DNA of 64,000 nucleotides, taken from contig NZ_FNIA01000001.1 of NCBI RefSeq assembly GCF_900103505.1, positions 1 through 64,000 of the forward strand, in the 5' to 3' direction. The DNA comes from Haloarchaeobius iranensis (GTDB lineage Archaea > Halobacteriota > Halobacteria > Halobacteriales > Natrialbaceae). The notes beneath the pieces were generated by a model. It worked only from the letters and a program-made list of their open reading frames with translations, was not told the origin of the DNA and ran no database searches. Shown piece after piece: positions 1 to 64,000 of this stretch; position 1 is the first letter of the stretch; the number at the start of each line of letters is the position of its first letter. A program made the position numbers and the translations under genes.

Positions 1-916
<916 letters not shown>

Positions 917-949
917 GCTCCCAAGCGTAAGCTCGGGGGGCTTGGCGGG

Positions 950-969
950 TGCACCGTGTGAACGGTGCA
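950..969 (-). other. hairpin in the 16S leader
   Basis: A perfect 8-bp inverted repeat (TGCACCGT / ACGGTGCA) with a 4-nt loop lies 34 nt upstream of the 16S 5' end. It may be part of the leader structure used in pre-16S processing. The partner strand of the long processing stem lies outside the window, so this role is inferred. Confidence 0.4.
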
Positions 970-1126
970 TCCATATCACATTGCGTGGTCCGAGTCCGGT
1001 GAGCCAATCGGCGTGGCCGATCGAGCGTCACCGAACTACCAAGGCTAACATCAGATTCCATCGTGTACGGCGGACCGCAGGGGTGGAATCCTCATTTCCT
1101 TACGGACCTGAACGTTGTCGAGAAGG

Positions 1127-1140
1127 CCCCTTAAACCCAT
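1127..1140 (-). promoter_or_regulatory. possible rRNA promoter element, proximal
   Basis: The minus strand reads GGGTTTAAGGGGCC, a TATA-like core about 215 nt upstream of 16S. It has no TTCGA box in front, unlike the more distal elements, so it could also be a leader signal. Confidence 0.35.
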
Positions 1141-1249
1141 CGGAGTCGTTCTCCGAGGGCGGCCCCTCGAACGCCAGTCCGTGACTGAGGCACGAGTTGA
1201 ACGTGCCCCAAATCGCGTCGTCTTTCGCGTTTGTATCCCAATGCCCTGT

Positions 1250-1270
1250 TACGTATAAGGGCGTCGGTTC
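1250..1270 (-). promoter_or_regulatory. rRNA promoter element
   Basis: The minus strand reads GAACCGACGCCCTTATACGTA: a TTATACG core with the same CC(C)TTA lead-in as the two distal copies, but a weaker upstream box. Initiation would be expected near 1228. Confidence 0.5.
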
Positions 1271-1327
1271 GTGCCAACGCCGACGACCGTGTCGGCGGGC
1301 GGTTGCATTAGTATCGGAGGCCTCGAG

Positions 1328-1347
1328 TAGTACATAAGGCCTTCGAA
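1328..1347 (-). promoter_or_regulatory. rRNA promoter element
   Basis: The minus strand reads TTCGAAGGCCTTATGTACTA: a TTCGAA box, 4-nt spacer, then TTATGTA. A second TTCGAC box lies a few bases further upstream (1353-1358). The layout matches the known haloarchaeal rRNA promoter pattern of a TTCGA box in front of a TATA element. Confidence 0.65.
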
Positions 1348-1460
1348 CCGAGTCGAACCGTCGCCCGGAGAGCATCGGAGAGTTCCTGCCTCCGAGCCGG
1401 ATCGCGGCCAGAGGGAGTGGCGCGTCGCGCCACGTTGTTTGCATTCTATCGAAGAGGGAT

Positions 1461-1481
1461 GATACACTTAAGGCCGTCGAA
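1461..1481 (-). promoter_or_regulatory. distal rRNA promoter element
   Basis: The minus strand reads TTCGACGGCCTTAAGTGTATC: a TTCGA box, GGCC spacer and TTAAGTGTA core. This is the clearest member of the promoter array, with a start expected near 1440. Confidence 0.65.
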
Positions 1482-1726
1482 CCGTCGGTAGCGTGTGAAT
1501 AACGTGACGTGAGACGGACTCCCGTGCCGAACGCGCGACCCGCAGCTGGGCGAGAGTGGTACAGGAAGATGTCGCGCGGGCGGAGGCCGACCGGTCATCC
1601 CTCGCGTGTGCGTCCGGTCTGGTCGGGATAGTACCGCGCACTCGCCACTCGACGCTCCGGTCACAAACCCCTTTCGAGCCCGCAGGCGACCCGCTCACGA
1701 GACACGATAAATAGAGTAGCGTGGTT

Positions 1727-1750
1727 ACGCACGTGCGAGCGCACGTGCGT
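1727..1750 (-). terminator. hairpin after the MC1 gene
   Basis: A perfect 10-bp inverted repeat (ACGCACGTGC / GCACGTGCGT, loop GAGC) lies 13 nt after the MC1 stop codon. A T-rich stretch (CTATTTATC) follows about 10 nt later on the minus strand. Its likely role is a transcript end or barrier between MC1 and the rRNA promoters. Confidence 0.45.
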
Positions 1751-1762
1751 GAAAGAAGCGAT

Positions 1763-2068
1763 TCAGTCCTCGAGGTGCTCGATGCCCTTCTTCGAGACGT
1801 TCGCTTCCGTGATCTCTTCGGGCATCCAGTCCGGTTTGTCGTCCGGGGCCGTCTCGTTCCAGGCCCACCCATCGTAGATGTGGACCTTGTCGGTTCCTTT
1901 CTCGCGGAGCCGGATCTCGGTTCGATCCGCTGCATCCTCGCTCGACGCGGGGTCGAGACGACGGGCCGCCTTCAGTGCGGCCTGCCGTGGGGTGTTGCCT
2001 GAGAAGACGCTCTCCTCACCACTGTCCTCGCGCAGCGCAAAGTTTCGCTTACCATCTTCACGTACCAT
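1763..2068 (-). CDS. non-histone chromosomal protein MC1
   Basis: A 101-residue protein of the archaeal MC1 family, a small monomeric protein that binds and sharply bends DNA. The family pattern runs the full length: an N-terminal strand ending RNFALRE, the central PRQAALKAA helix, IRLREKGTDKVHIYDGW, and a C-terminal PDWMPEEI segment. The start at 2068 is preferred over an in-frame ATG 39 nt upstream because GGAGGGAC lies just ahead of it and the family begins near this residue. An acidic flavour (many Asp/Glu) is normal for a halophile. It is transcribed towards the rRNA operon from its own TATA element. Confidence 0.93.
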   Translation of the reverse strand: MVREDGKRNFALREDSGEESVFSGNTPRQAALKAARRLDPASSEDAADRTEIRLREKGTDKVHIYDGWAWNETAPDDKPDWMPEEITEANVSKKGIEHLED

Positions 2069-2103
2069 GATTGTCCCTCCATGCTCATTGAGCGCATGAC
2101 CCA

Positions 2104-2115
2104 CCATAAATATAT
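2104..2115 (-). promoter_or_regulatory. TATA element of MC1
   Basis: The minus strand reads GGGATATATTTATGG. A start about 27 nt downstream would leave a leader of about 15 nt that includes the GGAGGGAC ribosome binding site, unusual among the mostly leaderless genes here. Confidence 0.6.
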
Positions 2116-2263
2116 CCCAAAAAACGGGGGACGGCGACGATGTGTTTATAAATCCCGTCCGATGCCGGGTGGATTCCGTCGGTCGAACCCCCCGATTTTC
2201 GGCGGTTTCGCGCCGTCGAAACTCTCGCCCGCGGTGCCCTCTGCCGCCAAGGCGTAGAAAACA

Positions 2264-2274
2264 CTTAAGTATAT
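2264..2274 (+). promoter_or_regulatory. TATA element of the AbrB-like gene
   Basis: ACTTAAGTATA lies 33-43 nt before the ATG at 2307, so the leader would be about 10 nt. It may also serve pyrD downstream. Confidence 0.55.
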
Positions 2275-2306
2275 CCTATGGCGAACACACGAGATAGACT
2301 ACCGCG

Positions 2307-2504
2307 ATGGTACGGAAAAAGAAGTTGAGTCCGAGTGGCGCCAAAGACGAGAACGGCGAATACCACAACGTCCACATCAATCTCCACGAGGACGAGCTCG
2401 CAGTCGCAGGCATGGATATCGGCGACGAAGTGTTCGTCCGCGTGCGCGAGGACAAGATAATCATCCAGAAGGCAGACCAAGACGAAGTCGAACACGAGTT
2501 CTAA
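2307..2504 (+). CDS. small AbrB/SpoVT-like protein
   Basis: A 65-residue protein. Its second half (AGMDIGDEVFVRVREDKIII) reads like the swapped-hairpin AbrB/SpoVT DNA-binding fold: a turn of the type L-x-x-GD-x-V followed by two strands. The N-terminus is basic (MVRKKKLS) and the C-terminus acidic. A TATA element at 2264-2274 fits a short-leader start. The gene lies 63 bp before pyrD in the same direction, so the two may share transcripts. The target is unknown, and a regulator or chromatin role is inference from the fold only. Confidence 0.75.
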   Translation: MVRKKKLSPSGAKDENGEYHNVHINLHEDELAVAGMDIGDEVFVRVREDKIIIQKADQDEVEHEF

Positions 2505-2567
2505 CGCCGTACCATCCCCGACGGTTGTTCCGAGAGATTTACCCGCAGCCGCGCCGCTTTGTCCCAC

Positions 2568-3623
2568 ATGGACGCGTACGACGTCGCGAGGCCACTCCTG
2601 TTCCGTCTTGACGCCGAGACCGCCCACGATATCGTCCACCGGGGCCTGTCGGCCGTCCAGCGGACGCCGGTCGAGCGGCTGCTCGCGCGCCGCTACACCG
2701 TCACCGACGACAGGCTCGCTGTCGACGCGTTCGGTCAGTCGTTCCCGAATCCCGTCGGCGTCGCCGCGGGGTTCGACAAGAACGCGGAGGTGCCACGCGC
2801 GGTGGCCGCGCTGGGCTTCGGCCACGTCGAGGTCGGGGGCGTCACCGCAGAGGCCCAGCCCGGGAACCCCCGGCCACGCATGTTCCGCCTGGCGAGCGAC
2901 CGTGCCATAATCAACCGCATGGGCCTGAACAACCAGGGCGCGGACCGCGTCGGCCGCCGCCTCCGCGAGTCCGCCCTCCCCGACGTGCCCGTGGGCGTGA
3001 ACCTCGCCAAGTCCGAGCACACGCCCACCGAGGAGGCGCCGGCGGACTACCGCTACACCTACGAGCGCGTCGCCGACGGAGCGGACTTCTTCGTGGTCAA
3101 CGTCTCCTGCCCGAACTCGGAGGGCTTCCGCGACCTCCAGAACCGCGACGAGATGGCGGCCATCCTCGGCGAACTCGTCGACGCGGGCGCGGAGCCCCTC
3201 CTGGTCAAGCTCTCGCCGGACCTGCCCGAACCCGCCATCGAGACGGCGCTCGACCTCGTCGACGAACTCGACCTCGACGGCGTCGTCGCGACGAACACCA
3301 CCACCGAGCGCCCGGACTCGCTCGCGCACCCGAGCGCGGGCGAGGCGGGCGGGCTCTCGGGCGCGCCCATCGAGGACCGCGCCACGGAGATGGTCCGGTT
3401 CGTCGCCGAGCGCGTGGACGTCCCCGTCGTCGGGGTCGGCGGCGTCGGCACCGCCGAGGACGCCTACCGGAAGATCCGTGCCGGCGCCTCCCTCGTCCAG
3501 CTCTACACCGCGCTCGTCTACGAGGGCCCGGCCCTCGCCCGCGACATCAACGAGGGTCTGCTCGAACTGCTGGAGCGCGACGGCTTCGACTCGGTGGAGG
3601 ATGCCGTCGGTGCGGACCGGTGA
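2568..3623 (+). CDS. pyrD: dihydroorotate dehydrogenase, class 2 type
   Basis: A 351-residue enzyme of pyrimidine synthesis that oxidises dihydroorotate to orotate, in class 2 enzymes with a membrane quinone. The class 2 N-terminal helix pattern (RPLLFRLDAETAH) is present. The FMN barrel motifs follow in order: AAGFDKNAE, NRMGLNNQG, VNLAKSE, LVKLSPDL, TNTT, GLSGAPI and VGVGGVGTAEDA. The ATG at 2568 begins MDAYDVARPLLF as in relatives, so the in-frame TTG 9 nt upstream is not used. The residue at the catalytic base is unusual for class 2: NVSCPN has Cys (residue 181) where E. coli and human enzymes have Ser. Confidence 0.95.
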   Translation: MDAYDVARPLLFRLDAETAHDIVHRGLSAVQRTPVERLLARRYTVTDDRLAVDAFGQSFPNPVGVAAGFDKNAEVPRAVAALGFGHVEVGGVTAEAQPGNPRPRMFRLASDRAIINRMGLNNQGADRVGRRLRESALPDVPVGVNLAKSEHTPTEEAPADYRYTYERVADGADFFVVNVSCPNSEGFRDLQNRDEMAAILGELVDAGAEPLLVKLSPDLPEPAIETALDLVDELDLDGVVATNTTTERPDSLAHPSAGEAGGLSGAPIEDRATEMVRFVAERVDVPVVGVGGVGTAEDAYRKIRAGASLVQLYTALVYEGPALARDINEGLLELLERDGFDSVEDAVGADR

Positions 3624-3650
3624 CGGTCGGCGGTCGGTGCCGCCCGGATA

Positions 3651-4397
3651 TCAGTAGTCGTCCCTGACGAACGTCTTGACCGTCCGCGCGTTGTCGTCGG
3701 AGAACCGCTGTGCGATGCCCTCGATACCGTCACAGCTCGGGTAGATGTAGACGTCATCTTCCTCCTGTAGCATCAGGCTGGCCTTGCAGTCCGTCCCCTG
3801 CAGCTCCGCGTCACCGTGGCTAGCGCCGTGGAGGTGACCGAGTTCGTGCGCCATGATCTTGGGAACGGTCTTCGGACTCCAGTACGACGGGAGGTCCTGA
3901 CAGGCGGCGGCATTCACGCTCGCCGTCTTGTTGTCCGTGCCGACCGCTCCGGGGGCGATTCCGGTGTTGCCGTCGTCCTCGTCCCAGTCGAGGACGACCG
4001 CGGCGTCGAGCAGGTCCCAGTTGATCTCGTTCTGGAGCCACTCGTTGAAGTCGGTGTTGCGGCCGTAGACGTCGGAGGCGTCCGACTCGGGGTTCTTGTA
4101 CCTGTAGTTGAACTGCCAGTCGATCTGGATGTCCGAGCCGTTGACCGCCGTGTTGCTGATCTGCGTCTGGGGCCAGACGGTCTGGAGGTCGTCAGTGTGG
4201 TCGGAGAGTTTTCCGAGGTGTTTCCAGCCGTGCTCGTCGTAGTACGCCTGGCTGGCGAACGTCTCGACGGAGATGGTCTCCGACGTGTTCGTCGCGGAGA
4301 CGCCGGACGACAGGAGGGCGACCGAGCCCAGGGTGCCGGCGCCCGTAGCGAGCAGTCGACGACGCGATACGTCCGTGGAGTGCTGTCGCTCGCGCAT
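3651..4397 (-). CDS. Tat-exported metzincin-like zinc metalloprotease
   Basis: A 248-residue protein. It begins with a twin-arginine signal (SRRRLLATGAG, then a hydrophobic stretch to about residue 35), so it should be exported folded. The zinc site HELGHLHGASH (His184, Glu185, His188, His194) is the extended metzincin motif HExxHxxGxxH, and a Met in SLML (209) fits the Met-turn. Four Cys (166, 204 and two more further along) could form disulfides outside the cell. The central part is rich in Trp, Tyr and Asp and I do not recognise it. Secreted protease activity is inferred from the motif; the substrate is unknown. It stands alone, convergent with pyrD. Confidence 0.85.
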   Translation of the reverse strand: MRERQHSTDVSRRRLLATGAGTLGSVALLSSGVSATNTSETISVETFASQAYYDEHGWKHLGKLSDHTDDLQTVWPQTQISNTAVNGSDIQIDWQFNYRYKNPESDASDVYGRNTDFNEWLQNEINWDLLDAAVVLDWDEDDGNTGIAPGAVGTDNKTASVNAAACQDLPSYWSPKTVPKIMAHELGHLHGASHGDAELQGTDCKASLMLQEEDDVYIYPSCDGIEGIAQRFSDDNARTVKTFVRDDY

Positions 4398-4423
4398 GGT
4401 GCACCCCCACCAACATATCCAAT

Positions 4424-4436
4424 GGGTATAATTATT
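4424..4436 (-). promoter_or_regulatory. TATA element of the metzincin gene
   Basis: The minus strand reads AATAATTATACCC. It is followed by GGTGGGGG a few bases before the ATG at 4397, so this mRNA probably has a short leader with a ribosome binding site. Confidence 0.5.
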
Positions 4437-4505
4437 GGCTTTTGTCCGGGGCTGCGGAGAGGGCCGGGTGAGACGGGTGACAGCCGCTCGGGAGTACCGC
4501 CTCCT

Positions 4506-6269
4506 TCACCGAAGCGCCTCGAGCTCGAACTCGAACGCGACCACGGGCAGCTCCAGGTCGTGTTCGACGAGCACGGCGGGATGCAGCTCGCCGACCACGC
4601 CCACATCCTCGCCGTCCAGCACGACGCTCGCTGTCCGGCCGTCGATGAACGACGGATGGTCGGTCGGCGGCGTCTCCAGTTCGACGTCGAAGTCGCGTGC
4701 GAGCGACTGCAGGACGGCCTTGGCGTCCTCGTAGGAGGCGTCGTGGCGGGCGAGGGCCCCCGCGACCGTCTGGCGCTCGGCGACGTAGCTGTCCTCGTCG
4801 GCGTCGTACTCGGCGGCGAAGCCGACCTCGGCGATGTCCTGCGGGTACGAGCGGTGGGTGTTGTTCTCGAGCACCATCGCGAGCGACGGGAGCGCCCAGG
4901 ACCGGATCATCGTGTAGTCCTCGCTGTAGGGCTCGGTGATGGTGACGGGCTCGCCCGCGCCGACGCAGTCGTGTTCGTCGGGGTCGACCCGCATGCGCTC
5001 GTAGTTCTCCGCCTCGTTGGTCATGTGGAAGTTGAGCAGGTCGGTGAAGCCCAGGCCCACGAGCTGGTCGCGCACGGCGTCCTCCAGGGTCGAGCGGGCG
5101 TGGCGGCCGCCGACCGTGCCCACCTCGGGGTACTGGGGGTCCAGCTCGTTGAAGCCGTAGGCGCGGCCCACGTCGTCGACGAGGTCGAGCGGGTGGAGCA
5201 CGTCGACGCGGTACGGGGGCACGGCGACCCGGTACCTGAGCGCGCCGTCGTCGCTCTCGTCGGTGACGGCGTCGAGCCCGGAGCGTTCGAGTAGGTCGAC
5301 GACCTCGTCGGGGTCGAGGTTGACGCCGAGCAGCCCCTCGATGCGGTCGTGGGCGACGTGCTTCTCGCTGGTCGAGAGGTCCGGACGGACGACGTCGACG
5401 CCGGGGTCGACGCGCTCGACGCTCTCGTCGGCGTAGACGGGGTCGTCGGGGTAGTCGACGGTGACCTCCTCGATGGTCGCGCCGCGGGCGTCGAGCGCGT
5501 AGCAGACGACGTTCAGCATCTTGTCGATGGTCCACTGGTCCGTCCCGGTCATCTCGACGAACAGGTCCCGCGAGTCGGTGCTGACCTCGGTCCGGCGGCC
5601 GTTGATGACCGGCGGGAACGAGAACAGCCCGATGTCGTCGTAGATGGCAGGGTAGCGCCCGTAGTCGGCGACGATGTCGGCGTACTCCCGGCCGGTCTGG
5701 TGCTCGGTGAGCACCTCGCCCGGGGTGAGCTCGCGGTCGCTGTCCAGCGGGACGAACCGGTCCTCGTCGGCCTCGACGCCGACGTACCGGATGCTGTTGC
5801 CGCGCTCGTCGCTGGCGAGCCGACCCTTGAGCATCGTCAGGTCGTGGATGCCGATGGCGCCCTTCACACGCTTGCGGCCCATCGTCGCGTGGAGCTTCTC
5901 CTGCAGCTGGATGAGCGAGTCGAGCGCGGCCTCGTCGAGGTTCACGTCCCGGACGACCGCGCCGGTGACGAACGGCCGCTCGTCTGGCACGGACGAGTCG
6001 ACCTCGATGGTCCAGTCGGCGTCGTTCGTGTTCGGGACGTAGACGCCGCGGTCGTCGCCGTACTGGTAGCGCAGGCTGCGCGCGACGCCCTCGACGGAGA
6101 GCCGGTCGAGCCGGTCCGGTGCGAACTCGAGCTGGAACTCGCCGTCCTCGGTCTCGCCCTCGAACTCGAGTCCGAGACCGAACAGGTCCTGCTTCAGCTC
6201 CTCGTCGTCTTTCTCGTCGTGGCCGGTGAGCCGGCGCAGCGCGTCGGGGTCGACGTCGACGACGGGCAT
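4506..6269 (-). CDS. pheT: phenylalanyl-tRNA synthetase beta subunit
   Basis: A 587-residue beta subunit of the tetrameric enzyme that charges tRNA-Phe. It is of the shorter archaeal/eukaryotic type, without the long bacterial N-terminal tRNA-binding extension. The N-terminus MPVVDVDPDALRRLTG is typical. The B3/B4 region lies at about residues 80-280 and the B5 domain at about 280-350. The catalytic-like module follows (EVGTVGGRHARSTLEDAVRDQL, then NFHMTN), and the C-terminus contains VVGELHPAVL. Its ATG overlaps the pheS stop codon by one base, so the two subunits are coupled in translation. Confidence 0.96.
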   Translation of the reverse strand: MPVVDVDPDALRRLTGHDEKDDEELKQDLFGLGLEFEGETEDGEFQLEFAPDRLDRLSVEGVARSLRYQYGDDRGVYVPNTNDADWTIEVDSSVPDERPFVTGAVVRDVNLDEAALDSLIQLQEKLHATMGRKRVKGAIGIHDLTMLKGRLASDERGNSIRYVGVEADEDRFVPLDSDRELTPGEVLTEHQTGREYADIVADYGRYPAIYDDIGLFSFPPVINGRRTEVSTDSRDLFVEMTGTDQWTIDKMLNVVCYALDARGATIEEVTVDYPDDPVYADESVERVDPGVDVVRPDLSTSEKHVAHDRIEGLLGVNLDPDEVVDLLERSGLDAVTDESDDGALRYRVAVPPYRVDVLHPLDLVDDVGRAYGFNELDPQYPEVGTVGGRHARSTLEDAVRDQLVGLGFTDLLNFHMTNEAENYERMRVDPDEHDCVGAGEPVTITEPYSEDYTMIRSWALPSLAMVLENNTHRSYPQDIAEVGFAAEYDADEDSYVAERQTVAGALARHDASYEDAKAVLQSLARDFDVELETPPTDHPSFIDGRTASVVLDGEDVGVVGELHPAVLVEHDLELPVVAFEFELEALR

Positions 6270-7783
6270 CAGTGGACCACCTCCTCGGTGCGGAGGAAAT
6301 CAAGGTCGACGAGCGTCCCGTGGACGTCGCGGATGTCCTCGAAGCCGTGGGTGAGCATCAGCAGCCGCTCCAGCGCGAGCCCCCAGGCCATCACGTCGCA
6401 GTCGACGCCGAGCGGGCGGAGCACCTCCTCGCGGAAGATGCCCGAGTTGCCGATCTCGACGATCTCGCCCGTCTCGGGGTGCTCGCCGAACAGCTCGAAG
6501 CTCGGCTCCGTGTACGGGTTGTAGTGGGGCTTGAACTGCAGGTCGGTGATGCCGAACTGCTCGTAGAACTCCGTGAACGTGCCCATCAGGTCACGCACCG
6601 AGAGGTCCTCGGCCATCACCCAGCCCTCGATCTGGAAGAACTCCAGCAGGTGGGTCGCGTCGAGCGTGTCGTTCCGGTACACCTTCTCCACGCTGAAGTA
6701 CCGCTGTGGCGGCTCCAGCTCGCCCTGGGCGTGCCCGGAGAGGTAGCGCATCGACAGCGACGTGGTGTGCCCGCGCAGGTCGACGCCGCGAGCCACGTCC
6801 TCGGTCCACGGCGAGTGGTAGCCGTCGCCGTCCGCGCCGACGCCGTTGCGGTGGGCGTCCTCGACCCGGTCGACGAGCTCCGCGGGGAGGTCCTGCATCG
6901 GCGGCACGTCCAGCGCGAACTGGTCCCAGTGCGTGCGCGCCGGGTGGTCCTGTGGCATGAACAGACAGTCGTTGATCCAGAACTCCGCGTCCGCGTGCGG
7001 GCCCTCCATCTCCTGGAAGCCCATCCCGACAAGCACGTCCTTCACGCGGTCCGCGGTCTGGCGCAGGATGTGCTTCTTGCCGCCGTAGCGCGTCTCAGCG
7101 TCGGCCTCGACGTTGTACTCGGTGAACTCGACGTCCTGCCACTCGCCGCTCGTGAGCAGTTCGGGCGTGAGCTGGCCGACCGTCTCGCTCTCCTCGACGC
7201 CCTCCATCAGCGCCGTCACGCCCTCGTCGGTCAGCGTGACTAGCCGCTCGGTCGACTCCGGAACGGTGACGAGGTCGCGGCTCACGAGCTGCTCGCGCAC
7301 CGACGCCTCGATGTCGCCGGCGTCCACGCGCCCGTCGGCGAGTGCTGCCAGCACCGTCGCCTCCCCGTCCGCGTCGGGGTCGGCGTCCGGGTCCGCCGTC
7401 AGCTCGCCCGACTCGATGCTGCCGTAGCCCTTCCGGGCGTAGTTCGCCAGCGCGATGTCGACCGCGCCGCCTTCGAGGCCGGACGCACCGATGACCTGGC
7501 CCATCGAGACCGCGCCGTCGTCGGCCCCGGCCTCGACCGCGGCCCGGTACAGCCGGACCTCCGGCAGCCCCGACTCGACGTACGTCTCGCCCTCGTCGGT
7601 GAGTTCGACTCGCTCCTCGGTTCGCTCCTCGACCGTGAGGAGGCCGCTATCCGCCAGCTCGAACACCGCGCCGACGACCGTCTCGGGCTTCTCCCCGAGC
7701 TCGTCGGCCAGCGCCGTCACCGACGTCGCGTCGGTGGCGCTCGCGGCTTCGAGCACCGAAACCTGTGTCCCTGGTAGTTGCAT
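6269..7783 (-). CDS. pheS: phenylalanyl-tRNA synthetase alpha subunit
   Basis: A 504-residue class II synthetase catalytic subunit. The first 200 residues form winged-helix DNA/RNA-binding-type modules, as in archaeal and eukaryotic PheS. The catalytic core follows: motif 1 region with HPARTHWDQF, motif 2 region RYFSVEKVYRNDTLDATHLLEFFQIEGW, and motif 3 with MAWGLALERLLML near the C-terminus. PheS and PheT (1-base overlap) form one operon. The promoter lies in the gene-poor stretch beyond 7783, where AATAGCTAAC at about 7811-7820 on the minus strand is a weak TATA candidate. Confidence 0.97.
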   Translation of the reverse strand: MQLPGTQVSVLEAASATDATSVTALADELGEKPETVVGAVFELADSGLLTVEERTEERVELTDEGETYVESGLPEVRLYRAAVEAGADDGAVSMGQVIGASGLEGGAVDIALANYARKGYGSIESGELTADPDADPDADGEATVLAALADGRVDAGDIEASVREQLVSRDLVTVPESTERLVTLTDEGVTALMEGVEESETVGQLTPELLTSGEWQDVEFTEYNVEADAETRYGGKKHILRQTADRVKDVLVGMGFQEMEGPHADAEFWINDCLFMPQDHPARTHWDQFALDVPPMQDLPAELVDRVEDAHRNGVGADGDGYHSPWTEDVARGVDLRGHTTSLSMRYLSGHAQGELEPPQRYFSVEKVYRNDTLDATHLLEFFQIEGWVMAEDLSVRDLMGTFTEFYEQFGITDLQFKPHYNPYTEPSFELFGEHPETGEIVEIGNSGIFREEVLRPLGVDCDVMAWGLALERLLMLTHGFEDIRDVHGTLVDLDFLRTEEVVH

Positions 7784-8214
7784 TGGTAGTGGATGCTCGC
7801 GTCTCTCAGTTAGCTATTCCGGACGAGTGCGCGATTTCGTCGGCCGACAGCGGGTTCGTCGCCGTCTGCCGAGTCCGCCGCGCTCACGCCGACGCAAAAA
7901 AGCCGAACCCCAGGGTGTCGCGACGACCGCGCTTGCCTGCGATGCCTCGATGGCGGGATCCGGCTGCCATACCTGTGCTATTCTCTTGCCCCGGCAAAAG
8001 CCTTCGGTCGACGTGTGAGTTCGTGTGTGGTAGTCGCGCAGTACTTTGGGTTCGAGGTAACGACGACGACCAGAAACCCCCCTCCCGCTCGACCCGCCGC
8101 GACTTGCTGCGCTCCGCATCCGTCGTATGAGCGTCTGCTCGCGGGGCGCGCGCCACCCGGTTGGTCAGTCATCGCTGTGAACTCGAAAACTGCGGGGCGT
8201 GAGAACGAACGTGG
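7784..8214. other. intergenic region between orc1-like gene and pheS
   Basis: These 431 bases have no supportable gene. On the minus strand a run of six T follows GGGGTTCGGC at about 7895-7908 and could end the orc1-like transcript. A short inverted repeat (TTGCC / GGCAA) lies at about 7986-7998. I looked for a tRNA, SRP RNA or RNase P RNA and saw none. Its place next to an Orc1/Cdc6 gene raises the question of a replication origin, but I see no convincing repeated origin boxes or AT-rich unwinding element. Confidence 0.5.
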
Positions 8215-9345
8215 TTACAGCCGGTCGAGCACGGCCTCGCGGTCGTACTCCAGCGTCAGCTCTCGCGAACGCCCCCGACCCTCGACCTCGGCGTACTCGG
8301 TCTCGACGATGCCGAGGTCGTCGAGCTTGTTGACGATCTCGGAGTACCGGGTGTAGCCGAGGCCGGTCCGCTCGTGGAACGTCTCGTAGACGTCGCCGGC
8401 GCGTTCTCCCTCGCACTCGGCGATGACCTCGACGAGCGCGAGTTCGGACTCGCTCAGGCCCTCCAGCGAGCGCCGGAGGTGGACGTACTTCGACTTCTCG
8501 TAGGCGGCTTTGACGTCCTCCCTCTCGACAGTTCGGGAGGCGCGCATCTCGGCGTGGAGGCCGGCCCGGCGGAGCAGGTCGATGCCGACGCGCAGGTCGC
8601 CGGTCTCGGCGGTGAAGTCGGCGACGAGGTCGAGGATCGGTGCCGGAATCACGTCGTCCTGGAAGCCGCGCTTGACGCGCTCGCGGAGTATCTCGACGAT
8701 CTCGCCCTCGTCGTACGGTGGGAAGTAGATGTCCTCGGGGCGGAAGACGGACTGCACGCGGGAGTCGAGCTCGTCCATCACGTTCAGGTTCGGGTCCGAG
8801 GAGACGACGATGACGCCGATGCGCGCACCGGAGTGCTCCTCGTGAGCCCGGAGCAGCGAGTACAGCGTGTCGGAGGCCTCGCTCTCGTAGAACAGGTAGT
8901 TCACGTCGTCGAGCGCGACGACGAGCACCTCGTCCTCGTCGACGAGGCGTTCGGTCACCTGCGAGAACAGCTTCTTGAACGAGATACCCGAGGCGGGCGG
9001 CTCGTAGTCGAACATCCCCTCGAACAGCCGGGAGAACACCGAGTACCGCGTCGCGTTCATCTGGCAGTTCACCCGGACGGTTCGCACGTCGTTGGTCTCC
9101 GCCTGGAGCTCCGAGAAGAGCTTCTGGACGGCCGTGGTCTTCCCGGTGCCGGGCGGACCGCGGACGACGGCGTTGAGCGGACGGGACCCTCTGACGGCGG
9201 GACGAAGGACGTACTGCAGGCTCTGGGTCTGCGTCTCCCGATGTTTGAACGTCTCGGGGACGTAGTCGATCTCGAACACCCGCTCGTTGCGGAAGACCGA
9301 CTCGTCCCACCCCAACATTCCCTCGTCTGGGGGGTCCTCAGCCAT
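8215..9345 (-). CDS. Orc1/Cdc6 family replication protein (divergent)
   Basis: A 376-residue AAA+ protein of the archaeal initiator family. Walker A GPPGTGKT lies at residues 63-70, the Walker B region VVALDDVNYLF at about 143-153, and sensor-like segments follow. A C-terminal winged helix (about 300-376: ERTGLGYTRYSEIVNKLDDLGIVETE) would bind DNA. Walker B reads LDDVN instead of the usual LDEID type, so the catalytic Glu is Asp. The start at 9345 (MAEDPP) is the first ATG; a GTG 12 nt upstream is possible. Haloarchaea carry many Orc1/Cdc6 paralogs and not all sit at origins. No origin is evident beside this one. Confidence 0.9.
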   Translation of the reverse strand: MAEDPPDEGMLGWDESVFRNERVFEIDYVPETFKHRETQTQSLQYVLRPAVRGSRPLNAVVRGPPGTGKTTAVQKLFSELQAETNDVRTVRVNCQMNATRYSVFSRLFEGMFDYEPPASGISFKKLFSQVTERLVDEDEVLVVALDDVNYLFYESEASDTLYSLLRAHEEHSGARIGVIVVSSDPNLNVMDELDSRVQSVFRPEDIYFPPYDEGEIVEILRERVKRGFQDDVIPAPILDLVADFTAETGDLRVGIDLLRRAGLHAEMRASRTVEREDVKAAYEKSKYVHLRRSLEGLSESELALVEVIAECEGERAGDVYETFHERTGLGYTRYSEIVNKLDDLGIVETEYAEVEGRGRSRELTLEYDREAVLDRL

Positions 9346-9357
9346 CACTTTCACCAC

Positions 9358-9650
9358 GCTACGCCGAGTACTTAGTCCTTCGGCAGACTCGCGTCAGACG
9401 CACGAATTCGGCCGAGACGGCTGACGTGAGGTCGCCCCCTCGTCAGTGCAGCTCCGTCACGTTGCTCTCGATGTCGCCCTCGTCTTTCGAGTGTGCTTCG
9501 AACGAACAGTCCGCCAGGCTACATCGGAATGCGTTCGCCGTGGACGGGACGATGCGAGCCGGCCCCTCGGACAGACACGGCCGACCCGACCGGTAGCGCG
9601 CGCTGACCCGGACCGAAGGCCGATAAGCCGGGGATACCGTCGCCGTCCCT
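9358..9650. other. intergenic region with a degenerate zinc-finger-like reading frame
   Basis: This 293-bp stretch between the orc1-like and mutS-like genes has no intact gene. On the minus strand, 9443-9541 reads as a short Cys-rich tail (see the pseudogene entry). No TATA element or stable hairpin stands out. Confidence 0.45.
9443..9541 (-). pseudogene. remnant of a small zinc-finger-like protein
   Basis: Reading the minus strand from 9541 to the stop at 9443 gives ANAFRCSLADCSFEAHSKD and onwards to NVTELH. This resembles the start of the tiny haloarchaeal C-x4-C zinc proteins, which usually begin with a Met right before such a segment. Here that position is ACG and no ATG, GTG or TTG start is available nearby. 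Either a start codon was lost or the resemblance is chance. Confidence 0.25.
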
Positions 9651-11624
9651 CTACTCGAACTTCTCCAGCAACCGGTCGTAGAACGTCGCCTCGGACTCGC
9701 CGGCGAGCTTCTCGACGATGAGTTCCGGCGTCGAGCGCGCGAGGTGGTCCTTCACGGGCGACCGGTTCACGACGAGCTCCCCGTCGACCAGCCCGACGGC
9801 CTCGATACCGTCGACAGTCACCTCGAAGTTCGCCGTCTCGCGTATCTCGCCCGCGAGGTGCGAGACGAACACCGCGGACGCGCCGTTCTCGTCGAGCGCC
9901 TCGAGGATGCCCGCGATTATCTTCGCCGACGCCCCCGGCTCCGTGATGGACTCCAGTTCGTCGACGAGCACCAGCGAGTCCGCGCCGCCGTCGGCGACAT
10001 CGGCGAACTCCCGCACCGTCGACTCGAACGCGCCCGCGTCGAGTGTCCCCTGTGTCTTCGCGTGGTAGTGCAGCGACGAGAACCGCTGGAGCCGCACCGA
10101 CTCCGCCGGCACCGGCAGCCCCATCTGCGCGAGGACGACCACGCTCGCGACGAGGTCGAGCGTCGACGTCTTCCCGCCGGAGTTCACCCCCGAGAGCAGC
10201 GCGACGCCCTCGATGCCGTAGTCCACCGGGTCGGCCTCGTCGTGGGGGACGTCGAGCAGGAGCGAGCGCCCGCCCTCGATGGCGACGCCCTCGTCCGCGA
10301 ACGTCGGCAGCGTGCAGTCGTAGTCGTCCGCGAACCGCGCGACGGCGAGCGCCACGTCGAGTTCGAGCGCCGCACCGACCAGCGCCTCGGCGTCCCCGCG
10401 CCGGTCGGCCAGCTCGTCGGCCAGCTCCCGCTTCAGCCGGGTCTCGCGTCGTTCCTTCGCGGCCGTGAGGTCCTCGCGGAGCCGGGAGACGACGGACTCG
10501 TCGTGGTCCACCGGGTACGTCGGCTCGTCGCCGAACGCCCGCCGTGCGACCTCGGCCTCGCCCGTGTCGAGGTCGAGGCTCTCGACGAGATGGTCCCGCG
10601 CGGCGTCGACCGCGTCGGCGTACTCGTCGGCGAGTTCGCGCGAGAGCAGCGAGTCCACGCCAGCACCGCGTTCGACCAGCGAGAGCAGGTCCGCGCCCTC
10701 GATGGTCACGTCGCGCTCCTCGATGGCCTCGCGCAGCCGGTCGTTGGCGACGTTCTCGGCCATCCCGACGGCCGCGTCGAGGTCGTCGAGGGCAGTCGCG
10801 AGCCGGTCGACCTCCGCGTCGCCCGCGATGCCGCCGTCCCCGGTCAGCCCCGAGAGTGCGTCCTCGAGCGCGTCGAGGTCACACGGCGCGTCGAGGTCGG
10901 TCGCGCGGTGGACCGCGATGGCCGCCCGGATGCGGTCCCGGTTCGTCGCGAAGAACGCCAAGGCACGCTCCGGGACGACCTCCACGGGGTTCGACAGCGC
11001 GTTCGGTTCGACCCGCACGTCGCCATCGACCTCGACGCCGGCGAACGTCTCGTCCAGCGCGATGACCGTCGAGTACCCGCGCGCGAGGTCCGCCAGTCCC
11101 CGGGCGTCGTCGACGACCTCGACCGGCAGTTCCGGGATCGCCTCGCGAGCCGTCGCGTACGTCTCCCCGTTCGTCGTCGCCAGACAGCGGTCCCGAACCG
11201 ACACGTCCCGTGGGTCGGTGAGCGGCTCGACGCCCGCCAGCGCGTCGAGCACCGCCTCCGAGACCGTCCGGTCCATCGCGCGCTCGGCGAACGTCCGCAC
11301 CTCCTCGATGCGTGACTGCGCAGCGCTCGGGTAGAACGTCTCCATGCGCTTGGCCCCGTAGTCGGTGACGGTCCGGGCCTTGAGTTCGTCGAGCATCGCC
11401 CGGTACACCTCGCGGGCGCGGTCCGTCGCGAGGAAGCCGCCGGGGTCGTCGTGTTCGGTCCGGATGGCGGCCCGCGCGATGCGTGCGGCCCGCCCCTCGG
11501 AGACGCCCGGTGCGCGCGAGAGCGTCGCCACGTCACCCGCCCGCAACGCCGCTTCGGGGTCGTCGAGTTCGGCCAGCGCGTCGGCCGTCTTCGCGCCGAC
11601 GCCCGGTATCGCCGACAGTTCCAT
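9651..11624 (-). CDS. MutS-like ATPase with N-terminal helix-hairpin-helix
   Basis: A 657-residue protein. A helix-hairpin-helix region (IPGVGAKTADALAEL, then APGVSEGRAARIARA) fills the first 55 residues. A long helical middle follows, and the C-terminal ABC-type ATPase of the MutS superfamily has Walker A SGVNSGGKTST near residue 480, Walker B LVLVDELESI, and a signature-like SAKIIAGILEAL. It lacks the mismatch-binding N-terminal domain of MutS1 (no F-x-E motif) and the Smr nuclease domain of many MutS2 proteins. A role in DNA structure recognition or recombination control is likely by family; the exact function is unknown. It stands alone. Confidence 0.88.
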   Translation of the reverse strand: MELSAIPGVGAKTADALAELDDPEAALRAGDVATLSRAPGVSEGRAARIARAAIRTEHDDPGGFLATDRAREVYRAMLDELKARTVTDYGAKRMETFYPSAAQSRIEEVRTFAERAMDRTVSEAVLDALAGVEPLTDPRDVSVRDRCLATTNGETYATAREAIPELPVEVVDDARGLADLARGYSTVIALDETFAGVEVDGDVRVEPNALSNPVEVVPERALAFFATNRDRIRAAIAVHRATDLDAPCDLDALEDALSGLTGDGGIAGDAEVDRLATALDDLDAAVGMAENVANDRLREAIEERDVTIEGADLLSLVERGAGVDSLLSRELADEYADAVDAARDHLVESLDLDTGEAEVARRAFGDEPTYPVDHDESVVSRLREDLTAAKERRETRLKRELADELADRRGDAEALVGAALELDVALAVARFADDYDCTLPTFADEGVAIEGGRSLLLDVPHDEADPVDYGIEGVALLSGVNSGGKTSTLDLVASVVVLAQMGLPVPAESVRLQRFSSLHYHAKTQGTLDAGAFESTVREFADVADGGADSLVLVDELESITEPGASAKIIAGILEALDENGASAVFVSHLAGEIRETANFEVTVDGIEAVGLVDGELVVNRSPVKDHLARSTPELIVEKLAGESEATFYDRLLEKFE

Positions 11625-12052
11625 TGCAGGGGTCTATCCGGGGCGAGGCGAAAAAGCTCCCGCCGTCGAGCGCCCGGTATCGTCGCGGCTCCTGCGAGCG
11701 AGGGGCGCGGTTTGGAGCGAACGGAAACTAGAACGTGAACGAATAGGCACGTCGAGTGTCGTGCGTGGAATAGTTAAAATATTATATTAAAAAAAATAAA
11801 TTTCTGTCCAACCCCAGCGTTGACAGTTGTTTTAGATATCACCATTGGCTCCAAAAAGATTTCTTCTATTTCTAGACCCATGGATTATCAAACTTCGACG
11901 GGAACGTGTTCAATATTTATATTCCAATTAGTAGCAATTATAACCATAGCAAACCCCCACTATCTATATTCTTAAGTACCAACCCAAAATACAATATCGT
12001 TTAGATATATTAAATTGTCCAATATATAAAATTTTATATTTTGTGGTTCAGA
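11625..12052. other. AT-rich intergenic island
   Basis: The first 140 bases are GC-rich and featureless. From about 11765 to 12052 the composition switches abruptly to strongly AT-rich, with runs such as TTAAAATATTATATTAAAAAAAA and several TATA-like elements, unlike anything else in the window. The switch coincides with the upstream region of the Tat-exported trio. No gene is visible inside. Confidence 0.7.
12023..12030 (+). promoter_or_regulatory. TATA element of the Tat-exported trio
   Basis: TATATAAA is centred 27 nt before the ATG at 12053, which fits a leaderless transcript and supports that start over the in-frame ATG at 12071. Confidence 0.6.
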
Positions 12053-13051
12053 ATGACCATCCGCCCTCTCATGGATTCGAATAGAAGACGATTCATCCAG
12101 GCAATGGTTGCCACCGGCCTGGCAGTGACTGGACTCAGTTTCAGTAGTACCGCGACGAGAACTACCAGGGAGAATCCGACGCTGCTCGTCGGGTCTCTCT
12201 CAGACCCAATCAGCCAGTCGGAACGGCTCGAGGCGCGGAATTCCGTGCTCGAATCGACGGATTCCTCCGGTTCTGCCGTTGGATACGCGTCCAACGATGA
12301 ACCGGTCGTCGCCTATGCGTTCGGTCTCAAAGATGGCGTGCCACAGGAATTCGTCGGAACCGCGAAAACTGAGGCCGAAGCGACCCATCAGATACGGGAA
12401 GCCCGGTCGTTCGTCGAAGAGTTCGACAGGCGAACTGTCTTGAACGCATCGGATAGTCCGGTTTCCGTCGAGACCGACGGCCAGTGGTCGTGGCTGTCGA
12501 ACACCTACTCGTCAGCTGAGGGCAAGTACGGCTCCGTCGACTTCACAGCCCACTTCTGGCGACTGGATGTCGACACCGGGTTCACCGAAATCGCAACCGT
12601 AACCGAGGTCAAGGCTGGGGCTTGGCAGGGCTTTACCGACATTCCGTCCTACGCGAAACACGACTGGAACGACGGCACCGTCACCGCTCACTCACCGCAT
12701 AGTTTTGACTCAGACGGAGCCGGCGAGACGTGGGAATCCAGCATGTACGTCGCCGCAGACGGCACTCAGCACGACATCGACTGGAACTACCAGACGAAGT
12801 GGAAGACGATCGAGCAGCAGTACAGTTCCAGTGAAATACAGAACAAGACCGCAACACGGTGGGAACTCAAAGATCGCTGGTCCAGCAACTTCTCCCCGGT
12901 TCACGCGACAGGCAGTATCTGTTCATTCGCGGACGAACCCAATAACGCCGAGGTAGTCGGTACAGTCAGTCACGACACCAAATTCCGCACCGGGTTCAGG
13001 ACCGACCGTGTTCAGGACAACATCGAATTAGAATATTTCAACTACGAATAA
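12053..13051 (+). CDS. Tat-exported protein of unknown function (trio member A)
   Basis: I do not recognise this 332-residue protein. It begins with a clear twin-arginine signal (DSNRRRFIQAMVATGLAVTG, at residues 8-27). Residues about 40-140 are mixed and acidic (YAFGLKDGVPQEFVGTAKTE). The rest is rich in aromatic and Ser/Thr residues with alternating strand-like stretches (VDFTAHFWRLDV, MYVAADGTQHDIDWNYQTKW), which suggests a beta-rich secreted domain. It has no lipobox, no C-terminal sorting signal and only one Cys. The stop overlaps the next start by one base (TAATG), so A and B are translationally coupled. The upstream region is unusually AT-rich, which may mean transfer. Confidence 0.8.
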   Translation: MTIRPLMDSNRRRFIQAMVATGLAVTGLSFSSTATRTTRENPTLLVGSLSDPISQSERLEARNSVLESTDSSGSAVGYASNDEPVVAYAFGLKDGVPQEFVGTAKTEAEATHQIREARSFVEEFDRRTVLNASDSPVSVETDGQWSWLSNTYSSAEGKYGSVDFTAHFWRLDVDTGFTEIATVTEVKAGAWQGFTDIPSYAKHDWNDGTVTAHSPHSFDSDGAGETWESSMYVAADGTQHDIDWNYQTKWKTIEQQYSSSEIQNKTATRWELKDRWSSNFSPVHATGSICSFADEPNNAEVVGTVSHDTKFRTGFRTDRVQDNIELEYFNYE

Positions 13052-14313
13052 TGAGTGACGAGAACGAGGCCCCGGAGTTGCAGCGTCGAACCGCCCTCTC
13101 AGCAATCGCCGCGACGTCGAGTGCCGCCCTCGTCGGGACGGCGACCGCCAGCCGCGGAGTCACCAGCCGAACCGGCGTTGGTCAGGGCGACGTCGCCGTC
13201 TACGTCGACGAGGCGCTCTCGGTCTCCCTGCCCGGACGAGCCGTCACCACCGTTTCCTCGCTGGACGAGGCCGAGTTCGTCCTCCTGGCCACGGAGCCCG
13301 GCCTGGACCGGAGCGCGGTCCTCGACCAGCTGGCCGCCGGCACCCCGGTCGGGATGGCCGGTAACGACGCGAACGGTGGCCTGATCCGCTTGCTCTACGA
13401 CGCCGACGAGGAGGTGGAGGCGATCTTCGACGCCGGGACGCCCCTGCCGGACGACGTGCCGGTCTCCGTCACACTCGGCTACTTCGGCCCGTCCCCCTTC
13501 GCGGTCATCGACCCGGTCGAGGACATCTCACAGATGCGTGAGTTCAGTCTCGAAGCGGTGACCGGGCGGCGTCTCGAGACCACTATCAGCACGCAGTACG
13601 GCGGCCCATCGGCGAACTTCGACCCTATCGAGGGCCCCTGCAGTGCGCTCGGACGGACCGCGTTCCCGGACGACTTCAACTGTCTCGGTGGCTACCAGAT
13701 CGACTTCGCCTCGTGTCCGCACGGTGACGTTCGCGTCCGTGTCTTCTGTGGCTACGTCGACGACACCGACGGTAACCGGTACTTCGGCATCGACCAGCAA
13801 ATAGATCTCTGGCCAGGGACCTCGAACGGCCGCAATGTCGGTGATGCCTGCGGGACGGACTGGCAGAACAACGAACTCGTTGCCTCTAACGACTACATAA
13901 ATATCTCAAACGCTTCGGCCGAGGTAATTAAATCCAAGCCCCAGTCGACGGAGAGTACTGTCAGCAACGGTACGGAGCTCTCGCTGGGTGTATCCGGAGA
14001 TGCGGGCGGGATCGGTGGCGAAGCGGCCGCGGCCTGGTCGAGAACCGTCACCGTCAGCGGTGTAAATGTGACCCGTTCCGACGGCAACGACTACTCTGAG
14101 CACACCGTGGAGTACAACTCCGGCGGCGACGTGACATCGTCCGCAAAGTTTGACCGGACTGATCTCATCCAGAGCGTAGGCACCGACCTCGGACAGGTGT
14201 ACATGAGCTCCGACATCGATGTCGAGTTCAAAAAGCCCGGAGGTATCTTGCCGTGGGATGACCCATCCTACGAGACCTTCACCGAGAGCGGCGTCCTGAA
14301 CTTCACCGTCTAA
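13051..14313 (+). CDS. Tat-exported protein of unknown function (trio member B)
   Basis: A 420-residue unrecognised protein, coupled to member A. A twin-arginine-type signal (LQRRTALSAIAATSSAAL) occupies about residues 10-32. Residues about 45-150 look like a compact alpha/beta domain (VAVYVDEALSVSLPG, VLDQLAAGTPVGMAGND). The C-terminal 260 residues carry a Cys-rich patch (CSALGRTAFPDDFNCLGGY, ASCPH, VFCGYVDD) and long alternating strands (WSRTVTVSGVNVTRSDGN, HTVEYNSGGDV). The segment RYFGIDQQIDLWPG is echoed in member C (TYLGVEQQLTVWPG), so B and C appear to share a domain. Function unknown; secreted beta-structure is inference. Confidence 0.8.
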   Translation: MSDENEAPELQRRTALSAIAATSSAALVGTATASRGVTSRTGVGQGDVAVYVDEALSVSLPGRAVTTVSSLDEAEFVLLATEPGLDRSAVLDQLAAGTPVGMAGNDANGGLIRLLYDADEEVEAIFDAGTPLPDDVPVSVTLGYFGPSPFAVIDPVEDISQMREFSLEAVTGRRLETTISTQYGGPSANFDPIEGPCSALGRTAFPDDFNCLGGYQIDFASCPHGDVRVRVFCGYVDDTDGNRYFGIDQQIDLWPGTSNGRNVGDACGTDWQNNELVASNDYINISNASAEVIKSKPQSTESTVSNGTELSLGVSGDAGGIGGEAAAAWSRTVTVSGVNVTRSDGNDYSEHTVEYNSGGDVTSSAKFDRTDLIQSVGTDLGQVYMSSDIDVEFKKPGGILPWDDPSYETFTESGVLNFTV

Positions 14314-14441
14314 TCGCCGCCGGATGACTCCGCGGGGGTTCCTGGCCGCAGCGTACGTCCCCCACGAAGTATTTCAACCTGGAACAGAAATTACCAATAT
14401 CATCCCAACCGCCGTTGTTCACACCCATCCTCCGAACATAT

Positions 14442-15299
14442 ATGCCCGACGACAGTACACTTCTTACGACCCGACGAAAGCTCCTCGCTGGTAGCGCAGT
14501 CACCGCGGGTGCGGTCGCGCTCGGCGTCCGAGCGTCCGACGATGCCCCGCCCCGCTGTCGGGGAGACACCGATCCCCCACACTCCCGCATCGGACCGACG
14601 TACAGTACGAGCGGCTGTGGGCCCGCCTACACATTCGGAGAGGGCTGGGAGTGCCTCGTGAACGACAGGGCCGACCTCGGCTCGCGCCCAGACGCCGAGG
14701 CCACCCTGGCCACTGCGGTCGCACGCTACGCCGGTGAGTCCACGACGTACCTCGGGGTCGAACAGCAGCTCACCGTCTGGCCCGGGCCGGCCCGCAAACG
14801 AATCGCCGACCCGACCAGCGACTGGCCGCTCGACGCGTTCTCGCTCACCACGGAGCTCGGTGGCGACGCCGCGGATTCGACTCGTCTCGTCGCCCGGAAC
14901 CCCGGAACGACGGGCTGCCGGACGACCTTCAGGACCTGGCTCGGGATCGGGGTCGTCGGCACCGCCGCCGACGCGTACGACGACCTTCCGCCCTGGCGCG
15001 GGAGCTACCGCTTCGACAAAGCGACGGTCACGCACACCCCGACCGAGACGGACCGACCCGGCTCGACCCTCGATGTGCGCGTGTACGGCGATGACTTCCG
15101 CCGGACCAATCGGACGGTCCGCTACTCGGCGCTGTTCGAGGCCACCGACGCAGCGGTCGAGACGGTCGAGGTCGACTCCGAACTCGTCGTCGACCTCGCG
15201 AAATCGGAGCTTGGGGGCCTCCGGACGGAGCGGAAGACCATGACCGACGGGGCGACCGTCACGGCCACGGTATCGAACTCGGACGCGGGCGAGCAGTGA
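14442..15299 (+). CDS. Tat-exported protein of unknown function (trio member C)
   Basis: A 285-residue unrecognised protein. The ATG at 14442 gives a Tat signal (LLTTRRKLLAGSAVTAGAVAL); an in-frame TTG 27 nt upstream would push the signal inwards and is less likely. Paired Cys (in PPRCRGD, TSGCGPAY and WECLVND) suggest disulfides outside the cell. The segment TYLGVEQQLTVWPG matches member B, and the C-terminal halves of both are strand-rich with a similar layout, so C looks like a shorter paralog lacking the N-terminal alpha/beta domain of B. It lies 128 bp after B and may have its own promoter. Function unknown. Confidence 0.78.
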   Translation: MPDDSTLLTTRRKLLAGSAVTAGAVALGVRASDDAPPRCRGDTDPPHSRIGPTYSTSGCGPAYTFGEGWECLVNDRADLGSRPDAEATLATAVARYAGESTTYLGVEQQLTVWPGPARKRIADPTSDWPLDAFSLTTELGGDAADSTRLVARNPGTTGCRTTFRTWLGIGVVGTAADAYDDLPPWRGSYRFDKATVTHTPTETDRPGSTLDVRVYGDDFRRTNRTVRYSALFEATDAAVETVEVDSELVVDLAKSELGGLRTERKTMTDGATVTATVSNSDAGEQ

Positions 15300-15352
15300 C
15301 GACCCGTCCCGGCCGGCGGTCACCGCGGGCCGTTCACACCCCGCCGGGACCG

Positions 15353-15360
15353 TTTTTGAG
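15353..15360 (+). promoter_or_regulatory. TATA element of the phosphotransferase gene
   Basis: TTTTTGAG after GGGACCG is centred about 26 nt before the ATG at 15382, the spacing of a leaderless start. Confidence 0.45.
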
Positions 15361-15381
15361 TGCCCGTCCGTCGGCCCGGGT

Positions 15382-16467
15382 ATGACCGACGCCACCCGCG
15401 ACACCGACGCCCTCGAAGCCCTCCTCGCCGCCGAACTCGCCACCGAGGCCACGGGCGTCGAGACGCTCTCGGACGGGCTCAACCTCGTGCTCGCGGTCGC
15501 GACGACCGACGGCGAGTACGTCGTCCGCCGGCCGAACAAGCTGCGGGACCGGCAGTACATCAACCCGCTCCGGGACGAGTACCGCGTGATGGAGCACCTG
15601 CACGAAACGGCGCTGCCGACGCCCGAGCCGACCCTGTACTGCGACGACGAGACCGTCCTCGACGGGGCATTCTTCGTCGTCCCGCGCGTGGACGGCGCGG
15701 TGGTCCCGCTGGGCTCGGACCTGCCGGAGCGGTTCCGGCACCCCGAGGCCCGGTGCGACCTGGCCCATCAACTGGTCGACACCCTCGCGGACGTCCACGC
15801 GCTCGACACCGGAGCGTTCGCGGCGTGCTGCGACCGCCGGACCCCGCGCGAGCAGGTCGCCGACGGCCTGCGACGGCTCGACGCCGCCGCCGAGGTGACC
15901 GGCCGCGAGTTCGCCCGCCTCCGCGCGGTCGGCGAGTGGCTCGTCGAGCACGCGCCCGAGGCCACCGAGACGACGCTCGTCCACGGCGACTACCGTCCCG
16001 GGAACGTCCTGTTCGCGGGCGACGAAGTTCCCGAGATAACCGGCGTCATCGACTGGGAGACCGCGCTGCTGGGCGACCCGCTCGTCGAACTCGGCTACCT
16101 GCTGCTGCGCTGGGGCGACCCCGACGACCGGCCGGTACCGCTCGACGGCATCGCGGCGCGCTACCCCGAGCACGGGGACGCGGTCGCGGAGCTGCGCGAG
16201 CGGAACGAGCGTGGCCTCGCGCCGTTCACGACCGACACCGGCAGCCCGAGCCGGCGGGCGCTGGTGGCACGGTACGAGGAGCAGACAGGGAGGGAATTCG
16301 ACCACGAGCGGTTCTACCGAGCCAACGCGGCGTTCTCGCTCGCGTCGGTCTGGGTCGACCTGCATCGCCACCGGGTCGAACGGGGTGCGGACTCGGATCT
16401 CGAGCCGTACATCGACCACGTGACGCTGCTCGCGGAGCGAATCGTCGACGGGGAGCGGCCGCTGTGA
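15382..16467 (+). CDS. phosphotransferase family protein (APH/ACAD10-like kinase fold)
   Basis: A 361-residue protein with the aminoglycoside-phosphotransferase kinase fold. The catalytic loop LVHGDYRPGNVLF lies at about residues 198-210 (His, Asp, Asn conserved) and the metal-binding Asp lies in GVIDWETALLGDP. The N-terminal lobe has a nucleotide-loop-like stretch (ETLSDGLNLVLAVATTDGEYVVRRP). It is closest in style to the branch near acyl-CoA dehydrogenase family member 10 and not to true antibiotic-resistance enzymes. The substrate is unknown; a small-molecule hydroxyl kinase is the likely role. It is cytoplasmic and convergent with the DUF2298 gene, with one base between them. Confidence 0.88.
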   Translation: MTDATRDTDALEALLAAELATEATGVETLSDGLNLVLAVATTDGEYVVRRPNKLRDRQYINPLRDEYRVMEHLHETALPTPEPTLYCDDETVLDGAFFVVPRVDGAVVPLGSDLPERFRHPEARCDLAHQLVDTLADVHALDTGAFAACCDRRTPREQVADGLRRLDAAAEVTGREFARLRAVGEWLVEHAPEATETTLVHGDYRPGNVLFAGDEVPEITGVIDWETALLGDPLVELGYLLLRWGDPDDRPVPLDGIAARYPEHGDAVAELRERNERGLAPFTTDTGSPSRRALVARYEEQTGREFDHERFYRANAAFSLASVWVDLHRHRVERGADSDLEPYIDHVTLLAERIVDGERPL

Positions 16468-16468
16468 C

Positions 16469-19078
16469 TCAGACGGGGACCGTCGCGTCCGCGTCGGTCC
16501 CGTTCCACCGCGCCGAGCCGGTGGCGGGCCACGTCTCGGCGCTGCCGGCGAGCTCGTCGTGGTGCACCTCGTAGACGGTCACCTTGTCGTTCTCGAAGGC
16601 GACCGAAATGCCGTCGTGGTGGTGGAACTGCCGGATGTCGCCGCCGTACAGCTCGGTGGCCCGCGGTCCGACGTAGATGTACTGCACGTCGTGCTCGCGG
16701 AGGGCGGCGGTCGCGTTCGCCCAGGTGCCGGTGTAGATGTCGTCGACCTGCTCCATGCGGTGGAGGTACGCCTCGCCGCCGCGGTAGTTGACCTGGTGGT
16801 CCCAGCCGAGGACGGTCGGGAGCCCGGTCAGCGTGGCCGCCGGCGTGATCCAGTCGTACTCGACGTAGATGTCCTCGGGGTCGTCGGGCACCGGCGTGTC
16901 GACGGGTTCGACGATGACGGGGCGGCCCTCCCGGTCATCGAGCCAGTGGATGGCCGCGATCTCCTCGGCCTTCCAGCGCTCGTGGGTGCCGAGCCCGTCG
17001 ATGGTCGCCGGTGCGCCCTCGTCGTAGGGTGACTTCACCTCGTCGGCGAACGCCAGCGCGACGAACGGCGTGCTCGTCAGGACCACACCGAGCGCGAGGA
17101 CGGCGACGGCGAGCGTGGCGAGCGACGACCGTGCCCGGGAGCCGCCGTCGGTCGCCGCCGTGTCGACGTGGGTGTGCGGACCGGCGTCGTCGACGGCGGT
17201 CGTCTCCGGTGCGTCGGTGTCGGCTGTCGAGTCGCTCGCGAGCACGTCGAACGCCTCCGAGAGCACGAGCGCGGTGATGCCCCCGGCCCCGGCGGCGGCG
17301 AGCGTCCAGCCCTGCACCGCCACCTTCAGCGTCGTGTTCCAGCGCGGCAGGTCGTACGGCGCGACGCGGGCGTGGAGCACCTCGAACGAGAGCAGGAGCC
17401 CGACGCCCGCGACGACGAGGACGCCCTCGAAGCCCACGCGGTCGGTGCGGACGAGCCACCACATCCCGAGGAGGATGGGGCCGACGACCGCGAACACCGC
17501 GAAGTCGACGACGTGGACGAGCACCGCACCGACGACGAGCAGGGCGACCGCCCCGCCGGTGGACACCCAGGTCGACAACGCGCGGATTTCGGGCCAGCTC
17601 CGGTAGACGACGAACCCGGCGAACAGCGCCATGATGCCGCCGTAGATGACGAGGAACGGCGCGAGGCCCGTCCGCGGCGGGAGGAAGCCGATGCCGTCGT
17701 TCGTCGGGACGTGGCCGAATATCAGGAACGGCGAGGCGAGCGCGACGCCGACGACGCCGACGAGCGCCGCGAACACGCCGGCGAGGACGACCCGCCAGGT
17801 CTCGGCGGCGAGCCGACGGCCGACTGCGGCGCCGACCGCGGTGTCGGGCGCGGCGTCCTCCGGGACCGAGTCGTCGCTCGCACCTGCTGCCGTGGCCGGC
17901 TCGAACCGCAGTCGCTCGCCGAGTTCGCCGGGCAGCAGCGTCGCCGGGTGCGCGTCCGCGGCGGCCATCGCCAGCCACGCCAGCCCGACCGCCGTGGGCA
18001 GCGACCAGGTGTTCATGAAGCCGAAGACGCCCGCGATGAGGCCGATACCGCCGTAGACGAGGCCGACTCTGCGGAGCCGGTGCTCGGCGGGCGTGAGGTA
18101 GTACGCCAGCGCGAGCGCGGCGGCGACGAGGATGTAGCCGTTCGCGAGCGCGTGCCCGTGGAGGTCGGACTTGATGAACGAGTACAGCGGGAACTCCTGG
18201 AGCGTGCCGGGGACGACGTAGCGGGTGAACCACCAGCCCCAGCTCTCCAAGTGGCCGCCCTCCCGGACGGCGGCCCGCATCGCCTGGTCCATCGTCTCGA
18301 TGCCGTCGTCGCCGAGGTAGAAGCGGCGGGCGACGAAGCCGAAGGCGGGCTGGCCGTACTCGACGGCCACGTCGATCGGGAGCGCACCCAGCACCAGCCG
18401 GACGAACGTCGTGAGCGCGCCCGCGACGGCGACGAAGAAGACGCCGAACGCACCGCCGAGGCGGTACGAGCGGTCACGCAGCGAGGTGACCGTGCCGACC
18501 AGCCCGTACGCGGCGACGACCAGCATCGCGTAGAACGCGGGGATGCCGAGGTTGAACGCGTAGCGGGCCGGCGTGTCGGTGAGGAGGGCCATCATCGCGA
18601 CCTGGAGCTGCGTGCCGTAGTAGTACCGCAGCGGCTCGCCGGCGAACCAGAAGTCCTCCGGCGGGAGCGAGCCGGCCCGGAGCAGCGACTTCACCAGCCC
18701 GAAGTGGAGGAACTGCTCCCCGCCGACGGGCGTGATACCGGCGTTGTACGCGCGGAACGCGGTCAGGAACAGGAAGCCGAGCGCGAAGACGACGTAGCTG
18801 CCCGCCACGCCGCGCCAGTCCGGCTCGACCCCGCGGTAGAGGGCGAGCCCGGAGGCCACGACGACGACCAGCAGGCTCGCGTACACCGTCAGGAAGCCGA
18901 ACGTCGCCTGGCCGAGCCAGAAGACGAGGAGGACTGTCGGGAGCAGTGCGGCGGGGATCGCGAACGCCGCCCCGCGTCGGGGGAACCGGCGGAAGACGAC
19001 CGCCGCGAGGGGGGCACCGACGACGGCGAGGGCGGCGAACACGAGGAGCCACTTGGCGACGACGAACACCTCGAACAT
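16469..19078 (-). CDS. DUF2298 multi-spanning membrane protein
   Basis: An 869-residue membrane protein of the DUF2298 (archaeal YYY) family. The ATG at 19078 starts directly in the first membrane helix (MFEVFVVAKWLLVFAALAVVG); the open frame further upstream is unrelated GC-rich sequence. Many hydrophobic helices run through the protein. A large extracytoplasmic loop contains the family's aromatic and charged segment (WFAGEPLRYYYGTQLQVAMMALL, then SFIKSDLHGHALANGY). The soluble C-terminus contains ALREHDVQYIYVGPRATELYGG. This layout resembles glycosyltransferase-like membrane enzymes that use lipid-linked sugars, but the activity is unproven. Confidence 0.88.
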   Translation of the reverse strand: MFEVFVVAKWLLVFAALAVVGAPLAAVVFRRFPRRGAAFAIPAALLPTVLLVFWLGQATFGFLTVYASLLVVVVASGLALYRGVEPDWRGVAGSYVVFALGFLFLTAFRAYNAGITPVGGEQFLHFGLVKSLLRAGSLPPEDFWFAGEPLRYYYGTQLQVAMMALLTDTPARYAFNLGIPAFYAMLVVAAYGLVGTVTSLRDRSYRLGGAFGVFFVAVAGALTTFVRLVLGALPIDVAVEYGQPAFGFVARRFYLGDDGIETMDQAMRAAVREGGHLESWGWWFTRYVVPGTLQEFPLYSFIKSDLHGHALANGYILVAAALALAYYLTPAEHRLRRVGLVYGGIGLIAGVFGFMNTWSLPTAVGLAWLAMAAADAHPATLLPGELGERLRFEPATAAGASDDSVPEDAAPDTAVGAAVGRRLAAETWRVVLAGVFAALVGVVGVALASPFLIFGHVPTNDGIGFLPPRTGLAPFLVIYGGIMALFAGFVVYRSWPEIRALSTWVSTGGAVALLVVGAVLVHVVDFAVFAVVGPILLGMWWLVRTDRVGFEGVLVVAGVGLLLSFEVLHARVAPYDLPRWNTTLKVAVQGWTLAAAGAGGITALVLSEAFDVLASDSTADTDAPETTAVDDAGPHTHVDTAATDGGSRARSSLATLAVAVLALGVVLTSTPFVALAFADEVKSPYDEGAPATIDGLGTHERWKAEEIAAIHWLDDREGRPVIVEPVDTPVPDDPEDIYVEYDWITPAATLTGLPTVLGWDHQVNYRGGEAYLHRMEQVDDIYTGTWANATAALREHDVQYIYVGPRATELYGGDIRQFHHHDGISVAFENDKVTVYEVHHDELAGSAETWPATGSARWNGTDADATVPV

Positions 19079-19140
19079 ACCTACGAACCCGCCACTCGTC
19101 GGGCGTAAACTTTCTGGAGTGGGCCACGAACCGCGGTCGC

Positions 19141-19806
19141 CTACTCCGGATTCCTGGCGGCGGTCGCGCCCGACTCCCGGTAGGCCGTGTCGCCGTCGCA
19201 GACGACGACCGGGCCCTCGTCGGTCAGCCGGACCGTCGACACCGCACAGTTGCCCTGGTCGTGCTCGGTGAGTGCTGTGACGAGGTCCTGCCCGCGGAGG
19301 TGCCCGAGCAGGACGTACAGCGGCCCGCCGTGGGTGACCACCACCACCGTCTCGCCGTCGTCGAGGGCGGCGACGAGCCGGTTCCACGCGTCGAGCACCC
19401 GCTCGCGCGCCGCGAGCAGCGACTCGCCGCCTTCGGGCTCGGTCCGAGCGGCCTCGATACCGATTTCGTGGACCGCGAACTCGGGGTGCCTCTCGAACAC
19501 CTCCTCGTAGGTGAGCCCCTGGTACACCCCGAAACTCCGCTCGCGCCAGCCGTGCTCGTACTCGACCGGGCAGTCGAGCAGCCGGGCGACGGGACGCGCC
19601 GTCTCGCGGGTCCGCCGGAGGTCGGAGGCGACCACCCGACCCACGTCGTAGGCGTCGGTGAGGTGGCGACCGAGTGCAGTTGCCTGTTCGCGTCCCGTGT
19701 CTGTCAGCGAGGTCGGTGCCCAGCCCTGGATGCGCCGCTCGCGGTTCCAGGTCGTCTCACCGTGGCGTGCTAGCACCACCGTCGCGTCGTGGAGACCAGA
19801 CCCCAT
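19141..19806 (-). CDS. histidine phosphatase family protein
   Basis: A 221-residue phosphatase of the phosphoglycerate-mutase-like branch. The catalytic RHGE lies at residues 14-17 (His15 is the phosphate acceptor) in VLARHGETTWN, followed by the family pattern LTDTGREQATALG. The second catalytic His is in VVVVTHGGPLYVLLG. The conserved Arg lies in VVASDLRRTRETA. The substrate (sugar phosphate, cobamide intermediate or other) cannot be told from the sequence. It stands between the DUF2298 gene and tatC, all on the minus strand with gaps of about 60 bp. Confidence 0.92.
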   Translation of the reverse strand: MGSGLHDATVVLARHGETTWNRERRIQGWAPTSLTDTGREQATALGRHLTDAYDVGRVVASDLRRTRETARPVARLLDCPVEYEHGWRERSFGVYQGLTYEEVFERHPEFAVHEIGIEAARTEPEGGESLLAARERVLDAWNRLVAALDDGETVVVVTHGGPLYVLLGHLRGQDLVTALTEHDQGNCAVSTVRLTDEGPVVVCDGDTAYRESGATAARNPE

Positions 19807-19860
19807 ACGACACAGTTGTCGGGCGCGACAAAGTGTGTACCGCCTCGTCCGCAGGGGGTC

Positions 19861-21579
19861 TCAGGCGTCGCCGCCGTCCCCGTCGCTCCCGCCCCGCCAG
19901 CGAGCGACGAGCAGTCCGACCTCGAAGGCGGCGACGAGCCCGAGGGCCAGTCCGCCGGCCTCGACCTGCGTCAGCGACACCCGCTCGACGACCTCGACCG
20001 CACGCGGGTCGGGGGTGCCGAGGTAGCCGACGACGATGGCACCCAGCCACACCGGGACGCGCACCGCCTGGACGGCGTCCCACACCCGGAGGCTCCCGTA
20101 GTAGTTCTTGTTCACGTAGGCGGCCAGCTCGAACGCGAAGACGATGGCGGCCCCGAGCAGCAGCGACGTGGCGTCGCCGAGCCCGAGCGTCGCCAGCGTG
20201 TCGGTCACCGCGGGCGGCAGCTCGCCGTAGTAGCCCGTCGGGATGGGCCACGGCCCGAGCGCGTAGCCGACCAGTCCCGCCAGCACGTACACCTTCGGGC
20301 GGCTGTTCCCGAGCTCCTCGACCGTCGGCACGGGCGAGGTCTCGCGCGTCCACTTCAGCAGCAGCAGCGTCCCCTCGAACAGGCCGATCATCGACGCGGC
20401 GACGATGAACGGCGCGACACCCGTCGGGTCGGGCGAGAACAGGAACGAGATGCCCATGAACGCGCCCCAGAACAGCAGCCGCCGGTCCTGGAGCCACTGG
20501 CGGGTCGTGATGCCCATCATGATGGCGAGCATGATGAACAGCGGAATCTGGAAGACGATGGCCTGGAACGCCATCAGCGTGATGATGAGGTTGAACGTGT
20601 CGGAGAGCGCGAACGCGATGTTCGCCGAGCCCTCCGTGTAGTAGAGGAAGTACTCGAACAGCGCCGGGAGGACGAGGAAGTACGCGAAGGCCATCCCGGC
20701 CGCGGCGAGCACGAGGCTCACCGGGACCGAGGCGAGGTAGTAGCGGCGCTCCTTGGGGTAGAGCCCGGGTCGCATGAACAGGTAGGACTCGTAGACGAAC
20801 AGCGGGAGCGCGACGAGGATGCCCGCCAGGCTCGCCACCTTGATCTTCGTCAGGATGAACTCGAGCGGCGAGTACACGTGCGGTCGGGTTATCTCCGTGG
20901 TCGCCGGCAGCAGGTCGTACCACATCGTCGTGATGATCTGCTCGGACGCCGGGATGCCGAGCGCGCTCGCCGCCGCCGCCGCGAGCAGGACGATACCCAG
21001 GCGGCGGACCATCTCCTCGATGTGGACCGCCAGCGGCAGCTCCTCGTCGTCTGGCGGCCCCTCGAACTCTTCGTCGTCCTCGTCGAACGGGTCGCTCGGC
21101 TCGCCCGCGGGCACGGATTCGCCCCCGATGGCCTCGCTGGGCCTGGTCGCGCCGGCAGCGTGGCCGACCGGGACCTCCTCCCCACCGTCGGCGTCCGCGA
21201 TGGGCCCGTCATCGGTGTCGGCACGGCGTGGGCCTTCGACGTCTCCCGCCGACCCGTCTCCGGCCGGCGCGGGGTCGTGTGGCCCCATATGGATGTCATC
21301 GCCGGTCGCCGGGGACTCGACGGGAACGTCGGCCGTATCGTCGGCCGCGTCCGCCACCGCTCTGGCGGCTGCCTCCTCATCCGACACCTCGGGCTCGTCG
21401 CCCCCTGAGTCGGGGTCGTCCGTCGCGTCGGACAGCGACCTGGCGGCGGCCTCTTCCACCGACTCCGCGGAGTCGTCGGCCACGGGATCACCGGTGGAGT
21501 CGCCACCGGGGAGGTCGGGTTCGCGTGGCGGCTGCTCGTCGTCCTTCGAGAGCCCCGTGTCGTCCGAATCCTCCGGCAT
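19861..21579 (-). CDS. tatC: Sec-independent protein translocase TatC
   Basis: A 572-residue TatC, the membrane receptor for twin-arginine signals. About 165 acidic, low-complexity residues precede the conserved cytoplasmic start (AVHIEEMVRRLG). The six-helix TatC domain follows, with the family segments SPLEFILTKIKV, FMRPGLYPKERRY, ALFEYFLYY and FSPDPTGVAPF. Four or so more helices extend the C-terminus (about 425-570), so it is far longer than bacterial TatC (about 250). Extended TatC is known in haloarchaea, which export much of their secretome by Tat. It is divergent from tatCt across a 103-bp gap. Confidence 0.92.
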   Translation of the reverse strand: MPEDSDDTGLSKDDEQPPREPDLPGGDSTGDPVADDSAESVEEAAARSLSDATDDPDSGGDEPEVSDEEAAARAVADAADDTADVPVESPATGDDIHMGPHDPAPAGDGSAGDVEGPRRADTDDGPIADADGGEEVPVGHAAGATRPSEAIGGESVPAGEPSDPFDEDDEEFEGPPDDEELPLAVHIEEMVRRLGIVLLAAAAASALGIPASEQIITTMWYDLLPATTEITRPHVYSPLEFILTKIKVASLAGILVALPLFVYESYLFMRPGLYPKERRYYLASVPVSLVLAAAGMAFAYFLVLPALFEYFLYYTEGSANIAFALSDTFNLIITLMAFQAIVFQIPLFIMLAIMMGITTRQWLQDRRLLFWGAFMGISFLFSPDPTGVAPFIVAASMIGLFEGTLLLLKWTRETSPVPTVEELGNSRPKVYVLAGLVGYALGPWPIPTGYYGELPPAVTDTLATLGLGDATSLLLGAAIVFAFELAAYVNKNYYGSLRVWDAVQAVRVPVWLGAIVVGYLGTPDPRAVEVVERVSLTQVEAGGLALGLVAAFEVGLLVARWRGGSDGDGGDA

Positions 21580-21603
21580 CTACCAGAGGTAGAAGCCGCG
21601 CGC

Positions 21604-21613
21604 GTTATAGACC
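21604..21613 (-). promoter_or_regulatory. TATA element of tatC
   Basis: The minus strand reads GTCTATAACG, about 27-30 nt before the ATG at 21579, consistent with an almost leaderless start. Confidence 0.45.
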
Positions 21614-21682
21614 TTTTCTTACCCCCGTCGGCACCTCGGAGAAGAAGATTGATGTGAAAGAGGTGGAAAGCTACCCCAACGA

Positions 21683-24142
21683 ATGAGTTCCGTCATCGGT
21701 GAGGACACCGCCCGAAGCATCAACAGCGGGCGGGAGACAGCCGGCGTGATGCTTCGGGCGCTCCAGAAGCATCTCCAGAAGGTGTTCATCGTGTTCCTCG
21801 TCGGGATGCTCGGGACCATCTACTCGCTTCGACTGTTCGTCTGGGAGTTCCTCAGGCAGAACACTCAGCAGCGGATGCCTCCCGAGATCGCACTCCAGGT
21901 GGAGGTCATCGCCCGGACGCCCTTCGACGTCATCCTGCTCCAGTTCAAGATCGGGGTCATCGTCGGCGCGCTGCTCGCACTGCCGCTCCTGCTCTACTTC
22001 GCCAAGGACTCGCTGGCCCAGCGTGGCTTCCAGCCCGACATCTCGCTGTCGCGCTGGCAGGCCGGCGGTATCGTCGGCGCGATCCTCACGTTGTTCGTCC
22101 TCGGCATCATCTACGCGTACGTCGTCTTCTTCCCGTTCATGTTCGAGTTCCTGGCGACGAACGCGGTGAACGCGTCCATCAAGCCGAGCTACGACATCAC
22201 GATGTGGACCGAGTTCATCGTGTTCCTCACGCTCTCGTTCGGGCTCGCGGCGCAGCTCCCCCTCGCGATGTCGTCGCTCTCCTACGTCGAGCTCGTCTCC
22301 TACGAGTTCTGGCGCGACAACTGGCGCTACGCGTTCCTCATCATCTTCGTCTTCGGCGCGATGTTCTCCCCGCCGGACCCGTTCACGCAGGTCATGTGGG
22401 CCATCCCGCTCATCTCGCTGTACGTGCTGAGCCTGGGCCTCGCGAAGGTTGTCACGAACCTGAACCGTGCGGGCGGCGCCGGGCCGAACGCCCCCGACCA
22501 GAACCTGCTCAAGAAGCGGCTGTACCAGTTCGTCGGCATCGCCGTCGCGAGCGCGGCCGGGACCGCCGCCTTCTTCGGCACCCGCGCGACCCGGGTCGTC
22601 TCCGAGCGGCTGTTCCCGGCCATCCCGTCGATGGTCCGGCCCGGCCCCCTGTTCCCGACGGGCGACCCACTCTCGCTGTTCGTCGTCGGGCTCCAGGGCG
22701 CGTTCGTCATCGCCGGCTCCGTGCTGGTCATCTACACCGTCCACATGCTCCGCCAGCCGGTCGTCCCGAAGGGCGGTACCCGGCCGGGAGACCCCGCGAG
22801 CATCGACATCTCGGGACTCGACGCCGCGGGCGTCCGGGCGGCCCCGCCCGAGGTGTTCGCGGAGATGAGCGAGGAGGAGGCCGTCGGCTACGCCCGCGAG
22901 GCGATGGACGCCGACCAGCCCGACAAGGCCGAGGCCGTCCTCGACCGCTTCGACGAGGCGGAGGCGGCCGCCGAGGCCGAGACGGCCGCCGAAGGGACCC
23001 CCCAGGAGGAGCCGAAGTCCCTCGCCGACCCCACCAGCATGGGGATGGAGCGCGAGAGCCACGAGGACCAGGTCGAGGACGAGGAGGAGGGCGGCTTCCT
23101 CTCGCGGACCACCGCCGGCATGGTCGACCCGTTCACCGAGGACGAGACGACCGAGGACGACATCGGCGGTTACTACTACGACGTGATGTTCATCTTCCAG
23201 TCCATCACGTCGAAGCTGTTCCGCGTCGTCGGCCTGTTCATGGCCGTCATGTTCGGCAGCTTCTACTGGCTGTACACGGGCGGCCTCGGAGACATCAAGC
23301 GGAACTTCATCAGCCAGGTGCCGCCGGCCGTCCGCGGCGACCCCGCGGCCGTCGGCTTCGACACGGCGTTCGAGGCAGGCAAGCCACTGATGGACGCGAT
23401 GACCGTCGCGCCGGGCGTCTCGCAGGCTCCGTCGAGTGGCCCCACCAATCCGGGCGCCGTCGCCAGCGGCCAGCCCTACTCGGAGATCGTCGCCAGCATG
23501 GGCGGCCCGAGCGAGGTCGGCCTCATCGTCGCGCTGCATCCCGTCGAGGCGCTCATCTTCGAGGTGAAGGTGAGCTTCCTGCTCGGCGTCGCCGCCGCGC
23601 TCCCCGTGTTCATGTACTACGCCTGGCCCGCGATGAAGGAGCGCGGCATCGTCTCGACCGGCGAGAACTCGACGTTCCTGGTCTGGGGCGCAGCGCTGTT
23701 CGTCGGCTTCGCCATCGGGAGCGTCCTCGGCTACTTCCTCGTCGCGCCGACCATCATCTCCTACCTGGTCGCCGACGCCATCCAGGCCGACATGGTCATC
23801 TCCTACCGCCTGAAGAGCTTCTTCTGGCTCATCTTCTTCACCACCCTCGGCATCGGCATCTTCATCGACATCATCGTCACGATGCTGCTGTTCCACTGGG
23901 GGAACATCGTGAAGTACCGGACGATGCGCGAGTTCTGGCGGCCCATCGTGGTGAGCATCTTCCTCGCCGCGGCGCTCTTCTCGCCGAAGGGCGTCCTGAC
24001 GATGCTCGTGCTCTCGGTACCCATCGCAATCGCGTACCTGCTCGGGCTGGGGCTGCTCGGCGTCGTCACGCTGCCCTGGCGGCTCCGCGGTGGCGGGGGC
24101 GGCGGCGAGGCCGAGGAGCCCGCCCCTGAGGAGGCGGCCTGA
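21683..24142 (+). CDS. TatCt, tandem-fused double TatC translocase
   Basis: An 819-residue protein made of two TatC domains in one chain, the form known from haloarchaea as TatCt. The first copy spans about residues 20-320 (QKHLQKVFIVFLVG, EFLATNAVNASIKPSYDI, FGAMFSPPDPFTQ). A long acidic linker (about 370-490) follows, and the second copy spans about 490-805 (SITSKLFRVVGLFM, PVEALIFEVKVSFLLG, AALFSPKGVLTML). The acidic linker is expected to face the cytoplasm. In studied haloarchaea both TatC forms are needed for Tat export, so this divergent pair is probably essential. The TatA component is not in the window. Confidence 0.94.
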   Translation: MSSVIGEDTARSINSGRETAGVMLRALQKHLQKVFIVFLVGMLGTIYSLRLFVWEFLRQNTQQRMPPEIALQVEVIARTPFDVILLQFKIGVIVGALLALPLLLYFAKDSLAQRGFQPDISLSRWQAGGIVGAILTLFVLGIIYAYVVFFPFMFEFLATNAVNASIKPSYDITMWTEFIVFLTLSFGLAAQLPLAMSSLSYVELVSYEFWRDNWRYAFLIIFVFGAMFSPPDPFTQVMWAIPLISLYVLSLGLAKVVTNLNRAGGAGPNAPDQNLLKKRLYQFVGIAVASAAGTAAFFGTRATRVVSERLFPAIPSMVRPGPLFPTGDPLSLFVVGLQGAFVIAGSVLVIYTVHMLRQPVVPKGGTRPGDPASIDISGLDAAGVRAAPPEVFAEMSEEEAVGYAREAMDADQPDKAEAVLDRFDEAEAAAEAETAAEGTPQEEPKSLADPTSMGMERESHEDQVEDEEEGGFLSRTTAGMVDPFTEDETTEDDIGGYYYDVMFIFQSITSKLFRVVGLFMAVMFGSFYWLYTGGLGDIKRNFISQVPPAVRGDPAAVGFDTAFEAGKPLMDAMTVAPGVSQAPSSGPTNPGAVASGQPYSEIVASMGGPSEVGLIVALHPVEALIFEVKVSFLLGVAAALPVFMYYAWPAMKERGIVSTGENSTFLVWGAALFVGFAIGSVLGYFLVAPTIISYLVADAIQADMVISYRLKSFFWLIFFTTLGIGIFIDIIVTMLLFHWGNIVKYRTMREFWRPIVVSIFLAAALFSPKGVLTMLVLSVPIAIAYLLGLGLLGVVTLPWRLRGGGGGGEAEEPAPEEAA

Positions 24143-24143
24143 G

Positions 24144-24908
24144 TCAGTCGCGGGGCACCATCGGCGTCGAGCAGCGGAGACAGAGCGTGCTCCCGCCGGT
24201 CCAGTTCACGTCGGTCGACCCACAGTCCGGACAGCGGTGGCTCCCCTCCCCGTAGGCGGTCGTCCCGCGGGGCGCAGCCAGATGCCCGTCGTCGACCGCA
24301 CGCTCGACAAGCCCCCGGAAGCGCTGTCGCTTGTGCTCCACGCGGTGGGCGAGGAACGCGCCGGGGTCGCCGGGGTCGGAGCCGTGGAGGTCGTCCCAGC
24401 CGACGGCTATCTCCCCGTTTGCGCCGCCGCGAGCGACCTGCTGGAGCGGCGTCGCAGCGGCCTCGAACAGGGGCGTCGTCGCCCACGCGCGCGGGTCGTC
24501 GACCGCAGCGGCGGCGTCCTCGTACCCGGCCGCCGCCTCGGCGTACACCGCGGCAGGGTCGTCCAGCGCGCCGACGACGTGGGCGTCGGCGACGAACTCG
24601 GTCAGACAGGCGGCCTGGACGGGGTGGTCGAGCGCGTTCCGCAGGTCACGCGCGACGGCGGCACACTCGACGCTCCGGTGTGTCGCGCGGTCGCCCCGAC
24701 CCGCGACCCGGTAGGCCAGCGCGCCGGTGAGGAGGTACTGCAGGCCGGCCCCGACCCAGCCCTTCTCGTCGGCGTCGAACGGGGCCACTCCGGGGCGTGG
24801 CTCCGCGAGCGTCGCCCACGCTGCCCGGCCGTACTCGTCGCCCGCCAGCTCGTACTCGCGCCGTGCGAGCGCGGCGATAGCCGCGTCTCGGGCGTCGTCG
24901 GTGTCCAT
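24144..24908 (-). CDS. unknown protein with C-terminal zinc ribbon
   Basis: A 254-residue protein I do not recognise as a named family. Residues 1-215 are helical and Ala-rich (AIAALARREYELAGDEYGRAA, AAVYAEAAAGYEDAAAA), which could form TPR-like helical pairs. The last 35 residues are a zinc ribbon (HRCPDCGSTDVNWTGG, then LCLRCSTPMVP) with two CxxC pairs. The start at 24908 (MDTDDARDAA) fits the helical pattern, and the frame upstream lacks coding character. The stop lies one base from the tatCt stop, and the two genes converge. Function unknown; a scaffold or nucleic-acid-associated role is possible. Confidence 0.75.
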   Translation of the reverse strand: MDTDDARDAAIAALARREYELAGDEYGRAAWATLAEPRPGVAPFDADEKGWVGAGLQYLLTGALAYRVAGRGDRATHRSVECAAVARDLRNALDHPVQAACLTEFVADAHVVGALDDPAAVYAEAAAGYEDAAAAVDDPRAWATTPLFEAAATPLQQVARGGANGEIAVGWDDLHGSDPGDPGAFLAHRVEHKRQRFRGLVERAVDDGHLAAPRGTTAYGEGSHRCPDCGSTDVNWTGGSTLCLRCSTPMVPRD

Positions 24909-25023
24909 GGCATACGGTAGGGCCGACGCCGACGCGGCCGTTGCGGTCGGCGGGGCGCTGGCCGGAACCCGACCGTACTTCCGCGGGCAATGGAGTGCGC
25001 CGGCGACCGGCCCCGAACTGGTC

Positions 25024-25035
25024 AACTTATAAGTT
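25024..25035 (+). promoter_or_regulatory. palindromic TATA element of mscS-like gene
   Basis: AACTTATAAGTT is a perfect 12-bp palindrome centred about 33 nt before the ATG at 25062. It could act as TATA box in either direction, or as an operator covering the TATA box. Confidence 0.5.
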
Positions 25036-25061
25036 CCCGATGGTGGTACGTTACGTGACAT

Positions 25062-25931
25062 ATGGTACCACTTCAGTTGGGGCTCGACCTGGGGCAGTAC
25101 GTCGCACCGATCATCAGCGCCATCACGACCATCGTCATCTTCGTCTTCGTGTTCGTGGTGCTGTTCGTCGTCGGCCGACTCGTCGTGACCAGTGCGGTCG
25201 AGAAGAGTCTGCGACGCCGTGGCTTCGACGAGACCATCGTCGGCCTTGCCGAGAGCGCGACCATCGGCGTCGTGGCCGTGCTCTCCGTCGCGCTAGCCGC
25301 GACCATCGCCGGCTTCGGCGTCGTGCTCGCGGCCTTCGCGACGCTCGCCGGCGCGCTCGCGCTCGCGGTCGGCTTCGCCGCGCAGGACCTCATCGCCAAC
25401 TTCGTCGCGGGCGTGTTCATCCTGCAGGACGAGCCGTTCACGACCGGTGACTGGATCGAGTGGGACGGTAACAGCGGCGTCGTTCGGGAGATAGAGCTCC
25501 GCGTGACGAAGCTCGACACGTTCGACAACGAGCTGGTGACGGTCCCGAACAGCGACCTCGCCAACGCCGCGGTGGTCAACAACGTCGCGAACGACGAGCG
25601 CCGGGTCTCCGTCGGCTTCGGAATCGGCTACGACGACGACATCGAGCAGGCACGCGAGGCCATCATCGACGAGGCATCGAACATCGAGGCCGCGTTCGAC
25701 GACCCCGCGCCGTCGGCACCGGTCGTGTCGCTGGGTGACTCCGCCGTCGTGCTCTCCGGCCGGCTCTGGATCGACCCGCGCGAGCACGGCTACAAGCCGG
25801 TCCGTGCGGAGTTCCTGGAGGCGGTCAAGGAGCGCTTCGACGCGGAGGGCATCGACATGCCGTACCCGAACACCGAGCTGTCCGGCGACATCGAGGTCAG
25901 GAACGTCGACGGGGCGGTCGGGGACGACTGA
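25062..25931 (+). CDS. MscS family mechanosensitive channel
   Basis: A 289-residue small-conductance mechanosensitive channel. Three membrane helices lie at about residues 15-40, 62-85 and 88-120. The last is the pore-lining Ala/Gly-rich helix (VLAAFATLAGALALAVGFAAQDLIANF). The soluble beta domain follows (FTTGDWIEWDGNSGVVREIELR, LVTVPNSDL) and then the alpha/beta C-terminal domain (VSVGFGIGYDDDIEQAREAI). Such channels release solutes when turgor rises, useful to a halophile on dilution. It is transcribed alone from a palindromic TATA element. Confidence 0.95.
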   Translation: MVPLQLGLDLGQYVAPIISAITTIVIFVFVFVVLFVVGRLVVTSAVEKSLRRRGFDETIVGLAESATIGVVAVLSVALAATIAGFGVVLAAFATLAGALALAVGFAAQDLIANFVAGVFILQDEPFTTGDWIEWDGNSGVVREIELRVTKLDTFDNELVTVPNSDLANAAVVNNVANDERRVSVGFGIGYDDDIEQAREAIIDEASNIEAAFDDPAPSAPVVSLGDSAVVLSGRLWIDPREHGYKPVRAEFLEAVKERFDAEGIDMPYPNTELSGDIEVRNVDGAVGDD

Positions 25932-25963
25932 GCGCGGCGGCTCGCCGTCGCCGACACCACCGG

Positions 25964-25971
25964 AATATTTA
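25964..25971 (+). promoter_or_regulatory. TATA element of the ribbon-helix-helix gene
   Basis: AATATTTA is centred about 28 nt before the ATG at 25996, indicating a leaderless mRNA and fixing the start. Confidence 0.55.
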
Positions 25972-25995
25972 CCGCGGATACACCAATCACGCCGC

Positions 25996-26175
25996 ATGCC
26001 AAAGATCAGCGTCGAGATTCCGCAGGAGTTACTCGACGACCTCGACGACCACGTCGGCGAGGACGGGAAGTTCGTCAATCGCTCGGACGCCATCCGGTCG
26101 TCCATCCGGAAGAACCTCGACATCCTCGACGAGATAGACGCACGGCACGACCGCCTCGAGGACGACGACGAGTAA
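25996..26175 (+). CDS. ribbon-helix-helix (CopG-type) DNA-binding protein
   Basis: A 59-residue protein with the ribbon-helix-helix pattern. An N-terminal strand (PKISVEIPQELLDDLDDHV) pairs in the dimer to enter the DNA groove, and FVNRSDAIRSSIRKNLDIL forms the second helix with the typical R-S-D/E-A-I-R signature. The C-terminus is acidic and coil-like. It probably is a transcription regulator that may act on its own promoter or its neighbours; the target is unknown. It could also be the antitoxin-like type, but no toxin gene is adjacent. Confidence 0.88.
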   Translation: MPKISVEIPQELLDDLDDHVGEDGKFVNRSDAIRSSIRKNLDILDEIDARHDRLEDDDE

Positions 26176-26201
26176 GAGACGGCAGAAAACCGGGAGAAAC
26201 C

Positions 26202-26975
26202 CTACAGCGGCTCCGCGAAGCCGAACCTGGGCTTCACTTCGGTCACCTCGACCTCGACGGTCTCGCCCTCGTCGGCCCCGTCGACGAACAGCGTAAACCC
26301 CTCGACCTTGGCGATGCCGTCGCCCTCGCTGCCCACGTCCTCGATACTCACCTCGATGGTGTCGCCGGGACGGACCGGCGCTGTCAGGCGGTGCTTGGCG
26401 ACGAGGTACACCTCGGAGGACTCGTCGCGGGAGGCCTCGGGCGTCGTGGTCCGGACGTACTGGAACTCGGCCTCGATGTCCTCGCGGAGGCGGTCGAGGT
26501 CCTTCCCCTCGAACACCTTCACGGCGAAGTCGCCGCCGGTGTCGAGCACGTCCAGCGCGGTCTCGAACGCCTGCCGCGCGAGGTGGACCGAGCGGGCGTG
26601 GTCGAGCTGGTACTCGCCGGTCATGTTCGGGGCCATGTCCGAGAGCACCACGTCGACCTCGTTCCCGGCGGCCTCGCGGACCTGCTCCTTCGTGTCCTCC
26701 TCGGTCATGTCGCCGCGGATCGTCTCTATCCAGTCGTCGTACTCCTCGTCGAAGTCCGTGATGCGCTGGAAGTCGACGCCGATGACCGTTCCCTCGGAGC
26801 CGACCTCCTCGGCGGCGACCTGGAGCCAGCCGCCGGGAGCGGCCCCGAGGTCGACGACCGTGTTTCCGGGGCCGAACAGCCCCTCCTTCCGGTCGAGCTG
26901 TTTCAGCTTGTACGACGCTCGCGTGCGGTACCCCTCCTGTTTCGACTTGTTGTACCAGTGGTCCTTGCGCGCCAT
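26202..26975 (-). CDS. rlmE: 23S rRNA (uridine-2'-O-)methyltransferase RlmE with TRAM domain
   Basis: A 257-residue FtsJ/RrmJ-type methyltransferase that methylates the 2'-OH of a uridine in 23S rRNA. The SAM motif VVDLGAAPGGW lies at about residues 40-50. The catalytic Lys-Asp-Lys-Glu set can be placed at YKLKQL, LSDMAPNMTG, FAVKVFEG and the following SSEVYLV. A C-terminal TRAM domain (residues about 200-257, PVRPGDTIEVSIEDVGSEGDGIAKVEGF) adds RNA binding, a haloarchaeal addition absent from E. coli RlmE. It is divergent from pcn across 289 bp and convergent with the ribbon-helix-helix gene. Confidence 0.94.
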   Translation of the reverse strand: MARKDHWYNKSKQEGYRTRASYKLKQLDRKEGLFGPGNTVVDLGAAPGGWLQVAAEEVGSEGTVIGVDFQRITDFDEEYDDWIETIRGDMTEEDTKEQVREAAGNEVDVVLSDMAPNMTGEYQLDHARSVHLARQAFETALDVLDTGGDFAVKVFEGKDLDRLREDIEAEFQYVRTTTPEASRDESSEVYLVAKHRLTAPVRPGDTIEVSIEDVGSEGDGIAKVEGFTLFVDGADEGETVEVEVTEVKPRFGFAEPL

Positions 26976-27227
26976 AGGTGGTCAGTTGCCGGTATTAGCC
27001 GGCGAGCGCGGTTAGGGGCTTCGTTCCGTCGCCGCGACGTGCCGCCAACTCACCGCTACGAGATGCGCGGCGAGATGGAGTACTCGACCGATCCCGTCCC
27101 CGAGAACCAGTGGCTCCTCGGTCCCGAGTTCGAGCGTCACGTCGGTCCGCGGCGGGACCTCCCACGGTGACGAACTTCTGAGCGGCTGGCGACGGGCGAT
27201 TCGCACGCGCTCGCGCGACCGAAAGGG

Positions 27228-27239
27228 TGTTTTTTTAGT
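27228..27239 (+). promoter_or_regulatory. TATA element of pcn
   Basis: GTTTTTTTAGTG lies about 27-37 nt before the ATG at 27265. This is the usual spacing for a leaderless haloarchaeal transcript. Confidence 0.5.
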
Positions 27240-27264
27240 GCCCGGTTTCGTAGCGTGATTCAAC

Positions 27265-28008
27265 ATGTTCAAGGCCATCGTGAGCGCCGAGACGCTCAAG
27301 ACGACGCTCGACTCCGTGAGCGTCCTGGTGGACGAGTGTAAGGTCCACCTCGACGAAGACGGCATCGAGATACGCGCCGTCGACCCCGCCAACGTCGGCA
27401 TGGTCGACCTGCGGCTCTCCGCCGAGGCGTTCGAGTCCTACGAGGCCGACGGCGGCGTCATCGGCGTCAACCTCTCCCGGCTCGAAGACATCGCCGGGAT
27501 GGCCGACTCCGGACAGCTCGTCGAGCTCGAACTCGACGAGGAGACGCGCAAGCTCCACATCCAGATCGACGGGCTGGAGTATACGCTCGCGCTCATCGAC
27601 CCCGACAGCATCCGCCAGGAGCCCGACATCCCTGACCTGGACCTCTCCGCCGAGGTCGTCATCGAGGGCAAGGACATCAACCGCGCCGTCAAGGCCTCCG
27701 ACATGGTCTCGGACCACATCGCACTCGGCGTCGACGCGAGCGACGAGCTGTTCTACGTCGACGCGGAGGGCGACACCGACGACGTCCACCTCGAGCTCAC
27801 GACCGAGCAGCTCATCGACCTCCAGGCCGGCGACGCCCGCTCGCTGTTCAGCCTCGACTACCTGAAGGACATGAACAAGGCCATCCCCGCCGACGCCGAG
27901 GTCACGCTCGAGCTCGGCGAGGAGTTCCCCCTCAAGATCAAGTTCCCGATCGCCGAGGGGCAGGGCTCGGTCCTGTTCGTGCTCGCGCCGCGCATCCAGA
28001 GCGACTGA
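27265..28008 (+). CDS. pcn: PCNA, DNA polymerase sliding clamp
   Basis: A 247-residue sliding clamp. It forms a trimeric ring that tethers DNA polymerase, ligase, FEN1 and other partners to DNA. The fold repeats twice: [28 protein letters not shown] opens the first domain and the second begins near residue 125 ([25 protein letters not shown]). The interdomain connecting loop that binds PIP-box partners is around residues 115-130. The C-terminal [22 protein letters not shown] is typical. Length equals that of other archaeal PCNA. It is very acidic even for a clamp, as expected in high salt. Confidence 0.97.
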
Positions 28009-28046
28009 GCGTCTCGCGCTCTCTTCTACAGAGAAACCAAGGGAGT

Positions 28047-28069
28047 GCCTCGGGGCTTGACCCCGAGGC
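28047..28069. terminator. hairpin between convergent pcn and membrane gene
   Basis: A perfect 9-bp stem (GCCTCGGGG / CCCCGAGGC, loop CTTGA) lies 39 nt after the pcn stop and 4 nt before the stop of the gene on the other strand. It could serve both transcripts, although no T run follows. Confidence 0.45.
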
Positions 28070-28072
28070 GGT

Positions 28073-28429
28073 TCACGCTCGCTGCCACGCCGCGTGCCCG
28101 AGCGCCGCGGCCGGCAGGCAGACCATCGTCCCGAACAGGAACACCACCGCGGCGAGGTCGACGAGCGCGACGGCGCTCACGGCGACGACGACCGCGGTCA
28201 TCGACCCGACGCCGAGCGCGACGTTCCGGTCACCGCGCCCGAGGGCGATGCCGACGACGAACGCGTGGGCCGCCGCCAGCCCGGTCGCGGCCATGGCGAG
28301 CGCCAGCGTCAGCTGCCCCGTGAGCGTGAAGTAGGCGAGAAACGGGACGAGCGAGACGAGTGCGACCGGCCAGTGCGCCGCGGTGACTTCGCCGACCACG
28401 TCCCGGTAGCCCGGCGACGATGCTGTCAT
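28073..28429 (-). CDS. small membrane protein of unknown function
   Basis: A 118-residue protein that I cannot place in a named family. It has four likely membrane helices (WPVALVSLVPFLAYFTL, LALAMAATGLAAAHAFVVGIAL, VGSMTAVVVAVSAVALVDLAAV, VFLFGTMVCLPAAALG) with very short loops. The ATG at 28429 (MTASSPGYRD) is the best start; an in-frame TTG 27 nt upstream adds only a basic tail. It converges on pcn, with a hairpin between them. Confidence 0.72.
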   Translation of the reverse strand: MTASSPGYRDVVGEVTAAHWPVALVSLVPFLAYFTLTGQLTLALAMAATGLAAAHAFVVGIALGRGDRNVALGVGSMTAVVVAVSAVALVDLAAVVFLFGTMVCLPAAALGHAAWQRA

Positions 28430-28697
28430 GCGCCGGTGTTCGGTTCGCGTCGGCAAAAGGACAGCGTCGTCGCCCGGAAGGACGGGGAAGCGTCAGCGGG
28501 AACGAAGTAAGGCTCCATTAGCGAGAGCCGTGGCGGAGGTCGCCGTGGCGGCACGGCCGGTCGGGCGCGTCCCGGACCGGTTCCCAAACCGTTCCTGGGG
28601 AACGTACACCTGTGCCCTCGAACAGCGTATCTGGAGGTAGTTCTCGACCCGGAATTGAGGAGTCAGGGACCGTCACCTCGCACGAGAAGCAACAGCT

Positions 28698-28939
28698 ATG
28701 GAAACACCGTTCACCACGATAGACGACCGACAGACGACGACTTCGGCATCTCGCGCCGCCGCGTACTCCCGAGCACCGCCCTGACGACCGGCGTCTTCGG
28801 TCTGGGACTGCCGCTGTCGACCACCGGCGTGCTCGCGCTCGACTACTCCGGTTCCATCGGCTCCGCCCTCTGGAGCGACATCGAGTCCGGTGCCGAGAGC
28901 TTCCCGTCGAACCGTGGCGGCGGCTCCCGGGCCCGGTAA
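28698..28939 (+). pseudogene. frameshifted Tat-signal gene remnant
   Basis: From the ATG at 28698 the frame reads METPFTTIDDRQ and then degenerates. One frame over, from about 28734, it reads DDDFGISRRRVLPSTALTTG and a hydrophobic stretch ending VLA, which is a good twin-arginine signal peptide. No ATG serves that frame on its own. A single-base slip near 28732-28738 would join them into a Tat precursor of about 80 residues. What follows the signal is only about 30 residues (LDYSGSIGSALW, ending SRAR), so the mature part also looks truncated. It is either a dead gene or an assembly error. Confidence 0.4.
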
Positions 28940-28976
28940 CACTGCCGGAGAACGGCCGCGTCATTTTTTCGAATCC

Positions 28977-29570
28977 TCACCGATAGCGGTCGATGACCGC
29001 CTTCGCCTCCCGCGCCGCCTGCTTCCAGCCGTAGCCCGCCTCGTAGACGTGCCGCTTCGCGTCGACCAGCTCCTCCGGTGAGTCCTCGGCGAAGCCGCCG
29101 CGCTCCCACGTGCCCGTCTCGTGCAGCCACTCGATGACCTGCTCTCTGGTCTCCGGCCACGACAGGCCCACCATCTCGTAGTAGGCGACCAGCGCGAACA
29201 CGCTGTTGTCGTGACAGCCGGGCACCGAGCCGTACTCGTACACCGTCTTCACCGGCTCGTACTGGGGCGTCGTCAGCAGCTCGCGGTACTCGTCGGGCGA
29301 GCGCAGCTCCAGCCGGCCGTCGTGCTCGTCGACCCGCTGGACCGTCCGCAGGTGCTCCAGCGCGGCCTGCTGGAGCGCACCCCAGTCCGCCGCGACCGAC
29401 GGCAGCTCGTCCTCGTGTTTGACCCCGCCCGACAGCGCCGCCAGCACGTCCGCGTACGCCTTCTCGACCGCGTGCCACTCGACGCCCGCGAACCGACACT
29501 CCGGGTCGTGGAGGTCGTTCGTGCTCCGACAGTCGGGACAGGGATACTCGAAGTGGCGCGCCACGTCCAC
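28977..29570 (-). CDS. unknown protein with N-terminal zinc site
   Basis: A 197-residue protein with no family I can name. The N-terminus (YPCPDCRSTNDLHDPECRF, residues 9-27) has Cys at 11, 14 and 25 with His22 and His33 nearby, a likely zinc site. The remainder is helical with conserved-looking segments (HAVEKAYADVLAALSGG, VPGCHDNSVFALVAYYEMVGLSWPETREQVIEWL, YGWKQAAREAKAVIDRYR). No membrane helices or signal peptide are seen. It borders the large inverted-repeat element on its upstream side. Confidence 0.72.
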   Translation of the reverse strand: MDVARHFEYPCPDCRSTNDLHDPECRFAGVEWHAVEKAYADVLAALSGGVKHEDELPSVAADWGALQQAALEHLRTVQRVDEHDGRLELRSPDEYRELLTTPQYEPVKTVYEYGSVPGCHDNSVFALVAYYEMVGLSWPETREQVIEWLHETGTWERGGFAEDSPEELVDAKRHVYEAGYGWKQAAREAKAVIDRYR

Positions 29571-29767
29571 AGTGAGGGCAGTGCTCGTCTAAGAGTGTAC
29601 CGTTCCGTTATTGGTGTGGTCCGTTCGCGAGAGAGGTACCGGTAGAGAGACTGTAGCGGGAGCCGAGCCCGACACCAGCCACAAAGCCCCGTCTGTCGTG
29701 GGACTTGCTGCAACCACAAACAGCTAGAAAGCCCCGGCGTGCTACGCTCCCGCGGCTCGCTGTCGTT

Positions 29768-29792
29768 CGAAAGAGCGCGGAGCGCTCTTTCG
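29768..29792. repeat. 11-bp stem hairpin with GGA loop
   Basis: CGAAAGAGCGC, loop GGA, GCGCTCTTTCG: a perfect stem. It is the twin of the hairpin 7 nt further on, with the same loop and the same outer CGAAAGA / TCTTTCG. Confidence 0.8.
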
Positions 29793-29798
29793 TGATGA

Positions 29799-29823
29799 CG
29801 AAAGACGCCGGAGGCGTCTTTCG
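29799..29823. repeat. second 11-bp stem hairpin with GGA loop
   Basis: CGAAAGACGCC, loop GGA, GGCGTCTTTCG: a perfect stem. It differs from its twin only in the inner stem bases, and both halves changed together so pairing is kept. Confidence 0.8.
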
Positions 29824-30006
29824 AACCACGCTCCTCGTTCCTGCGGTGCTTGCTTCGCCGGAGTTCGCGTAGCCCGCCGCCCCTTTCAGTCCCGCCCACC
29901 GCAACCGCGAACGCACCGCACCAGCCCTCCCCCTCGACAACCACGCGCCTAGCGGCACGGGTTGTCTTGGCCGTGTGGCTGGTGGCGGCGTAGTCGAGTC
30001 GTTCAG

Positions 30007-30027
30007 AGTTTACAAGTGTTGTAAACT
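30007..30027. promoter_or_regulatory. AT-rich palindrome, possible operator
   Basis: AGTTTACAA, GTG, TTGTAAACT: a perfect 9-bp inverted repeat in an otherwise GC-rich stretch. The size and spacing suit a dimeric regulator. No gene starts within 380 bp downstream, so the target is unclear. Confidence 0.45.
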
Positions 30028-30086
30028 TTCACCGTGGCGCGCGACTGGCGAGCGTGCCGAACGGAGTGAGGCCGCGAGCCATTCCG

Positions 30087-30107
30087 CGCGAGAGCTTCGC
30101 TCTCGCG
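30087..30107. repeat. 9-bp stem hairpin with TTC loop
   Basis: CGCGAGAGC, loop TTC, GCTCTCGCG: a perfect stem in the inter-arm region of the inverted-repeat element. Confidence 0.7.
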
Positions 30108-30169
30108 AGTCTGAACGCGTAGCGCTCAGGCACCGCAGGGAGCGCAAGCGACTGAGGAGCGTAAGAGGC

Positions 30170-30310
30170 TGGGGAGGTTCGAGGTGCGGTCGCGGTCAGG
30201 TGGGACTGAAAGGGGCGAGTCGCTGGAGGAAGGCGGGCGACGCAAGGACCGCAGGTACGAGGACCGCAGCGAGCCCCCCGACTCCAGCGACTCGGGGCTT
30301 TCTGGCTGTT
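30170..30310 (-). repeat. right arm of the large imperfect inverted repeat
   Basis: This is the partner of 29717-29917. Its core, GGTGGGACTGAAAGGGGC, lies at 30199-30216, and the matching core of the other arm lies at about 29879-29896 in opposite orientation. The outer end GGGGCTTTCTGGCTGTT lies at 30294-30310. Confidence 0.7.
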
Positions 30311-30376
30311 CTCGCCAGCAGCAGTTGGTAGCGAACGAACGAACGAGAACCGAGGCGCACTAGCCTCATTCGGAGA

Positions 30377-30385
30377 CTTTACACC
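30377..30385 (+). promoter_or_regulatory. TATA element of the XPD-like helicase gene
   Basis: CTTTACACC is centred 30 nt before the GTG at 30411, consistent with a leaderless mRNA starting at that GTG. Confidence 0.5.
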
Positions 30386-30410
30386 GGCCCGAAGCCACGG
30401 ACTGTACAGA

Positions 30411-32255
30411 GTGGACCCGTCGCGAATCTTCGAGGAGTTCCCCGCGCCCTCCTACCGTGGAGCCCAGGAGCAGGCGCTGAGAGACATCCAGCGGGCGTTC
30501 GACGCGGGCAACGAGGTCGTCCTCGTCCGCGCACCGACGGGGAGCGGAAAATCCCTGCTGGCGAGAGCAATCGCGGGCTGTGCGGCGGCGGTGGACGAGG
30601 TGGCCCCGAGCGAGGCCAGCGGAGCGTACTACACGACCCCGCAGGTATCACAGCTGGACGACGTGGCCGCCGACTCGCTGCTGGAGGACCTGAACGTCAT
30701 CCGGGGGAAGTCGAACTACGACTGCATCCTCCCGGGGGAACGGGACACCCCGGTCAACCGAGCGCCGTGCGTCCGTGAGTCGGGCTACGACTGCTCGGTC
30801 CGCCATCGGTGTCCGTACTTCTCGGACCGGGCCATCGCGTCGAACCGCGAGATCGCGGCGATGACGCTGGCGTACTTCATGCAGACCGCGGGCTCGGAGG
30901 TGTTCAGAACGCGGGACGTGGTCGTGGTCGACGAGGCGCACGGGCTGGCGGAGTGGGCGGAGATGTACGCGACCATCGAGCTGAGCCCGCAGACGCTGCC
31001 GAACTGGGACGACCTGCGCGTGCCCGAAGTCGACTCCCCGGACAGGGCCGTCGACTACGCCGACGCGCTGCTGGGCACGCTGAAGCGGCGGAAGGACGAG
31101 CTGCTCGGCAGGCCGGAGCTGTCGGCGGCGGAGGTGTCGCTGCGGGACCGGCTGCAGGAGCGCATCGGCGAGCTGGACTGGTTCGTCAGCGACTACCGCG
31201 ACCCCGAGAGCGCGACGGAGTGGCTGGTCGACCAGGAGCCCGACGACGGCTCCAACGACGGCGACGGCGGCCCGCTGACCATCAAGCCGATGAACCCCGA
31301 GAAGTACCTGAAACACACCGTCTGGGACCGGGGGAACCGCTTCGCGCTGCTGTCGGCGACCATCCTGAACAAGGACGCGTTCTGCCGGCAGGTCGGGCTC
31401 CCGCCGGAGCGCACCGCACTCGTCGACGTCGAGCACACCTTCCCCGTGGAGCACCGGCCGCTGTACGACGTGACCCAGGGGAAGATGACCTACGAGCACA
31501 GGGACGAGACGCTGCCGAAGGTCGCCCGCGTCGTCACGCGGGTGATGCAGCACCACCCCGGCGAGAAGGGGCTGGTCCACTGCCACTCCTACGGCATCCA
31601 GGAGCGACTCGCCGAGTTGCTCCGGGACTTCGGCGTCGGCGCGCGGGTCCGCACCCACTCGCGGGACAACCGCGACGGCGAGCTCGACAGCTGGAAGGCC
31701 ACCGACGAGCCGGAGGTGTTCCTCTCGGTGAAGATGGAGGAGGCGCTCGATCTGAAGGGCGACCTCTGTCGCTGGCAGGTGCTCTGCAAGGCCCCGTTCC
31801 TGAACACCGGCGACTCCCGTGTCGCCCACCGCCTCGAACAGGGGCAGTGGGCGTGGTACTACCGCTCGGCGCTCCGGACGGTCATCCAGGCCTGCGGCCG
31901 GGTCGTCCGTGCCCCCGACGACTGGGGCCACACCTACCTCGCGGATTCGAGCCTCGTCGACCTGTTCGACCGGGCGAGGAGCGACACGCCGCCGTGGTTC
32001 ACCGAGCAGGTCACCCGACTCTCGACGCCGGACCTCCCGACCTTCGACCCGAGCGCCGCACTCGCGGAGATGGACGAGGGCGCCGCGGCGGGCCGGCGGT
32101 ACCAGCGCGGAAGTGGGAGCGAGAGCAACGGTGGCGACGGCGGGTCCAGTGGAAGCGGCGGGGGGAGCGGCTACAGCCGGTCCCGCAGCGGCCGCAGCGG
32201 TCGCTCGGGGTCGTCGAAGTCACCGATGGCCGACGTGTGGGACACCGACGGCTGA
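30411..32255 (+). CDS. XPD/Rad3-like superfamily 2 DNA helicase
   Basis: A 614-residue helicase of the XPD/DinG class (5'-3' unwinding; repair). Walker A APTGSGKS lies at residues 41-48 and the DEAH box at 174-177. Between them four Cys (105, 120, 128, 134) form the expected iron-sulfur cluster site. The second helicase domain ends with the motif VI region TVIQACGRVVRAPDDWG near residue 490. The C-terminus is a low-complexity Gly/Ser/Arg tail with short SGRSGRS repeats. The start is GTG (30411), supported by TATA spacing. It may act in nucleotide excision repair or on replication intermediates. Confidence 0.93.
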   Translation: MDPSRIFEEFPAPSYRGAQEQALRDIQRAFDAGNEVVLVRAPTGSGKSLLARAIAGCAAAVDEVAPSEASGAYYTTPQVSQLDDVAADSLLEDLNVIRGKSNYDCILPGERDTPVNRAPCVRESGYDCSVRHRCPYFSDRAIASNREIAAMTLAYFMQTAGSEVFRTRDVVVVDEAHGLAEWAEMYATIELSPQTLPNWDDLRVPEVDSPDRAVDYADALLGTLKRRKDELLGRPELSAAEVSLRDRLQERIGELDWFVSDYRDPESATEWLVDQEPDDGSNDGDGGPLTIKPMNPEKYLKHTVWDRGNRFALLSATILNKDAFCRQVGLPPERTALVDVEHTFPVEHRPLYDVTQGKMTYEHRDETLPKVARVVTRVMQHHPGEKGLVHCHSYGIQERLAELLRDFGVGARVRTHSRDNRDGELDSWKATDEPEVFLSVKMEEALDLKGDLCRWQVLCKAPFLNTGDSRVAHRLEQGQWAWYYRSALRTVIQACGRVVRAPDDWGHTYLADSSLVDLFDRARSDTPPWFTEQVTRLSTPDLPTFDPSAALAEMDEGAAAGRRYQRGSGSESNGGDGGSSGSGGGSGYSRSRSGRSGRSGSSKSPMADVWDTDG

Positions 32256-32286
32256 GGGAGGGTCGACCCCGCCGAGACGACGGCGG

Positions 32287-32379
32287 TCAGAACGCGGCGA
32301 GGACGCCGACGACCGACGAGCCGATCATCAGCACGACGAAGAATATCGCGATGATCTGCTGGCGGTTGAACTCGGGCAT
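32287..32379 (-). CDS. 30-residue single-span membrane microprotein
   Basis: The minus strand from 32379 encodes MPEFNRQQIIAIFFVVLMIG and a short hydrophobic end, 30 residues in all. A short polar N-terminus precedes one membrane helix. The ATG at 32379 has a GGGGG run just ahead. The codon pattern and clean amphipathic-to-hydrophobic layout favour a real small protein over a chance frame. The role is unknown. It lies between the helicase gene (convergent) and another small membrane gene (divergent). Confidence 0.6.
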   Translation of the reverse strand: MPEFNRQQIIAIFFVVLMIGSSVVGVLAAF

Positions 32380-32503
32380 ACCCCCGTGTTCTGCCTCCGG
32401 AGGCTTCAAACTCTCGGCTGACGGCCAGCGTGTCGCCGCGCCTCCTCGACCGTCTCGTCGCCGCCATCCCGACCTTTTTGCCAGTTCCACCCGAAGCTCG
32501 GGC

Positions 32504-32767
32504 ATGACGAACGCGCCATCCCCGCTCGCGCTCTGGTCCCGCCTCGCCCGCCCGGTCGGCGCGCTGCTCTCGCTCGCCGGACTGGTCCACCTGCTCGTCC
32601 CGGCCCGACTGCTCTCGCTCGCCAGCACCGGCTACGACATCGCACTCGACGTGGCGTTCTCACCACGCGACGGCGCGACGACGCGGGTTCGACTCCTCGG
32701 GCTGGCGATGCTCGCGACGGGGGCGCACCTGCTCTACTACGGCGGCGTGTTGCCGACCCGGGAGTGA
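32504..32767 (+). CDS. small two- or three-span membrane protein
   Basis: An 87-residue protein with hydrophobic stretches at about residues 14-40 (LARPVGALLSLAGLVHLLVPARLLSLA) and 63-82 (LLGLAMLATGAHLLYYGGVLP). Family unknown to me. The start at 32504 has CCTTTTTGC (32472-32480) centred about 28 nt upstream, the leaderless arrangement. The open frame continues far upstream inside the helicase gene in another frame, but that part is not coding. Confidence 0.68.
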   Translation: MTNAPSPLALWSRLARPVGALLSLAGLVHLLVPARLLSLASTGYDIALDVAFSPRDGATTRVRLLGLAMLATGAHLLYYGGVLPTRE

Positions 32768-32776
32768 AGGTGCGTG

Positions 32777-33058
32777 TCAGGCCGTCGCGCGGCGGACGAC
32801 GTACGCACCGAGCGCGAACAGGCCGGTCCAGCGGACGACCGCCGTCGCCAGATCGACCCCGTCAAGGAGCAGTCCGTAGAGCTCGTACGACAGGGCGAGC
32901 CCGAGCCCGTGGACGAACACCGACTCGAAGATGTCGAGGAGGAGGTGGCCGACCGTCTCGACGAACCAGGTCGCGGTCAGCACCGCCAGCACGCCGAGCA
33001 GTATCCGGGGCAGTTCACCGAGCAGCCAGCGGCGGTCCGCGTCGCGTGTGGAGGGCAT
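32777..33058 (-). CDS. small membrane protein of unknown function
   Basis: A 93-residue protein with about three membrane helices (ILLGVLAVLTATWFVETVGHLLLDIFESV, GLGLALSYELYGLLLDG, WTGLFALGAYVVRRA). The N-terminus is basic (MPSTRDADRRW). I cannot assign a family. It converges on the preceding small membrane gene, with 9 bp between the stops. Confidence 0.68.
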   Translation of the reverse strand: MPSTRDADRRWLLGELPRILLGVLAVLTATWFVETVGHLLLDIFESVFVHGLGLALSYELYGLLLDGVDLATAVVRWTGLFALGAYVVRRATA

Positions 33059-33144
33059 TCACCGGAGTGGTCCACCCGACGGGAAAGTGTCTTCTGATTC
33101 GGAACACGCCGACGGCCCGATGCGGAACCCGGCGATGACCCCTA

Positions 33145-34269
33145 TCAGTCCACCCGCGCGTCGACGACGACGTGGACGACGCCCTCGCTGTGGCTCTTGA
33201 CCTCGCGACGGTCCAGCACCGTCACGTCGCGGCCGTGGTCGTCGGCGACGGCCTCCAGCCGGGCGACGGGGTGGCTCCAGGGGTCGTCGGCGGGTTCGGT
33301 CGCGTGGACGTGGAGCGTTCCACCCGAAACGGCGGCGTCGAAGGCGGCGTCGAGGTAGCTCCGCCCACCACCGTCGGCGTCCGGGTCGCCGCTGTCCGCG
33401 TCGCCAGGTGCCGGCTCGACCGCGTCGTAGTAGCCCATGACGACCCGGTCGGCCGTCGCCTCGACGTCGCGGCAGTCGCCGAGGACGAGCTCCATCCGGT
33501 CGAGGACCGCGTTGTTCACGGCGTTCTCGCCGAGGTAGCGGAACGCGTCGGGGTTCTTCTCGACGGCCGTGACGGTCGCCCCGGCGCGGGCCATCGGCAG
33601 CGCGAAGTAGCCGATGCCGGCGAACATGTCGAGCACGCGCTCGCCCTCGTCGGTGACCTCGCCCATGTGGACGCGCTCGGCCTGGTTGCCGGGCGAGAAC
33701 ATGACTCGCGAGAGGTCCAGCGCGTACCGGGTGCCGTGTTCGACGTGGACCGTCTCGGTGTCGCCGAGGCCGGCGACGACGCGCACGTCCGGCTCGCGGA
33801 GTTCGCCGTCGACGCCCTCCCGGGCGCAGACGGTGTCGGCCTCGCCGTGGAGTTCGAGCAGCGCCTCGCCGACGGCTTCCGCCTCGTCCTCGTCGAGGTC
33901 GGTCAGCGAGACGAGGACGACGGCACCCACGACGGCCCACGACGACGGCGCGCGCTCGACCGCCTCGTCGTCCCAGCCGCGTTCGCGCAGGAGCGTCGCG
34001 AGGTCGGGCGCACGGGGCTCGGGGTCGGTCTGGCGCACGACGCGGCGGACATCCGTCTCAGTCGGCGGTGCCGTCACTGGGAGCGCGACCAGTCCATCGG
34101 GGAACGGTTTGACCCGTCGGTCGTCGTCGTAGACGCCCTCGGCGCGCAGGCTGGCGATGGCGACCTCGGCGCGGTCCTGGGAGACGACGGCGGCGAGTGG
34201 ACCGTCGGCCGTGGCGTCGGCGACCTCGGGGAGATGCGTCTCCGGCTGGTCGTCGCCAGGTCCCGTCAT
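33145..34269 (-). CDS. taw2: Trm5/TYW2-like tRNA modification enzyme, probably Taw2
   Basis: A 374-residue SAM-dependent enzyme of the Met-10+ family. The SAM site is VLDMFAGIGYFALPMARAGATVTAVEKNP, followed by NNAVLDRMELVLGDCRD. Where Trm5 methyltransferases carry an N-[LP]-P motif, this protein has DRVVMGYYDAVEP, the pattern of archaeal Taw2. Taw2 transfers the aminocarboxypropyl group of SAM to the wyosine base at G37 of tRNA-Phe. The start at 34269 is 5 bp from the NMD3 stop, so the two genes form a unit. A Trm5 role is the alternative. Confidence 0.8.
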   Translation of the reverse strand: MTGPGDDQPETHLPEVADATADGPLAAVVSQDRAEVAIASLRAEGVYDDDRRVKPFPDGLVALPVTAPPTETDVRRVVRQTDPEPRAPDLATLLRERGWDDEAVERAPSSWAVVGAVVLVSLTDLDEDEAEAVGEALLELHGEADTVCAREGVDGELREPDVRVVAGLGDTETVHVEHGTRYALDLSRVMFSPGNQAERVHMGEVTDEGERVLDMFAGIGYFALPMARAGATVTAVEKNPDAFRYLGENAVNNAVLDRMELVLGDCRDVEATADRVVMGYYDAVEPAPGDADSGDPDADGGGRSYLDAAFDAAVSGGTLHVHATEPADDPWSHPVARLEAVADDHGRDVTVLDRREVKSHSEGVVHVVVDARVD

Positions 34270-34273
34270 CGCG

Positions 34274-35407
34274 TCACCACCAGTCGTCCTCGTCGTCCTC
34301 CTCGGGCGGGAGGACGTGCAGGCCGGCACGGCTCTTCAGCACCCGGACCGTGTCGCCGTCGCCCTCGAAGTAGTCCGGGCGGGCGATGGTCTTGGCCTGG
34401 TAGGTCTCGGGGTCGAGCACCTGCACCGAGTGCTCGTCCTCGACGGTGACCAGCGAGGTCTCGACGCCGTCGTCGACGGTGCCGAGCTTCCTGGCGTCCG
34501 GGGCGTCCCCCTCCTCGTAGCTGGCCTCGTAGCGCTCGCCGGTCGTCACGCGCACCCCCTTCAGGTTGCCGCGGGCGCTGCTGACGAGTATCGGCCCGTC
34601 GTCGTCCTCCTCGTCGTCGAGTTCGATGACGTCGCCGGGGCGGTACGGCGGCAGGCGGACGGCGTAGGTGACGCGGTACACCTCGTTGCCGTCCTCGTCC
34701 TCGGTGACCAGCGTCTCGTGGTCGGTCCAGCCCCCGCCGAACTCCTCGACCACCTTCGCGGCGATCTGCTTGCCGATGTTGTTCGTCGAGACCTTCACGT
34801 CGAGTCCGTCGTCGGTCTCGCCCATCTCGGTGACGAACGCGTTCCGGTCGCCCGTCGCCTCCATCCGGTCGACGACCATGTTCGATATCTCCTTGGCACG
34901 CTCGATCTCCTCGCTGTCGGGGGTCCGGTCGAGCGCCCGGACCTGCACGATGGAGGCGTAGTAGTCGCCCGCGATGCGGCCACACCGGGTGCAGGTCTGT
35001 CGGGCGATGCGAACCGGCACCGTGACCTCCGACTCGCGGTACTGGCCGCGTACGACGCCCGAGAACAGGCAGTGCATCCGGATGTTGTTCTGGTCGACCT
35101 GCTCGGGTTGGACCTGCCACGACACGTCCTCGGCGTCGACGTGGACCGCGAGCGCCTCGGACACCTCCTCTATCGCCACGTCGGTGTAGTCCTCGGCGCC
35201 GACGTCGACCCAGCGACGGCCCCGGAAGACGGCACCGCAGGTCGCACAGACGCGCACCTCGATGCGCTCGGGCGCGTCGACGAGTTCGAACTGGTCGAAG
35301 TAGCAGTCGTCGCAGACGCCCACGTCGGATTTGCCCAGCGGGTCGCTGGCGGCCGCGTCGGACATCGCCTCCCCGCAGCGGGGGCAGAACGAGCGCTGGT
35401 CGGTCAT
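34274..35407 (-). CDS. NMD3-related ribosome maturation protein
   Basis: A 377-residue archaeal NMD3 homolog. Eukaryotic NMD3 is an export and maturation factor of the large ribosomal subunit; the archaeal role is presumed to be in 50S assembly. Zinc-binding CxxC pairs occur at the start (FCPRCGEAMS), CDDCYFDQF, VCATCGAVF and TCTRCGRIAGDYY. The body contains the conserved STNNIGKQIAAKVVEEFGGG. A TATA element (CTTTATACGG on the minus strand, 35428-35437) lies about 27 nt from the ATG at 35407 and indicates a leaderless start. It is followed directly by the Taw2-like gene. Confidence 0.92.
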   Translation of the reverse strand: MTDQRSFCPRCGEAMSDAAASDPLGKSDVGVCDDCYFDQFELVDAPERIEVRVCATCGAVFRGRRWVDVGAEDYTDVAIEEVSEALAVHVDAEDVSWQVQPEQVDQNNIRMHCLFSGVVRGQYRESEVTVPVRIARQTCTRCGRIAGDYYASIVQVRALDRTPDSEEIERAKEISNMVVDRMEATGDRNAFVTEMGETDDGLDVKVSTNNIGKQIAAKVVEEFGGGWTDHETLVTEDEDGNEVYRVTYAVRLPPYRPGDVIELDDEEDDDGPILVSSARGNLKGVRVTTGERYEASYEEGDAPDARKLGTVDDGVETSLVTVEDEHSVQVLDPETYQAKTIARPDYFEGDGDTVRVLKSRAGLHVLPPEEDDEDDWW

Positions 35408-35427
35408 GGCCGACTCGTAGGCCGTTC

Positions 35428-35437
35428 TGCCGTATAA
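35428..35437 (-). promoter_or_regulatory. TATA element of the NMD3-taw2 unit
   Basis: The minus strand reads CTTTATACGG, centred 26 nt from the NMD3 start codon. Confidence 0.6.
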
Positions 35438-35525
35438 AGCGCAGGATTCGACGGAGGTGACAGAACAGACAGTAAATCGACTGGTCAGCAGAAAGTTAAT
35501 TTCGGGGGGCCGCCTACTCGACGAC

Positions 35526-35900
35526 ATGGGCCTGCAACGACTCGTCCCGCTGTTCGTCAGGTACACGCTCGTCGGTGGCGCCCTCTGCACCGCCCTCCTG
35601 CTCGGTGGAACGGCCGCCATCGTCGCGAACAACGGCGGCGACGTCACCGCGACGCTCCCGAACGTCGCCCTCGCGTCGGCGGCCATCGGAATCAGCCTCG
35701 GCGCTATCAGCTTCTCGACGAGCAACAGCGGCACCGAGACCATCGAGGCCGGCGTAGCGGGGGGCTTCGACGTGACCGACCCCTCGCTGTTCCGGGCCAG
35801 TACGAGCGGGCTGCCGAGACGGTTCCGGTTGGGGGCGCTCTCCCTCGGCGTCGGGCTGTTCTCGGCCGCCTTCCTCGCCGCCGTGTCGACGTTCGGGTGA
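35526..35900 (+). CDS. membrane protein of unknown function
   Basis: A 124-residue protein with helices at about residues 10-35 (FVRYTLVGGALCTALLLGGTAAIVA), 43-62 (ATLPNVALASAAIGISLGAI) and 101-124 (LGALSLGVGLFSAAFLAAVSTFG). The loop at 63-100 is polar. Family not recognised. AAGTTAATTTC at 35493-35503 is centred 28 nt before the ATG at 35526 and supports a leaderless start. It lies just before htpX in the same direction but htpX has its own TATA-like element. Confidence 0.7.
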   Translation: MGLQRLVPLFVRYTLVGGALCTALLLGGTAAIVANNGGDVTATLPNVALASAAIGISLGAISFSTSNSGTETIEAGVAGGFDVTDPSLFRASTSGLPRRFRLGALSLGVGLFSAAFLAAVSTFG

Positions 35901-35948
35901 CCACCGGACGGCGACGAACTTTAGACCGCTCGACCCCTCCGTGCGAAT

Positions 35949-36824
35949 ATGCAATGGAAAGCGGACTGGGGGCTCCGGCTCCGCATGTTCGTCACGATGT
36001 TCCTGTTGACAGCGGTGTATCTCATCTTCATCGGGGCGCTGTCGGTGTACCTGGGGATCGGGTTCACCGGCATCGTCCTCATGTTCGCGCTGTTCTCCGG
36101 CGCGCAGTGGTTCTTCAGCGACAAGCTCACGCTGTGGAGCATGGGCGCGAAGGAGGTGAGCGAGGACGAGTACCCCGAGCTGCACGGGATGGTCCGCCGG
36201 CTCTCCCAGCAGGCGGACGTGCCGACGCCGAAGGTCGCGGTCGTCGACTCGCAGGTGCCCAACGCGTTCGCGACCGGGCGCTCGCAGAAACACTCGGCCG
36301 TCGCCGTGACGACCGGGCTGATGCGAACGCTGAACCGGGAGGAGCTGGAGGGCGTCATCGCCCACGAACTCGCTCACGTGAAGAACCGTGACGTGATGGT
36401 CATGACCATCGCGTCGTTCCTCTCGACCATCGCGTTCCTCGTCGTCCGCTTCGGCTTCTTCTTCGGCGGGGGCCGCGACCGGAACAACGGTGGCGTCTTC
36501 GTCGCCATCGCCGTCTCGCTGGTCGTCTGGGTCATCTCCTACCTGCTCATCCGGGCGCTCTCGCGCTACCGCGAGTTCGCCGCCGACCGCGGCGCTGCCG
36601 TCATCACCGGCAAGCCCGCTGCGCTGGCGTCCGCGCTCAACAGCATCTCCGGCGGGATGGACCGGGCCCCGAAGGAGGACATGCGCGAGCAGGCCGAGAT
36701 GAACGCGTTCTTCATCTTCCCGGTCAGCGGCGGCACCATCACCCGCCTGTTCAGCACGCACCCCTCGATGGAGCGCCGCATCGAGCGTCTCCAGCAGCTC
36801 GAACGCGAGATGGAGGCGACCTGA
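35949..36824 (+). CDS. htpX: HtpX-like M48 membrane metalloprotease
   Basis: A 291-residue membrane zinc protease that degrades damaged membrane proteins. Two helices lie at about residues 13-55 (FVTMFLLTAVYLIFIGALSVYLGIGF and the next). The zinc motif HELAHVKNRD has His139, Glu140 and His143. Two more helices follow at about 150-210, and the third ligand Glu lies in REFAADRGAA. The C-terminal FSTHPSMERRIERLQQL is the family hallmark. ACTTTAGACC (35918-35927) is centred about 27 nt before the ATG. It is followed by two genes at close spacing, the last being pspAB. Confidence 0.95.
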   Translation: MQWKADWGLRLRMFVTMFLLTAVYLIFIGALSVYLGIGFTGIVLMFALFSGAQWFFSDKLTLWSMGAKEVSEDEYPELHGMVRRLSQQADVPTPKVAVVDSQVPNAFATGRSQKHSAVAVTTGLMRTLNREELEGVIAHELAHVKNRDVMVMTIASFLSTIAFLVVRFGFFFGGGRDRNNGGVFVAIAVSLVVWVISYLLIRALSRYREFAADRGAAVITGKPAALASALNSISGGMDRAPKEDMREQAEMNAFFIFPVSGGTITRLFSTHPSMERRIERLQQLEREMEAT

Positions 36825-36828
36825 ACCG

Positions 36829-37284
36829 ATGGACCGGGCCCGCGTCGGGGCGGTACTGCTCGTCGTCGGCCTCCTCGTCGCGGCCCACCCGGTCTACCTC
36901 GACCTGAATCCGGGTGACACGACCGTCGAGGTGGCCGCCGAACCCGCGGACGGGGGGATCGCCGAGGACGAGGTGACGAACGCCTCGAGCCTCGACGAAC
37001 CTGCCAAGACGACACTGCAGGAGGCTGCAGACGGCGACCGGGCGACGCGCTGGCGCGGGGCAGACAGCGCCGCCGTCGTCCCGCTCATCGAGGCGGACTG
37101 CGTCCGGCTCGACGGCCAGGTGTACCGCGTCCAGGTGTTCCCCACCCAGGGCCTGTTCGACCGCGTCGACACCGTCGTCTCGCCGTTCGTCGCCCTCGTC
37201 GGCGTCCTCGCGGCGCTCATCGGCGGGCGGACCATCTGGGACGTCGGCGTGCCGACGACGGGACGCCGCGATAGGGAGGCCTAA
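36829..37284 (+). CDS. membrane-anchored protein between htpX and pspAB
   Basis: A 151-residue protein, four bases after the htpX stop. It has an N-terminal helix (VGAVLLVVGLLVAAHPVYL), then about 90 polar residues that should face outside (VEVAAEPADGGIAEDEVTN, DCVRLDGQVYRVQVF), then a C-terminal helix (VVSPFVALVGVLAALIGGRTIW). No family known to me. Its place in a tight htpX-pspAB operon suggests a link to membrane stress handling; this is inference. Confidence 0.78.
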   Translation: MDRARVGAVLLVVGLLVAAHPVYLDLNPGDTTVEVAAEPADGGIAEDEVTNASSLDEPAKTTLQEAADGDRATRWRGADSAAVVPLIEADCVRLDGQVYRVQVFPTQGLFDRVDTVVSPFVALVGVLAALIGGRTIWDVGVPTTGRRDREA

Positions 37285-37309
37285 GGCGGTCCCGGCCGTC
37301 CCGTCGGGT

Positions 37310-37915
37310 ATGGGGCTGTTCGATTCTATCCGCGAGATGCTCGGCACCCGCGCCGAGGCCGACGCCGCCAGCGACGCCGACCCCGAGGACCTGTTCGGGA
37401 TGAGCACGGCGTACATCACGATGGCCACCGAACTCGGCTACTCGTCGACCGGCGACGCGGCGCTCTGTTTCTCCGGCGTCGACAGCACGGACTTCGCCGA
37501 CGCCGTCCGCGAGGTCGAGGACATCCTCCACGCCGGCTCGGAGGAGACCGGCACCGACTTCGACCTGCGCGAGGACGACCACGGCTACCAGTGGGTCGTC
37601 CTCCACGACGACGACCCCGAGGACCTCGTCACCAGCATCCACTTCGCCGCCGACACGTTCATCGAGCGCGACTACGGCTCCCGGCTGCTCGCCGCCGTCT
37701 TCGGGTTCTCGAACGACGACCGCACGGCCTACTGGATCTACTCGTTCCGCCGCGGTGCGTACTACCCGTTCGTCCCCCGCAGCGGGCAGGAGCGCGACGA
37801 CGCCCTGGAGTTCAAGCTGGAGAGCAACCTCGACGGCGAGCTCGACATCGAGAACGACAAGCAGTACTGGTACCCGCTGTGGCCGAGCAGTCGCGGGACG
37901 CACCCCTGGGAGTGA
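37310..37915 (+). CDS. pspAB: PspA-associated protein PspAB
   Basis: A 201-residue soluble protein matching the PspAB family: MGLFDSIREMLGTR start, LGYSSTGDAALCFSGVDSTDF, WVVLHDDDPEDLVTSIHFAADTF, then DRTAYWIYSFRRGAYYPFVP. PspAB proteins are found beside htpX or PspA genes and are tied to envelope stress, with no known enzymatic activity. Here it closes the htpX operon (25 bp after the previous gene), which supports the assignment. A hairpin follows the stop. Confidence 0.85.
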   Translation: MGLFDSIREMLGTRAEADAASDADPEDLFGMSTAYITMATELGYSSTGDAALCFSGVDSTDFADAVREVEDILHAGSEETGTDFDLREDDHGYQWVVLHDDDPEDLVTSIHFAADTFIERDYGSRLLAAVFGFSNDDRTAYWIYSFRRGAYYPFVPRSGQERDDALEFKLESNLDGELDIENDKQYWYPLWPSSRGTHPWE

Positions 37916-37932
37916 GACGCATCGGATGACTG

Positions 37933-37956
37933 GTCACGGCCCTCGGCGGCCGTGAC
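37933..37956 (+). terminator. hairpin after the htpX-pspAB operon
   Basis: A perfect 9-bp stem (GTCACGGCC / GGCCGTGAC) with a 6-nt loop lies 17 nt after the pspAB stop. The next TATA element begins about 18 nt later. Confidence 0.5.
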
Positions 37957-37973
37957 ACCGACGGGACCCCGGA

Positions 37974-37983
37974 CACTTTTCTC
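37974..37983 (+). promoter_or_regulatory. TATA-like element of permease copy 1
   Basis: CACTTTTCTC lies about 27-36 nt before the ATG at 38010. The same position before copies 2 and 3 carries CATTTTTGT and CCTTTTTGC. Confidence 0.45.
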
Positions 37984-38009
37984 GCCTCGTCGTGTCACTC
38001 CGACCCACG

Positions 38010-38966
38010 ATGCGACGCGACGCCCTCCACCCGACCGACCCGTGGCGCTACCTCGCCGCCCGGCTCGCCGTCGCCGCGACCAGCCTGTGCGCCGCCGTGG
38101 GGCTGTCCGTCGGTGCCCTCTGGTTCGGGCCGCTGGATACGATCGGCGGACTCCCAGCGATCCCGCTCGCCAGAGTCCGAAACGAACTCGGCATCACCGC
38201 CTCGATCGGCGAGCAGTACGTCCGCACCGTCCAACGGGTCCTCTCGTTCGACTTCGGACAGTCGTGGGTCGTCGGTCCCGGGTTTCCAGCACCAGTACGC
38301 CCGCTCGTCGTCGAGGCCGCTCCGTACACGCTGCTCGTCGCCGTCGGGACGCTCTGTCTCGTCACCGTCGTCGCGGTACCGGTCGGTCTCGTCGTCGGCC
38401 ACCTCGACGGCCGTCTCGGTGACGGACTGGAGGAGTTCGCGACGGTCGGCCGTGCGGTCCCTACGTTCCTGCTGGCCGCCGTCGGGTTCGCCGTGGTCTG
38501 GTCGGGGACGGCAACGGCGACCAGCAAGTTACTGGCGGTGGCCGTCCTCGCGGCCGCTCCAGCGCTCGTCGGCAGCCGAATCAGGACCGTCGCACGCGCC
38601 GTGCGCAGGGCGAGGCGCGACGGCCACGTCGACGCCGCCCGCGCGAAGGGGCTCTCCAGGCGCACCGTGTTCTGGCGGCACCTCGCCCCCGTCGCACTGC
38701 TGGCCCACCTCCGTCAGGTCGCCGACGACGTGGCGTACGTCGCCGGCGCGGTCGTCGTCGTCGAGATGGTGGTCCCGGTCGCACCCAACGTCGAAAAAAC
38801 CGGGCTCGGGTATCTGTTCTACCAGGCCATCGTCCAGAGCGACCTGCCACTGGTCGCGACCCTCGTCGGGTTGTTCGCGACGGGCGTCGTCGCCGTCCGC
38901 CTGCTCGGCGACCTCGTGCTCGCACTGGTCGACCCCCGCGTCGGGCCGCGAGCCGGCCGTCGGTAG
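38010..38966 (+). CDS. OppB/DppB-type ABC permease, tandem copy 1
   Basis: A 318-residue inner-membrane permease of the binding-protein-dependent class. The first helix (YLAARLAVAATSLCAAVGLSV) is followed by an external region of about 75 residues, then about five helices. The EAA-like loop that contacts the ATPase is present (HVDAARAKGLSRRTVFWRHLAP). The C-terminus reads LVLALVDPRVGPRAGRR. The usual partners (second permease, ATPases, binding protein) are missing nearby. The ATG at 38010 (MRRDALHP) matches the start of the other copies (M-x-RDALHPT). The substrate (peptide, sugar or metal) is unknown. Confidence 0.88.
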   Translation: MRRDALHPTDPWRYLAARLAVAATSLCAAVGLSVGALWFGPLDTIGGLPAIPLARVRNELGITASIGEQYVRTVQRVLSFDFGQSWVVGPGFPAPVRPLVVEAAPYTLLVAVGTLCLVTVVAVPVGLVVGHLDGRLGDGLEEFATVGRAVPTFLLAAVGFAVVWSGTATATSKLLAVAVLAAAPALVGSRIRTVARAVRRARRDGHVDAARAKGLSRRTVFWRHLAPVALLAHLRQVADDVAYVAGAVVVVEMVVPVAPNVEKTGLGYLFYQAIVQSDLPLVATLVGLFATGVVAVRLLGDLVLALVDPRVGPRAGRR

Positions 38967-38971
38967 CCCGA

Positions 38972-38980
38972 CATTTTTGT
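38972..38980 (+). promoter_or_regulatory. TATA-like element of permease copy 2
   Basis: CATTTTTGT lies 26-34 nt before the ATG at 39006, so copy 2 can be transcribed on its own. Confidence 0.45.
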
Positions 38981-39005
38981 CCGAGGACTGCGAGTTCCTC
39001 GCACG

Positions 39006-39977
39006 ATGCACCGCGACGCCCTCCACCCCACCGGCCCGTGGCGCTACCTCGCCGCTCGAATCGCCGTCGCCGCGCTCGGGCTCCTCACGGCCGTGAGTAT
39101 CTGCTTCGCCGCGTTCCGGCTCGGGCCGCTCTCCACCGCCCAGGCCATCGTCGGCCCGGTCGACCTCGGGCCCGTCCGCAGGCAGCGGTACCACCGGCTG
39201 CTCGGCGTCGACGACGACCCCGTCGAGGCGTTCCTGACCTACGTCGACGGCCCCCTCACGTTCGACCTCGGCAAGGCGTGGGTGCTCGACCGGGGCCCCG
39301 CCGGCCCGCTCCTCGCCGACGCGCTTCCGAACACCGCGCTGGTCGCCGTCGGGGCGTTCTGCCTCGTCACCGTCGTCGCCGTTCCGGTCGGTCTCGCCGC
39401 GGGCCTGCGCGACGGTCGCCTCGGGGCCGCCGTCGAGTACGGCTCGGTCCTCGGTCGGAGCAGCTCGAACCTCGTACCCGCTGTCCTCGCGGTGGCACTG
39501 CTCTGGCCCGGCGGGGAACCGGCGCGGCCCCCGGTGCTCGTGCTCACCACCGTCGTCGTCGCGTCAACGCTGGTCGGCACCCGCATCAGGGCCGTCTCGC
39601 GCGCGGTGCGCGAGGCGAGGCACGACGGTCACGTTGACGCTGCCCGCGCGAAAGGAATCTCTCGAAGCGCCGTGTTCTGGCGACACCTCGCGCCCGTCGC
39701 GCTGCTGACTCACCTCCGGCGGGTCGCCGACGACGCGGCGTACCTCGTGGGCGCGGTCGTCGTCGTCGAGGCAGTGCTCCCGCGAGCCACCCCTCCTGTC
39801 GGGGAGGCGTACGGGCTCGGCCGGCTGTTCTTCCAGGCGAGCATCCAGGGCGACTTCCCACTCGCGGCGACGCTGGTGGTACTGTTCACCGCGGCCGTCC
39901 TCGCCGTCCGCCTGCTCGGCGACCTCGTGCTCGCACTGGTCGACCCCCGCGTCGGGCCGCGAGCCGGCCGTCGGTAA
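39006..39977 (+). CDS. OppB/DppB-type ABC permease, tandem copy 2
   Basis: A 323-residue paralog of copies 1 and 3. It starts MHRDALHPTGPWRYLAARIA and shares the whole layout: first helix, external region, five further helices, EAA-like loop (HVDAARAKGISRSAVFWRHLAP), and the C-terminus LVDPRVGPRAGRR. The external region (about residues 35-95) and the pore helices differ most from the other copies, while the EAA loop and C-terminus are nearly identical. That pattern fits different substrates or partners served by one kind of ATPase. It follows copy 1 after 39 bp. Confidence 0.88.
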   Translation: MHRDALHPTGPWRYLAARIAVAALGLLTAVSICFAAFRLGPLSTAQAIVGPVDLGPVRRQRYHRLLGVDDDPVEAFLTYVDGPLTFDLGKAWVLDRGPAGPLLADALPNTALVAVGAFCLVTVVAVPVGLAAGLRDGRLGAAVEYGSVLGRSSSNLVPAVLAVALLWPGGEPARPPVLVLTTVVVASTLVGTRIRAVSRAVREARHDGHVDAARAKGISRSAVFWRHLAPVALLTHLRRVADDAAYLVGAVVVVEAVLPRATPPVGEAYGLGRLFFQASIQGDFPLAATLVVLFTAAVLAVRLLGDLVLALVDPRVGPRAGRR

Positions 39978-39982
39978 CCCGA

Positions 39983-39991
39983 CCTTTTTGC
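39983..39991 (+). promoter_or_regulatory. TATA-like element of permease copy 3
   Basis: CCTTTTTGC lies 26-34 nt before the ATG at 40017. Confidence 0.45.
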
Positions 39992-40016
39992 TCGCGGCGT
40001 GCGACTGTCCCACACG

Positions 40017-40988
40017 ATGCGACGCGACGCCCTCCACCCGACTGACCCGTGGCGCTACCTCGCCGCCCGCTTCGCCGTCGCCGGGCTGGGCCTCTTCACC
40101 GTCGTCACCGTCTGCTTCGCGGCGATTCGACTCGGGCCGAACGAGCCAGCAGCGCTCGTCGCCGGTCCGGGCCTGCCGCCGGTTCCGCTCCCCGAGATTC
40201 GCGCCGAACTGGGCACCAACGCCCCGCTCGGCGAGCAGTACGTCCGCTACGTCGGCGACCTGCTCGCGCTCGAGTTCGGCCGGACGTGGGTGCTCGGTCC
40301 CGAGTTCCCGTCGCCAGCACGCCCGCTCCTCGTCGAGGCCGCACCGTTCACCCTGGCCGTCGCCGTCGGCGTGCTCTGTCTCGTCACCGCGGTGGCCGTT
40401 CCGGTCGGCCTCGCCGCCGGTCACCTCGACGGCCGTCGTGGCACCGGAGTGGAAGCCCTCGCGACCCTCGGCAGGGCCGTCCCGAACTTCTGGCTGGCCC
40501 TCGTCCTCGTCGCGCTCCTCGGAGCCAGCAGGGTCACCTCGACCCGGGCTCTGCTCCTGCTGTCGGTCGTGGCAGTCGCGGCCACCCTCGTCGCCTCGCG
40601 GGTCAGGACCGTCTCACGGGCGGTTCGCGAGGCCCGGCAGGACGGCCACGTCGACGCCGCCCGCGCGAAGGGGCTCTCCAGGAGCACCGTGTTCTGGCGG
40701 CACCTCGCCCCCGTCGCACTGCTGGCCCACCTCCGACGGATAGCGGACGACGTGACCTACGTCGCCGGCGCGGTCGTCGTCGTCGAGACGGTCGTGCTCA
40801 TCCGGTCCGACGTGACGGACGCGGGCCTCGGCGACCTGTTCTTCCAGGCTGCCGTGCAAGGTGACCTCCCACTCGCCGCGACGCTGGTGGTACTGTTCAC
40901 GGCGGCGGTCGTCGCCGTCCGCCTGCTCGGCGACCTCGTGCTCGCACTGGTCGACCCCCGCGTCGGGTCGCGAGCCGGCCGTCACTGA
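40017..40988 (+). CDS. OppB/DppB-type ABC permease, tandem copy 3
   Basis: A 323-residue third copy, 39 bp after copy 2, beginning MRRDALHPTDPWRYLAARFA. The N-terminal 20 residues are nearly those of copy 1 and the EAA-like loop reads HVDAARAKGLSRSTVFWRHLAP. It keeps YVAGAVVVVETVVLI before the last helices, and ends DPRVGSRAGRH. Copies 1 and 3 are closer to each other in the N-terminal half (both have GEQYVR in the external region). No ATPase or binding-protein gene follows; the next gene is radA with its own promoter. Confidence 0.88.
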   Translation: MRRDALHPTDPWRYLAARFAVAGLGLFTVVTVCFAAIRLGPNEPAALVAGPGLPPVPLPEIRAELGTNAPLGEQYVRYVGDLLALEFGRTWVLGPEFPSPARPLLVEAAPFTLAVAVGVLCLVTAVAVPVGLAAGHLDGRRGTGVEALATLGRAVPNFWLALVLVALLGASRVTSTRALLLLSVVAVAATLVASRVRTVSRAVREARQDGHVDAARAKGLSRSTVFWRHLAPVALLAHLRRIADDVTYVAGAVVVVETVVLIRSDVTDAGLGDLFFQAAVQGDLPLAATLVVLFTAAVVAVRLLGDLVLALVDPRVGSRAGRH

Positions 40989-41087
40989 CCAGCTCGCCGC
41001 CCGTCTTCCGGTTTAATACCTCGCTCCGCCAACGGTTCCACCCCGCCGCCACGCTCCACTTTCACTTTCACTCCCCTGTTTACGGGG

Positions 41088-41096
41088 CTTTATACC
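41088..41096 (+). promoter_or_regulatory. TATA element of radA
   Basis: CTTTATACC is centred 27 nt before the ATG at 41119 (leaderless). A short tandem repeat CTTTCACTTTCACT lies just upstream at 41058-41071. Confidence 0.6.
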
Positions 41097-41118
41097 CCAT
41101 CGGGACTCACGGACTGGT

Positions 41119-42150
41119 ATGGCAGACGTAGACCTCGAGAAACTCCCCGGCGTGGGACCGGCAACGGCAGACAAGCTCCGCGACGCAGGCTTCGACTCCT
41201 TCCAGGGCATCGCGGTCGCCTCCCCCTCGGAACTATCGAACACGGCGGACGTCGGCGAGTCCAGCGCGGCCGACATCGTCCAGGCCGCCCGCGAGGAGGC
41301 CGACATCGGCGGCTTCGAGACCGGCTCGCAGGTGCTCGAACGACGCAACGAGATCGGCAAGCTCAGCTGGCAGATCGACGAGGTGGACGACCTCCTCGGC
41401 GGCGGCATCGAGACCCAGTCCATCAGCGAGGTGTACGGCGAGTTCGGGGCCGGCAAGTCCCAGGTCACACACCAGCTCTCCGTGAACGTCCAGCTTCCCA
41501 AGGAGGTCGGCGGGCTGCGGGGCTCGACCATCTTCATCGACACCGAGGACACGTTCCGTCCCGAGCGCGTCGACGACATGGTCCGGGGACTCCCCGAGGA
41601 GGCCATCGAGGCCACCCTCGACGACCGCGGCATCGAGGGCTCGGCCGACGACGAGGAGACGATGGACGAACTCGTCGACGACGTCCTCGACAAGATCCAC
41701 GTCGCGAAGGGGTTCAACTCCAACCACCAGATGCTGCTGGCCGAGAAGGCCCAGGAGCTCGCCGGCGAGAACGAGGACGGCGAGTGGCCCGTCCGCCTGC
41801 TCTGTGTCGACTCGCTGACCGCCCACTTCCGTGCCGAGTACGTCGGCCGTGGCGAGCTCGCAGAGCGCCAGCAGAAGCTCAACAAGCACCTCCACGACCT
41901 CGACAAGGTCGGCAACCTGTTCAACTGCGCCGTCGTCGTGACGAACCAGGTCGCCTCGAACCCCGACTCGTTCTTCGGCGACCCCACCCAGCCCATCGGG
42001 GGCAACATCCTCGGCCACAAGTCCACCTTCCGGATGTACCTCCGCAAGTCCAAGGGTGACAAGCGTATCGTCCGCCTCGTGGACGCGCCGAACCTCGCCG
42101 ACGGCGAGGCCGTGATGCGCGTGCAGGACGGCGGCCTGCGCCCCGAGTAA
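41119..42150 (+). CDS. radA: RadA recombinase
   Basis: A 343-residue RecA/Rad51-family recombinase that forms filaments on single-stranded DNA and drives strand exchange. The N-terminal helix-hairpin-helix domain ([26 protein letters not shown]) is followed by the ATPase core with Walker A GEFGAGKS (residues 107-114), [14 protein letters not shown], and Walker [18 protein letters not shown]. The DNA loop regions lie around [27 protein letters not shown]. No intein is present, unlike some haloarchaeal radA genes. Confidence 0.98.
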
Positions 42151-42209
42151 CGCCGCCTCCACCGCGACGCTGGCTTTTCCTTTCGACTCCTGCCCGCGTA
42201 CTGACGAGT

Positions 42210-42378
42210 ATGAACTGGCGACGCCGCCTTCGCGTACGTCTTCCTCGGCAGCTGTGTCCCGCGGTACGGGCACTTCCTCGACGGGGTCGGCCTCCGGGGC
42301 CAACTCGTCGCCAGCGTCGTGCTCGCGGTGGTGCTCGTGGGCCAGTTCGGGACGCGGCAGCGGCTGTCGGCGGACTGA
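42210..42378 (+). pseudogene. small membrane protein gene, frameshifted at the start
   Basis: After the ATG at 42210, the reading frame one base over gives a coherent small protein: TGDAAFAYVFLGSCVPRYGH, then GVGLRGQLVASVVLAVVLVG, ending RQRLSAD with TGA at 42376-42378. It looks like a haloarchaeal protein of about 55 residues with one or two membrane helices. In that frame no ATG or GTG precedes the protein, only TGA overlapping the ATG. A single-base change right after the ATG would restore it. It is either a recent frameshift, an assembly error, or an unusual start. Confidence 0.45.
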
Positions 42379-42431
42379 GGACCCGAGCGCGCCCCGGAGA
42401 CGTGCAGCAAGCTGTTTCCCATAGTCTTGGA

Positions 42432-42451
42432 ATTGCAGTGCAATACTATAT
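42432..42451 (+). promoter_or_regulatory. promoter with palindromic operator of the sulfur operon
   Basis: ATTGCA G TGCAAT (42432-42444) is a perfect 13-bp palindrome with a single central base. It touches the TATA element TACTATAT at 42444-42451. A regulator bound here would cover the transcription factor B site. The start would fall near 42475, about 10 nt before the first ATG. Confidence 0.5.
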
Positions 42452-42485
42452 CCGTCGCTGGCGAACCCTCAACTGTGAAGACATC

Positions 42486-42884
42486 ATGAACGGCTATGCA
42501 CTCGTCATCGCGACGGACGAATTCGAGAAGATCACCGCAGCGAGCATCATCGGCTCCATCGCCGCAGCCTCGGAGATCCCGGTCGACGTGTTCGTGACGA
42601 TGAACGGGCTCCGCCCGTTCGAACACGAGGTCGTCGAGACGCGGGACTTCGCGACGGGACCGCTCGGCGAGGCGATGCTGACGAGCGAGGAGACGGAGAT
42701 CCCCCTGTTCACGGAGCAGTTCCGTGACGCCAAGGAGATGGGCCCGATGAACCTCTACGCCTGCACGATGGCCATGGAGATGTGGGGCCACGAGCTCGAC
42801 GACTACGTCGACATCTTCGACGGCGAACTCGGCGTCTCCGGCTTCCTGACGAAGGCCAGCGACAAGCAGGTGATATTCGTCTGA
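42486..42884 (+). CDS. DsrE/DsrF-like sulfur relay protein
   Basis: A 132-residue protein of the DsrE/F-like superfamily (small alpha/beta proteins that pass sulfane sulfur or form complexes with such carriers). It opens NGYALVIATDEFEKITAASIIG; the conserved Cys candidate is in NLYACTMAMEMWG near residue 97. The end, GVSGFLTKASDKQVIFV, is family-like. It is the first gene of a four-gene set with TusA, an SQR-like oxidoreductase and DUF1641, so a role in moving sulfur from sulfide or thiosulfate oxidation is likely. Confidence 0.88.
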   Translation: MNGYALVIATDEFEKITAASIIGSIAAASEIPVDVFVTMNGLRPFEHEVVETRDFATGPLGEAMLTSEETEIPLFTEQFRDAKEMGPMNLYACTMAMEMWGHELDDYVDIFDGELGVSGFLTKASDKQVIFV

Positions 42885-42948
42885 GCCAGCCCGGTCGCCA
42901 GCCGCATCGCCAACCGAACACCACGACACGACGACGAGACATCCAACA

Positions 42949-43188
42949 ATGAGCGAACAACTCACCGCCGACGTAACGATCGATTCCCGCGGTGCCGGCT
43001 GCCCCGGCCCCCTGATGGACCTCATCGGGAAGGTCAAGACGGCAGACAGCGGCACCGTCTTCGAACTACAGACCTCCGACCGTGGCTCGGTCACGGACGT
43101 CCCCGAGTGGGTCGAGAAGGCCGGCCACGAGCTGGTCGAGACCGTCGAGCACGACGACTACTGGAGCATCTACGTCCAGAAGTCCTGA
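42949..43188 (+). CDS. TusA-type sulfur carrier protein
   Basis: A 79-residue TusA/SirA-family protein. The sulfur-carrying Cys18 sits in the signature GAGCPGPLMDL, with the helix following it. TusA proteins accept persulfide sulfur and pass it on to tRNA thiolation, molybdopterin or oxidation enzymes. Here the neighbours (DsrE-like before, SQR-like 3 bp after) favour sulfane-sulfur trafficking in sulfide oxidation. Length equals the family norm. Confidence 0.93.
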   Translation: MSEQLTADVTIDSRGAGCPGPLMDLIGKVKTADSGTVFELQTSDRGSVTDVPEWVEKAGHELVETVEHDDYWSIYVQKS

Positions 43189-43191
43189 ACC

Positions 43192-44334
43192 ATGACCCGA
43201 ATCGTCATCGTCGGGGGCGGCACCGGCGGCACCGTACTGGCCAACCGGCTCGTCGAGAACCTCGAACACGAGGTCGACGCCGGCGAGGTCGAGGTGACGC
43301 TGGTCAACGACTCCCCCGACCACGTCTACAAGCCGACGTACCTGTACGTCCCGTTCGGGAAGAAGACCGCCGAGGACGCGGTCCGCCCGCTCGCGGACCT
43401 CGTCGACCGGCGGGTCGACCTGGAGATCAACCGCGTCCTCGACATCGACACGGACGGGGAGACCATCGAGCTGCAGGACGGCCACGACAAGCTGTCGTAC
43501 GACCACCTCGTGCTCGCGACCGGGGCGAAGCTGGTCCCAGAGGAAGTGCCCGGGCTCGTCGAGGGCGGGCACCACTTCTACGGCCGCGAGGGTGCCGAAC
43601 AGCTCCGTGACGCGCTCGCCGACTTCGACGGAGGCCACCTCGTGCTGAGCGTCGTCGGCGTCCCGCACATGTGCCCGGCCGCACCGGTCGAGTTCACGCT
43701 CATGGCCGACGAGTGGTTCCGCCAGCGCGGCATCCGCGACGAGGTCGAGATCACGTACACCTACCCGATTATGCGCCTGCACGGGCTCGAACCCGTCTCC
43801 GACTGGATGGAGCCCCGGTTCGCGGAGCGGGACATCAACACGGAGACGTTCTTCAACGCCGAGGCGGTCGACCCCGAAGCGGGCGTCGTCAGGTCGATGG
43901 AGGGCGAGGCGCTCGACTACGACCTGCTCGTCGCCATCCCGCCCCACGCGGGCGACGACCTCGTCGCCGACTCCGGCCTCGGCGACGACGGCTGGGTCGC
44001 CGTCGACAGGTACACCCTCGAAGCCGACCACGCCGAGAACGTGTACGCGATGGGTGACGCCGCCGACGTGCCGACCAGCAAGGCCGGCTCCGTCGCCCAC
44101 TACGAGGCCGACGTCATCGCGGACCGCATCGCCAGCGAGGTCCGCGGTCAGCCCCCGACGGCGACGTTCGACGGGAAGACCGTCTGCTTCATCGAGGCTG
44201 GCATGGACGAGGCGACGTTCATCGAGTTCGACTACGAGCACTCGCCGGCGATGCGCGACGAGTCGCGTCCCGTCCACTGGGCCAAGCTCGCGTACAACGA
44301 GACCTACTGGCTGACCGCCAGGGGGCTGCTCTGA
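43192..44334 (+). CDS. FAD-dependent SQR-like oxidoreductase
   Basis: A 380-residue flavoprotein of the sulfide:quinone oxidoreductase / flavocytochrome c sulfide dehydrogenase type. The FAD motif IVIVGGGTGGTVLANRL is at the N-terminus, DHLVLATGAKL near residue 105, and NVYAMGDAADVP near 283. Cys161 (in HMCPAAPVEF, the classic SQR redox position) and Cys332 (in KTVCFIEAG) could form the redox pair. The start lies 3 bp after tusA, indicating translational coupling. Sulfide to sulfane sulfur with electrons to quinone is the probable reaction. Confidence 0.9.
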   Translation: MTRIVIVGGGTGGTVLANRLVENLEHEVDAGEVEVTLVNDSPDHVYKPTYLYVPFGKKTAEDAVRPLADLVDRRVDLEINRVLDIDTDGETIELQDGHDKLSYDHLVLATGAKLVPEEVPGLVEGGHHFYGREGAEQLRDALADFDGGHLVLSVVGVPHMCPAAPVEFTLMADEWFRQRGIRDEVEITYTYPIMRLHGLEPVSDWMEPRFAERDINTETFFNAEAVDPEAGVVRSMEGEALDYDLLVAIPPHAGDDLVADSGLGDDGWVAVDRYTLEADHAENVYAMGDAADVPTSKAGSVAHYEADVIADRIASEVRGQPPTATFDGKTVCFIEAGMDEATFIEFDYEHSPAMRDESRPVHWAKLAYNETYWLTARGLL

Positions 44335-44344
44335 GGTGAGAGAG

Positions 44345-44953
44345 ATGGCAGAATCCCCACAGGAGCTCGAGGCCGAGGAGCTCACCGACGCCATCGAACA
44401 GAACCCCGAGGCCGTCGCCGAGTTCGTCAGCCGGCTCGACCGGGTGAACGAGCTGCTCGACGTGCTCGAACTCGGGACGAGCGCGATGGACGACGAGATG
44501 GTGATGCGCCTCGCCGGCACCGGCTCGACGCTCGCCGAGTCCGCCGACGCGATGGCGACCGACGAGACCGTCCGGCTCGCCGAGGCGGTCGGCCGCGACG
44601 GCGACGAACTCGCCGACGCCATGGCCACGGTCGCGGAGCTCCAGCGCGACGGCACGCTCGACGACCTCGCCGCGCTGTCGGACCTGCTCGCGCTCGCGAA
44701 CGGCGCGCTCGACGACGAGATGGTGATGCGCCTCGCCGGCACCGGCACCGCGCTGGGCGAGGTCGCCGACACCGCCGCAGAGCCCGACACGGTCCGCGGC
44801 CTGGACCGCATGCTGAACGCGGTCGGCGACGCCAGCACCGAGGACGCAGACCCCGTCGGCGCGCTCGGGCTCGTGAAGGCGACGCGGGACCCCGAGGTGA
44901 AGCGCGGACTGGGCTATCTGGTCGCCATCGCGCGGGCGCTGGGGTCCGCGTGA
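44345..44953 (+). CDS. DUF1641 protein with internal duplication
   Basis: A 202-residue DUF1641 protein. The ATG at 44345 has GAGGTGAGAG just ahead; a GTG 9 nt upstream is less likely. DDEMVMRLAGTG occurs twice (about residues 49-60 and 123-134), and around it two modules of about 74 residues can be aligned, so the gene arose by internal duplication. The C-terminus has the family segment GALGLVKATRDPEVKRGLGYLVAIARALG. DUF1641 proteins are often encoded beside formate dehydrogenase or SQR-like oxidoreductases; this one closes the sulfur operon. The role is unknown, perhaps an accessory subunit of the oxidoreductase. Confidence 0.9.
   Translation: MAESPQELEAEELTDAIEQNPEAVAEFVSRLDRVNELLDVLELGTSAMDDEMVMRLAGTGSTLAESADAMATDETVRLAEAVGRDGDELADAMATVAELQRDGTLDDLAALSDLLALANGALDDEMVMRLAGTGTALGEVADTAAEPDTVRGLDRMLNAVGDASTEDADPVGALGLVKATRDPEVKRGLGYLVAIARALGSA
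44489..44524 (+). repeat. 36-nt direct repeat in DUF1641 gene, copy 1
   Basis: The first of two identical 36-nt segments encoding DDEMVMRLAGTG, 222 bp (74 codons) apart. Identity at every third base suggests recent copying or gene conversion between the two modules. Confidence 0.85.
44711..44746 (+). repeat. 36-nt direct repeat in DUF1641 gene, copy 2
   Basis: The second copy of the 36-nt segment at 44489-44524, in the same frame. Confidence 0.85.
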
Positions 44954-45005
44954 AAACGAGTCCTGCGGTCGCCGGTACGCTTCTACGGTTCCTGTCGTTC
45001 CAACG

Positions 45006-45033
45006 TCGAGGACTCGTGCGCTACGCTTACTCG
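45006..45033 (-). repeat. direct repeat of the sufU 3' end, outer copy
   Basis: These 28 bases are identical to 45081-45108, and similarity continues for about 9 more bases. On the minus strand the segment includes a second CGAGTAAGCG, i.e. a duplicate of the sufU stop codon context, 75 bp downstream of the real one. Confidence 0.85.
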
Positions 45034-45080
45034 CCCTCGCTCTCTCCCGCCTCGACGGGTCGTCCCTCCCCGCCTCGGTT

Positions 45081-45108
45081 TCGAGGACTCGTGCGCTACG
45101 CTTACTCG
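45081..45108 (-). repeat. direct repeat of the sufU 3' end, inner copy
   Basis: The copy that contains the true end of sufU (stop at 45102-45104). See 45006-45033 for the duplicate. Confidence 0.85.
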
Positions 45109-45536
45109 TCCTCGCTGTCCTCTTCCGTCGTCGTCTTCTCCAGGTCGAGTTCGCCGCGGTAGATGTCGGCCCCGTCCTGTGCCACCTTCTCCGCGAGCAC
45201 CGCACACTTGACACGCATCGGCGAGATGTCCACGCCGAGCATGTCGATCACGTCGTCCCGGTCCATCTCCGCGAGTTCGTCGAGGGTCTTCCCGCGGAGC
45301 TCCTGCGAGAACATGCTCGCGGCGGCCTGCGAGATGGCGCAGCCGTCGCCGCGGAAGGCCGCGCCCGCGATGGTCTCCTCGTCGTCCTCGAGCTTCACGT
45401 CGATTCGGATCTCGTCGCCGCACATCGGGTTCTCGCCGACGTGCGAGAACGTCGCGTCCTCGATCTCCCCGTAGTTCCGGGGGTTCTTGTAGTGGTCGAG
45501 GATCTGCTGTCGGTACATGTCCGAGCCAGGTCCCAT
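45102..45536 (-). CDS. sufU: SufU/IscU-type Fe-S cluster scaffold
   Basis: A 144-residue iron-sulfur scaffold. The three ligand cysteines are Cys39 (NPMCGDEI, with Asp41), Cys66 (GDGCAISQAAASM) and Cys111 (MRVKCAVL). The spacing between the second and third is the longer SufU type. It receives persulfide sulfur from the SufS cysteine desulfurase, encoded about 2.3 kb away on the same strand. The C-terminus is a short acidic tail (TTTEEDSEDE). Two other genes stand between sufU and sufS, so they are not one operon. Confidence 0.94.
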   Translation of the reverse strand: MGPGSDMYRQQILDHYKNPRNYGEIEDATFSHVGENPMCGDEIRIDVKLEDDEETIAGAAFRGDGCAISQAAASMFSQELRGKTLDELAEMDRDDVIDMLGVDISPMRVKCAVLAEKVAQDGADIYRGELDLEKTTTEEDSEDE

Positions 45537-45651
45537 TGTCGTCCCCGAATAGGGGAGTTCGGTGGAAAAGGGTTCCGCAGCGGGCCAGGAGAGTCAAACG
45601 CGTGTTTGAGGCTGGGGCACACACTTGGGGCCGTCGGCTGTCTGTGCACGT

Positions 45652-47178
45652 ATGGTCCTCCACCCGACCGACGACTCCGCCGACCGCGTCGGCCGTCGTG
45701 GCGTCCTCGCCGGCCTGGCTGGCGTCGCTGCCGCCGGCGTCGCCGGGACGACCGTGACCGCGTCGCGACCGACCGAGCGGGCGACATCGCTCGAACCGAC
45801 CGCAGAACTCGCCATCGAGGGCCTCTGCGAGGCCGTCGTGAGCGAGGACGGCGAGACGGTGTTCGCGGCGACCCGCGACGGCTTCGCGACCGTCGACGTG
45901 AGCGACCCCGCGAACCCGGCACTGCTGTACGAGGAACGCGGACTCACCCACGACGGACAGGGGCCGATGCAGCGGGTCTACGACGTGAAGTACGCCGACG
46001 ACCGGCTCGTCGTCGCCGGGCCGAACGCCGGCGGCCGCGGCGAACTCTCCGGGTTCTTCCTCTACGACGTGGAGGACCCCGCCAACCCCGAGCGGCTCGC
46101 CTTCCAGCCGACGAACCACGCCATCCACAACTGCTTCTTCGACGGCACGCACGCCTACCTCACCGGCAGCGGCGTGCCGAACGAGCCGACGATGATCTAC
46201 GACGTGACCGGCGACGCGCCGGAGCAGGTCGGCGAGTGGACCGCCGTCGACGAGGACGACGCGTGGCGCGACGCCGGCCGGAACTACCTCTCGTGTCACG
46301 ACGTGTACGTGCAGGACGACAGGCTGTACGTCGCCTACTGGGACGCGGGCACCTGGGTCGTCGACATTGCCGACCGCGCGAACCCGACCGCGGTCGCGAA
46401 GCTCGGCGGCCACACCGCCGAGTACCTGGCGGGGGTCGAGAACGGGTTCACCGCCGAGTTCGTCGAGCTGCCCGGGAACTCGCACTACGTCCAGCCGAAC
46501 GCCGACGCCTCGGCGGTGTACGTCGGCAAGGAGGCCTGGGACCGCGAGGACACGTCCGACCACGACGGCGGCCCCGGCGGCATCGAGCTCTGGTCGATGG
46601 GCGACGAGCCGACCCGCGAGACCATCCTCGCACCCCCTGAGGACAACGACGGGGCGACCTCGCACAACTTCGGCGTCCGCGACGACCGGCTCTACACCTC
46701 CTGGTACGGCGGCGGGGTCCAGGTGTACGACGTTGCCGACCGCACCGCACCGCGACTCCTCGGCGGCTGGCGCGCGGACGAGACGACGAGCTTCTGGACG
46801 GCCGAGCCCATCCACGAAGGGTTCGTCGGCGCGAGCTACCAGAACCCCGAGAACGACCGCGAGGAGCGCCGGCAGGGCGTCGGTGCGCGCCTGCTGCTGT
46901 TCCCGGAACCCGAGGGCGAGGGCGAGCCCGCACCGACGATGGAGCCCCGACCGGTGCCCGAAACGGGCTCGGCCGGCGACACCGACACGCCGACTACTCG
47001 CCCGCCGGACTCCGGCGGCAGTGAGGGCGGGACGGCGGGGCGGACCACGACGACCGGGAACGACGACACGGCCGGAACCACCGACGGCGGCTCGCCCGGG
47101 TTCGGCGTGCTCGCGGCGCTCGCGGGCGTCGGCGCGGCGGCGGGGCTGGCGAGGCGGCGACCGCAGGAAGAGGAGTAG
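45652..47178 (+). CDS. Tat-exported LVIVD-repeat protein with PGF-CTERM tail
   Basis: A 508-residue surface protein. A Tat-type signal (VGRRGVLAGLAGVAAAGVAG) is followed by LVIVD repeats forming a beta-propeller (FATVDVSDPANPALLYEERG, LYDVEDPANPERLAFQ, VVDIADRANPTAVAKLGG, QVYDVADRTAPRLLGG). A Thr/Gly/Asp-rich spacer (about 430-480) leads to the C-terminal sorting signal SPGFGVLAALAGVGAAAGLA followed by RRR. This is the PGF-CTERM pattern that archaeosortase ArtA processes for lipid anchoring. The function of LVIVD propellers is unknown; ligand binding or adhesion is likely. Confidence 0.9.
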   Translation: MVLHPTDDSADRVGRRGVLAGLAGVAAAGVAGTTVTASRPTERATSLEPTAELAIEGLCEAVVSEDGETVFAATRDGFATVDVSDPANPALLYEERGLTHDGQGPMQRVYDVKYADDRLVVAGPNAGGRGELSGFFLYDVEDPANPERLAFQPTNHAIHNCFFDGTHAYLTGSGVPNEPTMIYDVTGDAPEQVGEWTAVDEDDAWRDAGRNYLSCHDVYVQDDRLYVAYWDAGTWVVDIADRANPTAVAKLGGHTAEYLAGVENGFTAEFVELPGNSHYVQPNADASAVYVGKEAWDREDTSDHDGGPGGIELWSMGDEPTRETILAPPEDNDGATSHNFGVRDDRLYTSWYGGGVQVYDVADRTAPRLLGGWRADETTSFWTAEPIHEGFVGASYQNPENDREERRQGVGARLLLFPEPEGEGEPAPTMEPRPVPETGSAGDTDTPTTRPPDSGGSEGGTAGRTTTTGNDDTAGTTDGGSPGFGVLAALAGVGAAAGLARRRPQEEE

Positions 47179-47208
47179 CTGGCGGTTGGATGGCCGCCGG
47201 TGATGGCC

Positions 47209-47844
47209 TCACCGCTCGCCGGCGACCTCCCCCTCGAACTGCTCGACGAACGTCTCGAGGAACGCGTGGCGGTCGGCCGCCAGCGCCCGACCGGCGTCCG
47301 TGTACATCCGGTCCTGGATGCGGAGCAGCTTCTTGTGGACGTGGTTGAACGACGTCTCGCCAGCGGGCGAGTCGTCGGCCTCGGGGGGCAGCTCGGGGTC
47401 GTGGAGCGTTCGGCCGTGCTCGCCGGCGTAGGCGAACGTCCGTGCGAGCCCGACCGCGCCGATGGCGTCGAGGTTGTCCGCGTCGGCGAGCAGCTTCGCC
47501 TCGCGGCTCTCCGGCTCGACGTCGTTCGAGAACCGATGGGCGCGGATGCAGTGCGCGACCGCGTCGGCGGTCTCCGGGTCGGTCCCCTCCGCCTCGAGGA
47601 TACGTCGAGCCTCCGCGGCACCCCACTCGGCGTGGTCCGCTATCTCGCCGTCGCTCTCGCGCTTGCGTCCGATGTCGTGGAGCCAGGCAGCCGCCAGGAG
47701 CACGTCCTCGTCGACCGCCGGCTCGGTTCGGTCGGCGAGCGTCTCGGCGTTCTCGACCATGCGCTCGACGTGGTGCCAGTCGTGCGTCGGTGCGAGTCCG
47801 CCGAAGTACGTCTCGGCGCGCTCGCTGAGGGCGGGGACGTCCAT
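47209..47844 (-). CDS. HD-domain phosphohydrolase
   Basis: A 211-residue metal-dependent phosphohydrolase. The HD-superfamily ligands are seen in THDWHHVERMVENAETLA (first His), AAAWLHDIGRK (the HD pair), and HCIRAHRF; the Asp in LADADNLDAIGAVGLAR completes the site. The start at 47844 (MDVPALSERAETYFG) is the first ATG with coding character. The family includes nucleotidases and cyclic nucleotide hydrolases, and the substrate is unknown. It lies 40 bp after sufS on the same strand and could be co-transcribed with it. Confidence 0.9.
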   Translation of the reverse strand: MDVPALSERAETYFGGLAPTHDWHHVERMVENAETLADRTEPAVDEDVLLAAAWLHDIGRKRESDGEIADHAEWGAAEARRILEAEGTDPETADAVAHCIRAHRFSNDVEPESREAKLLADADNLDAIGAVGLARTFAYAGEHGRTLHDPELPPEADDSPAGETSFNHVHKKLLRIQDRMYTDAGRALAADRHAFLETFVEQFEGEVAGER

Positions 47845-47884
47845 GGGTGCTGGCACCGATGCCAGTCGCAAAAACGGTTCGGAG

Positions 47885-49132
47885 CTACGCGAACAGCTCC
47901 CGCGCGTCGTCGATGGCGTCGACGAGCACGTCGATCTCGGCCTCGGTGTTGTAGACGTAGAACGACGCGCGGGCGGAGGCAGCGACGCCCAGCGTGTCGT
48001 GCAGCGGCTGGGTGCAGTGGTCGCCGGCACGGATGGCGACGCCGTAGTCGTTGACGATGCTCGCCAGGTCGTGGGCGTGGACGCTCCCGACGTTGAACGC
48101 GACGAGCCCGCCGCGGCCCTGGTCCGGCGACGGGCCGTATATCTCGACGTCGTCGAACTCGCTCAGGCGCTCGTAGGCGTAGCGCGAGAGGCGCTCCTCG
48201 TGGCGCTGCACCCGCTCCATCCCGATGTCCTCGAGGTAGTCGATAGCCGCGTCGAGCCCGACTGCCTGCGCGATGAGGGGAGTGCCCGCCTCGAACTTCC
48301 AGGGCAGGTCGTTCCACGTCGAGTCCTCGAACGTCACCTTCCGTATCATGTCGCCGCCGTAGAGGTACGGCTGCATCGCCTCGAGGATGTGCTCCTTGCC
48401 GTAGAGCACGCCGATGCCGGTCGGCCCGGCCATCTTGTGCCCCGAGAAGGCGTAGAAGTCGGCGTCGATGTCGCCCACGTCGACCGGCCGGGTCGGCACC
48501 GCCTGCGCGCCGTCGATGAACGCGTAGGCGTCGTGCTCGTGGGCCAGGTCCGCCAGTTCGGAGACGGGGTTGACGGTCCCGAGCGTGTTCGAGACGTGGA
48601 CCGCGCTGACCATCTTCGTGTCGTCGGTGACGAGGTCGCCCGCGGCGTCCATGTCCAGCTGGCCGTCCCCGTCGATGGGGATGTACTCCACCGTCGCGCC
48701 GGTGCGCTTGGCGACCTGCTGCCAGGTGACCAGCGAGGCGTGGTGCTCCATCTCGGTGAGGACGACCTCGTCGCCCGGCCCCAGCTCCGCGAGGCCCCAG
48801 GCGTAGGCGACGAGGTTCATCGCCTCGGTCGTGTTCTTCGTGAAGACGATCTCCTCGCGCCCGTCCGCGCCGATGAACTCCGCGACGCGGTCGTGGGCCT
48901 CCTCGTAGGCGATCGAGGCTTCCTGGCTCAGCTGGTGCACGCCACGGTGGACGTTCGCGTTGTAGCCGTGGTAGTAGTCGACGATGGCGTCGACGACCTG
49001 TTCGGGTGTCTGGCTCGTCGCCCCGTTGTCGAGGTAGACCAGCGGGACGTCGTCGCCGACGGTCCGCTCGAGGATCGGGAAGTCCTCGCGGATGCGCTCG
49101 ATGTCGAGTGGTTCGATGTCCTGCGTGCTCAT
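47885..49132 (-). CDS. sufS: SufS-type cysteine desulfurase
   Basis: A 415-residue PLP enzyme that takes sulfur from cysteine to a persulfide for Fe-S assembly. The PLP lysine is Lys233 in AFSGHKMAGPTGIGVLYG and the active-site Cys373 lies in RAGDHCTQPLHDTLG. These placements, and the short insertion around the Cys, fit the SufS (group II) type that pairs with SufU or SufE. SufU is encoded 2.3 kb away. The start at 49132 (MSTQDIEPLDIERI) is the only good ATG. Confidence 0.96.
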   Translation of the reverse strand: MSTQDIEPLDIERIREDFPILERTVGDDVPLVYLDNGATSQTPEQVVDAIVDYYHGYNANVHRGVHQLSQEASIAYEEAHDRVAEFIGADGREEIVFTKNTTEAMNLVAYAWGLAELGPGDEVVLTEMEHHASLVTWQQVAKRTGATVEYIPIDGDGQLDMDAAGDLVTDDTKMVSAVHVSNTLGTVNPVSELADLAHEHDAYAFIDGAQAVPTRPVDVGDIDADFYAFSGHKMAGPTGIGVLYGKEHILEAMQPYLYGGDMIRKVTFEDSTWNDLPWKFEAGTPLIAQAVGLDAAIDYLEDIGMERVQRHEERLSRYAYERLSEFDDVEIYGPSPDQGRGGLVAFNVGSVHAHDLASIVNDYGVAIRAGDHCTQPLHDTLGVAASARASFYVYNTEAEIDVLVDAIDDARELFA

Positions 49133-49217
49133 TACGTTGTTTTGGGTGCCCTAGACCCAATTGTCCTTCGGTCGTGGCGATTCACCTGCCGTTCGAACGC
49201 GACGTTCGACCCCGGGT

Positions 49218-49511
49218 TCAGAGCACGGCGACGGCACCGATGCCGACGAAGAAGAGGGCGAGGACGGTCACGCTGGGACCGTCGTACGACGACTGCGGGA
49301 GCATCCCGTACAGCTGGAGGGAGAGCGCGAGCAGCACCGCGGCGAGGACGAACACCGAGACCGTATCGAGTGCCACGAACGAGAGCGCACCGAGAGCGAG
49401 GATACCGAGGACGACGAGGACATCCCCGAACTGGCCGTCGAAGCGGGCTCCTATCAAGCCGACCGCCGACTGTTCGGACTCCATGTCCGGCCGTGCGATC
49501 GGCATCGCCAT
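49218..49511 (-). CDS. small membrane protein of unknown function
   Basis: A 97-residue protein with three likely membrane helices (FGDVLVVLGILALGALSFVAL, VSVFVLAAVLLALSLQLYG, SVTVLALFFVGIGAVAVL) after a polar N-terminus (MAMPIARPDMESEQSA). Two ATG codons lie close together at 49511 and 49505, and the second may be used. No family recognised. It is divergent from the KH-domain gene across 152 bp. Confidence 0.7.
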   Translation of the reverse strand: MAMPIARPDMESEQSAVGLIGARFDGQFGDVLVVLGILALGALSFVALDTVSVFVLAAVLLALSLQLYGMLPQSSYDGPSVTVLALFFVGIGAVAVL

Positions 49512-49632
49512 AGGTACTTCGGTCCGGCTATCGCGACCGGAGAGAACACGTGCCCGGACGTGGAGACGGCCTCCGCCCCCTCCGTGGCGACCGTGCAGCA
49601 CCGCGAGACCACCGAGACGCACGCTGCCGAAG

Positions 49633-49641
49633 TCTTAAACG
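49633..49641 (+). promoter_or_regulatory. TATA element of the KH-domain gene
   Basis: GTCTTAAAC, centred 27 nt before the ATG at 49664, gives a leaderless transcript and decides the start against a longer open frame. Confidence 0.55.
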
Positions 49642-49663
49642 CGTCCACGTGCTACGCCGTTCT

Positions 49664-50221
49664 ATGCAGCAGCACGTGAAGATTCCGCAGGACCGCATCG
49701 GCGTGCTGATCGGCGAGGGCGGTGAGACGATGCGACGGATCGAGAATCGAGCCGGTGTCAGGCTGGACATCGACTCCGAGAACGGCTCCGTCGCGATCGA
49801 GCAGGTCGGTGACCCCGTAGACGCGCTGAAGGGGCCCGACATCGTCCAGGCGATCGGCCGCGGCTTCCCCCCGGAGGATGCCCTGACGCTACTCGACGAC
49901 GAGATGCGGATGTTCGACCTCATCGACATCGACGCGGCGGCGCGCAACAAGCGCGACCGCAAGCGAAAGAAGGGTCGCCTCATCGGCGAGGACGGTCGGA
50001 CCAGAGAGCTGATGGAGGAGCTGACGGGCGCGAGCGTCGTCATCTACGGCTCCACGCTCGGGGTCATCGGCGGGCCGGAGCAGGTCCAGATCGTCCGGGA
50101 GGCCGCGGAGCGACTCCTCGACGGTGCACCGCACGGGTCGGTGTACGCCTTCCTCGAACGCAAGCACAACGAGCTGAAGCGCAAGGGCATGGACTACCAC
50201 CGCTACCCCGGCGGGACGTAG
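49664..50221 (+). CDS. KH-domain RNA-binding protein (archaeal Dim2/PNO1-like)
   Basis: A 185-residue protein with two KH domains. The first is at about residues 1-75 (VKIPQDRIGVLIGEGGETMRRIENRAG) and the second at about 95-165, with the degenerate loop KGRLIGEDGRTRELMEELTGA. It matches the archaeal homolog of Dim2/PNO1, which in eukaryotes helps mature the 3' end of 18S rRNA; in archaea it is linked to small-subunit assembly. A basic stretch between the domains (AARNKRDRKRKKGRL) should contact RNA. The start is fixed by TATA spacing. Confidence 0.92.
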   Translation: MQQHVKIPQDRIGVLIGEGGETMRRIENRAGVRLDIDSENGSVAIEQVGDPVDALKGPDIVQAIGRGFPPEDALTLLDDEMRMFDLIDIDAAARNKRDRKRKKGRLIGEDGRTRELMEELTGASVVIYGSTLGVIGGPEQVQIVREAAERLLDGAPHGSVYAFLERKHNELKRKGMDYHRYPGGT

Positions 50222-50298
50222 GGCAGCGACGACAGTCACCGACCGTTTCTTCGGTCTCGACAGCGCCGAGCGACGGGTCCGTTCCCCCGCCGAGTTGG

Positions 50299-50306
50299 TA
50301 TATAAA
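50299..50306 (+). promoter_or_regulatory. upstream TATA element before the thermosome gene
   Basis: TATATAAA in GGTATATAAACC lies about 113 nt before the thermosome ATG. It may give a second, longer-leader transcript, or it is a chance match. Confidence 0.35.
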
Positions 50307-50379
50307 CCACCAGCCATGACAACGTTTACCAATCCCGTAGAGGGTAGCGTCTTGCGGTTTTGAGAACAGCCAACAAAAG

Positions 50380-50389
50380 CTTTATATAG
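50380..50389 (+). promoter_or_regulatory. TATA element of the thermosome gene
   Basis: CTTTATATAG preceded by CAACAAAAG (B-recognition-like) lies about 27-36 nt before the ATG at 50416. It is one of the strongest TATA matches in the window, as expected for a heat-shock gene. Confidence 0.65.
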
Positions 50390-50415
50390 AATGCCAATCA
50401 ATCATTCAGACGACC

Positions 50416-52107
50416 ATGGCTCAGCAAATGGGTAATCAGCCCCTCATCGTTCTCTCCGAGGACAGTCAGCGAACGTCCGGTAAGGACGCGCAGTCGATGA
50501 ACATCACGGCCGGGAAGGCCGTCGCCGAGTCCGTACGCACCACACTCGGACCGAAAGGGATGGACAAGATGCTCGTCGACTCGACGGGCGGCGTCGTCGT
50601 CACGAACGACGGCGTGACCATCCTGAAGGAGATGGACATCGAGCACCCGGCGGCCAACATGATCGTCGAGGTCGCCCAGACCCAGGAGGACGAGGTCGGC
50701 GACGGCACGACGAGCGCCGTCGTCGTCTCCGGTGAGCTCCTGAAGAAGGCCGAGGACCTCCTCGAACAGGACGTCCACGCGACGACCATCGCGAACGGCT
50801 ACCGCCAGGCCGCAGAGAAGGCCAAGGAACTCCTCGAGGACGCCGCCATCGACGTCGACGAGGACGACCGCGACTACCTCGAGCAGATCGCCGCGACCGC
50901 GATGACCGGCAAGGGCGCGGAGTCCTCGAAGGAGCTCCTCGCCGAGCTCGTCGTCGACGCCGTCCTCGCGGTCCAGGACGACGACGGCATCGACGCCGAG
51001 AACATCAAGATCGAGAAGATCGTCGGCGGCTCCGTCGACGACTCCGAGCTCGTTGACGGCGTCCTCCTCGACAAGGTCCGCGCACACGACAACATGCCGT
51101 TCTTCGTCGAGGACGCGAACGTCGCCGTCATCGACGACGCACTCGAGGTCCGCGAGACCGAGATCGACGCCGAGGTCAACGTCACGGACCCCGACCAGCT
51201 CCAGCAGTTCCTCGACCAGGAGGAGAAGCAGCTCAAGGAGATGGTCGACACGCTCGTCGAGGCCGGCACTGACGCCGTCTTCGTCGACGACGGCATCGAC
51301 GACATGGCCCAGCACTACCTCGCACAGGAGGGCATCCTCGCGGTCCGCCGCGTGAAGGACTCCGACGCGAAGCGCATCGCCCGCGCGACCGGCGCTCGCG
51401 TCGTCGCCAACGTCGACGACGTCGAGGAGGACGACCTCGGCTTCGCCGGCCGCATCAGCCAGCAGGACGTCGGCGGCGACGAGCAGATCCTCATCGAGGA
51501 CGTCGAGGACGCCAAGTCCGTCACGCTCCTCCTCCGCGGCGGCACCGAGCACGTCGTCGACGAGGTCGAGCGCGCCATCGACGACTCGCTCGGCGTGGTC
51601 CGCGCGACCATCGAGGACGGCACCGTCCTCCCCGGCGGCGGCGCACCCGAGGTCGAGGTCGCCCTCGCCCTGCGCGACTTCGCCGACTCCGTCGGCGGCC
51701 GCGAGCAGCTGGCCGTCGAGGCCTTCGCCGACGCACTGGAAGTCATCCCGCGCACGCTCGCCGAGAACGCGGGTCTCGACTCCATCGACAGCCTCGTCGA
51801 GCTCCGCTCCCGCCACGACGGCGGCGAGTACGCGGCCGGTCTCGACGCCTACACCGGCGACGTCATCGACATGGAGGATGAAGGCGTCGTCGAGCCGCTC
51901 CGCGTGAAGACCCAGGCCATCGAGAGCGCCACCGAGGCGGCCGTCATGCTCCTTCGCATCGACGACGTCATCGCCGCGGGCGACCTCTCCGGTGGTCAGG
52001 TCGACCCCGACGACGGCGGCGACGCCGGCGGCCCGCCCGCAGGCGGCGGCATGGGCGGCGGCATGGGCGGCATGGGCGGCATGGGTGGCATGGGCGGCGC
52101 GATGTAA
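50416..52107 (+). CDS. thermosome subunit (group II chaperonin)
   Basis: A 563-residue CCT/TCP-1-type chaperonin subunit that forms a double-ring folding chamber driven by ATP. Typical segments are [39 protein letters not shown] and [17 protein letters not shown] near the N-terminus (equatorial ATPase). [20 protein letters not shown] lies in the middle, and [17 protein letters not shown] in the second equatorial part. The C-terminus ends in a flexible GGM repeat tail (residues about 541-563) that points into the chamber. Haloarchaea usually have two or three subunit genes; which one this is cannot be told here. Confidence 0.97.
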
Positions 52108-52269
52108 GCCCGGCCGACGCCACACCATCCACCGTCTGACCCAGGTACCGCCTCCCGACCGAACTCCCGATTTCTTTCGACGCATCGCCCGTAGCTGCCG
52201 CTACACGGACGACACGGCACTCGGTCGATAGCCGAACGTTACTTGCCACCACATACTCGATGTTCGGCC

Positions 52270-52770
52270 ATGCAGGTCCGCGAGATCATGTCCAACCACC
52301 CGGTCAGCGTCGACGAGGACGAGCCGGTGCGGACCGCAGTCGAGCTGATGGTCGACGGACACATCGGGAGCGTCGTCGTGACCCGCCAGGGGGACGCAAA
52401 GCCCTACAAGGTCGGCATCCTCACGCGGAGCGACGTGCTCGCACTCGAGTGCGAGGACCTCGACGAGCCAGCACCGAGTGGCGCTCTCACGCGGTTGGTC
52501 GACCGCCTTCGGAGTTCGAGCCGGTCGCAGCTGGACGAGGTGACCGTTGGCGAGGTGATGAGCTCGCCGCTCGTGACCGTCTCGCCGAAGACCGCCGTGG
52601 AGGAGGCGATACGGCTGATGGAGGCCGAGGACGTCCGCCACGTCGTCGTCACCGAGCAGCTCCGGGCCATCGGCGTCGTGACGCCGACGGACGTCATGGA
52701 GCACCACCCGGAGGCCGTCGAGCTTGCACGCCGCCACGGCGCGCGCGGGCCGGAGTGGGACGACCGGTGA
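52270..52770 (+). CDS. two-CBS-domain protein
   Basis: A 166-residue protein made of two CBS domains: VREIMSNHPVSVDEDEPVRTAVELM to about residue 60, and VGEVMSSPLVTVSPKTAVEEAIRLM from about 90 to 140. Such Bateman modules bind adenine nucleotides and act as energy or ionic sensors. No effector domain is attached, so it may act by binding a partner. The start at 52270 (MQVREIM) follows the family pattern; a TTACTTG element about 27 nt upstream gives weak support. Confidence 0.88.
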   Translation: MQVREIMSNHPVSVDEDEPVRTAVELMVDGHIGSVVVTRQGDAKPYKVGILTRSDVLALECEDLDEPAPSGALTRLVDRLRSSSRSQLDEVTVGEVMSSPLVTVSPKTAVEEAIRLMEAEDVRHVVVTEQLRAIGVVTPTDVMEHHPEAVELARRHGARGPEWDDR

Positions 52771-52803
52771 ACTCGTCGCCGGTTTCCGCCGGTGGTCGGG
52801 TTC

Positions 52804-52815
52804 CGATTTAACTAA
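52804..52815 (+). promoter_or_regulatory. TATA element of the alanine dehydrogenase-like gene
   Basis: CGATTTAACTAA lies about 26-37 nt before the ATG at 52841, supporting a leaderless start. Confidence 0.5.
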
Positions 52816-52840
52816 GTGTAGCGGTTCAGTAGCGCTACGC

Positions 52841-53833
52841 ATGCACACACTCCTTCTTGGGAGCGACGACGTCGACGAGAACGCGCAGATGCCGGACGTC
52901 ATCGGCGCGGTCGAAGACGCATTCGCGGCCTACGAACACGGGAACGCACAGATGCCGGCGAAATCGTACATCGACCTCCCGCAGTACAACGGCGACTTCC
53001 GGTCGATGCCGGCGTACCTCAACGCCGAGTCGTGGGACGCGGCGGGCATCAAGTGGGTGAACGTGCACCCGGACAACCCCGACGACCACGACCTCCCGAC
53101 AGTGATGGGGACCATGATCTACTCCGACCCCGAGACCGCCTTCCCCCTCGCCATCATGGACGGCACCGAGCTGACGATGAAGCGCACGGGCGCGGCCGCC
53201 GCCGTCGCCACCGACTACCTCGCCGTCGAGGACGCGACGAGCCTCGGCATCGTCGGCGCCGGCGTCCAGTCCTACACGCAGCTCGACGCTATCGCCGAGG
53301 TCCGCCCCATCGAGGAGGTCGTCGTCAGCGACGTGCGCGACGAGGCCGTCGAACGGTTCATCGACCGGTACGACGACGAGTTCGACGTCCGCGGCGGCTC
53401 CATCAGCGAGGCCGGCCACTGCGACGTGCTCTCCACCGTGACCCCGGTCGAGGACCCGCTCGTCTCCGCCGACGACCTCGGCGAGCACACCCACATCAAC
53501 GCCATGGGTGCCGACGCCGAGGGCAAGCACGAGATAGCCGACGAGGTGCTGCTGGCCGCCAAGCTCGTCATCGACGACTACAAGCAGTGCACCCACTCCG
53601 GCGAGATCAACGTCCCGTGGCACGAGGGCGTCCTCGACGACGACGACATCGACGGCGAAATCGGCCAGATCGTGGCGGGCGAGCGTCCGGGCCGCACCGA
53701 CGACGACGGCGTCACCGTCTTCGACTCCACCGGCCTCGCCATCCAGGACGTCGCGACCGCCCACGTCGTGTTCGAGCACGCCGACGAGAACGACAACGGC
53801 ACGCCCTTCGACCTGCTCGGCCTCGGGAACTAA
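52841..53833 (+). CDS. ornithine cyclodeaminase/mu-crystallin family, alanine dehydrogenase-like
   Basis: A 330-residue NAD-dependent enzyme of the OCD/mu-crystallin family. The substrate-side Arg/Lys region reads QMPAKSYIDLPQYNGDFRSMPAYL and GIKWVNVHPDNP. The Rossmann motif is LGIVGAGVQSYTQLDAIA near residue 140, and the catalytic Asp candidate lies in HINAMGADAEGKHEI. Archaeal members of this branch include alanine dehydrogenase, which interconverts alanine and pyruvate; ornithine cyclodeaminase or ketimine reductase activities are alternatives. The stop overlaps that of the DUF2237 gene on the other strand by four bases. Confidence 0.88.
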   Translation: MHTLLLGSDDVDENAQMPDVIGAVEDAFAAYEHGNAQMPAKSYIDLPQYNGDFRSMPAYLNAESWDAAGIKWVNVHPDNPDDHDLPTVMGTMIYSDPETAFPLAIMDGTELTMKRTGAAAAVATDYLAVEDATSLGIVGAGVQSYTQLDAIAEVRPIEEVVVSDVRDEAVERFIDRYDDEFDVRGGSISEAGHCDVLSTVTPVEDPLVSADDLGEHTHINAMGADAEGKHEIADEVLLAAKLVIDDYKQCTHSGEINVPWHEGVLDDDDIDGEIGQIVAGERPGRTDDDGVTVFDSTGLAIQDVATAHVVFEHADENDNGTPFDLLGLGN

Positions 53834-54207
53834 TCCTCGGCCGCGTACGCTTCTAGCGTCTCCATCTCCACCGTCTCAAGCACCGCCTCGTTCGTCGCCG
53901 ACAGGTCCACCGGCGGGGCGACGCCCTCCTCCTTCGCCTCCAGCCACCGGCCGATGCAGAGACACCAGCGGTCGCCGGGATGGAGCCCCGGGAACTCCAG
54001 TTCCGGGCGGGGCGTCACGAGGTCGTTACCCTGCTCGCGGCTGTACTCCAGGAACTCCTGCGTGACGACCGCACAGACCTCGTGCCGGCCCAGGTCCTCC
54101 TCGACGTGGCGACAGCAGCCGTCGCGCAGGTAGCCCGTCGGCGGTTCCGAACAGCAGGGCGAGAGCGGTTCGCCGCGGACGTTCCGGTCGTCGTGGTCGT
54201 CGCTCAT
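53830..54207 (-). CDS. DUF2237 protein
   Basis: A 125-residue DUF2237 protein. Conserved blocks are NVRGEPLSPCC, TGYLRDGCCRHVEEDLGRHEVCAVVTQEFLEYS, GNDLVTPRPELEFPGLHPGDRWCLCIGRW and GVAPPVDLSATNEAVLE. Seven or so conserved Cys/His suggest metal binding or redox use, but no function is known for the family. It converges on the alanine dehydrogenase-like gene with overlapping stop codons. Confidence 0.93.
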   Translation of the reverse strand: MSDDHDDRNVRGEPLSPCCSEPPTGYLRDGCCRHVEEDLGRHEVCAVVTQEFLEYSREQGNDLVTPRPELEFPGLHPGDRWCLCIGRWLEAKEEGVAPPVDLSATNEAVLETVEMETLEAYAAED

Positions 54208-54257
54208 ACCCGGGCTTCGGACGGGAGGGAGAAAGGCCTGTTCGACGGCGGCCGCGA

Positions 54258-57140
54258 CTACTCGATGTGGACGGCCGGCCGGAACGGGATCGCCTGTCCC
54301 GCCTTCCCGCCGGGGTCGACCACGTCCTCGTCGTCCTCGCGGTAGAGCTCGACGGTGGCGTCGTACTCTCGTTCGAGGGCGTCGAGCGCCTCGGCGTACA
54401 CCGCCGCCTCGTCCAGGGTCACGAGCGTCTCGAGGGTCTCGTCGTCGCGCTCGCGGACGACCCCGACGAGGTCCTGTACGAGGTCGTTGACCGCGTCGCC
54501 CCGCTCGCGGAGGTCCGGGTCGGACATGACCTGGCCCATCACCGCGCCCACGTCCGGGCCGGTCTCGACGACCTGCTCGAACACCCGGTGCTTCCAGTCG
54601 GCGGCGACGTAGACGCGGACGGTCTCCGGGTCCGTCTCGGTGACGTCGACGATGTCGCGCACGTCGTCGGTGAGGTCAGCGACCAGGGACTCCTCGACCT
54701 CGACCTGCGGATCGACCAGGGCCGCGTCGACTTCGGGCCACGGCGCGTCCTCGGCGGGCTCGCCGGTCAGCTGCTCGTGCAGGTCGTTCGCCATGTAGGG
54801 GACGAACGGGGCGAGCATCCGCAGGCGGGCCTCGAGCACCGTCCGGAGGGTGCGCCGTGCGCCCTCGCGCCCGGTGTCGGTGCGCCGGCGGTACCAGCGC
54901 AGATTCTCCTGGAAGTCGTAGAACGCGGCCTGGCTCGCCGACCGCGTCTCGAAGTTCTCCATCGCCTCGGTGACGGTCCCGATGGTGTCCTGCAGCTTCG
55001 AGAGCAGCCAGCGGTCGACCCGCTGGAGGTCGTCGGCGTCGTCCGCGCCGACGGGGTCGGGCACGTCGCCGTCGCCGACGAGCTCCTCGGCGCGTCGCCA
55101 GAAGCGGTCGAGCTGGTCGCGCGTGCTCGTCACCTGGTCGGCGCGCCAGTCGAAGTCCTGCCACGGCTCCGCGGAGTTCATCAGGAAGAACCGGACGGTG
55201 TCCGCACCGTAGCGGTCGATGGCCTCGCCCGGGAGGACGACGTGGCCCTTCGAGGAGGACATCTTCTCGCCCTCCAGCAGTCCCATCCCCATGACGGTGA
55301 TTCCCTGGGGCCACTTGGGCTGGTCGAACAGCTCCGCGTGGTGGAACAGGTAGAACGTCAGGTGGTTGTTCACCAGGTCGTTCGCCGAGCAGCGGTAGTC
55401 GACGGGGTACCAGTAGTCCCACTCCTCGCGCAGGGAGAGGGCGGTCTCGTCGGGGTCGTCGACGGCCTCGGGGCCGTAGAACAGCGTGTCGAAGAACTCC
55501 CGGTCCATCGCCTCGGGGTCGACCTCGTCGATGCGGTGGGCGATGGTGTAGTACGACATGTACAGCGTCGAGTCCGACAGCGGCTCGATGACGAAGTCCT
55601 GGTCCCACGGCAGCCGCGTTCCCAGCCCGTAGTTCCGGATGCAGGGCCACTCGTTGAGCCAGTCGATGGTGTGGTCGTACTGCTCGCTGGTGTTCTCGGG
55701 GATGGCGTCGAGGTTCGCGACCGCCTCGTGGGTCGTCTCCTTCCAGTCGGGGTCGTTGTAGCGGAGGAACCACGTGTCCTGCTTGGCGACCTCGACATCG
55801 CCGCCACAGCGACAGACGACCTCCTCGGAGAACTCCTGCATCGTGCCGAATGCAGTGCCCAGGTACGACTGCTTGAACTCGTCGCGCACGTCCTCGACGA
55901 CGCCACCGGCGAACTCGCCGTACGCCTCGAGCAGCTCGCCGGAGTGGAACTCGGCGTTGTAGAGGTCCTGTGTCACCTGCTTCAGCTCGGGGTCCTCCGA
56001 GGAGTCGATGCCCGCCGACTCGACGGCGTCCTTCGCGGGGACGTCGCCGTAGCCCTCGATGGTGAGGATGGGGACCGGCTCGAGCCCACGGACCTCGTCG
56101 GGGTCGATGCCGTACTCGGCCATCTCGTCGGCCGCTTCCTTCGCCTCCTGCAGCGCGAGGTAGTCGTCGGGCGAGTGCGCCGGGACGGACATGACGACGC
56201 CAGTCGCGTTGTCCGCGTCGACGAACCCGGCGGGGAGGACGAGCACGTCGTCGCCGGTGACGGGGTTCGTCACCCGCTTGCCGACGAGGTCACGTCCCTC
56301 GTACTCGTAGCGAACGTCGACCTCGTGACCCTGGAGTCGGAGCTTCTCGGCCGCGCTCGCGGAGACGAACCAGAACTCGCCGTCGACCTCCGCGACCACG
56401 TAGTCCGCCGCGGGGTCGACGAAGGCGTTCGTCACCCCGCGAACCGTCTCCGGGCGCAGGGTCGCCATCGGCGCGGTCACGTCCGCGCCGTCGATCTCCG
56501 TCTCGAACTTGACGAGCGTGTACTCCTGGAACTCCGCCTCCTCGCCCTCCAGGATGTCGTGGGTCGTCACCGGCTGGTCCTCGTTCGTGCAGTACTTCAC
56601 CGGGTGCAGCCCCTTCTCCAGCAGGCCGCGCTCCTTCAGCGTCTCGTACTGCCAGGTGATGAACTTCGAGTAGCGCTCGTCGTTCGTGGTGAACTCGCGA
56701 CGCCAGTCGACGGAGATGCCCAGCCGCTTCATCCCCTTCTTGTAGTGCTCCTCGATGAAGTGCCGGGCGAAGCCCATCGGCGTCTCCATCTCCGAGAGCG
56801 TCTCCTCGGGGACGTTGTACGTGTTCTGCAGGACGTCCATCTGCTCGGGTTCGCGCTTCTTCAGGCGCTCGACCGCGCCGATGATGGGCGTCCCGGTGAC
56901 GTGCCACGCGATGGGGAACAGGACGTTGTCACCCTGCTGGCGTCGGTACCTGGCGTACACGTCCGGCACGGTGTACGTCCGGGCGTGGCCGATGTGCATC
57001 CCGCCGCTGGGGTACGGGTAGGGAACCGTGACGAACGTGGGGTCCTCGTCCGCGCCGGCGTCGGGGTCCGCCTCGTAGCGACCCTCGCTCCGCCAGCGGT
57101 CCCGCCACTCCGACTCGAGTGTCTGCGGGTCGTAGGTCAT
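54258..57140 (-). CDS. leuS: leucyl-tRNA synthetase, archaeal type
   Basis: A 960-residue class I synthetase that charges tRNA-Leu. HIGH is at residues 49-52 (GGMHIGHARTYTVPDVYARYRRQ) and the KMSKS equivalent KMSSSKG at about 626-632. The CP1 editing domain lies at about 200-450, with the threonine-rich-like patch around TAPMATLRPETVRGVTN. Zinc-type Cys pairs are seen in VVCRCGGDVEVAK. The ATG at 57140 (MTYDPQTLESEWRDRW) is the family start; the longer frame upstream is not coding. A remnant of a second, bacterial-type LeuRS lies nearby on the other strand. Confidence 0.97.
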   Translation of the reverse strand: MTYDPQTLESEWRDRWRSEGRYEADPDAGADEDPTFVTVPYPYPSGGMHIGHARTYTVPDVYARYRRQQGDNVLFPIAWHVTGTPIIGAVERLKKREPEQMDVLQNTYNVPEETLSEMETPMGFARHFIEEHYKKGMKRLGISVDWRREFTTNDERYSKFITWQYETLKERGLLEKGLHPVKYCTNEDQPVTTHDILEGEEAEFQEYTLVKFETEIDGADVTAPMATLRPETVRGVTNAFVDPAADYVVAEVDGEFWFVSASAAEKLRLQGHEVDVRYEYEGRDLVGKRVTNPVTGDDVLVLPAGFVDADNATGVVMSVPAHSPDDYLALQEAKEAADEMAEYGIDPDEVRGLEPVPILTIEGYGDVPAKDAVESAGIDSSEDPELKQVTQDLYNAEFHSGELLEAYGEFAGGVVEDVRDEFKQSYLGTAFGTMQEFSEEVVCRCGGDVEVAKQDTWFLRYNDPDWKETTHEAVANLDAIPENTSEQYDHTIDWLNEWPCIRNYGLGTRLPWDQDFVIEPLSDSTLYMSYYTIAHRIDEVDPEAMDREFFDTLFYGPEAVDDPDETALSLREEWDYWYPVDYRCSANDLVNNHLTFYLFHHAELFDQPKWPQGITVMGMGLLEGEKMSSSKGHVVLPGEAIDRYGADTVRFFLMNSAEPWQDFDWRADQVTSTRDQLDRFWRRAEELVGDGDVPDPVGADDADDLQRVDRWLLSKLQDTIGTVTEAMENFETRSASQAAFYDFQENLRWYRRRTDTGREGARRTLRTVLEARLRMLAPFVPYMANDLHEQLTGEPAEDAPWPEVDAALVDPQVEVEESLVADLTDDVRDIVDVTETDPETVRVYVAADWKHRVFEQVVETGPDVGAVMGQVMSDPDLRERGDAVNDLVQDLVGVVRERDDETLETLVTLDEAAVYAEALDALEREYDATVELYREDDEDVVDPGGKAGQAIPFRPAVHIE

Positions 57141-57223
57141 GGGGAACCGTTCACTCGGAGTCGTTAAAAGGACTATCAATCCCGTCTGGCGGGACGTGAC
57201 GGAGGCGTCCGCACGGGTCCCAC

Positions 57224-57748
57224 CTACTCCAGCACGAACTCGGACGGGTCCACGTCGCGAGCCGCCTCGACCGCGTCGTCACCCGAGAGCTCCGCCGTCG
57301 CGCAGTCCAGACAGTAGTGGGTGAACCGCTCCGAGCGCGTGACCAGCGGCACGCCGAACAGTACGTACTCCTCGCGCCGGCGACGGACCAGTCCCGCCTC
57401 GACGCGGTCCCCGCAGGCCGTACAGCGCTCGGTGCACCGCTCCTCGGGGCGGACGACACGCTCGTCGACGGTTCTGGCGCGGCCGACGGTCGACGGGGCG
57501 TGGAGTCGGTCCAGCCGGCGCTTCGTCCACGGGTTGACGAGGATGCCCGTGCCGACGAGGACGAACGAGACGACCGCGGCGAACAGGGTCAGCAGCGACG
57601 CGCCGACGCTCGGGTACCGGAGCAGGTTGTCGAAGGCGGCCCAGATGAACAGCAGTCCGAGCACCATCAGCCCCGTCCCGAGGAAGGCGTAGATGACGTC
57701 GCCGATGAGGTCCGCGAGGACAGCGGAGTTCGGTCTGTCGTTCGACAT
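57224..57748 (-). CDS. two-span membrane protein with zinc ribbon
   Basis: A 174-residue protein of unknown family. Two membrane helices (IYAFLGTGLMVLGLLFIWAAF at about 19-40, SLLTLFAAVVSFVLVGTGILV at about 52-72) are followed by a soluble domain with CTERCTACGDRVEAG and HYCLDCATAEL, a four-Cys zinc ribbon. The layout (membrane hairpin plus cytoplasmic zinc ribbon) recurs in haloarchaeal proteins of unknown role. It lies upstream of leuS on the same strand with an 83-bp gap. Confidence 0.78.
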   Translation of the reverse strand: MSNDRPNSAVLADLIGDVIYAFLGTGLMVLGLLFIWAAFDNLLRYPSVGASLLTLFAAVVSFVLVGTGILVNPWTKRRLDRLHAPSTVGRARTVDERVVRPEERCTERCTACGDRVEAGLVRRRREEYVLFGVPLVTRSERFTHYCLDCATAELSGDDAVEAARDVDPSEFVLE

Positions 57749-57926
57749 CTATTCGGTCTGTTGTGTTCCACGAGGTATCAAAGTTGACCACTCCGGCCTC
57801 GGACCCGATGGCTGTACGTCACCGCGACACGCCAGCGCCAATTGTTGCCGCAACCAGACACACCGGAATGTCAGATGGATACGACTTGGAGGACGGTCCG
57901 TCTACCGTGAGCCAAGAGCCCCCACG

Positions 57927-58025
57927 ATGTCGAGACAGACACGGGAACCAGCGTTCGAGCAGACACGAATCGAACCACGATGGCAGGACCGGTGGGACGG
58001 CGCCGACGTCTTCCGCGCCCCGGAC
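57927..58025 (+). pseudogene. fossil N-terminus of a second (bacterial-type) LeuRS
   Basis: The ATG at 57927 opens a frame reading MSRQTREPAFEQTRIEPRWQ, then RWDGADVFRAPDDAT, about 33 residues. This is the N-terminal pattern of bacterial-type leucyl-tRNA synthetases, which some haloarchaea carry in addition to the archaeal enzyme (ERW-x-E-W-x-x-ADVFRAPDD). Right after this the frame turns to Cys/Arg-rich nonsense and a different protein continues in another frame. The HIGH motif and the rest are gone, so this is a deletion remnant. Confidence 0.55.
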
Positions 58026-58372
58026 GACGCGACCTGCTCGTGCTCGTCGAACTGGAGATGCGCCGTGCCGACCCGGCGAACAACACCGTGAAGCTGCTCC
58101 GTTCGCTGGAGACGGGCGGCCTCGACGAGGACGACACGGTCGTCGTCTGCCAGGCGTTCAGCGCGTACTACGACCTCGCCACCGGCGGGGTGAGCACGAA
58201 ACGCGAGAACGCGGCGTTCGTCGGGCGACTCGCGGCCGACGCGTTCGACCGCGTGACGTTCCACGCCGTCGAGTTCCCGGTCGAACCGCCGAAACGCGGG
58301 GCGTCGTGGCCGGACGCCTGGCCCGACGCGCTCGCGACGACCGTCGACGCGGTCATCGAGGCGACGCCGTAG
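57980..58372 (+). CDS. unknown protein, possibly truncated at its start
   Basis: A 130-residue frame from the ATG at 57980. The first 18 residues (Arg-rich) overlap the LeuRS fossil in another frame and are probably not native. From about DLLVLVELEMRRADPANNTV onwards the sequence has normal haloarchaeal composition: LLRSLETGGLDEDDTVVVCQAF, then SAYYDLATGG and FVGRLAADAFDRVTFHAVEFP, ending AVIEATP. An internal ATG at about 58058 (MRRADPANNTVK) could be the real start. I do not recognise the family. It seems to be the downstream partner of a deletion that removed most of the LeuRS gene. Confidence 0.5.
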   Translation: MAGPVGRRRRLPRPGRRDLLVLVELEMRRADPANNTVKLLRSLETGGLDEDDTVVVCQAFSAYYDLATGGVSTKRENAAFVGRLAADAFDRVTFHAVEFPVEPPKRGASWPDAWPDALATTVDAVIEATP

Positions 58373-58397
58373 CGACGGGTACCGATTTGGGTCCCGG

Positions 58398-58802
58398 TCA
58401 GTCGATGTCGATCCGGTGGCCCTCCTCGACGTCGGCCTTCGGCGCGGTGACGGTGAGCGTCCCGTTCGTGTAGCTCGCGCTGATGGCGTCCTCGTCGACG
58501 GCCTCGGGGAGACGGATGCTGCGGCTGACCGACGTCTGGCGCTCGCGGTGGACGTAGTGGTCGTCGCCCTCTTCCTCGGTCTCCTCCTCGCGGCTCGCGT
58601 CGATGGTGATGGTCCCATCTGCGAAGGTGAGCTCGATGTCCCCGGTGTCGTAGCCCGGGACGTCCGCGACGATCTCGTACTCGTCGCCGTGGTCCTGCAT
58701 GTCGACCGGCACCGATTCGACCGTCGGCATGCCGCGGTGCTCGAACTGCCGGCCCATACGGTCGAACATCTCCTCGAGTTCTTCGAACGGATTTCGTCGC
58801 AT
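58398..58802 (-). CDS. Hsp20/alpha-crystallin small heat-shock protein
   Basis: A 134-residue small heat-shock protein. A short N-terminal arm (RRNPFEELEEMFDRMGRQFE) is followed by the alpha-crystallin domain (residues about 28-120: DEYEIVADVPGYDTGDIELTFADGTI, RSIRLPEAVDEDAISASYTNGTLTVTAP). The C-terminus ends in HRIDID. It holds unfolding proteins in an ATP-independent way. GTTTAAGTG on the minus strand at about 58829-58839 is the TATA candidate. Confidence 0.94.
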   Translation of the reverse strand: MRRNPFEELEEMFDRMGRQFEHRGMPTVESVPVDMQDHGDEYEIVADVPGYDTGDIELTFADGTITIDASREEETEEEGDDHYVHRERQTSVSRSIRLPEAVDEDAISASYTNGTLTVTAPKADVEEGHRIDID

Positions 58803-58991
58803 TGTATCCGACAGATACGGCGGGTGGACACTTAAACTCCTCGCGTAAGCGGGTCGCTCGGTGGGGGGCGAACAGGCGGACGGTCAGCCGGACGGCGCGT
58901 GTCCGCACACCCGCGAGACGCCGCCCGTCGGTACTCAGCGCACGGCGGGACTGGCCCCGGCTTCGGGTAAAAGAGGACGGGTGGGTCGCGG

Positions 58992-60698
58992 CTACTCGTC
59001 GGTCTCGTCCTCGTCGAGAGCGGCGGCGGCGATGCCGAACGCCGCCGCACGGGTCCGCCAGAACTCCTCGTACCCCTCCTCGTGCTCGCTGACGGTGGTC
59101 TCGCCGGAGTGGACGCGGTCGAGCTTGAGGTCGACCTCCTCCATCAGCCGGTTGCCGACGTCGTCCGAGATGACGCCCGACCGCGTGGCGTCCATGATGG
59201 CGCTCTTCTCCCGCTGGAGCACCTGCCGCTCGCCGGCGAGGACCTCCTGCTGCCGTATCTCGGGGTGTTCGTCCAACAGCTCTCGGATGGCGCTGTTGAG
59301 GTCCGCCTTCTCGCGCTCGTACTCCGTGGTGAAGCCCTCGTACGTCGCGGTCGAGACCTCGCCGGCCGCTTCGAGCTCCTCGGCCGCCTCGAGCGCGCTG
59401 TCGACCGCCCGTGCACGGCCGACCAGCAGTTCGTACAGTTCGGCGGCCGGGGAGCGCGTGACGATGCCGAGCCCGTTCAGCAGCCGCCCCATCGAGAGCC
59501 CCTGCGCGATGAGGCTGAACGCGGCGACGCCGAACACCATCGCCCGGAGCTCCTCGCGGAAGGGAAACGGCGCGCCTGACGGCAGCGTCGACGGCAGCCC
59601 GAGCACCAGCGCGATGGGGATTGAGCCGTGCAGCCCGCCCCAGACCATCACGTGCTGGTAGTCGAGACTCACCGGGTTCGACTGGAACTGGTTCACGAGC
59701 GCCGTGATGGGGTAGACGACGACGCCCCGGACGACCACCACGAGCACGATGGCGACGAGGATGAGCCGACCGTGTTCGAGCAGCTGGTGCACCGGCGTCG
59801 CCGTGCCGATGGCGACGAAGATGAACGTGTTGACGATGAACGCCGCTGTCTCCCACGTATTGAAGATGGAGATCTTCGTCTGCGGGCTCATCGCGTACTC
59901 CGCGCCCTTGTTGCCGATGAACAGCCCGGCCACGACGGTCGCGATGACACCGGAGACGCCGACGTAGTGCTCGGCCAGCAGGAAGCTCCCGTACGCGAGG
60001 ATGGCCGTGAGCACGATCTCGGTCATGTGCTCGTCGAGGTTGACCATCACGCGGTAGACGAGGTAACCCGCCACCAGCCCGACGACGGTGCCGCCGACGC
60101 TGGAGACGACGATGCCGAGGCCCACGTCGACGACGAGGTCGGTCGTGAAGGCGATGTCCCCGCTCTGTCCCGCCTCGTTCACCAGCGCGAGCAGCGCGGA
60201 GAAGACGACGACGCCGACCCCGTCGTTCAGCAGGCTCTCGCCCTCGACGAGGGTCGCGAGGCGCTCCGGCGCACCGAGCTCCTCGAACAGCGCGAGCACC
60301 GAGACCGGGTCGGTCGGCAGTATCATCGACGCAAAGAGCAGCGCGATGAGCAGGGGGAAGCCGAAGGCTGCCTGTCCGACGACGCCCAGAATCAGCACCG
60401 AGATGACCAGTCCGGGGACCGCCAGCGCGAGGATCGAGGGAAGGTTCCGCCGGAACTGTTCGAGGTCCGTCGTCGCGGCACCCTCGAACAGCAGCGGCGG
60501 GAGCAGGACGAGCAGGATGATGTCGTGCGAGAGCTCGATGCCGAACTGCACCCCGAGGACGGACGCCGCCAGCCCGGCGAGCAGCAGCGCGATGGTGTAG
60601 GGGAAGTTCCCGACCTTGGCGACGACGATGCCGACGCCGGCAGCGAGGATGAAGACGCTGAGGAGGTTCAGCAGTTCCGTCTCGATACCGGTAGCCAT
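58992..60698 (-). CDS. CPA1-type Na+/H+ antiporter (NhaP-like)
   Basis: A 568-residue antiporter. About twelve membrane helices fill residues 8-415. The ion-binding Asn-Asp pair of the CPA1 family lies in LVEGESLLNDGVGVVVFSALLAL near residue 167, preceded by MILPTDPVSVLALF. The C-terminal 150 residues are a soluble, helical, charged tail (REELDEHPEIRQQEVLAGER-type helices) likely to regulate activity. It exports Na+ in exchange for protons, central to salt and pH balance in a halophile. ACTTAATTG on the minus strand (about 60722-60730) gives leaderless spacing to the ATG at 60698. Confidence 0.95.
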   Translation of the reverse strand: MATGIETELLNLLSVFILAAGVGIVVAKVGNFPYTIALLLAGLAASVLGVQFGIELSHDIILLVLLPPLLFEGAATTDLEQFRRNLPSILALAVPGLVISVLILGVVGQAAFGFPLLIALLFASMILPTDPVSVLALFEELGAPERLATLVEGESLLNDGVGVVVFSALLALVNEAGQSGDIAFTTDLVVDVGLGIVVSSVGGTVVGLVAGYLVYRVMVNLDEHMTEIVLTAILAYGSFLLAEHYVGVSGVIATVVAGLFIGNKGAEYAMSPQTKISIFNTWETAAFIVNTFIFVAIGTATPVHQLLEHGRLILVAIVLVVVVRGVVVYPITALVNQFQSNPVSLDYQHVMVWGGLHGSIPIALVLGLPSTLPSGAPFPFREELRAMVFGVAAFSLIAQGLSMGRLLNGLGIVTRSPAAELYELLVGRARAVDSALEAAEELEAAGEVSTATYEGFTTEYEREKADLNSAIRELLDEHPEIRQQEVLAGERQVLQREKSAIMDATRSGVISDDVGNRLMEEVDLKLDRVHSGETTVSEHEEGYEEFWRTRAAAFGIAAAALDEDETDE

Positions 60699-60831
60699 GG
60701 TTGCGGTACCGAGGGGGTGGCAATTAAGTGTGGTGTGTCGGGTGTGGTCGGTGGTCGATCAGGTTTTGCTCACTTCGCAGACTGGCTCAACTGGATAGCG
60801 CCTTCCCGACCGATCTCCGAATCCCTCTGTA

Positions 60832-61638
60832 TTAGTCCAGCACGTGCTCTACGTCGTACGACCCGAGCACGCGCACCCAGCCCGCACTCGCCAGTTCCTT
60901 CACATCTTCGACGGCGGCCTGCGTGCGCTCCTCGAACAGCCCGGCGTCCACGTCGACGTGGAAGGCGTAGTCCCCGAGACGCTCCCCCGAGGGCCGGGAT
61001 TCGAGCCGGCTGAGGTTGATGTCGCGGTCGGCGAACGGTTCGAGCAGTTCGAGCAGGAGCCCGGGGTAGTTCGCGCCGGGGTAGACGACGAGCGTCGTCT
61101 TGCCGCCGGCGTCGGACCGGTCGGCGGGCGGCGCGACGACGAAGAACCGGGTCGCGTTCGACGTGCGGTCCTGGATGTCCTCCGCGAGCAGCGAGACGGT
61201 GTCGTCGGCGGTTCCGGGGTGGGCGATGGCCGCGACGGCCTCGTCTTCGCGGGCCTGCTCGACGCCTCGGGCCGTACTCGCGACGGCTTCGCGGTCGACC
61301 GCGGGGTAGTGGTCGTCGAGGAATCCCCGGCACTGCGCGAGCGCCTGCGGGTGGCTCGCGACGGTGTCGAACGCGTCACCCTGGGCGAGCAGCGCGTGCC
61401 GGATCGGCGTGACGACCTCACCCGTGACGGCCACGTCGAACTCGGCGAGGGCGTCAAGCGTCTCGGTGACGCTGCCCTCGATGCTGTTCTCGATGGGGAC
61501 GACGCCGCGCGCTGCGTCACCGTCGGCGACGGCCTCGACGATGCTCGTCACGGACTCGCGGAACTCGACCCCGTCGGCGACGGCGCTGGCGGCGCGGTGC
61601 GAGTACGTCCCGGCGGGCCCGAGCGTGACGACTGTCAT
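60832..61638 (-). CDS. pheA: prephenate dehydratase
   Basis: A 268-residue enzyme of phenylalanine synthesis that converts prephenate to phenylpyruvate. The periplasmic-binding-protein-like catalytic part starts TVVTLGPAGTYSHRAASAV and contains ARGVVPIENSIEGSVTETLDAL and the essential Thr-Arg-Phe in SNATRFFVVAP. A C-terminal ACT domain (about 185-268: TTLVVYPGANYPGLLLELLEPF, ESRPSGERLGDYAFHVDVDAG) should bind phenylalanine for feedback control. It lacks a chorismate mutase domain, as in other archaea. The start at 61638 is the first ATG that gives the family N-terminus. Confidence 0.95.
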   Translation of the reverse strand: MTVVTLGPAGTYSHRAASAVADGVEFRESVTSIVEAVADGDAARGVVPIENSIEGSVTETLDALAEFDVAVTGEVVTPIRHALLAQGDAFDTVASHPQALAQCRGFLDDHYPAVDREAVASTARGVEQAREDEAVAAIAHPGTADDTVSLLAEDIQDRTSNATRFFVVAPPADRSDAGGKTTLVVYPGANYPGLLLELLEPFADRDINLSRLESRPSGERLGDYAFHVDVDAGLFEERTQAAVEDVKELASAGWVRVLGSYDVEHVLD

Positions 61639-62040
61639 GGCTCCCCGTACATCGGTGGCGGGCAAAAGGGCGTCGGGGCGACAGTCGGCGTCGCTGGTCC
61701 GCCTCCGCGTCGACGCTGCCGTGAGACGTGCCGGTGGCTCGGCTGGCACTGGAGTGTCGTGGACCAGGGAGACACTGCACAGGATGGACGACGACCCAGC
61801 GCCCGGGACCCGCCGCGTGGAGCGGTGGCCGGCCGCCGGGTCGGTCCCCCATCGCGAGCAGTCGACCCGTCGGCTCCGAGCCGCCGCGGCCCGGACAGCC
61901 GCCGGGCGACCGCTACAGCATCCTGCTGTCGCTCTCCCCCGGCTACACCCGACACGCCGCTGGTACATTGTTAGAAGCCGCCTACCGGACCGACCGGACA
62001 CCCGGCCACGGGAAGTGTCCGTCGGAGCCGTCTGTCGGTC
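61639..62040. other. intergenic region between pheA and lpdA
   Basis: A 402-bp stretch without a convincing gene. Open frames exist on both strands but read as Arg/Pro/Gly-rich products of GC bias. A TACATTGTTAG segment at about 61963 is the only AT-rich point. I see no hairpin with a T run and no RNA gene. Confidence 0.5.
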
Positions 62041-63498
62041 CTACCGGTTCAGCGTGTGGATGGCGTGGCCGAGCGCGTTCTCGGCGGCCTCCATCGTCGA
62101 CTCGGCGAGCGTCGGGTGCGTGTGGACCGTCGAGGCGATGTCCTCCAGGGTCGCACCCATCTCGATTGCCAGCCCGAGCTCGGCGACGAGTTCGCTGGCC
62201 TCCGGCCCGACGATCTGTGCGCCCAGCACGAAGCCGCTGGGTTCGTCGGCGACGATGCGGACGAAGCCGTCGGTCTCGTTGGCGGTCATCGCGCGACCGC
62301 TGGCGTTGAACGGGAACTTGCCGGTGACCGGCTCGAAGCCCTGTTCTGCGGCCTCGTCCTCGGTCAGGCCGACGGTGCCGATCTCGGGCGAGGTGAAGAC
62401 GGCGGCGGGCATCGCCTGGTAGTCGACGGCCGACGGCTCGCCGGCGATGACCTCGGCGGCGACCTGTCCCTCCGTGCTGGCCTTGTGCGCGAGCATCGGC
62501 TCGCCGGCAACGTCGCCGACCGCGAAGATGTGGTCCTTCTCGGTGCGGGCGCGGTCGTCCGTCTGGATGAAGCCGTTCTCGTCGGTCTCGATGCCGGCCG
62601 CTTCGAGGCTCATCGTGTCGGTGACGGGCTGGCGGCCGACCGCGACGAGCACCTTGTCGGCCGGGAGCTCGAGGACCTCCTGCTCCTCGGCCTCGGCGGC
62701 CTCGCCACCGTCGGCGGCGGCGGGCGTGGCGGTGACGACGACGCCGTCGCCCGACTGCTCCCAGCCCTCGGCGGTGTAGCCGAAGTGGAACTCGACGCCG
62801 AGCTCCTCGACGTGTTTGCGGACGACCCGACTCACGTCGTCCTCGTACGGCGGCAGCACGTCGTCGAGCATCTCGATGACGGTCACGTCGGTGCCGAGAC
62901 GGGCGTAGACGCCCGCGAGCTCCATGCCGATGTAGCCCGCACCGACGACCACGAGCTCGTCCGGGACGGTCTGGAGGTCCAGCGCCCCCTCGGCGGAGAT
63001 GACGTGCTCGCCGTCGAACTCGAAGCCCGGCACCTGGATGGGCCGCGAGCCGGTGGCGATGATCGCGTGCTCGAAGTCGATTGACTCGCTGCCCTGCCCC
63101 TCGCCACCGTGGACGACGCGGACCGAGTTCTCGCCGGCGAACTCCGCGGTCCCCTCGACGAGGTTGACGCCGTTGGCCTTGCAGAGCTTCTCGACGCCGC
63201 CGGTCAGCCCGTCGACCACGTCGTCCTTCCAGTTCATCATCTGCGAGAGGTCCACGGCGGGGTTCGCGTGGATGCCGAGGTCCTCCGCGTTGCCCGCGTC
63301 GTGGGCGAGCTTCGAGCCCGTGATGAGCGCCTTCGACGGGATGCAGCCCCGGTTGAGGCAGGCCCCGCCGTAGGCGTCGCGCTCGACGAGCGTCACGTCG
63401 AGGTCGAGCTGTCCGGCGCGGATGGCGGCCACGTAGCCCCCCGGACCCGCGCCGATGACCAGTACGTCCGTGCCAGTAGTGACGTCTCCGACGACCAT
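62041..63498 (-). CDS. lpdA: dihydrolipoyl dehydrogenase
   Basis: A 485-residue flavoenzyme (E3) that reoxidises dihydrolipoamide of 2-oxoacid dehydrogenase complexes or the glycine cleavage system. The FAD motif is VLVIGAGPGGYVAAIRAGQ and the redox disulfide Cys47/Cys52 lies in GGACLNRGCIPSKAL. The NAD motif is VVVGAGYIGMELAGVYARLG. The C-terminal His-Glu pair lies in STVHTHPTLAESTMEAAE. The ATG at 63498 is preferred over one 9 nt upstream because a TATA element (GCTTTTTATG on the minus strand) lies at leaderless spacing. The other complex subunits are not in the window. Confidence 0.96.
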   Translation of the reverse strand: MVVGDVTTGTDVLVIGAGPGGYVAAIRAGQLDLDVTLVERDAYGGACLNRGCIPSKALITGSKLAHDAGNAEDLGIHANPAVDLSQMMNWKDDVVDGLTGGVEKLCKANGVNLVEGTAEFAGENSVRVVHGGEGQGSESIDFEHAIIATGSRPIQVPGFEFDGEHVISAEGALDLQTVPDELVVVGAGYIGMELAGVYARLGTDVTVIEMLDDVLPPYEDDVSRVVRKHVEELGVEFHFGYTAEGWEQSGDGVVVTATPAAADGGEAAEAEEQEVLELPADKVLVAVGRQPVTDTMSLEAAGIETDENGFIQTDDRARTEKDHIFAVGDVAGEPMLAHKASTEGQVAAEVIAGEPSAVDYQAMPAAVFTSPEIGTVGLTEDEAAEQGFEPVTGKFPFNASGRAMTANETDGFVRIVADEPSGFVLGAQIVGPEASELVAELGLAIEMGATLEDIASTVHTHPTLAESTMEAAENALGHAIHTLNR

Positions 63499-63520
63499 AC
63501 TACACATCCCGACCAGCAGC

Positions 63521-63530
63521 CATAAAAAGC
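63521..63530 (-). promoter_or_regulatory. TATA element of lpdA
   Basis: The minus strand reads GCTTTTTATG, centred about 27 nt from the ATG at 63498. Confidence 0.55.
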
Positions 63531-63615
63531 CGCAGGAATTGCCAGTGCGAGCAGAACCCGGGGACGCAGCGCCGATGGGGCCCGTCGCGTGTGGGCACGT
63601 GACAGGAAAAATCCG

Positions 63616-64000
63616 TCAGTCGAGCGGCTCGGCCCGCTCCCGGCAGGCATCGAACACACCCCGGGCCCACGCGAGCGCGTCCGGGTCCTCGGTCGTCGCC
63701 ACCGCCGTGACCGCGCCGCTCTCGTCGTCGTAGCCGGGAATCACGAGCGTGTCGTCGTAGATGGCGATGTCGAGCGGCGGGTCCTCGACGAGGTAGGTCG
63801 CGGTCGTCTCCATCGCCATGAGCTCGTCGTGTCCATCGGGATGCTGGGTTCGGACGCCCTCGAACGCCGCCGGCGTGAGCACCCACTCGACGGGGACCCC
63901 GCGCTGGAGGACCTCGTAGGTCCGCTCCATCACCGTCGGCGACCCGAAGGAGGCCGTGACGCCGACCATCGCCTCGCTGGTATCCCCGACGATGGTCGCG
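63616..64000 (-). CDS. transcription regulator, FilR1/DUF1724-type C-terminal part (5' end beyond window)
   Basis: The last 127 or so residues of a longer protein; the frame is open to the right edge. The visible part (TIVGDTSEAMVGVTASFGSP, YEVLQRGVPVEWVLTPAAFEGV, YLVEDPPLDIAIYDDTLVIPGYDDESGAV, AWARGVFDACRERAEPL) matches the ligand-domain half of haloarchaeal winged-helix regulators of the FilR1/DUF1724 type. The DNA-binding domain would lie outside the window. An internal ATG at 63969 is not the start because the pattern continues upstream of it. The ligand is unknown. Confidence 0.82.
   Translation of the reverse strand, partial: ATIVGDTSEAMVGVTASFGSPTVMERTYEVLQRGVPVEWVLTPAAFEGVRTQHPDGHDELMAMETTATYLVEDPPLDIAIYDDTLVIPGYDDESGAVTAVATTEDPDALAWARGVFDACRERAEPLD

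What the first reader, a model, noticed from the sequence alone, without database searches (positions are those of the whole stretch)
12053..15299. Cassette of three Tat-exported proteins with no recognisable family
Three consecutive genes each begin with a twin-arginine signal and none matches a family I know. The first two are coupled by a TAATG overlap, the third follows after 128 bp. All look strand-rich and aromatic/Ser/Thr-rich after the signal, with Cys in the second and third that may form disulfides outside the cell. Co-export of two coupled partners plus a paralog suggests a secreted complex, for example an adhesin, a toxin-like or pore-forming assembly, or a surface sensor. The toxin idea is inference only. 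This is my best candidate for an undescribed system in the window.
Basis: partly seen in the sequence, partly recalled or inferred. Interest (0 to 1): 0.75.

Follow-up and report, generated by a model that had tools for sequence, protein, structure and literature searches.

The report
Unnamed archaeal family of exported proteins
Three neighbouring genes in a salt-loving archaeon encode exported proteins that all belong to one large family with no name in curated databases, spread through haloarchaea and methanogens; its gene neighbourhoods suggest secreted antimicrobial weapons, possibly membrane-piercing, but no activity or structure has been shown.

Summary
A (12053-13051), B (13051-14313) and C (14442-15299) exist as described: twin-arginine signals, a TAATG overlap, a 128-bp gap, and no Pfam, NCBIfam, PHROG or PADLOC family. 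They are not three orphans. All three carry one ~200-residue C-terminal domain (CTD). Held-out profiles find A (1.8e-18) and B (3.8e-18); C is tied in mainly through B (8e-7). The CTD occurs in 45 of 391 sampled Halobacteria genomes, in methanogens, and twice more in this genome. A-B-C order was not seen elsewhere, but an adjacent B-A pair and other tandem pairs recur. The cassette is accessory: same-genus genomes lack it between the same flanking genes. Elsewhere the family gene is often followed by a membrane-anchored partner (PQQ-propeller lipoprotein, other lipoprotein, or methanogen TM protein), resembling effector-immunity modules; the window has no such partner. The CTD centre is a serine/threonine-rich, charge-poor hairpin-like stretch, as in aerolysin-type pore formers, but the only PDB match (Cry78Aa, E=0.018) did not reproduce and AlphaFold2 failed. 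Best reading: secreted antagonistic, possibly pore-forming, effectors (about 0.4). Family membership is near certain for A and B, likely for C.

The parts
11686..15336 (.). Accessory insert at the place of an HD-domain-like gene, between a MutS-like gene and an APH-like kinase gene
   Evidence: Flank homology to same-genus genomes ends near 11685 and resumes at 15337; in G267 only 70 bp lie between, in G270 and G353 a ~630-bp stretch with an HD-like gene
11686..12052 (.). AT-rich leader upstream of A (about 36-41% GC against 68% for the window)
12053..13051 (+). Gene A: Tat signal, A-type N-terminal domain, CTD (from 12476)
   Evidence: held-out full-length profile 1.8e-18
12476..13048 (+). 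CTD of A; central segment not charge-poor (22% charged)
13051..14313 (+). Gene B: Tat signal, B-type N-terminal domain, CTD (from 13663)
   Evidence: held-out CTD profile 3.8e-18
13663..14310 (+). CTD of B; GC3 0.75 against 0.87 for the N-terminal half, suggesting a mosaic gene
13966..14046 (+). Putative amphipathic hairpin of B (NGTELSLGVSGDAGGIGGEAAAAWSRT), 15% charged
14442..15299 (+). Gene C: Tat signal, short linker, diverged CTD (from 14637), no N-terminal domain
   Evidence: held-out CTD profile only 0.0073

Best explanation
A, B and C are diverged members of one archaeal family of exported proteins (Tat in haloarchaea, Sec-type signals in methanogens) built from a variable N-terminal domain and a shared ~200-residue beta-rich CTD. 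The family most likely works as secreted antagonistic effectors against other microbes that act at the target membrane, with a central serine/threonine-rich, charge-poor hairpin of the CTD as candidate inserting element. Producers often carry a membrane-anchored protein next to the gene that may give immunity. In the window B keeps the most hairpin-like segment; A and C would be partner, regulatory or decaying subunits. Shown here by sequence: the common family, RR signals, tandem arrangement, accessory status, recurring neighbours elsewhere. Inferred: toxicity, immunity, membrane insertion, oligomers.
For: Family. Neighbours: all 12 propeller genes in the haloarchaeal loci adjoin a family gene, 11 of them directly downstream on the same strand; a predicted lipoprotein or TM protein follows about 24 of 70 family genes against 35 of 283 background genes (p about 6e-5); a separate membrane-protein family does so in methanogens. 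Several unrelated anchored partner families behind one secreted family is the usual look of effector-immunity loci (general knowledge). Hairpin: least charged window of the CTD (7% against 23%; column-permutation p<0.0002, block-shuffle p 0.0004) and rich in Ser/Thr. Lead: a 2011 survey listed a haloarchaeal and methanogen proteins as aerolysin-like (PMC3110756). Accessory, GC-poor, mosaic.
Against: No activity data. The window has no homologue of the propeller or of the second neighbour family, and about two thirds of the family genes have no recognised anchored neighbour. The propeller-effector distance correlation depends on the closest pair (r 0.83, falling to 0.28, p 0.07, without it). 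The Cry78Aa match vanished with a broader profile. A and C are charged in the hairpin. Alternation of hydrophobicity in the hairpin does not exceed the 99th percentile of shuffles. No relatives in the phage set or IMG/VR scans.
Confidence: 0.4

Rival explanations
1. Exported binding proteins: the CTD is a beta-sandwich that binds a surface sugar, S-layer glycan or ion, and the lipoprotein propeller is its dock at the cell surface.
For: beta-rich, aromatic-containing CTD; the partner is a lipoprotein scaffold, and PQQ-type propellers are common scaffolds; some members sit in shared chromosomal neighbourhoods
Against: no match to a binding-module family; the charge-poor hairpin is unusual for a soluble halophilic sandwich; exchange of partners and the presence-absence pattern fit conflict genes better
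Confidence: 0.3
2. A, B and C form a multi-subunit secreted assembly in which all are needed.
For: A-B translational coupling; tandem diverged paralogues in several other loci
Against: many genomes have a single family gene; the within-pair difference in hairpin charge is not significant (p 0.10); order not conserved
Confidence: 0.25
3. Remnants: an acquired island of decaying family genes without current function.
For: accessory site; low GC3; C lacks the N-terminal domain; related genes are split in other genomes
Against: three intact ORFs with signals and coupling
Confidence: 0.15

Closest known systems
Aerolysin-type beta-pore-forming proteins (e.g. Cry78Aa, PDB 7Y78/7Y79)
   Same: variable N-terminal domain plus beta-rich C-terminal domain; Ser/Thr-rich hairpin stretch in the middle of the domain; weak profile match at that stretch (E 0.018)
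   Different: match not reproduced with a broader alignment, no Pfam match, no structure, no sign of a lectin trefoil, archaeal with anchored neighbours
Halocin H4 and the HmHapP precursor of Haloferax mediterranei
   Same: exported haloarchaeal proteins; HmHapP mediates antagonism among haloarchaea (PMC12893001)
   Different: halocin H4 (sequence recalled from memory) does not match the CTD profile; HmHapP acts through a short helical N-terminus, and its relation to this family was not tested
Effector-immunity (polymorphic toxin) loci
   Same: secreted protein followed by an exchangeable membrane-anchored neighbour; mosaic and accessory
   Different: immunity is inferred only; neighbour absent in the window and in most loci

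Membership tests
The CTD family defined here | A and B detected by profiles built without the window | tested here: met
   B 3.8e-18 on the CTD profile; A 1.8e-18 on the full-length profile, but only 1.3 on the CTD-only profile
The CTD family defined here | C detected by a profile built without the window | tested here: inconclusive
   0.0073 held out; pairwise B-C 8e-7
Tat substrates | twin arginine plus hydrophobic stretch near the N-terminus | tested here: met
   sequence; Tat models match several relatives, in the window only C and just under the cut-off
Aerolysin-type pore formers | sequence or structural match to the aerolysin domain | tested here: inconclusive
   PDB profile E 0.018, not reproduced; AF2 pLDDT 34 and 30
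Aerolysin-type pore formers | amphipathic, Ser/Thr-rich, charge-poor insertion hairpin | tested here: inconclusive
   charge-poor and Ser/Thr-rich family-wide; weaker in B, absent in A and C; alternation not above shuffles
Aerolysin-type pore formers | oligomeric pore formation | not testable with these tools
   needs experiment
Halocin H4 | sequence homology | tested here: not met
   no match to the CTD profile even at E 1000, using a recalled sequence
Effector-immunity loci | anchored immunity-like neighbour in the window | tested here: not met
   no homologue of the propeller or second neighbour family among the window ORFs
Effector-immunity loci | toxicity neutralised by the neighbour | not testable with these tools
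   needs experiment

The most novel reading that the evidence does not exclude
A previously unnamed archaeal family of secreted pore-forming effectors with interchangeable membrane-anchored immunity proteins, shared by haloarchaea and methanogens, with tandem two-component versions.
Probability: 0.27. Interest if true: 0.85.

Novelty: new variant of a known kind. Interest (0 to 1): 0.6.

Why it matters
Known archaeal protein weapons are few. A family found in roughly one in ten sampled haloarchaeal genomes and in methanogens, often with an anchored neighbour and without a database name, gives a concrete, testable candidate set. If it turns out to be only a binding family, naming it still removes a block of 'hypothetical' exported proteins.

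Tried and rejected
Halocin H4 homology (recalled sequence). Plasmid and phage collections: only Halorussus vallis plasmid NZ_CP100002. IMG/VR scans: no relatives. Genome-contig scans gave two loci, L131 Natrarchaeobius chitinivorans and L132. A leukocidin-type resemblance was a first idea; no Pfam or PDB support. Within-pair hairpin asymmetry: not significant. Direct repeats at the insert borders: none convincing.

Full report
Observation. The three ORFs, their coordinates, the TAATG overlap and the 128-bp gap are as stated. Pfam, NCBIfam, PHROGs and PADLOC give no family; only Tat-signal models match, in relatives and marginally in C.

One family. B and C share their C-terminal halves (BLASTP 8e-7). 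B has full-length relatives in other haloarchaeal families, and in G031 a B homologue is directly followed by an A homologue, in reversed order. Profile searches show that A, B and C all carry the same CTD: 45 of 391 sampled Halobacteria genomes have it at E<=0.01, with two further copies in this genome at C67 and C17. A profile built without the window finds B at 3.8e-18 and, with the A-type N-terminal domain included, A at 1.8e-18; C is weak (0.0073) and rests mainly on B. The CTD reaches other classes of the phylum, methanogens by my reading of the loci, where Sec-type signals replace Tat. Conserved motifs are W, PYG, MePG, WrN, HDWd, dP.gt, SvSlg, SWSYtqPdv, D.Ss, AkW, fePGS.

Architecture. 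Two N-terminal domain types precede the CTD, A-type (LRGS..DPI..) and B-type. B-type also occurs alone on ~190-residue lipoproteins, one of them right behind a B gene (L023). In G143, G195, G319 and G221 the A-type domain and the CTD are separate adjoining or overlapping ORFs, with a signal only on the first.

Accessory locus. In three same-genus genomes the MutS-like and APH-like flanking genes are present without A-B-C: G267 has 70 bp between the homologous flanks, G270 and G353 have about 630 bp with an HD-domain-like gene (my reading of the sequence). The window insert is 11686-15336. GC3 is 0.70 for A, 0.87 and 0.75 for the halves of B, 0.85 for C, against a window mean of 0.91.

Neighbours. 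In the haloarchaeal loci all 12 propeller genes (nine of them checked and PQQ_2 by Pfam) adjoin a family gene, 11 directly downstream on the same strand; all 12 have a twin arginine and a lipobox-like GC. Four genes of one subfamily are followed by another exported or membrane protein family, in one case on the opposite strand. In methanogens a third membrane-protein family follows. Counting any predicted lipoprotein or TM neighbour, about 24 of 70 against 35 of 283 (p about 6e-5); the gene calls are mechanical and the loci partly related, so p values are approximate. Distances of effector and propeller correlate (r 0.83, p 0.003), but this hinges on one close pair. Immunity is therefore an inference.

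Membrane hypothesis. The CTD centre is a two-strand-like stretch, Ser/Thr-rich and poor in charge (7% against 23% overall; block-shuffle p 0.0004). Papers on aerolysin-type proteins describe an alternating insertion hairpin and Ser/Thr patches (PMC3110756, PMC9363482). [quoted passage not shown]), but it disappeared with a broader alignment, and the alternation score does not exceed shuffles. A 2011 survey placed a Halogeometricum and methanogen proteins in the aerolysin superfamily; whether they are this family was not tested. In the window B is moderately charge-poor there (15%), A and C are not (22%, 21%).

Conclusion. Certain or nearly so: one widespread unnamed exported family, tandem copies, accessory locus. 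Likely: a role in conflict between microbes. Open: fold, pore formation, partner function, and why this cassette lacks the anchored neighbour.

Noticed in passing
L113, L114, L116, L123: N-terminal domain and CTD are split into adjacent or overlapping ORFs at the same domain border, with no signal on the CTD ORF.
   Followed up: partly
L023:5345-5917; L022:5655-6230: B-type N-terminal domain occurs alone as ~190-residue lipoproteins, one directly behind a B gene.
   Followed up: partly
L092:5943-7151 and 7205-8359 (own genome, contig C17): Another family gene of this genome with a propeller-like lipoprotein directly downstream.
   Followed up: partly
L056, L058, L122: Family genes broken into two ORFs, probably by frameshift or stop.
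   Followed up: no
window 57902-58831, - strand: Another ORF with GC3 as low as A (0.70).
   Followed up: no
L024, L025, L026: A further protein type: B-like N-terminal domain with a different C-terminal half.
   Followed up: no
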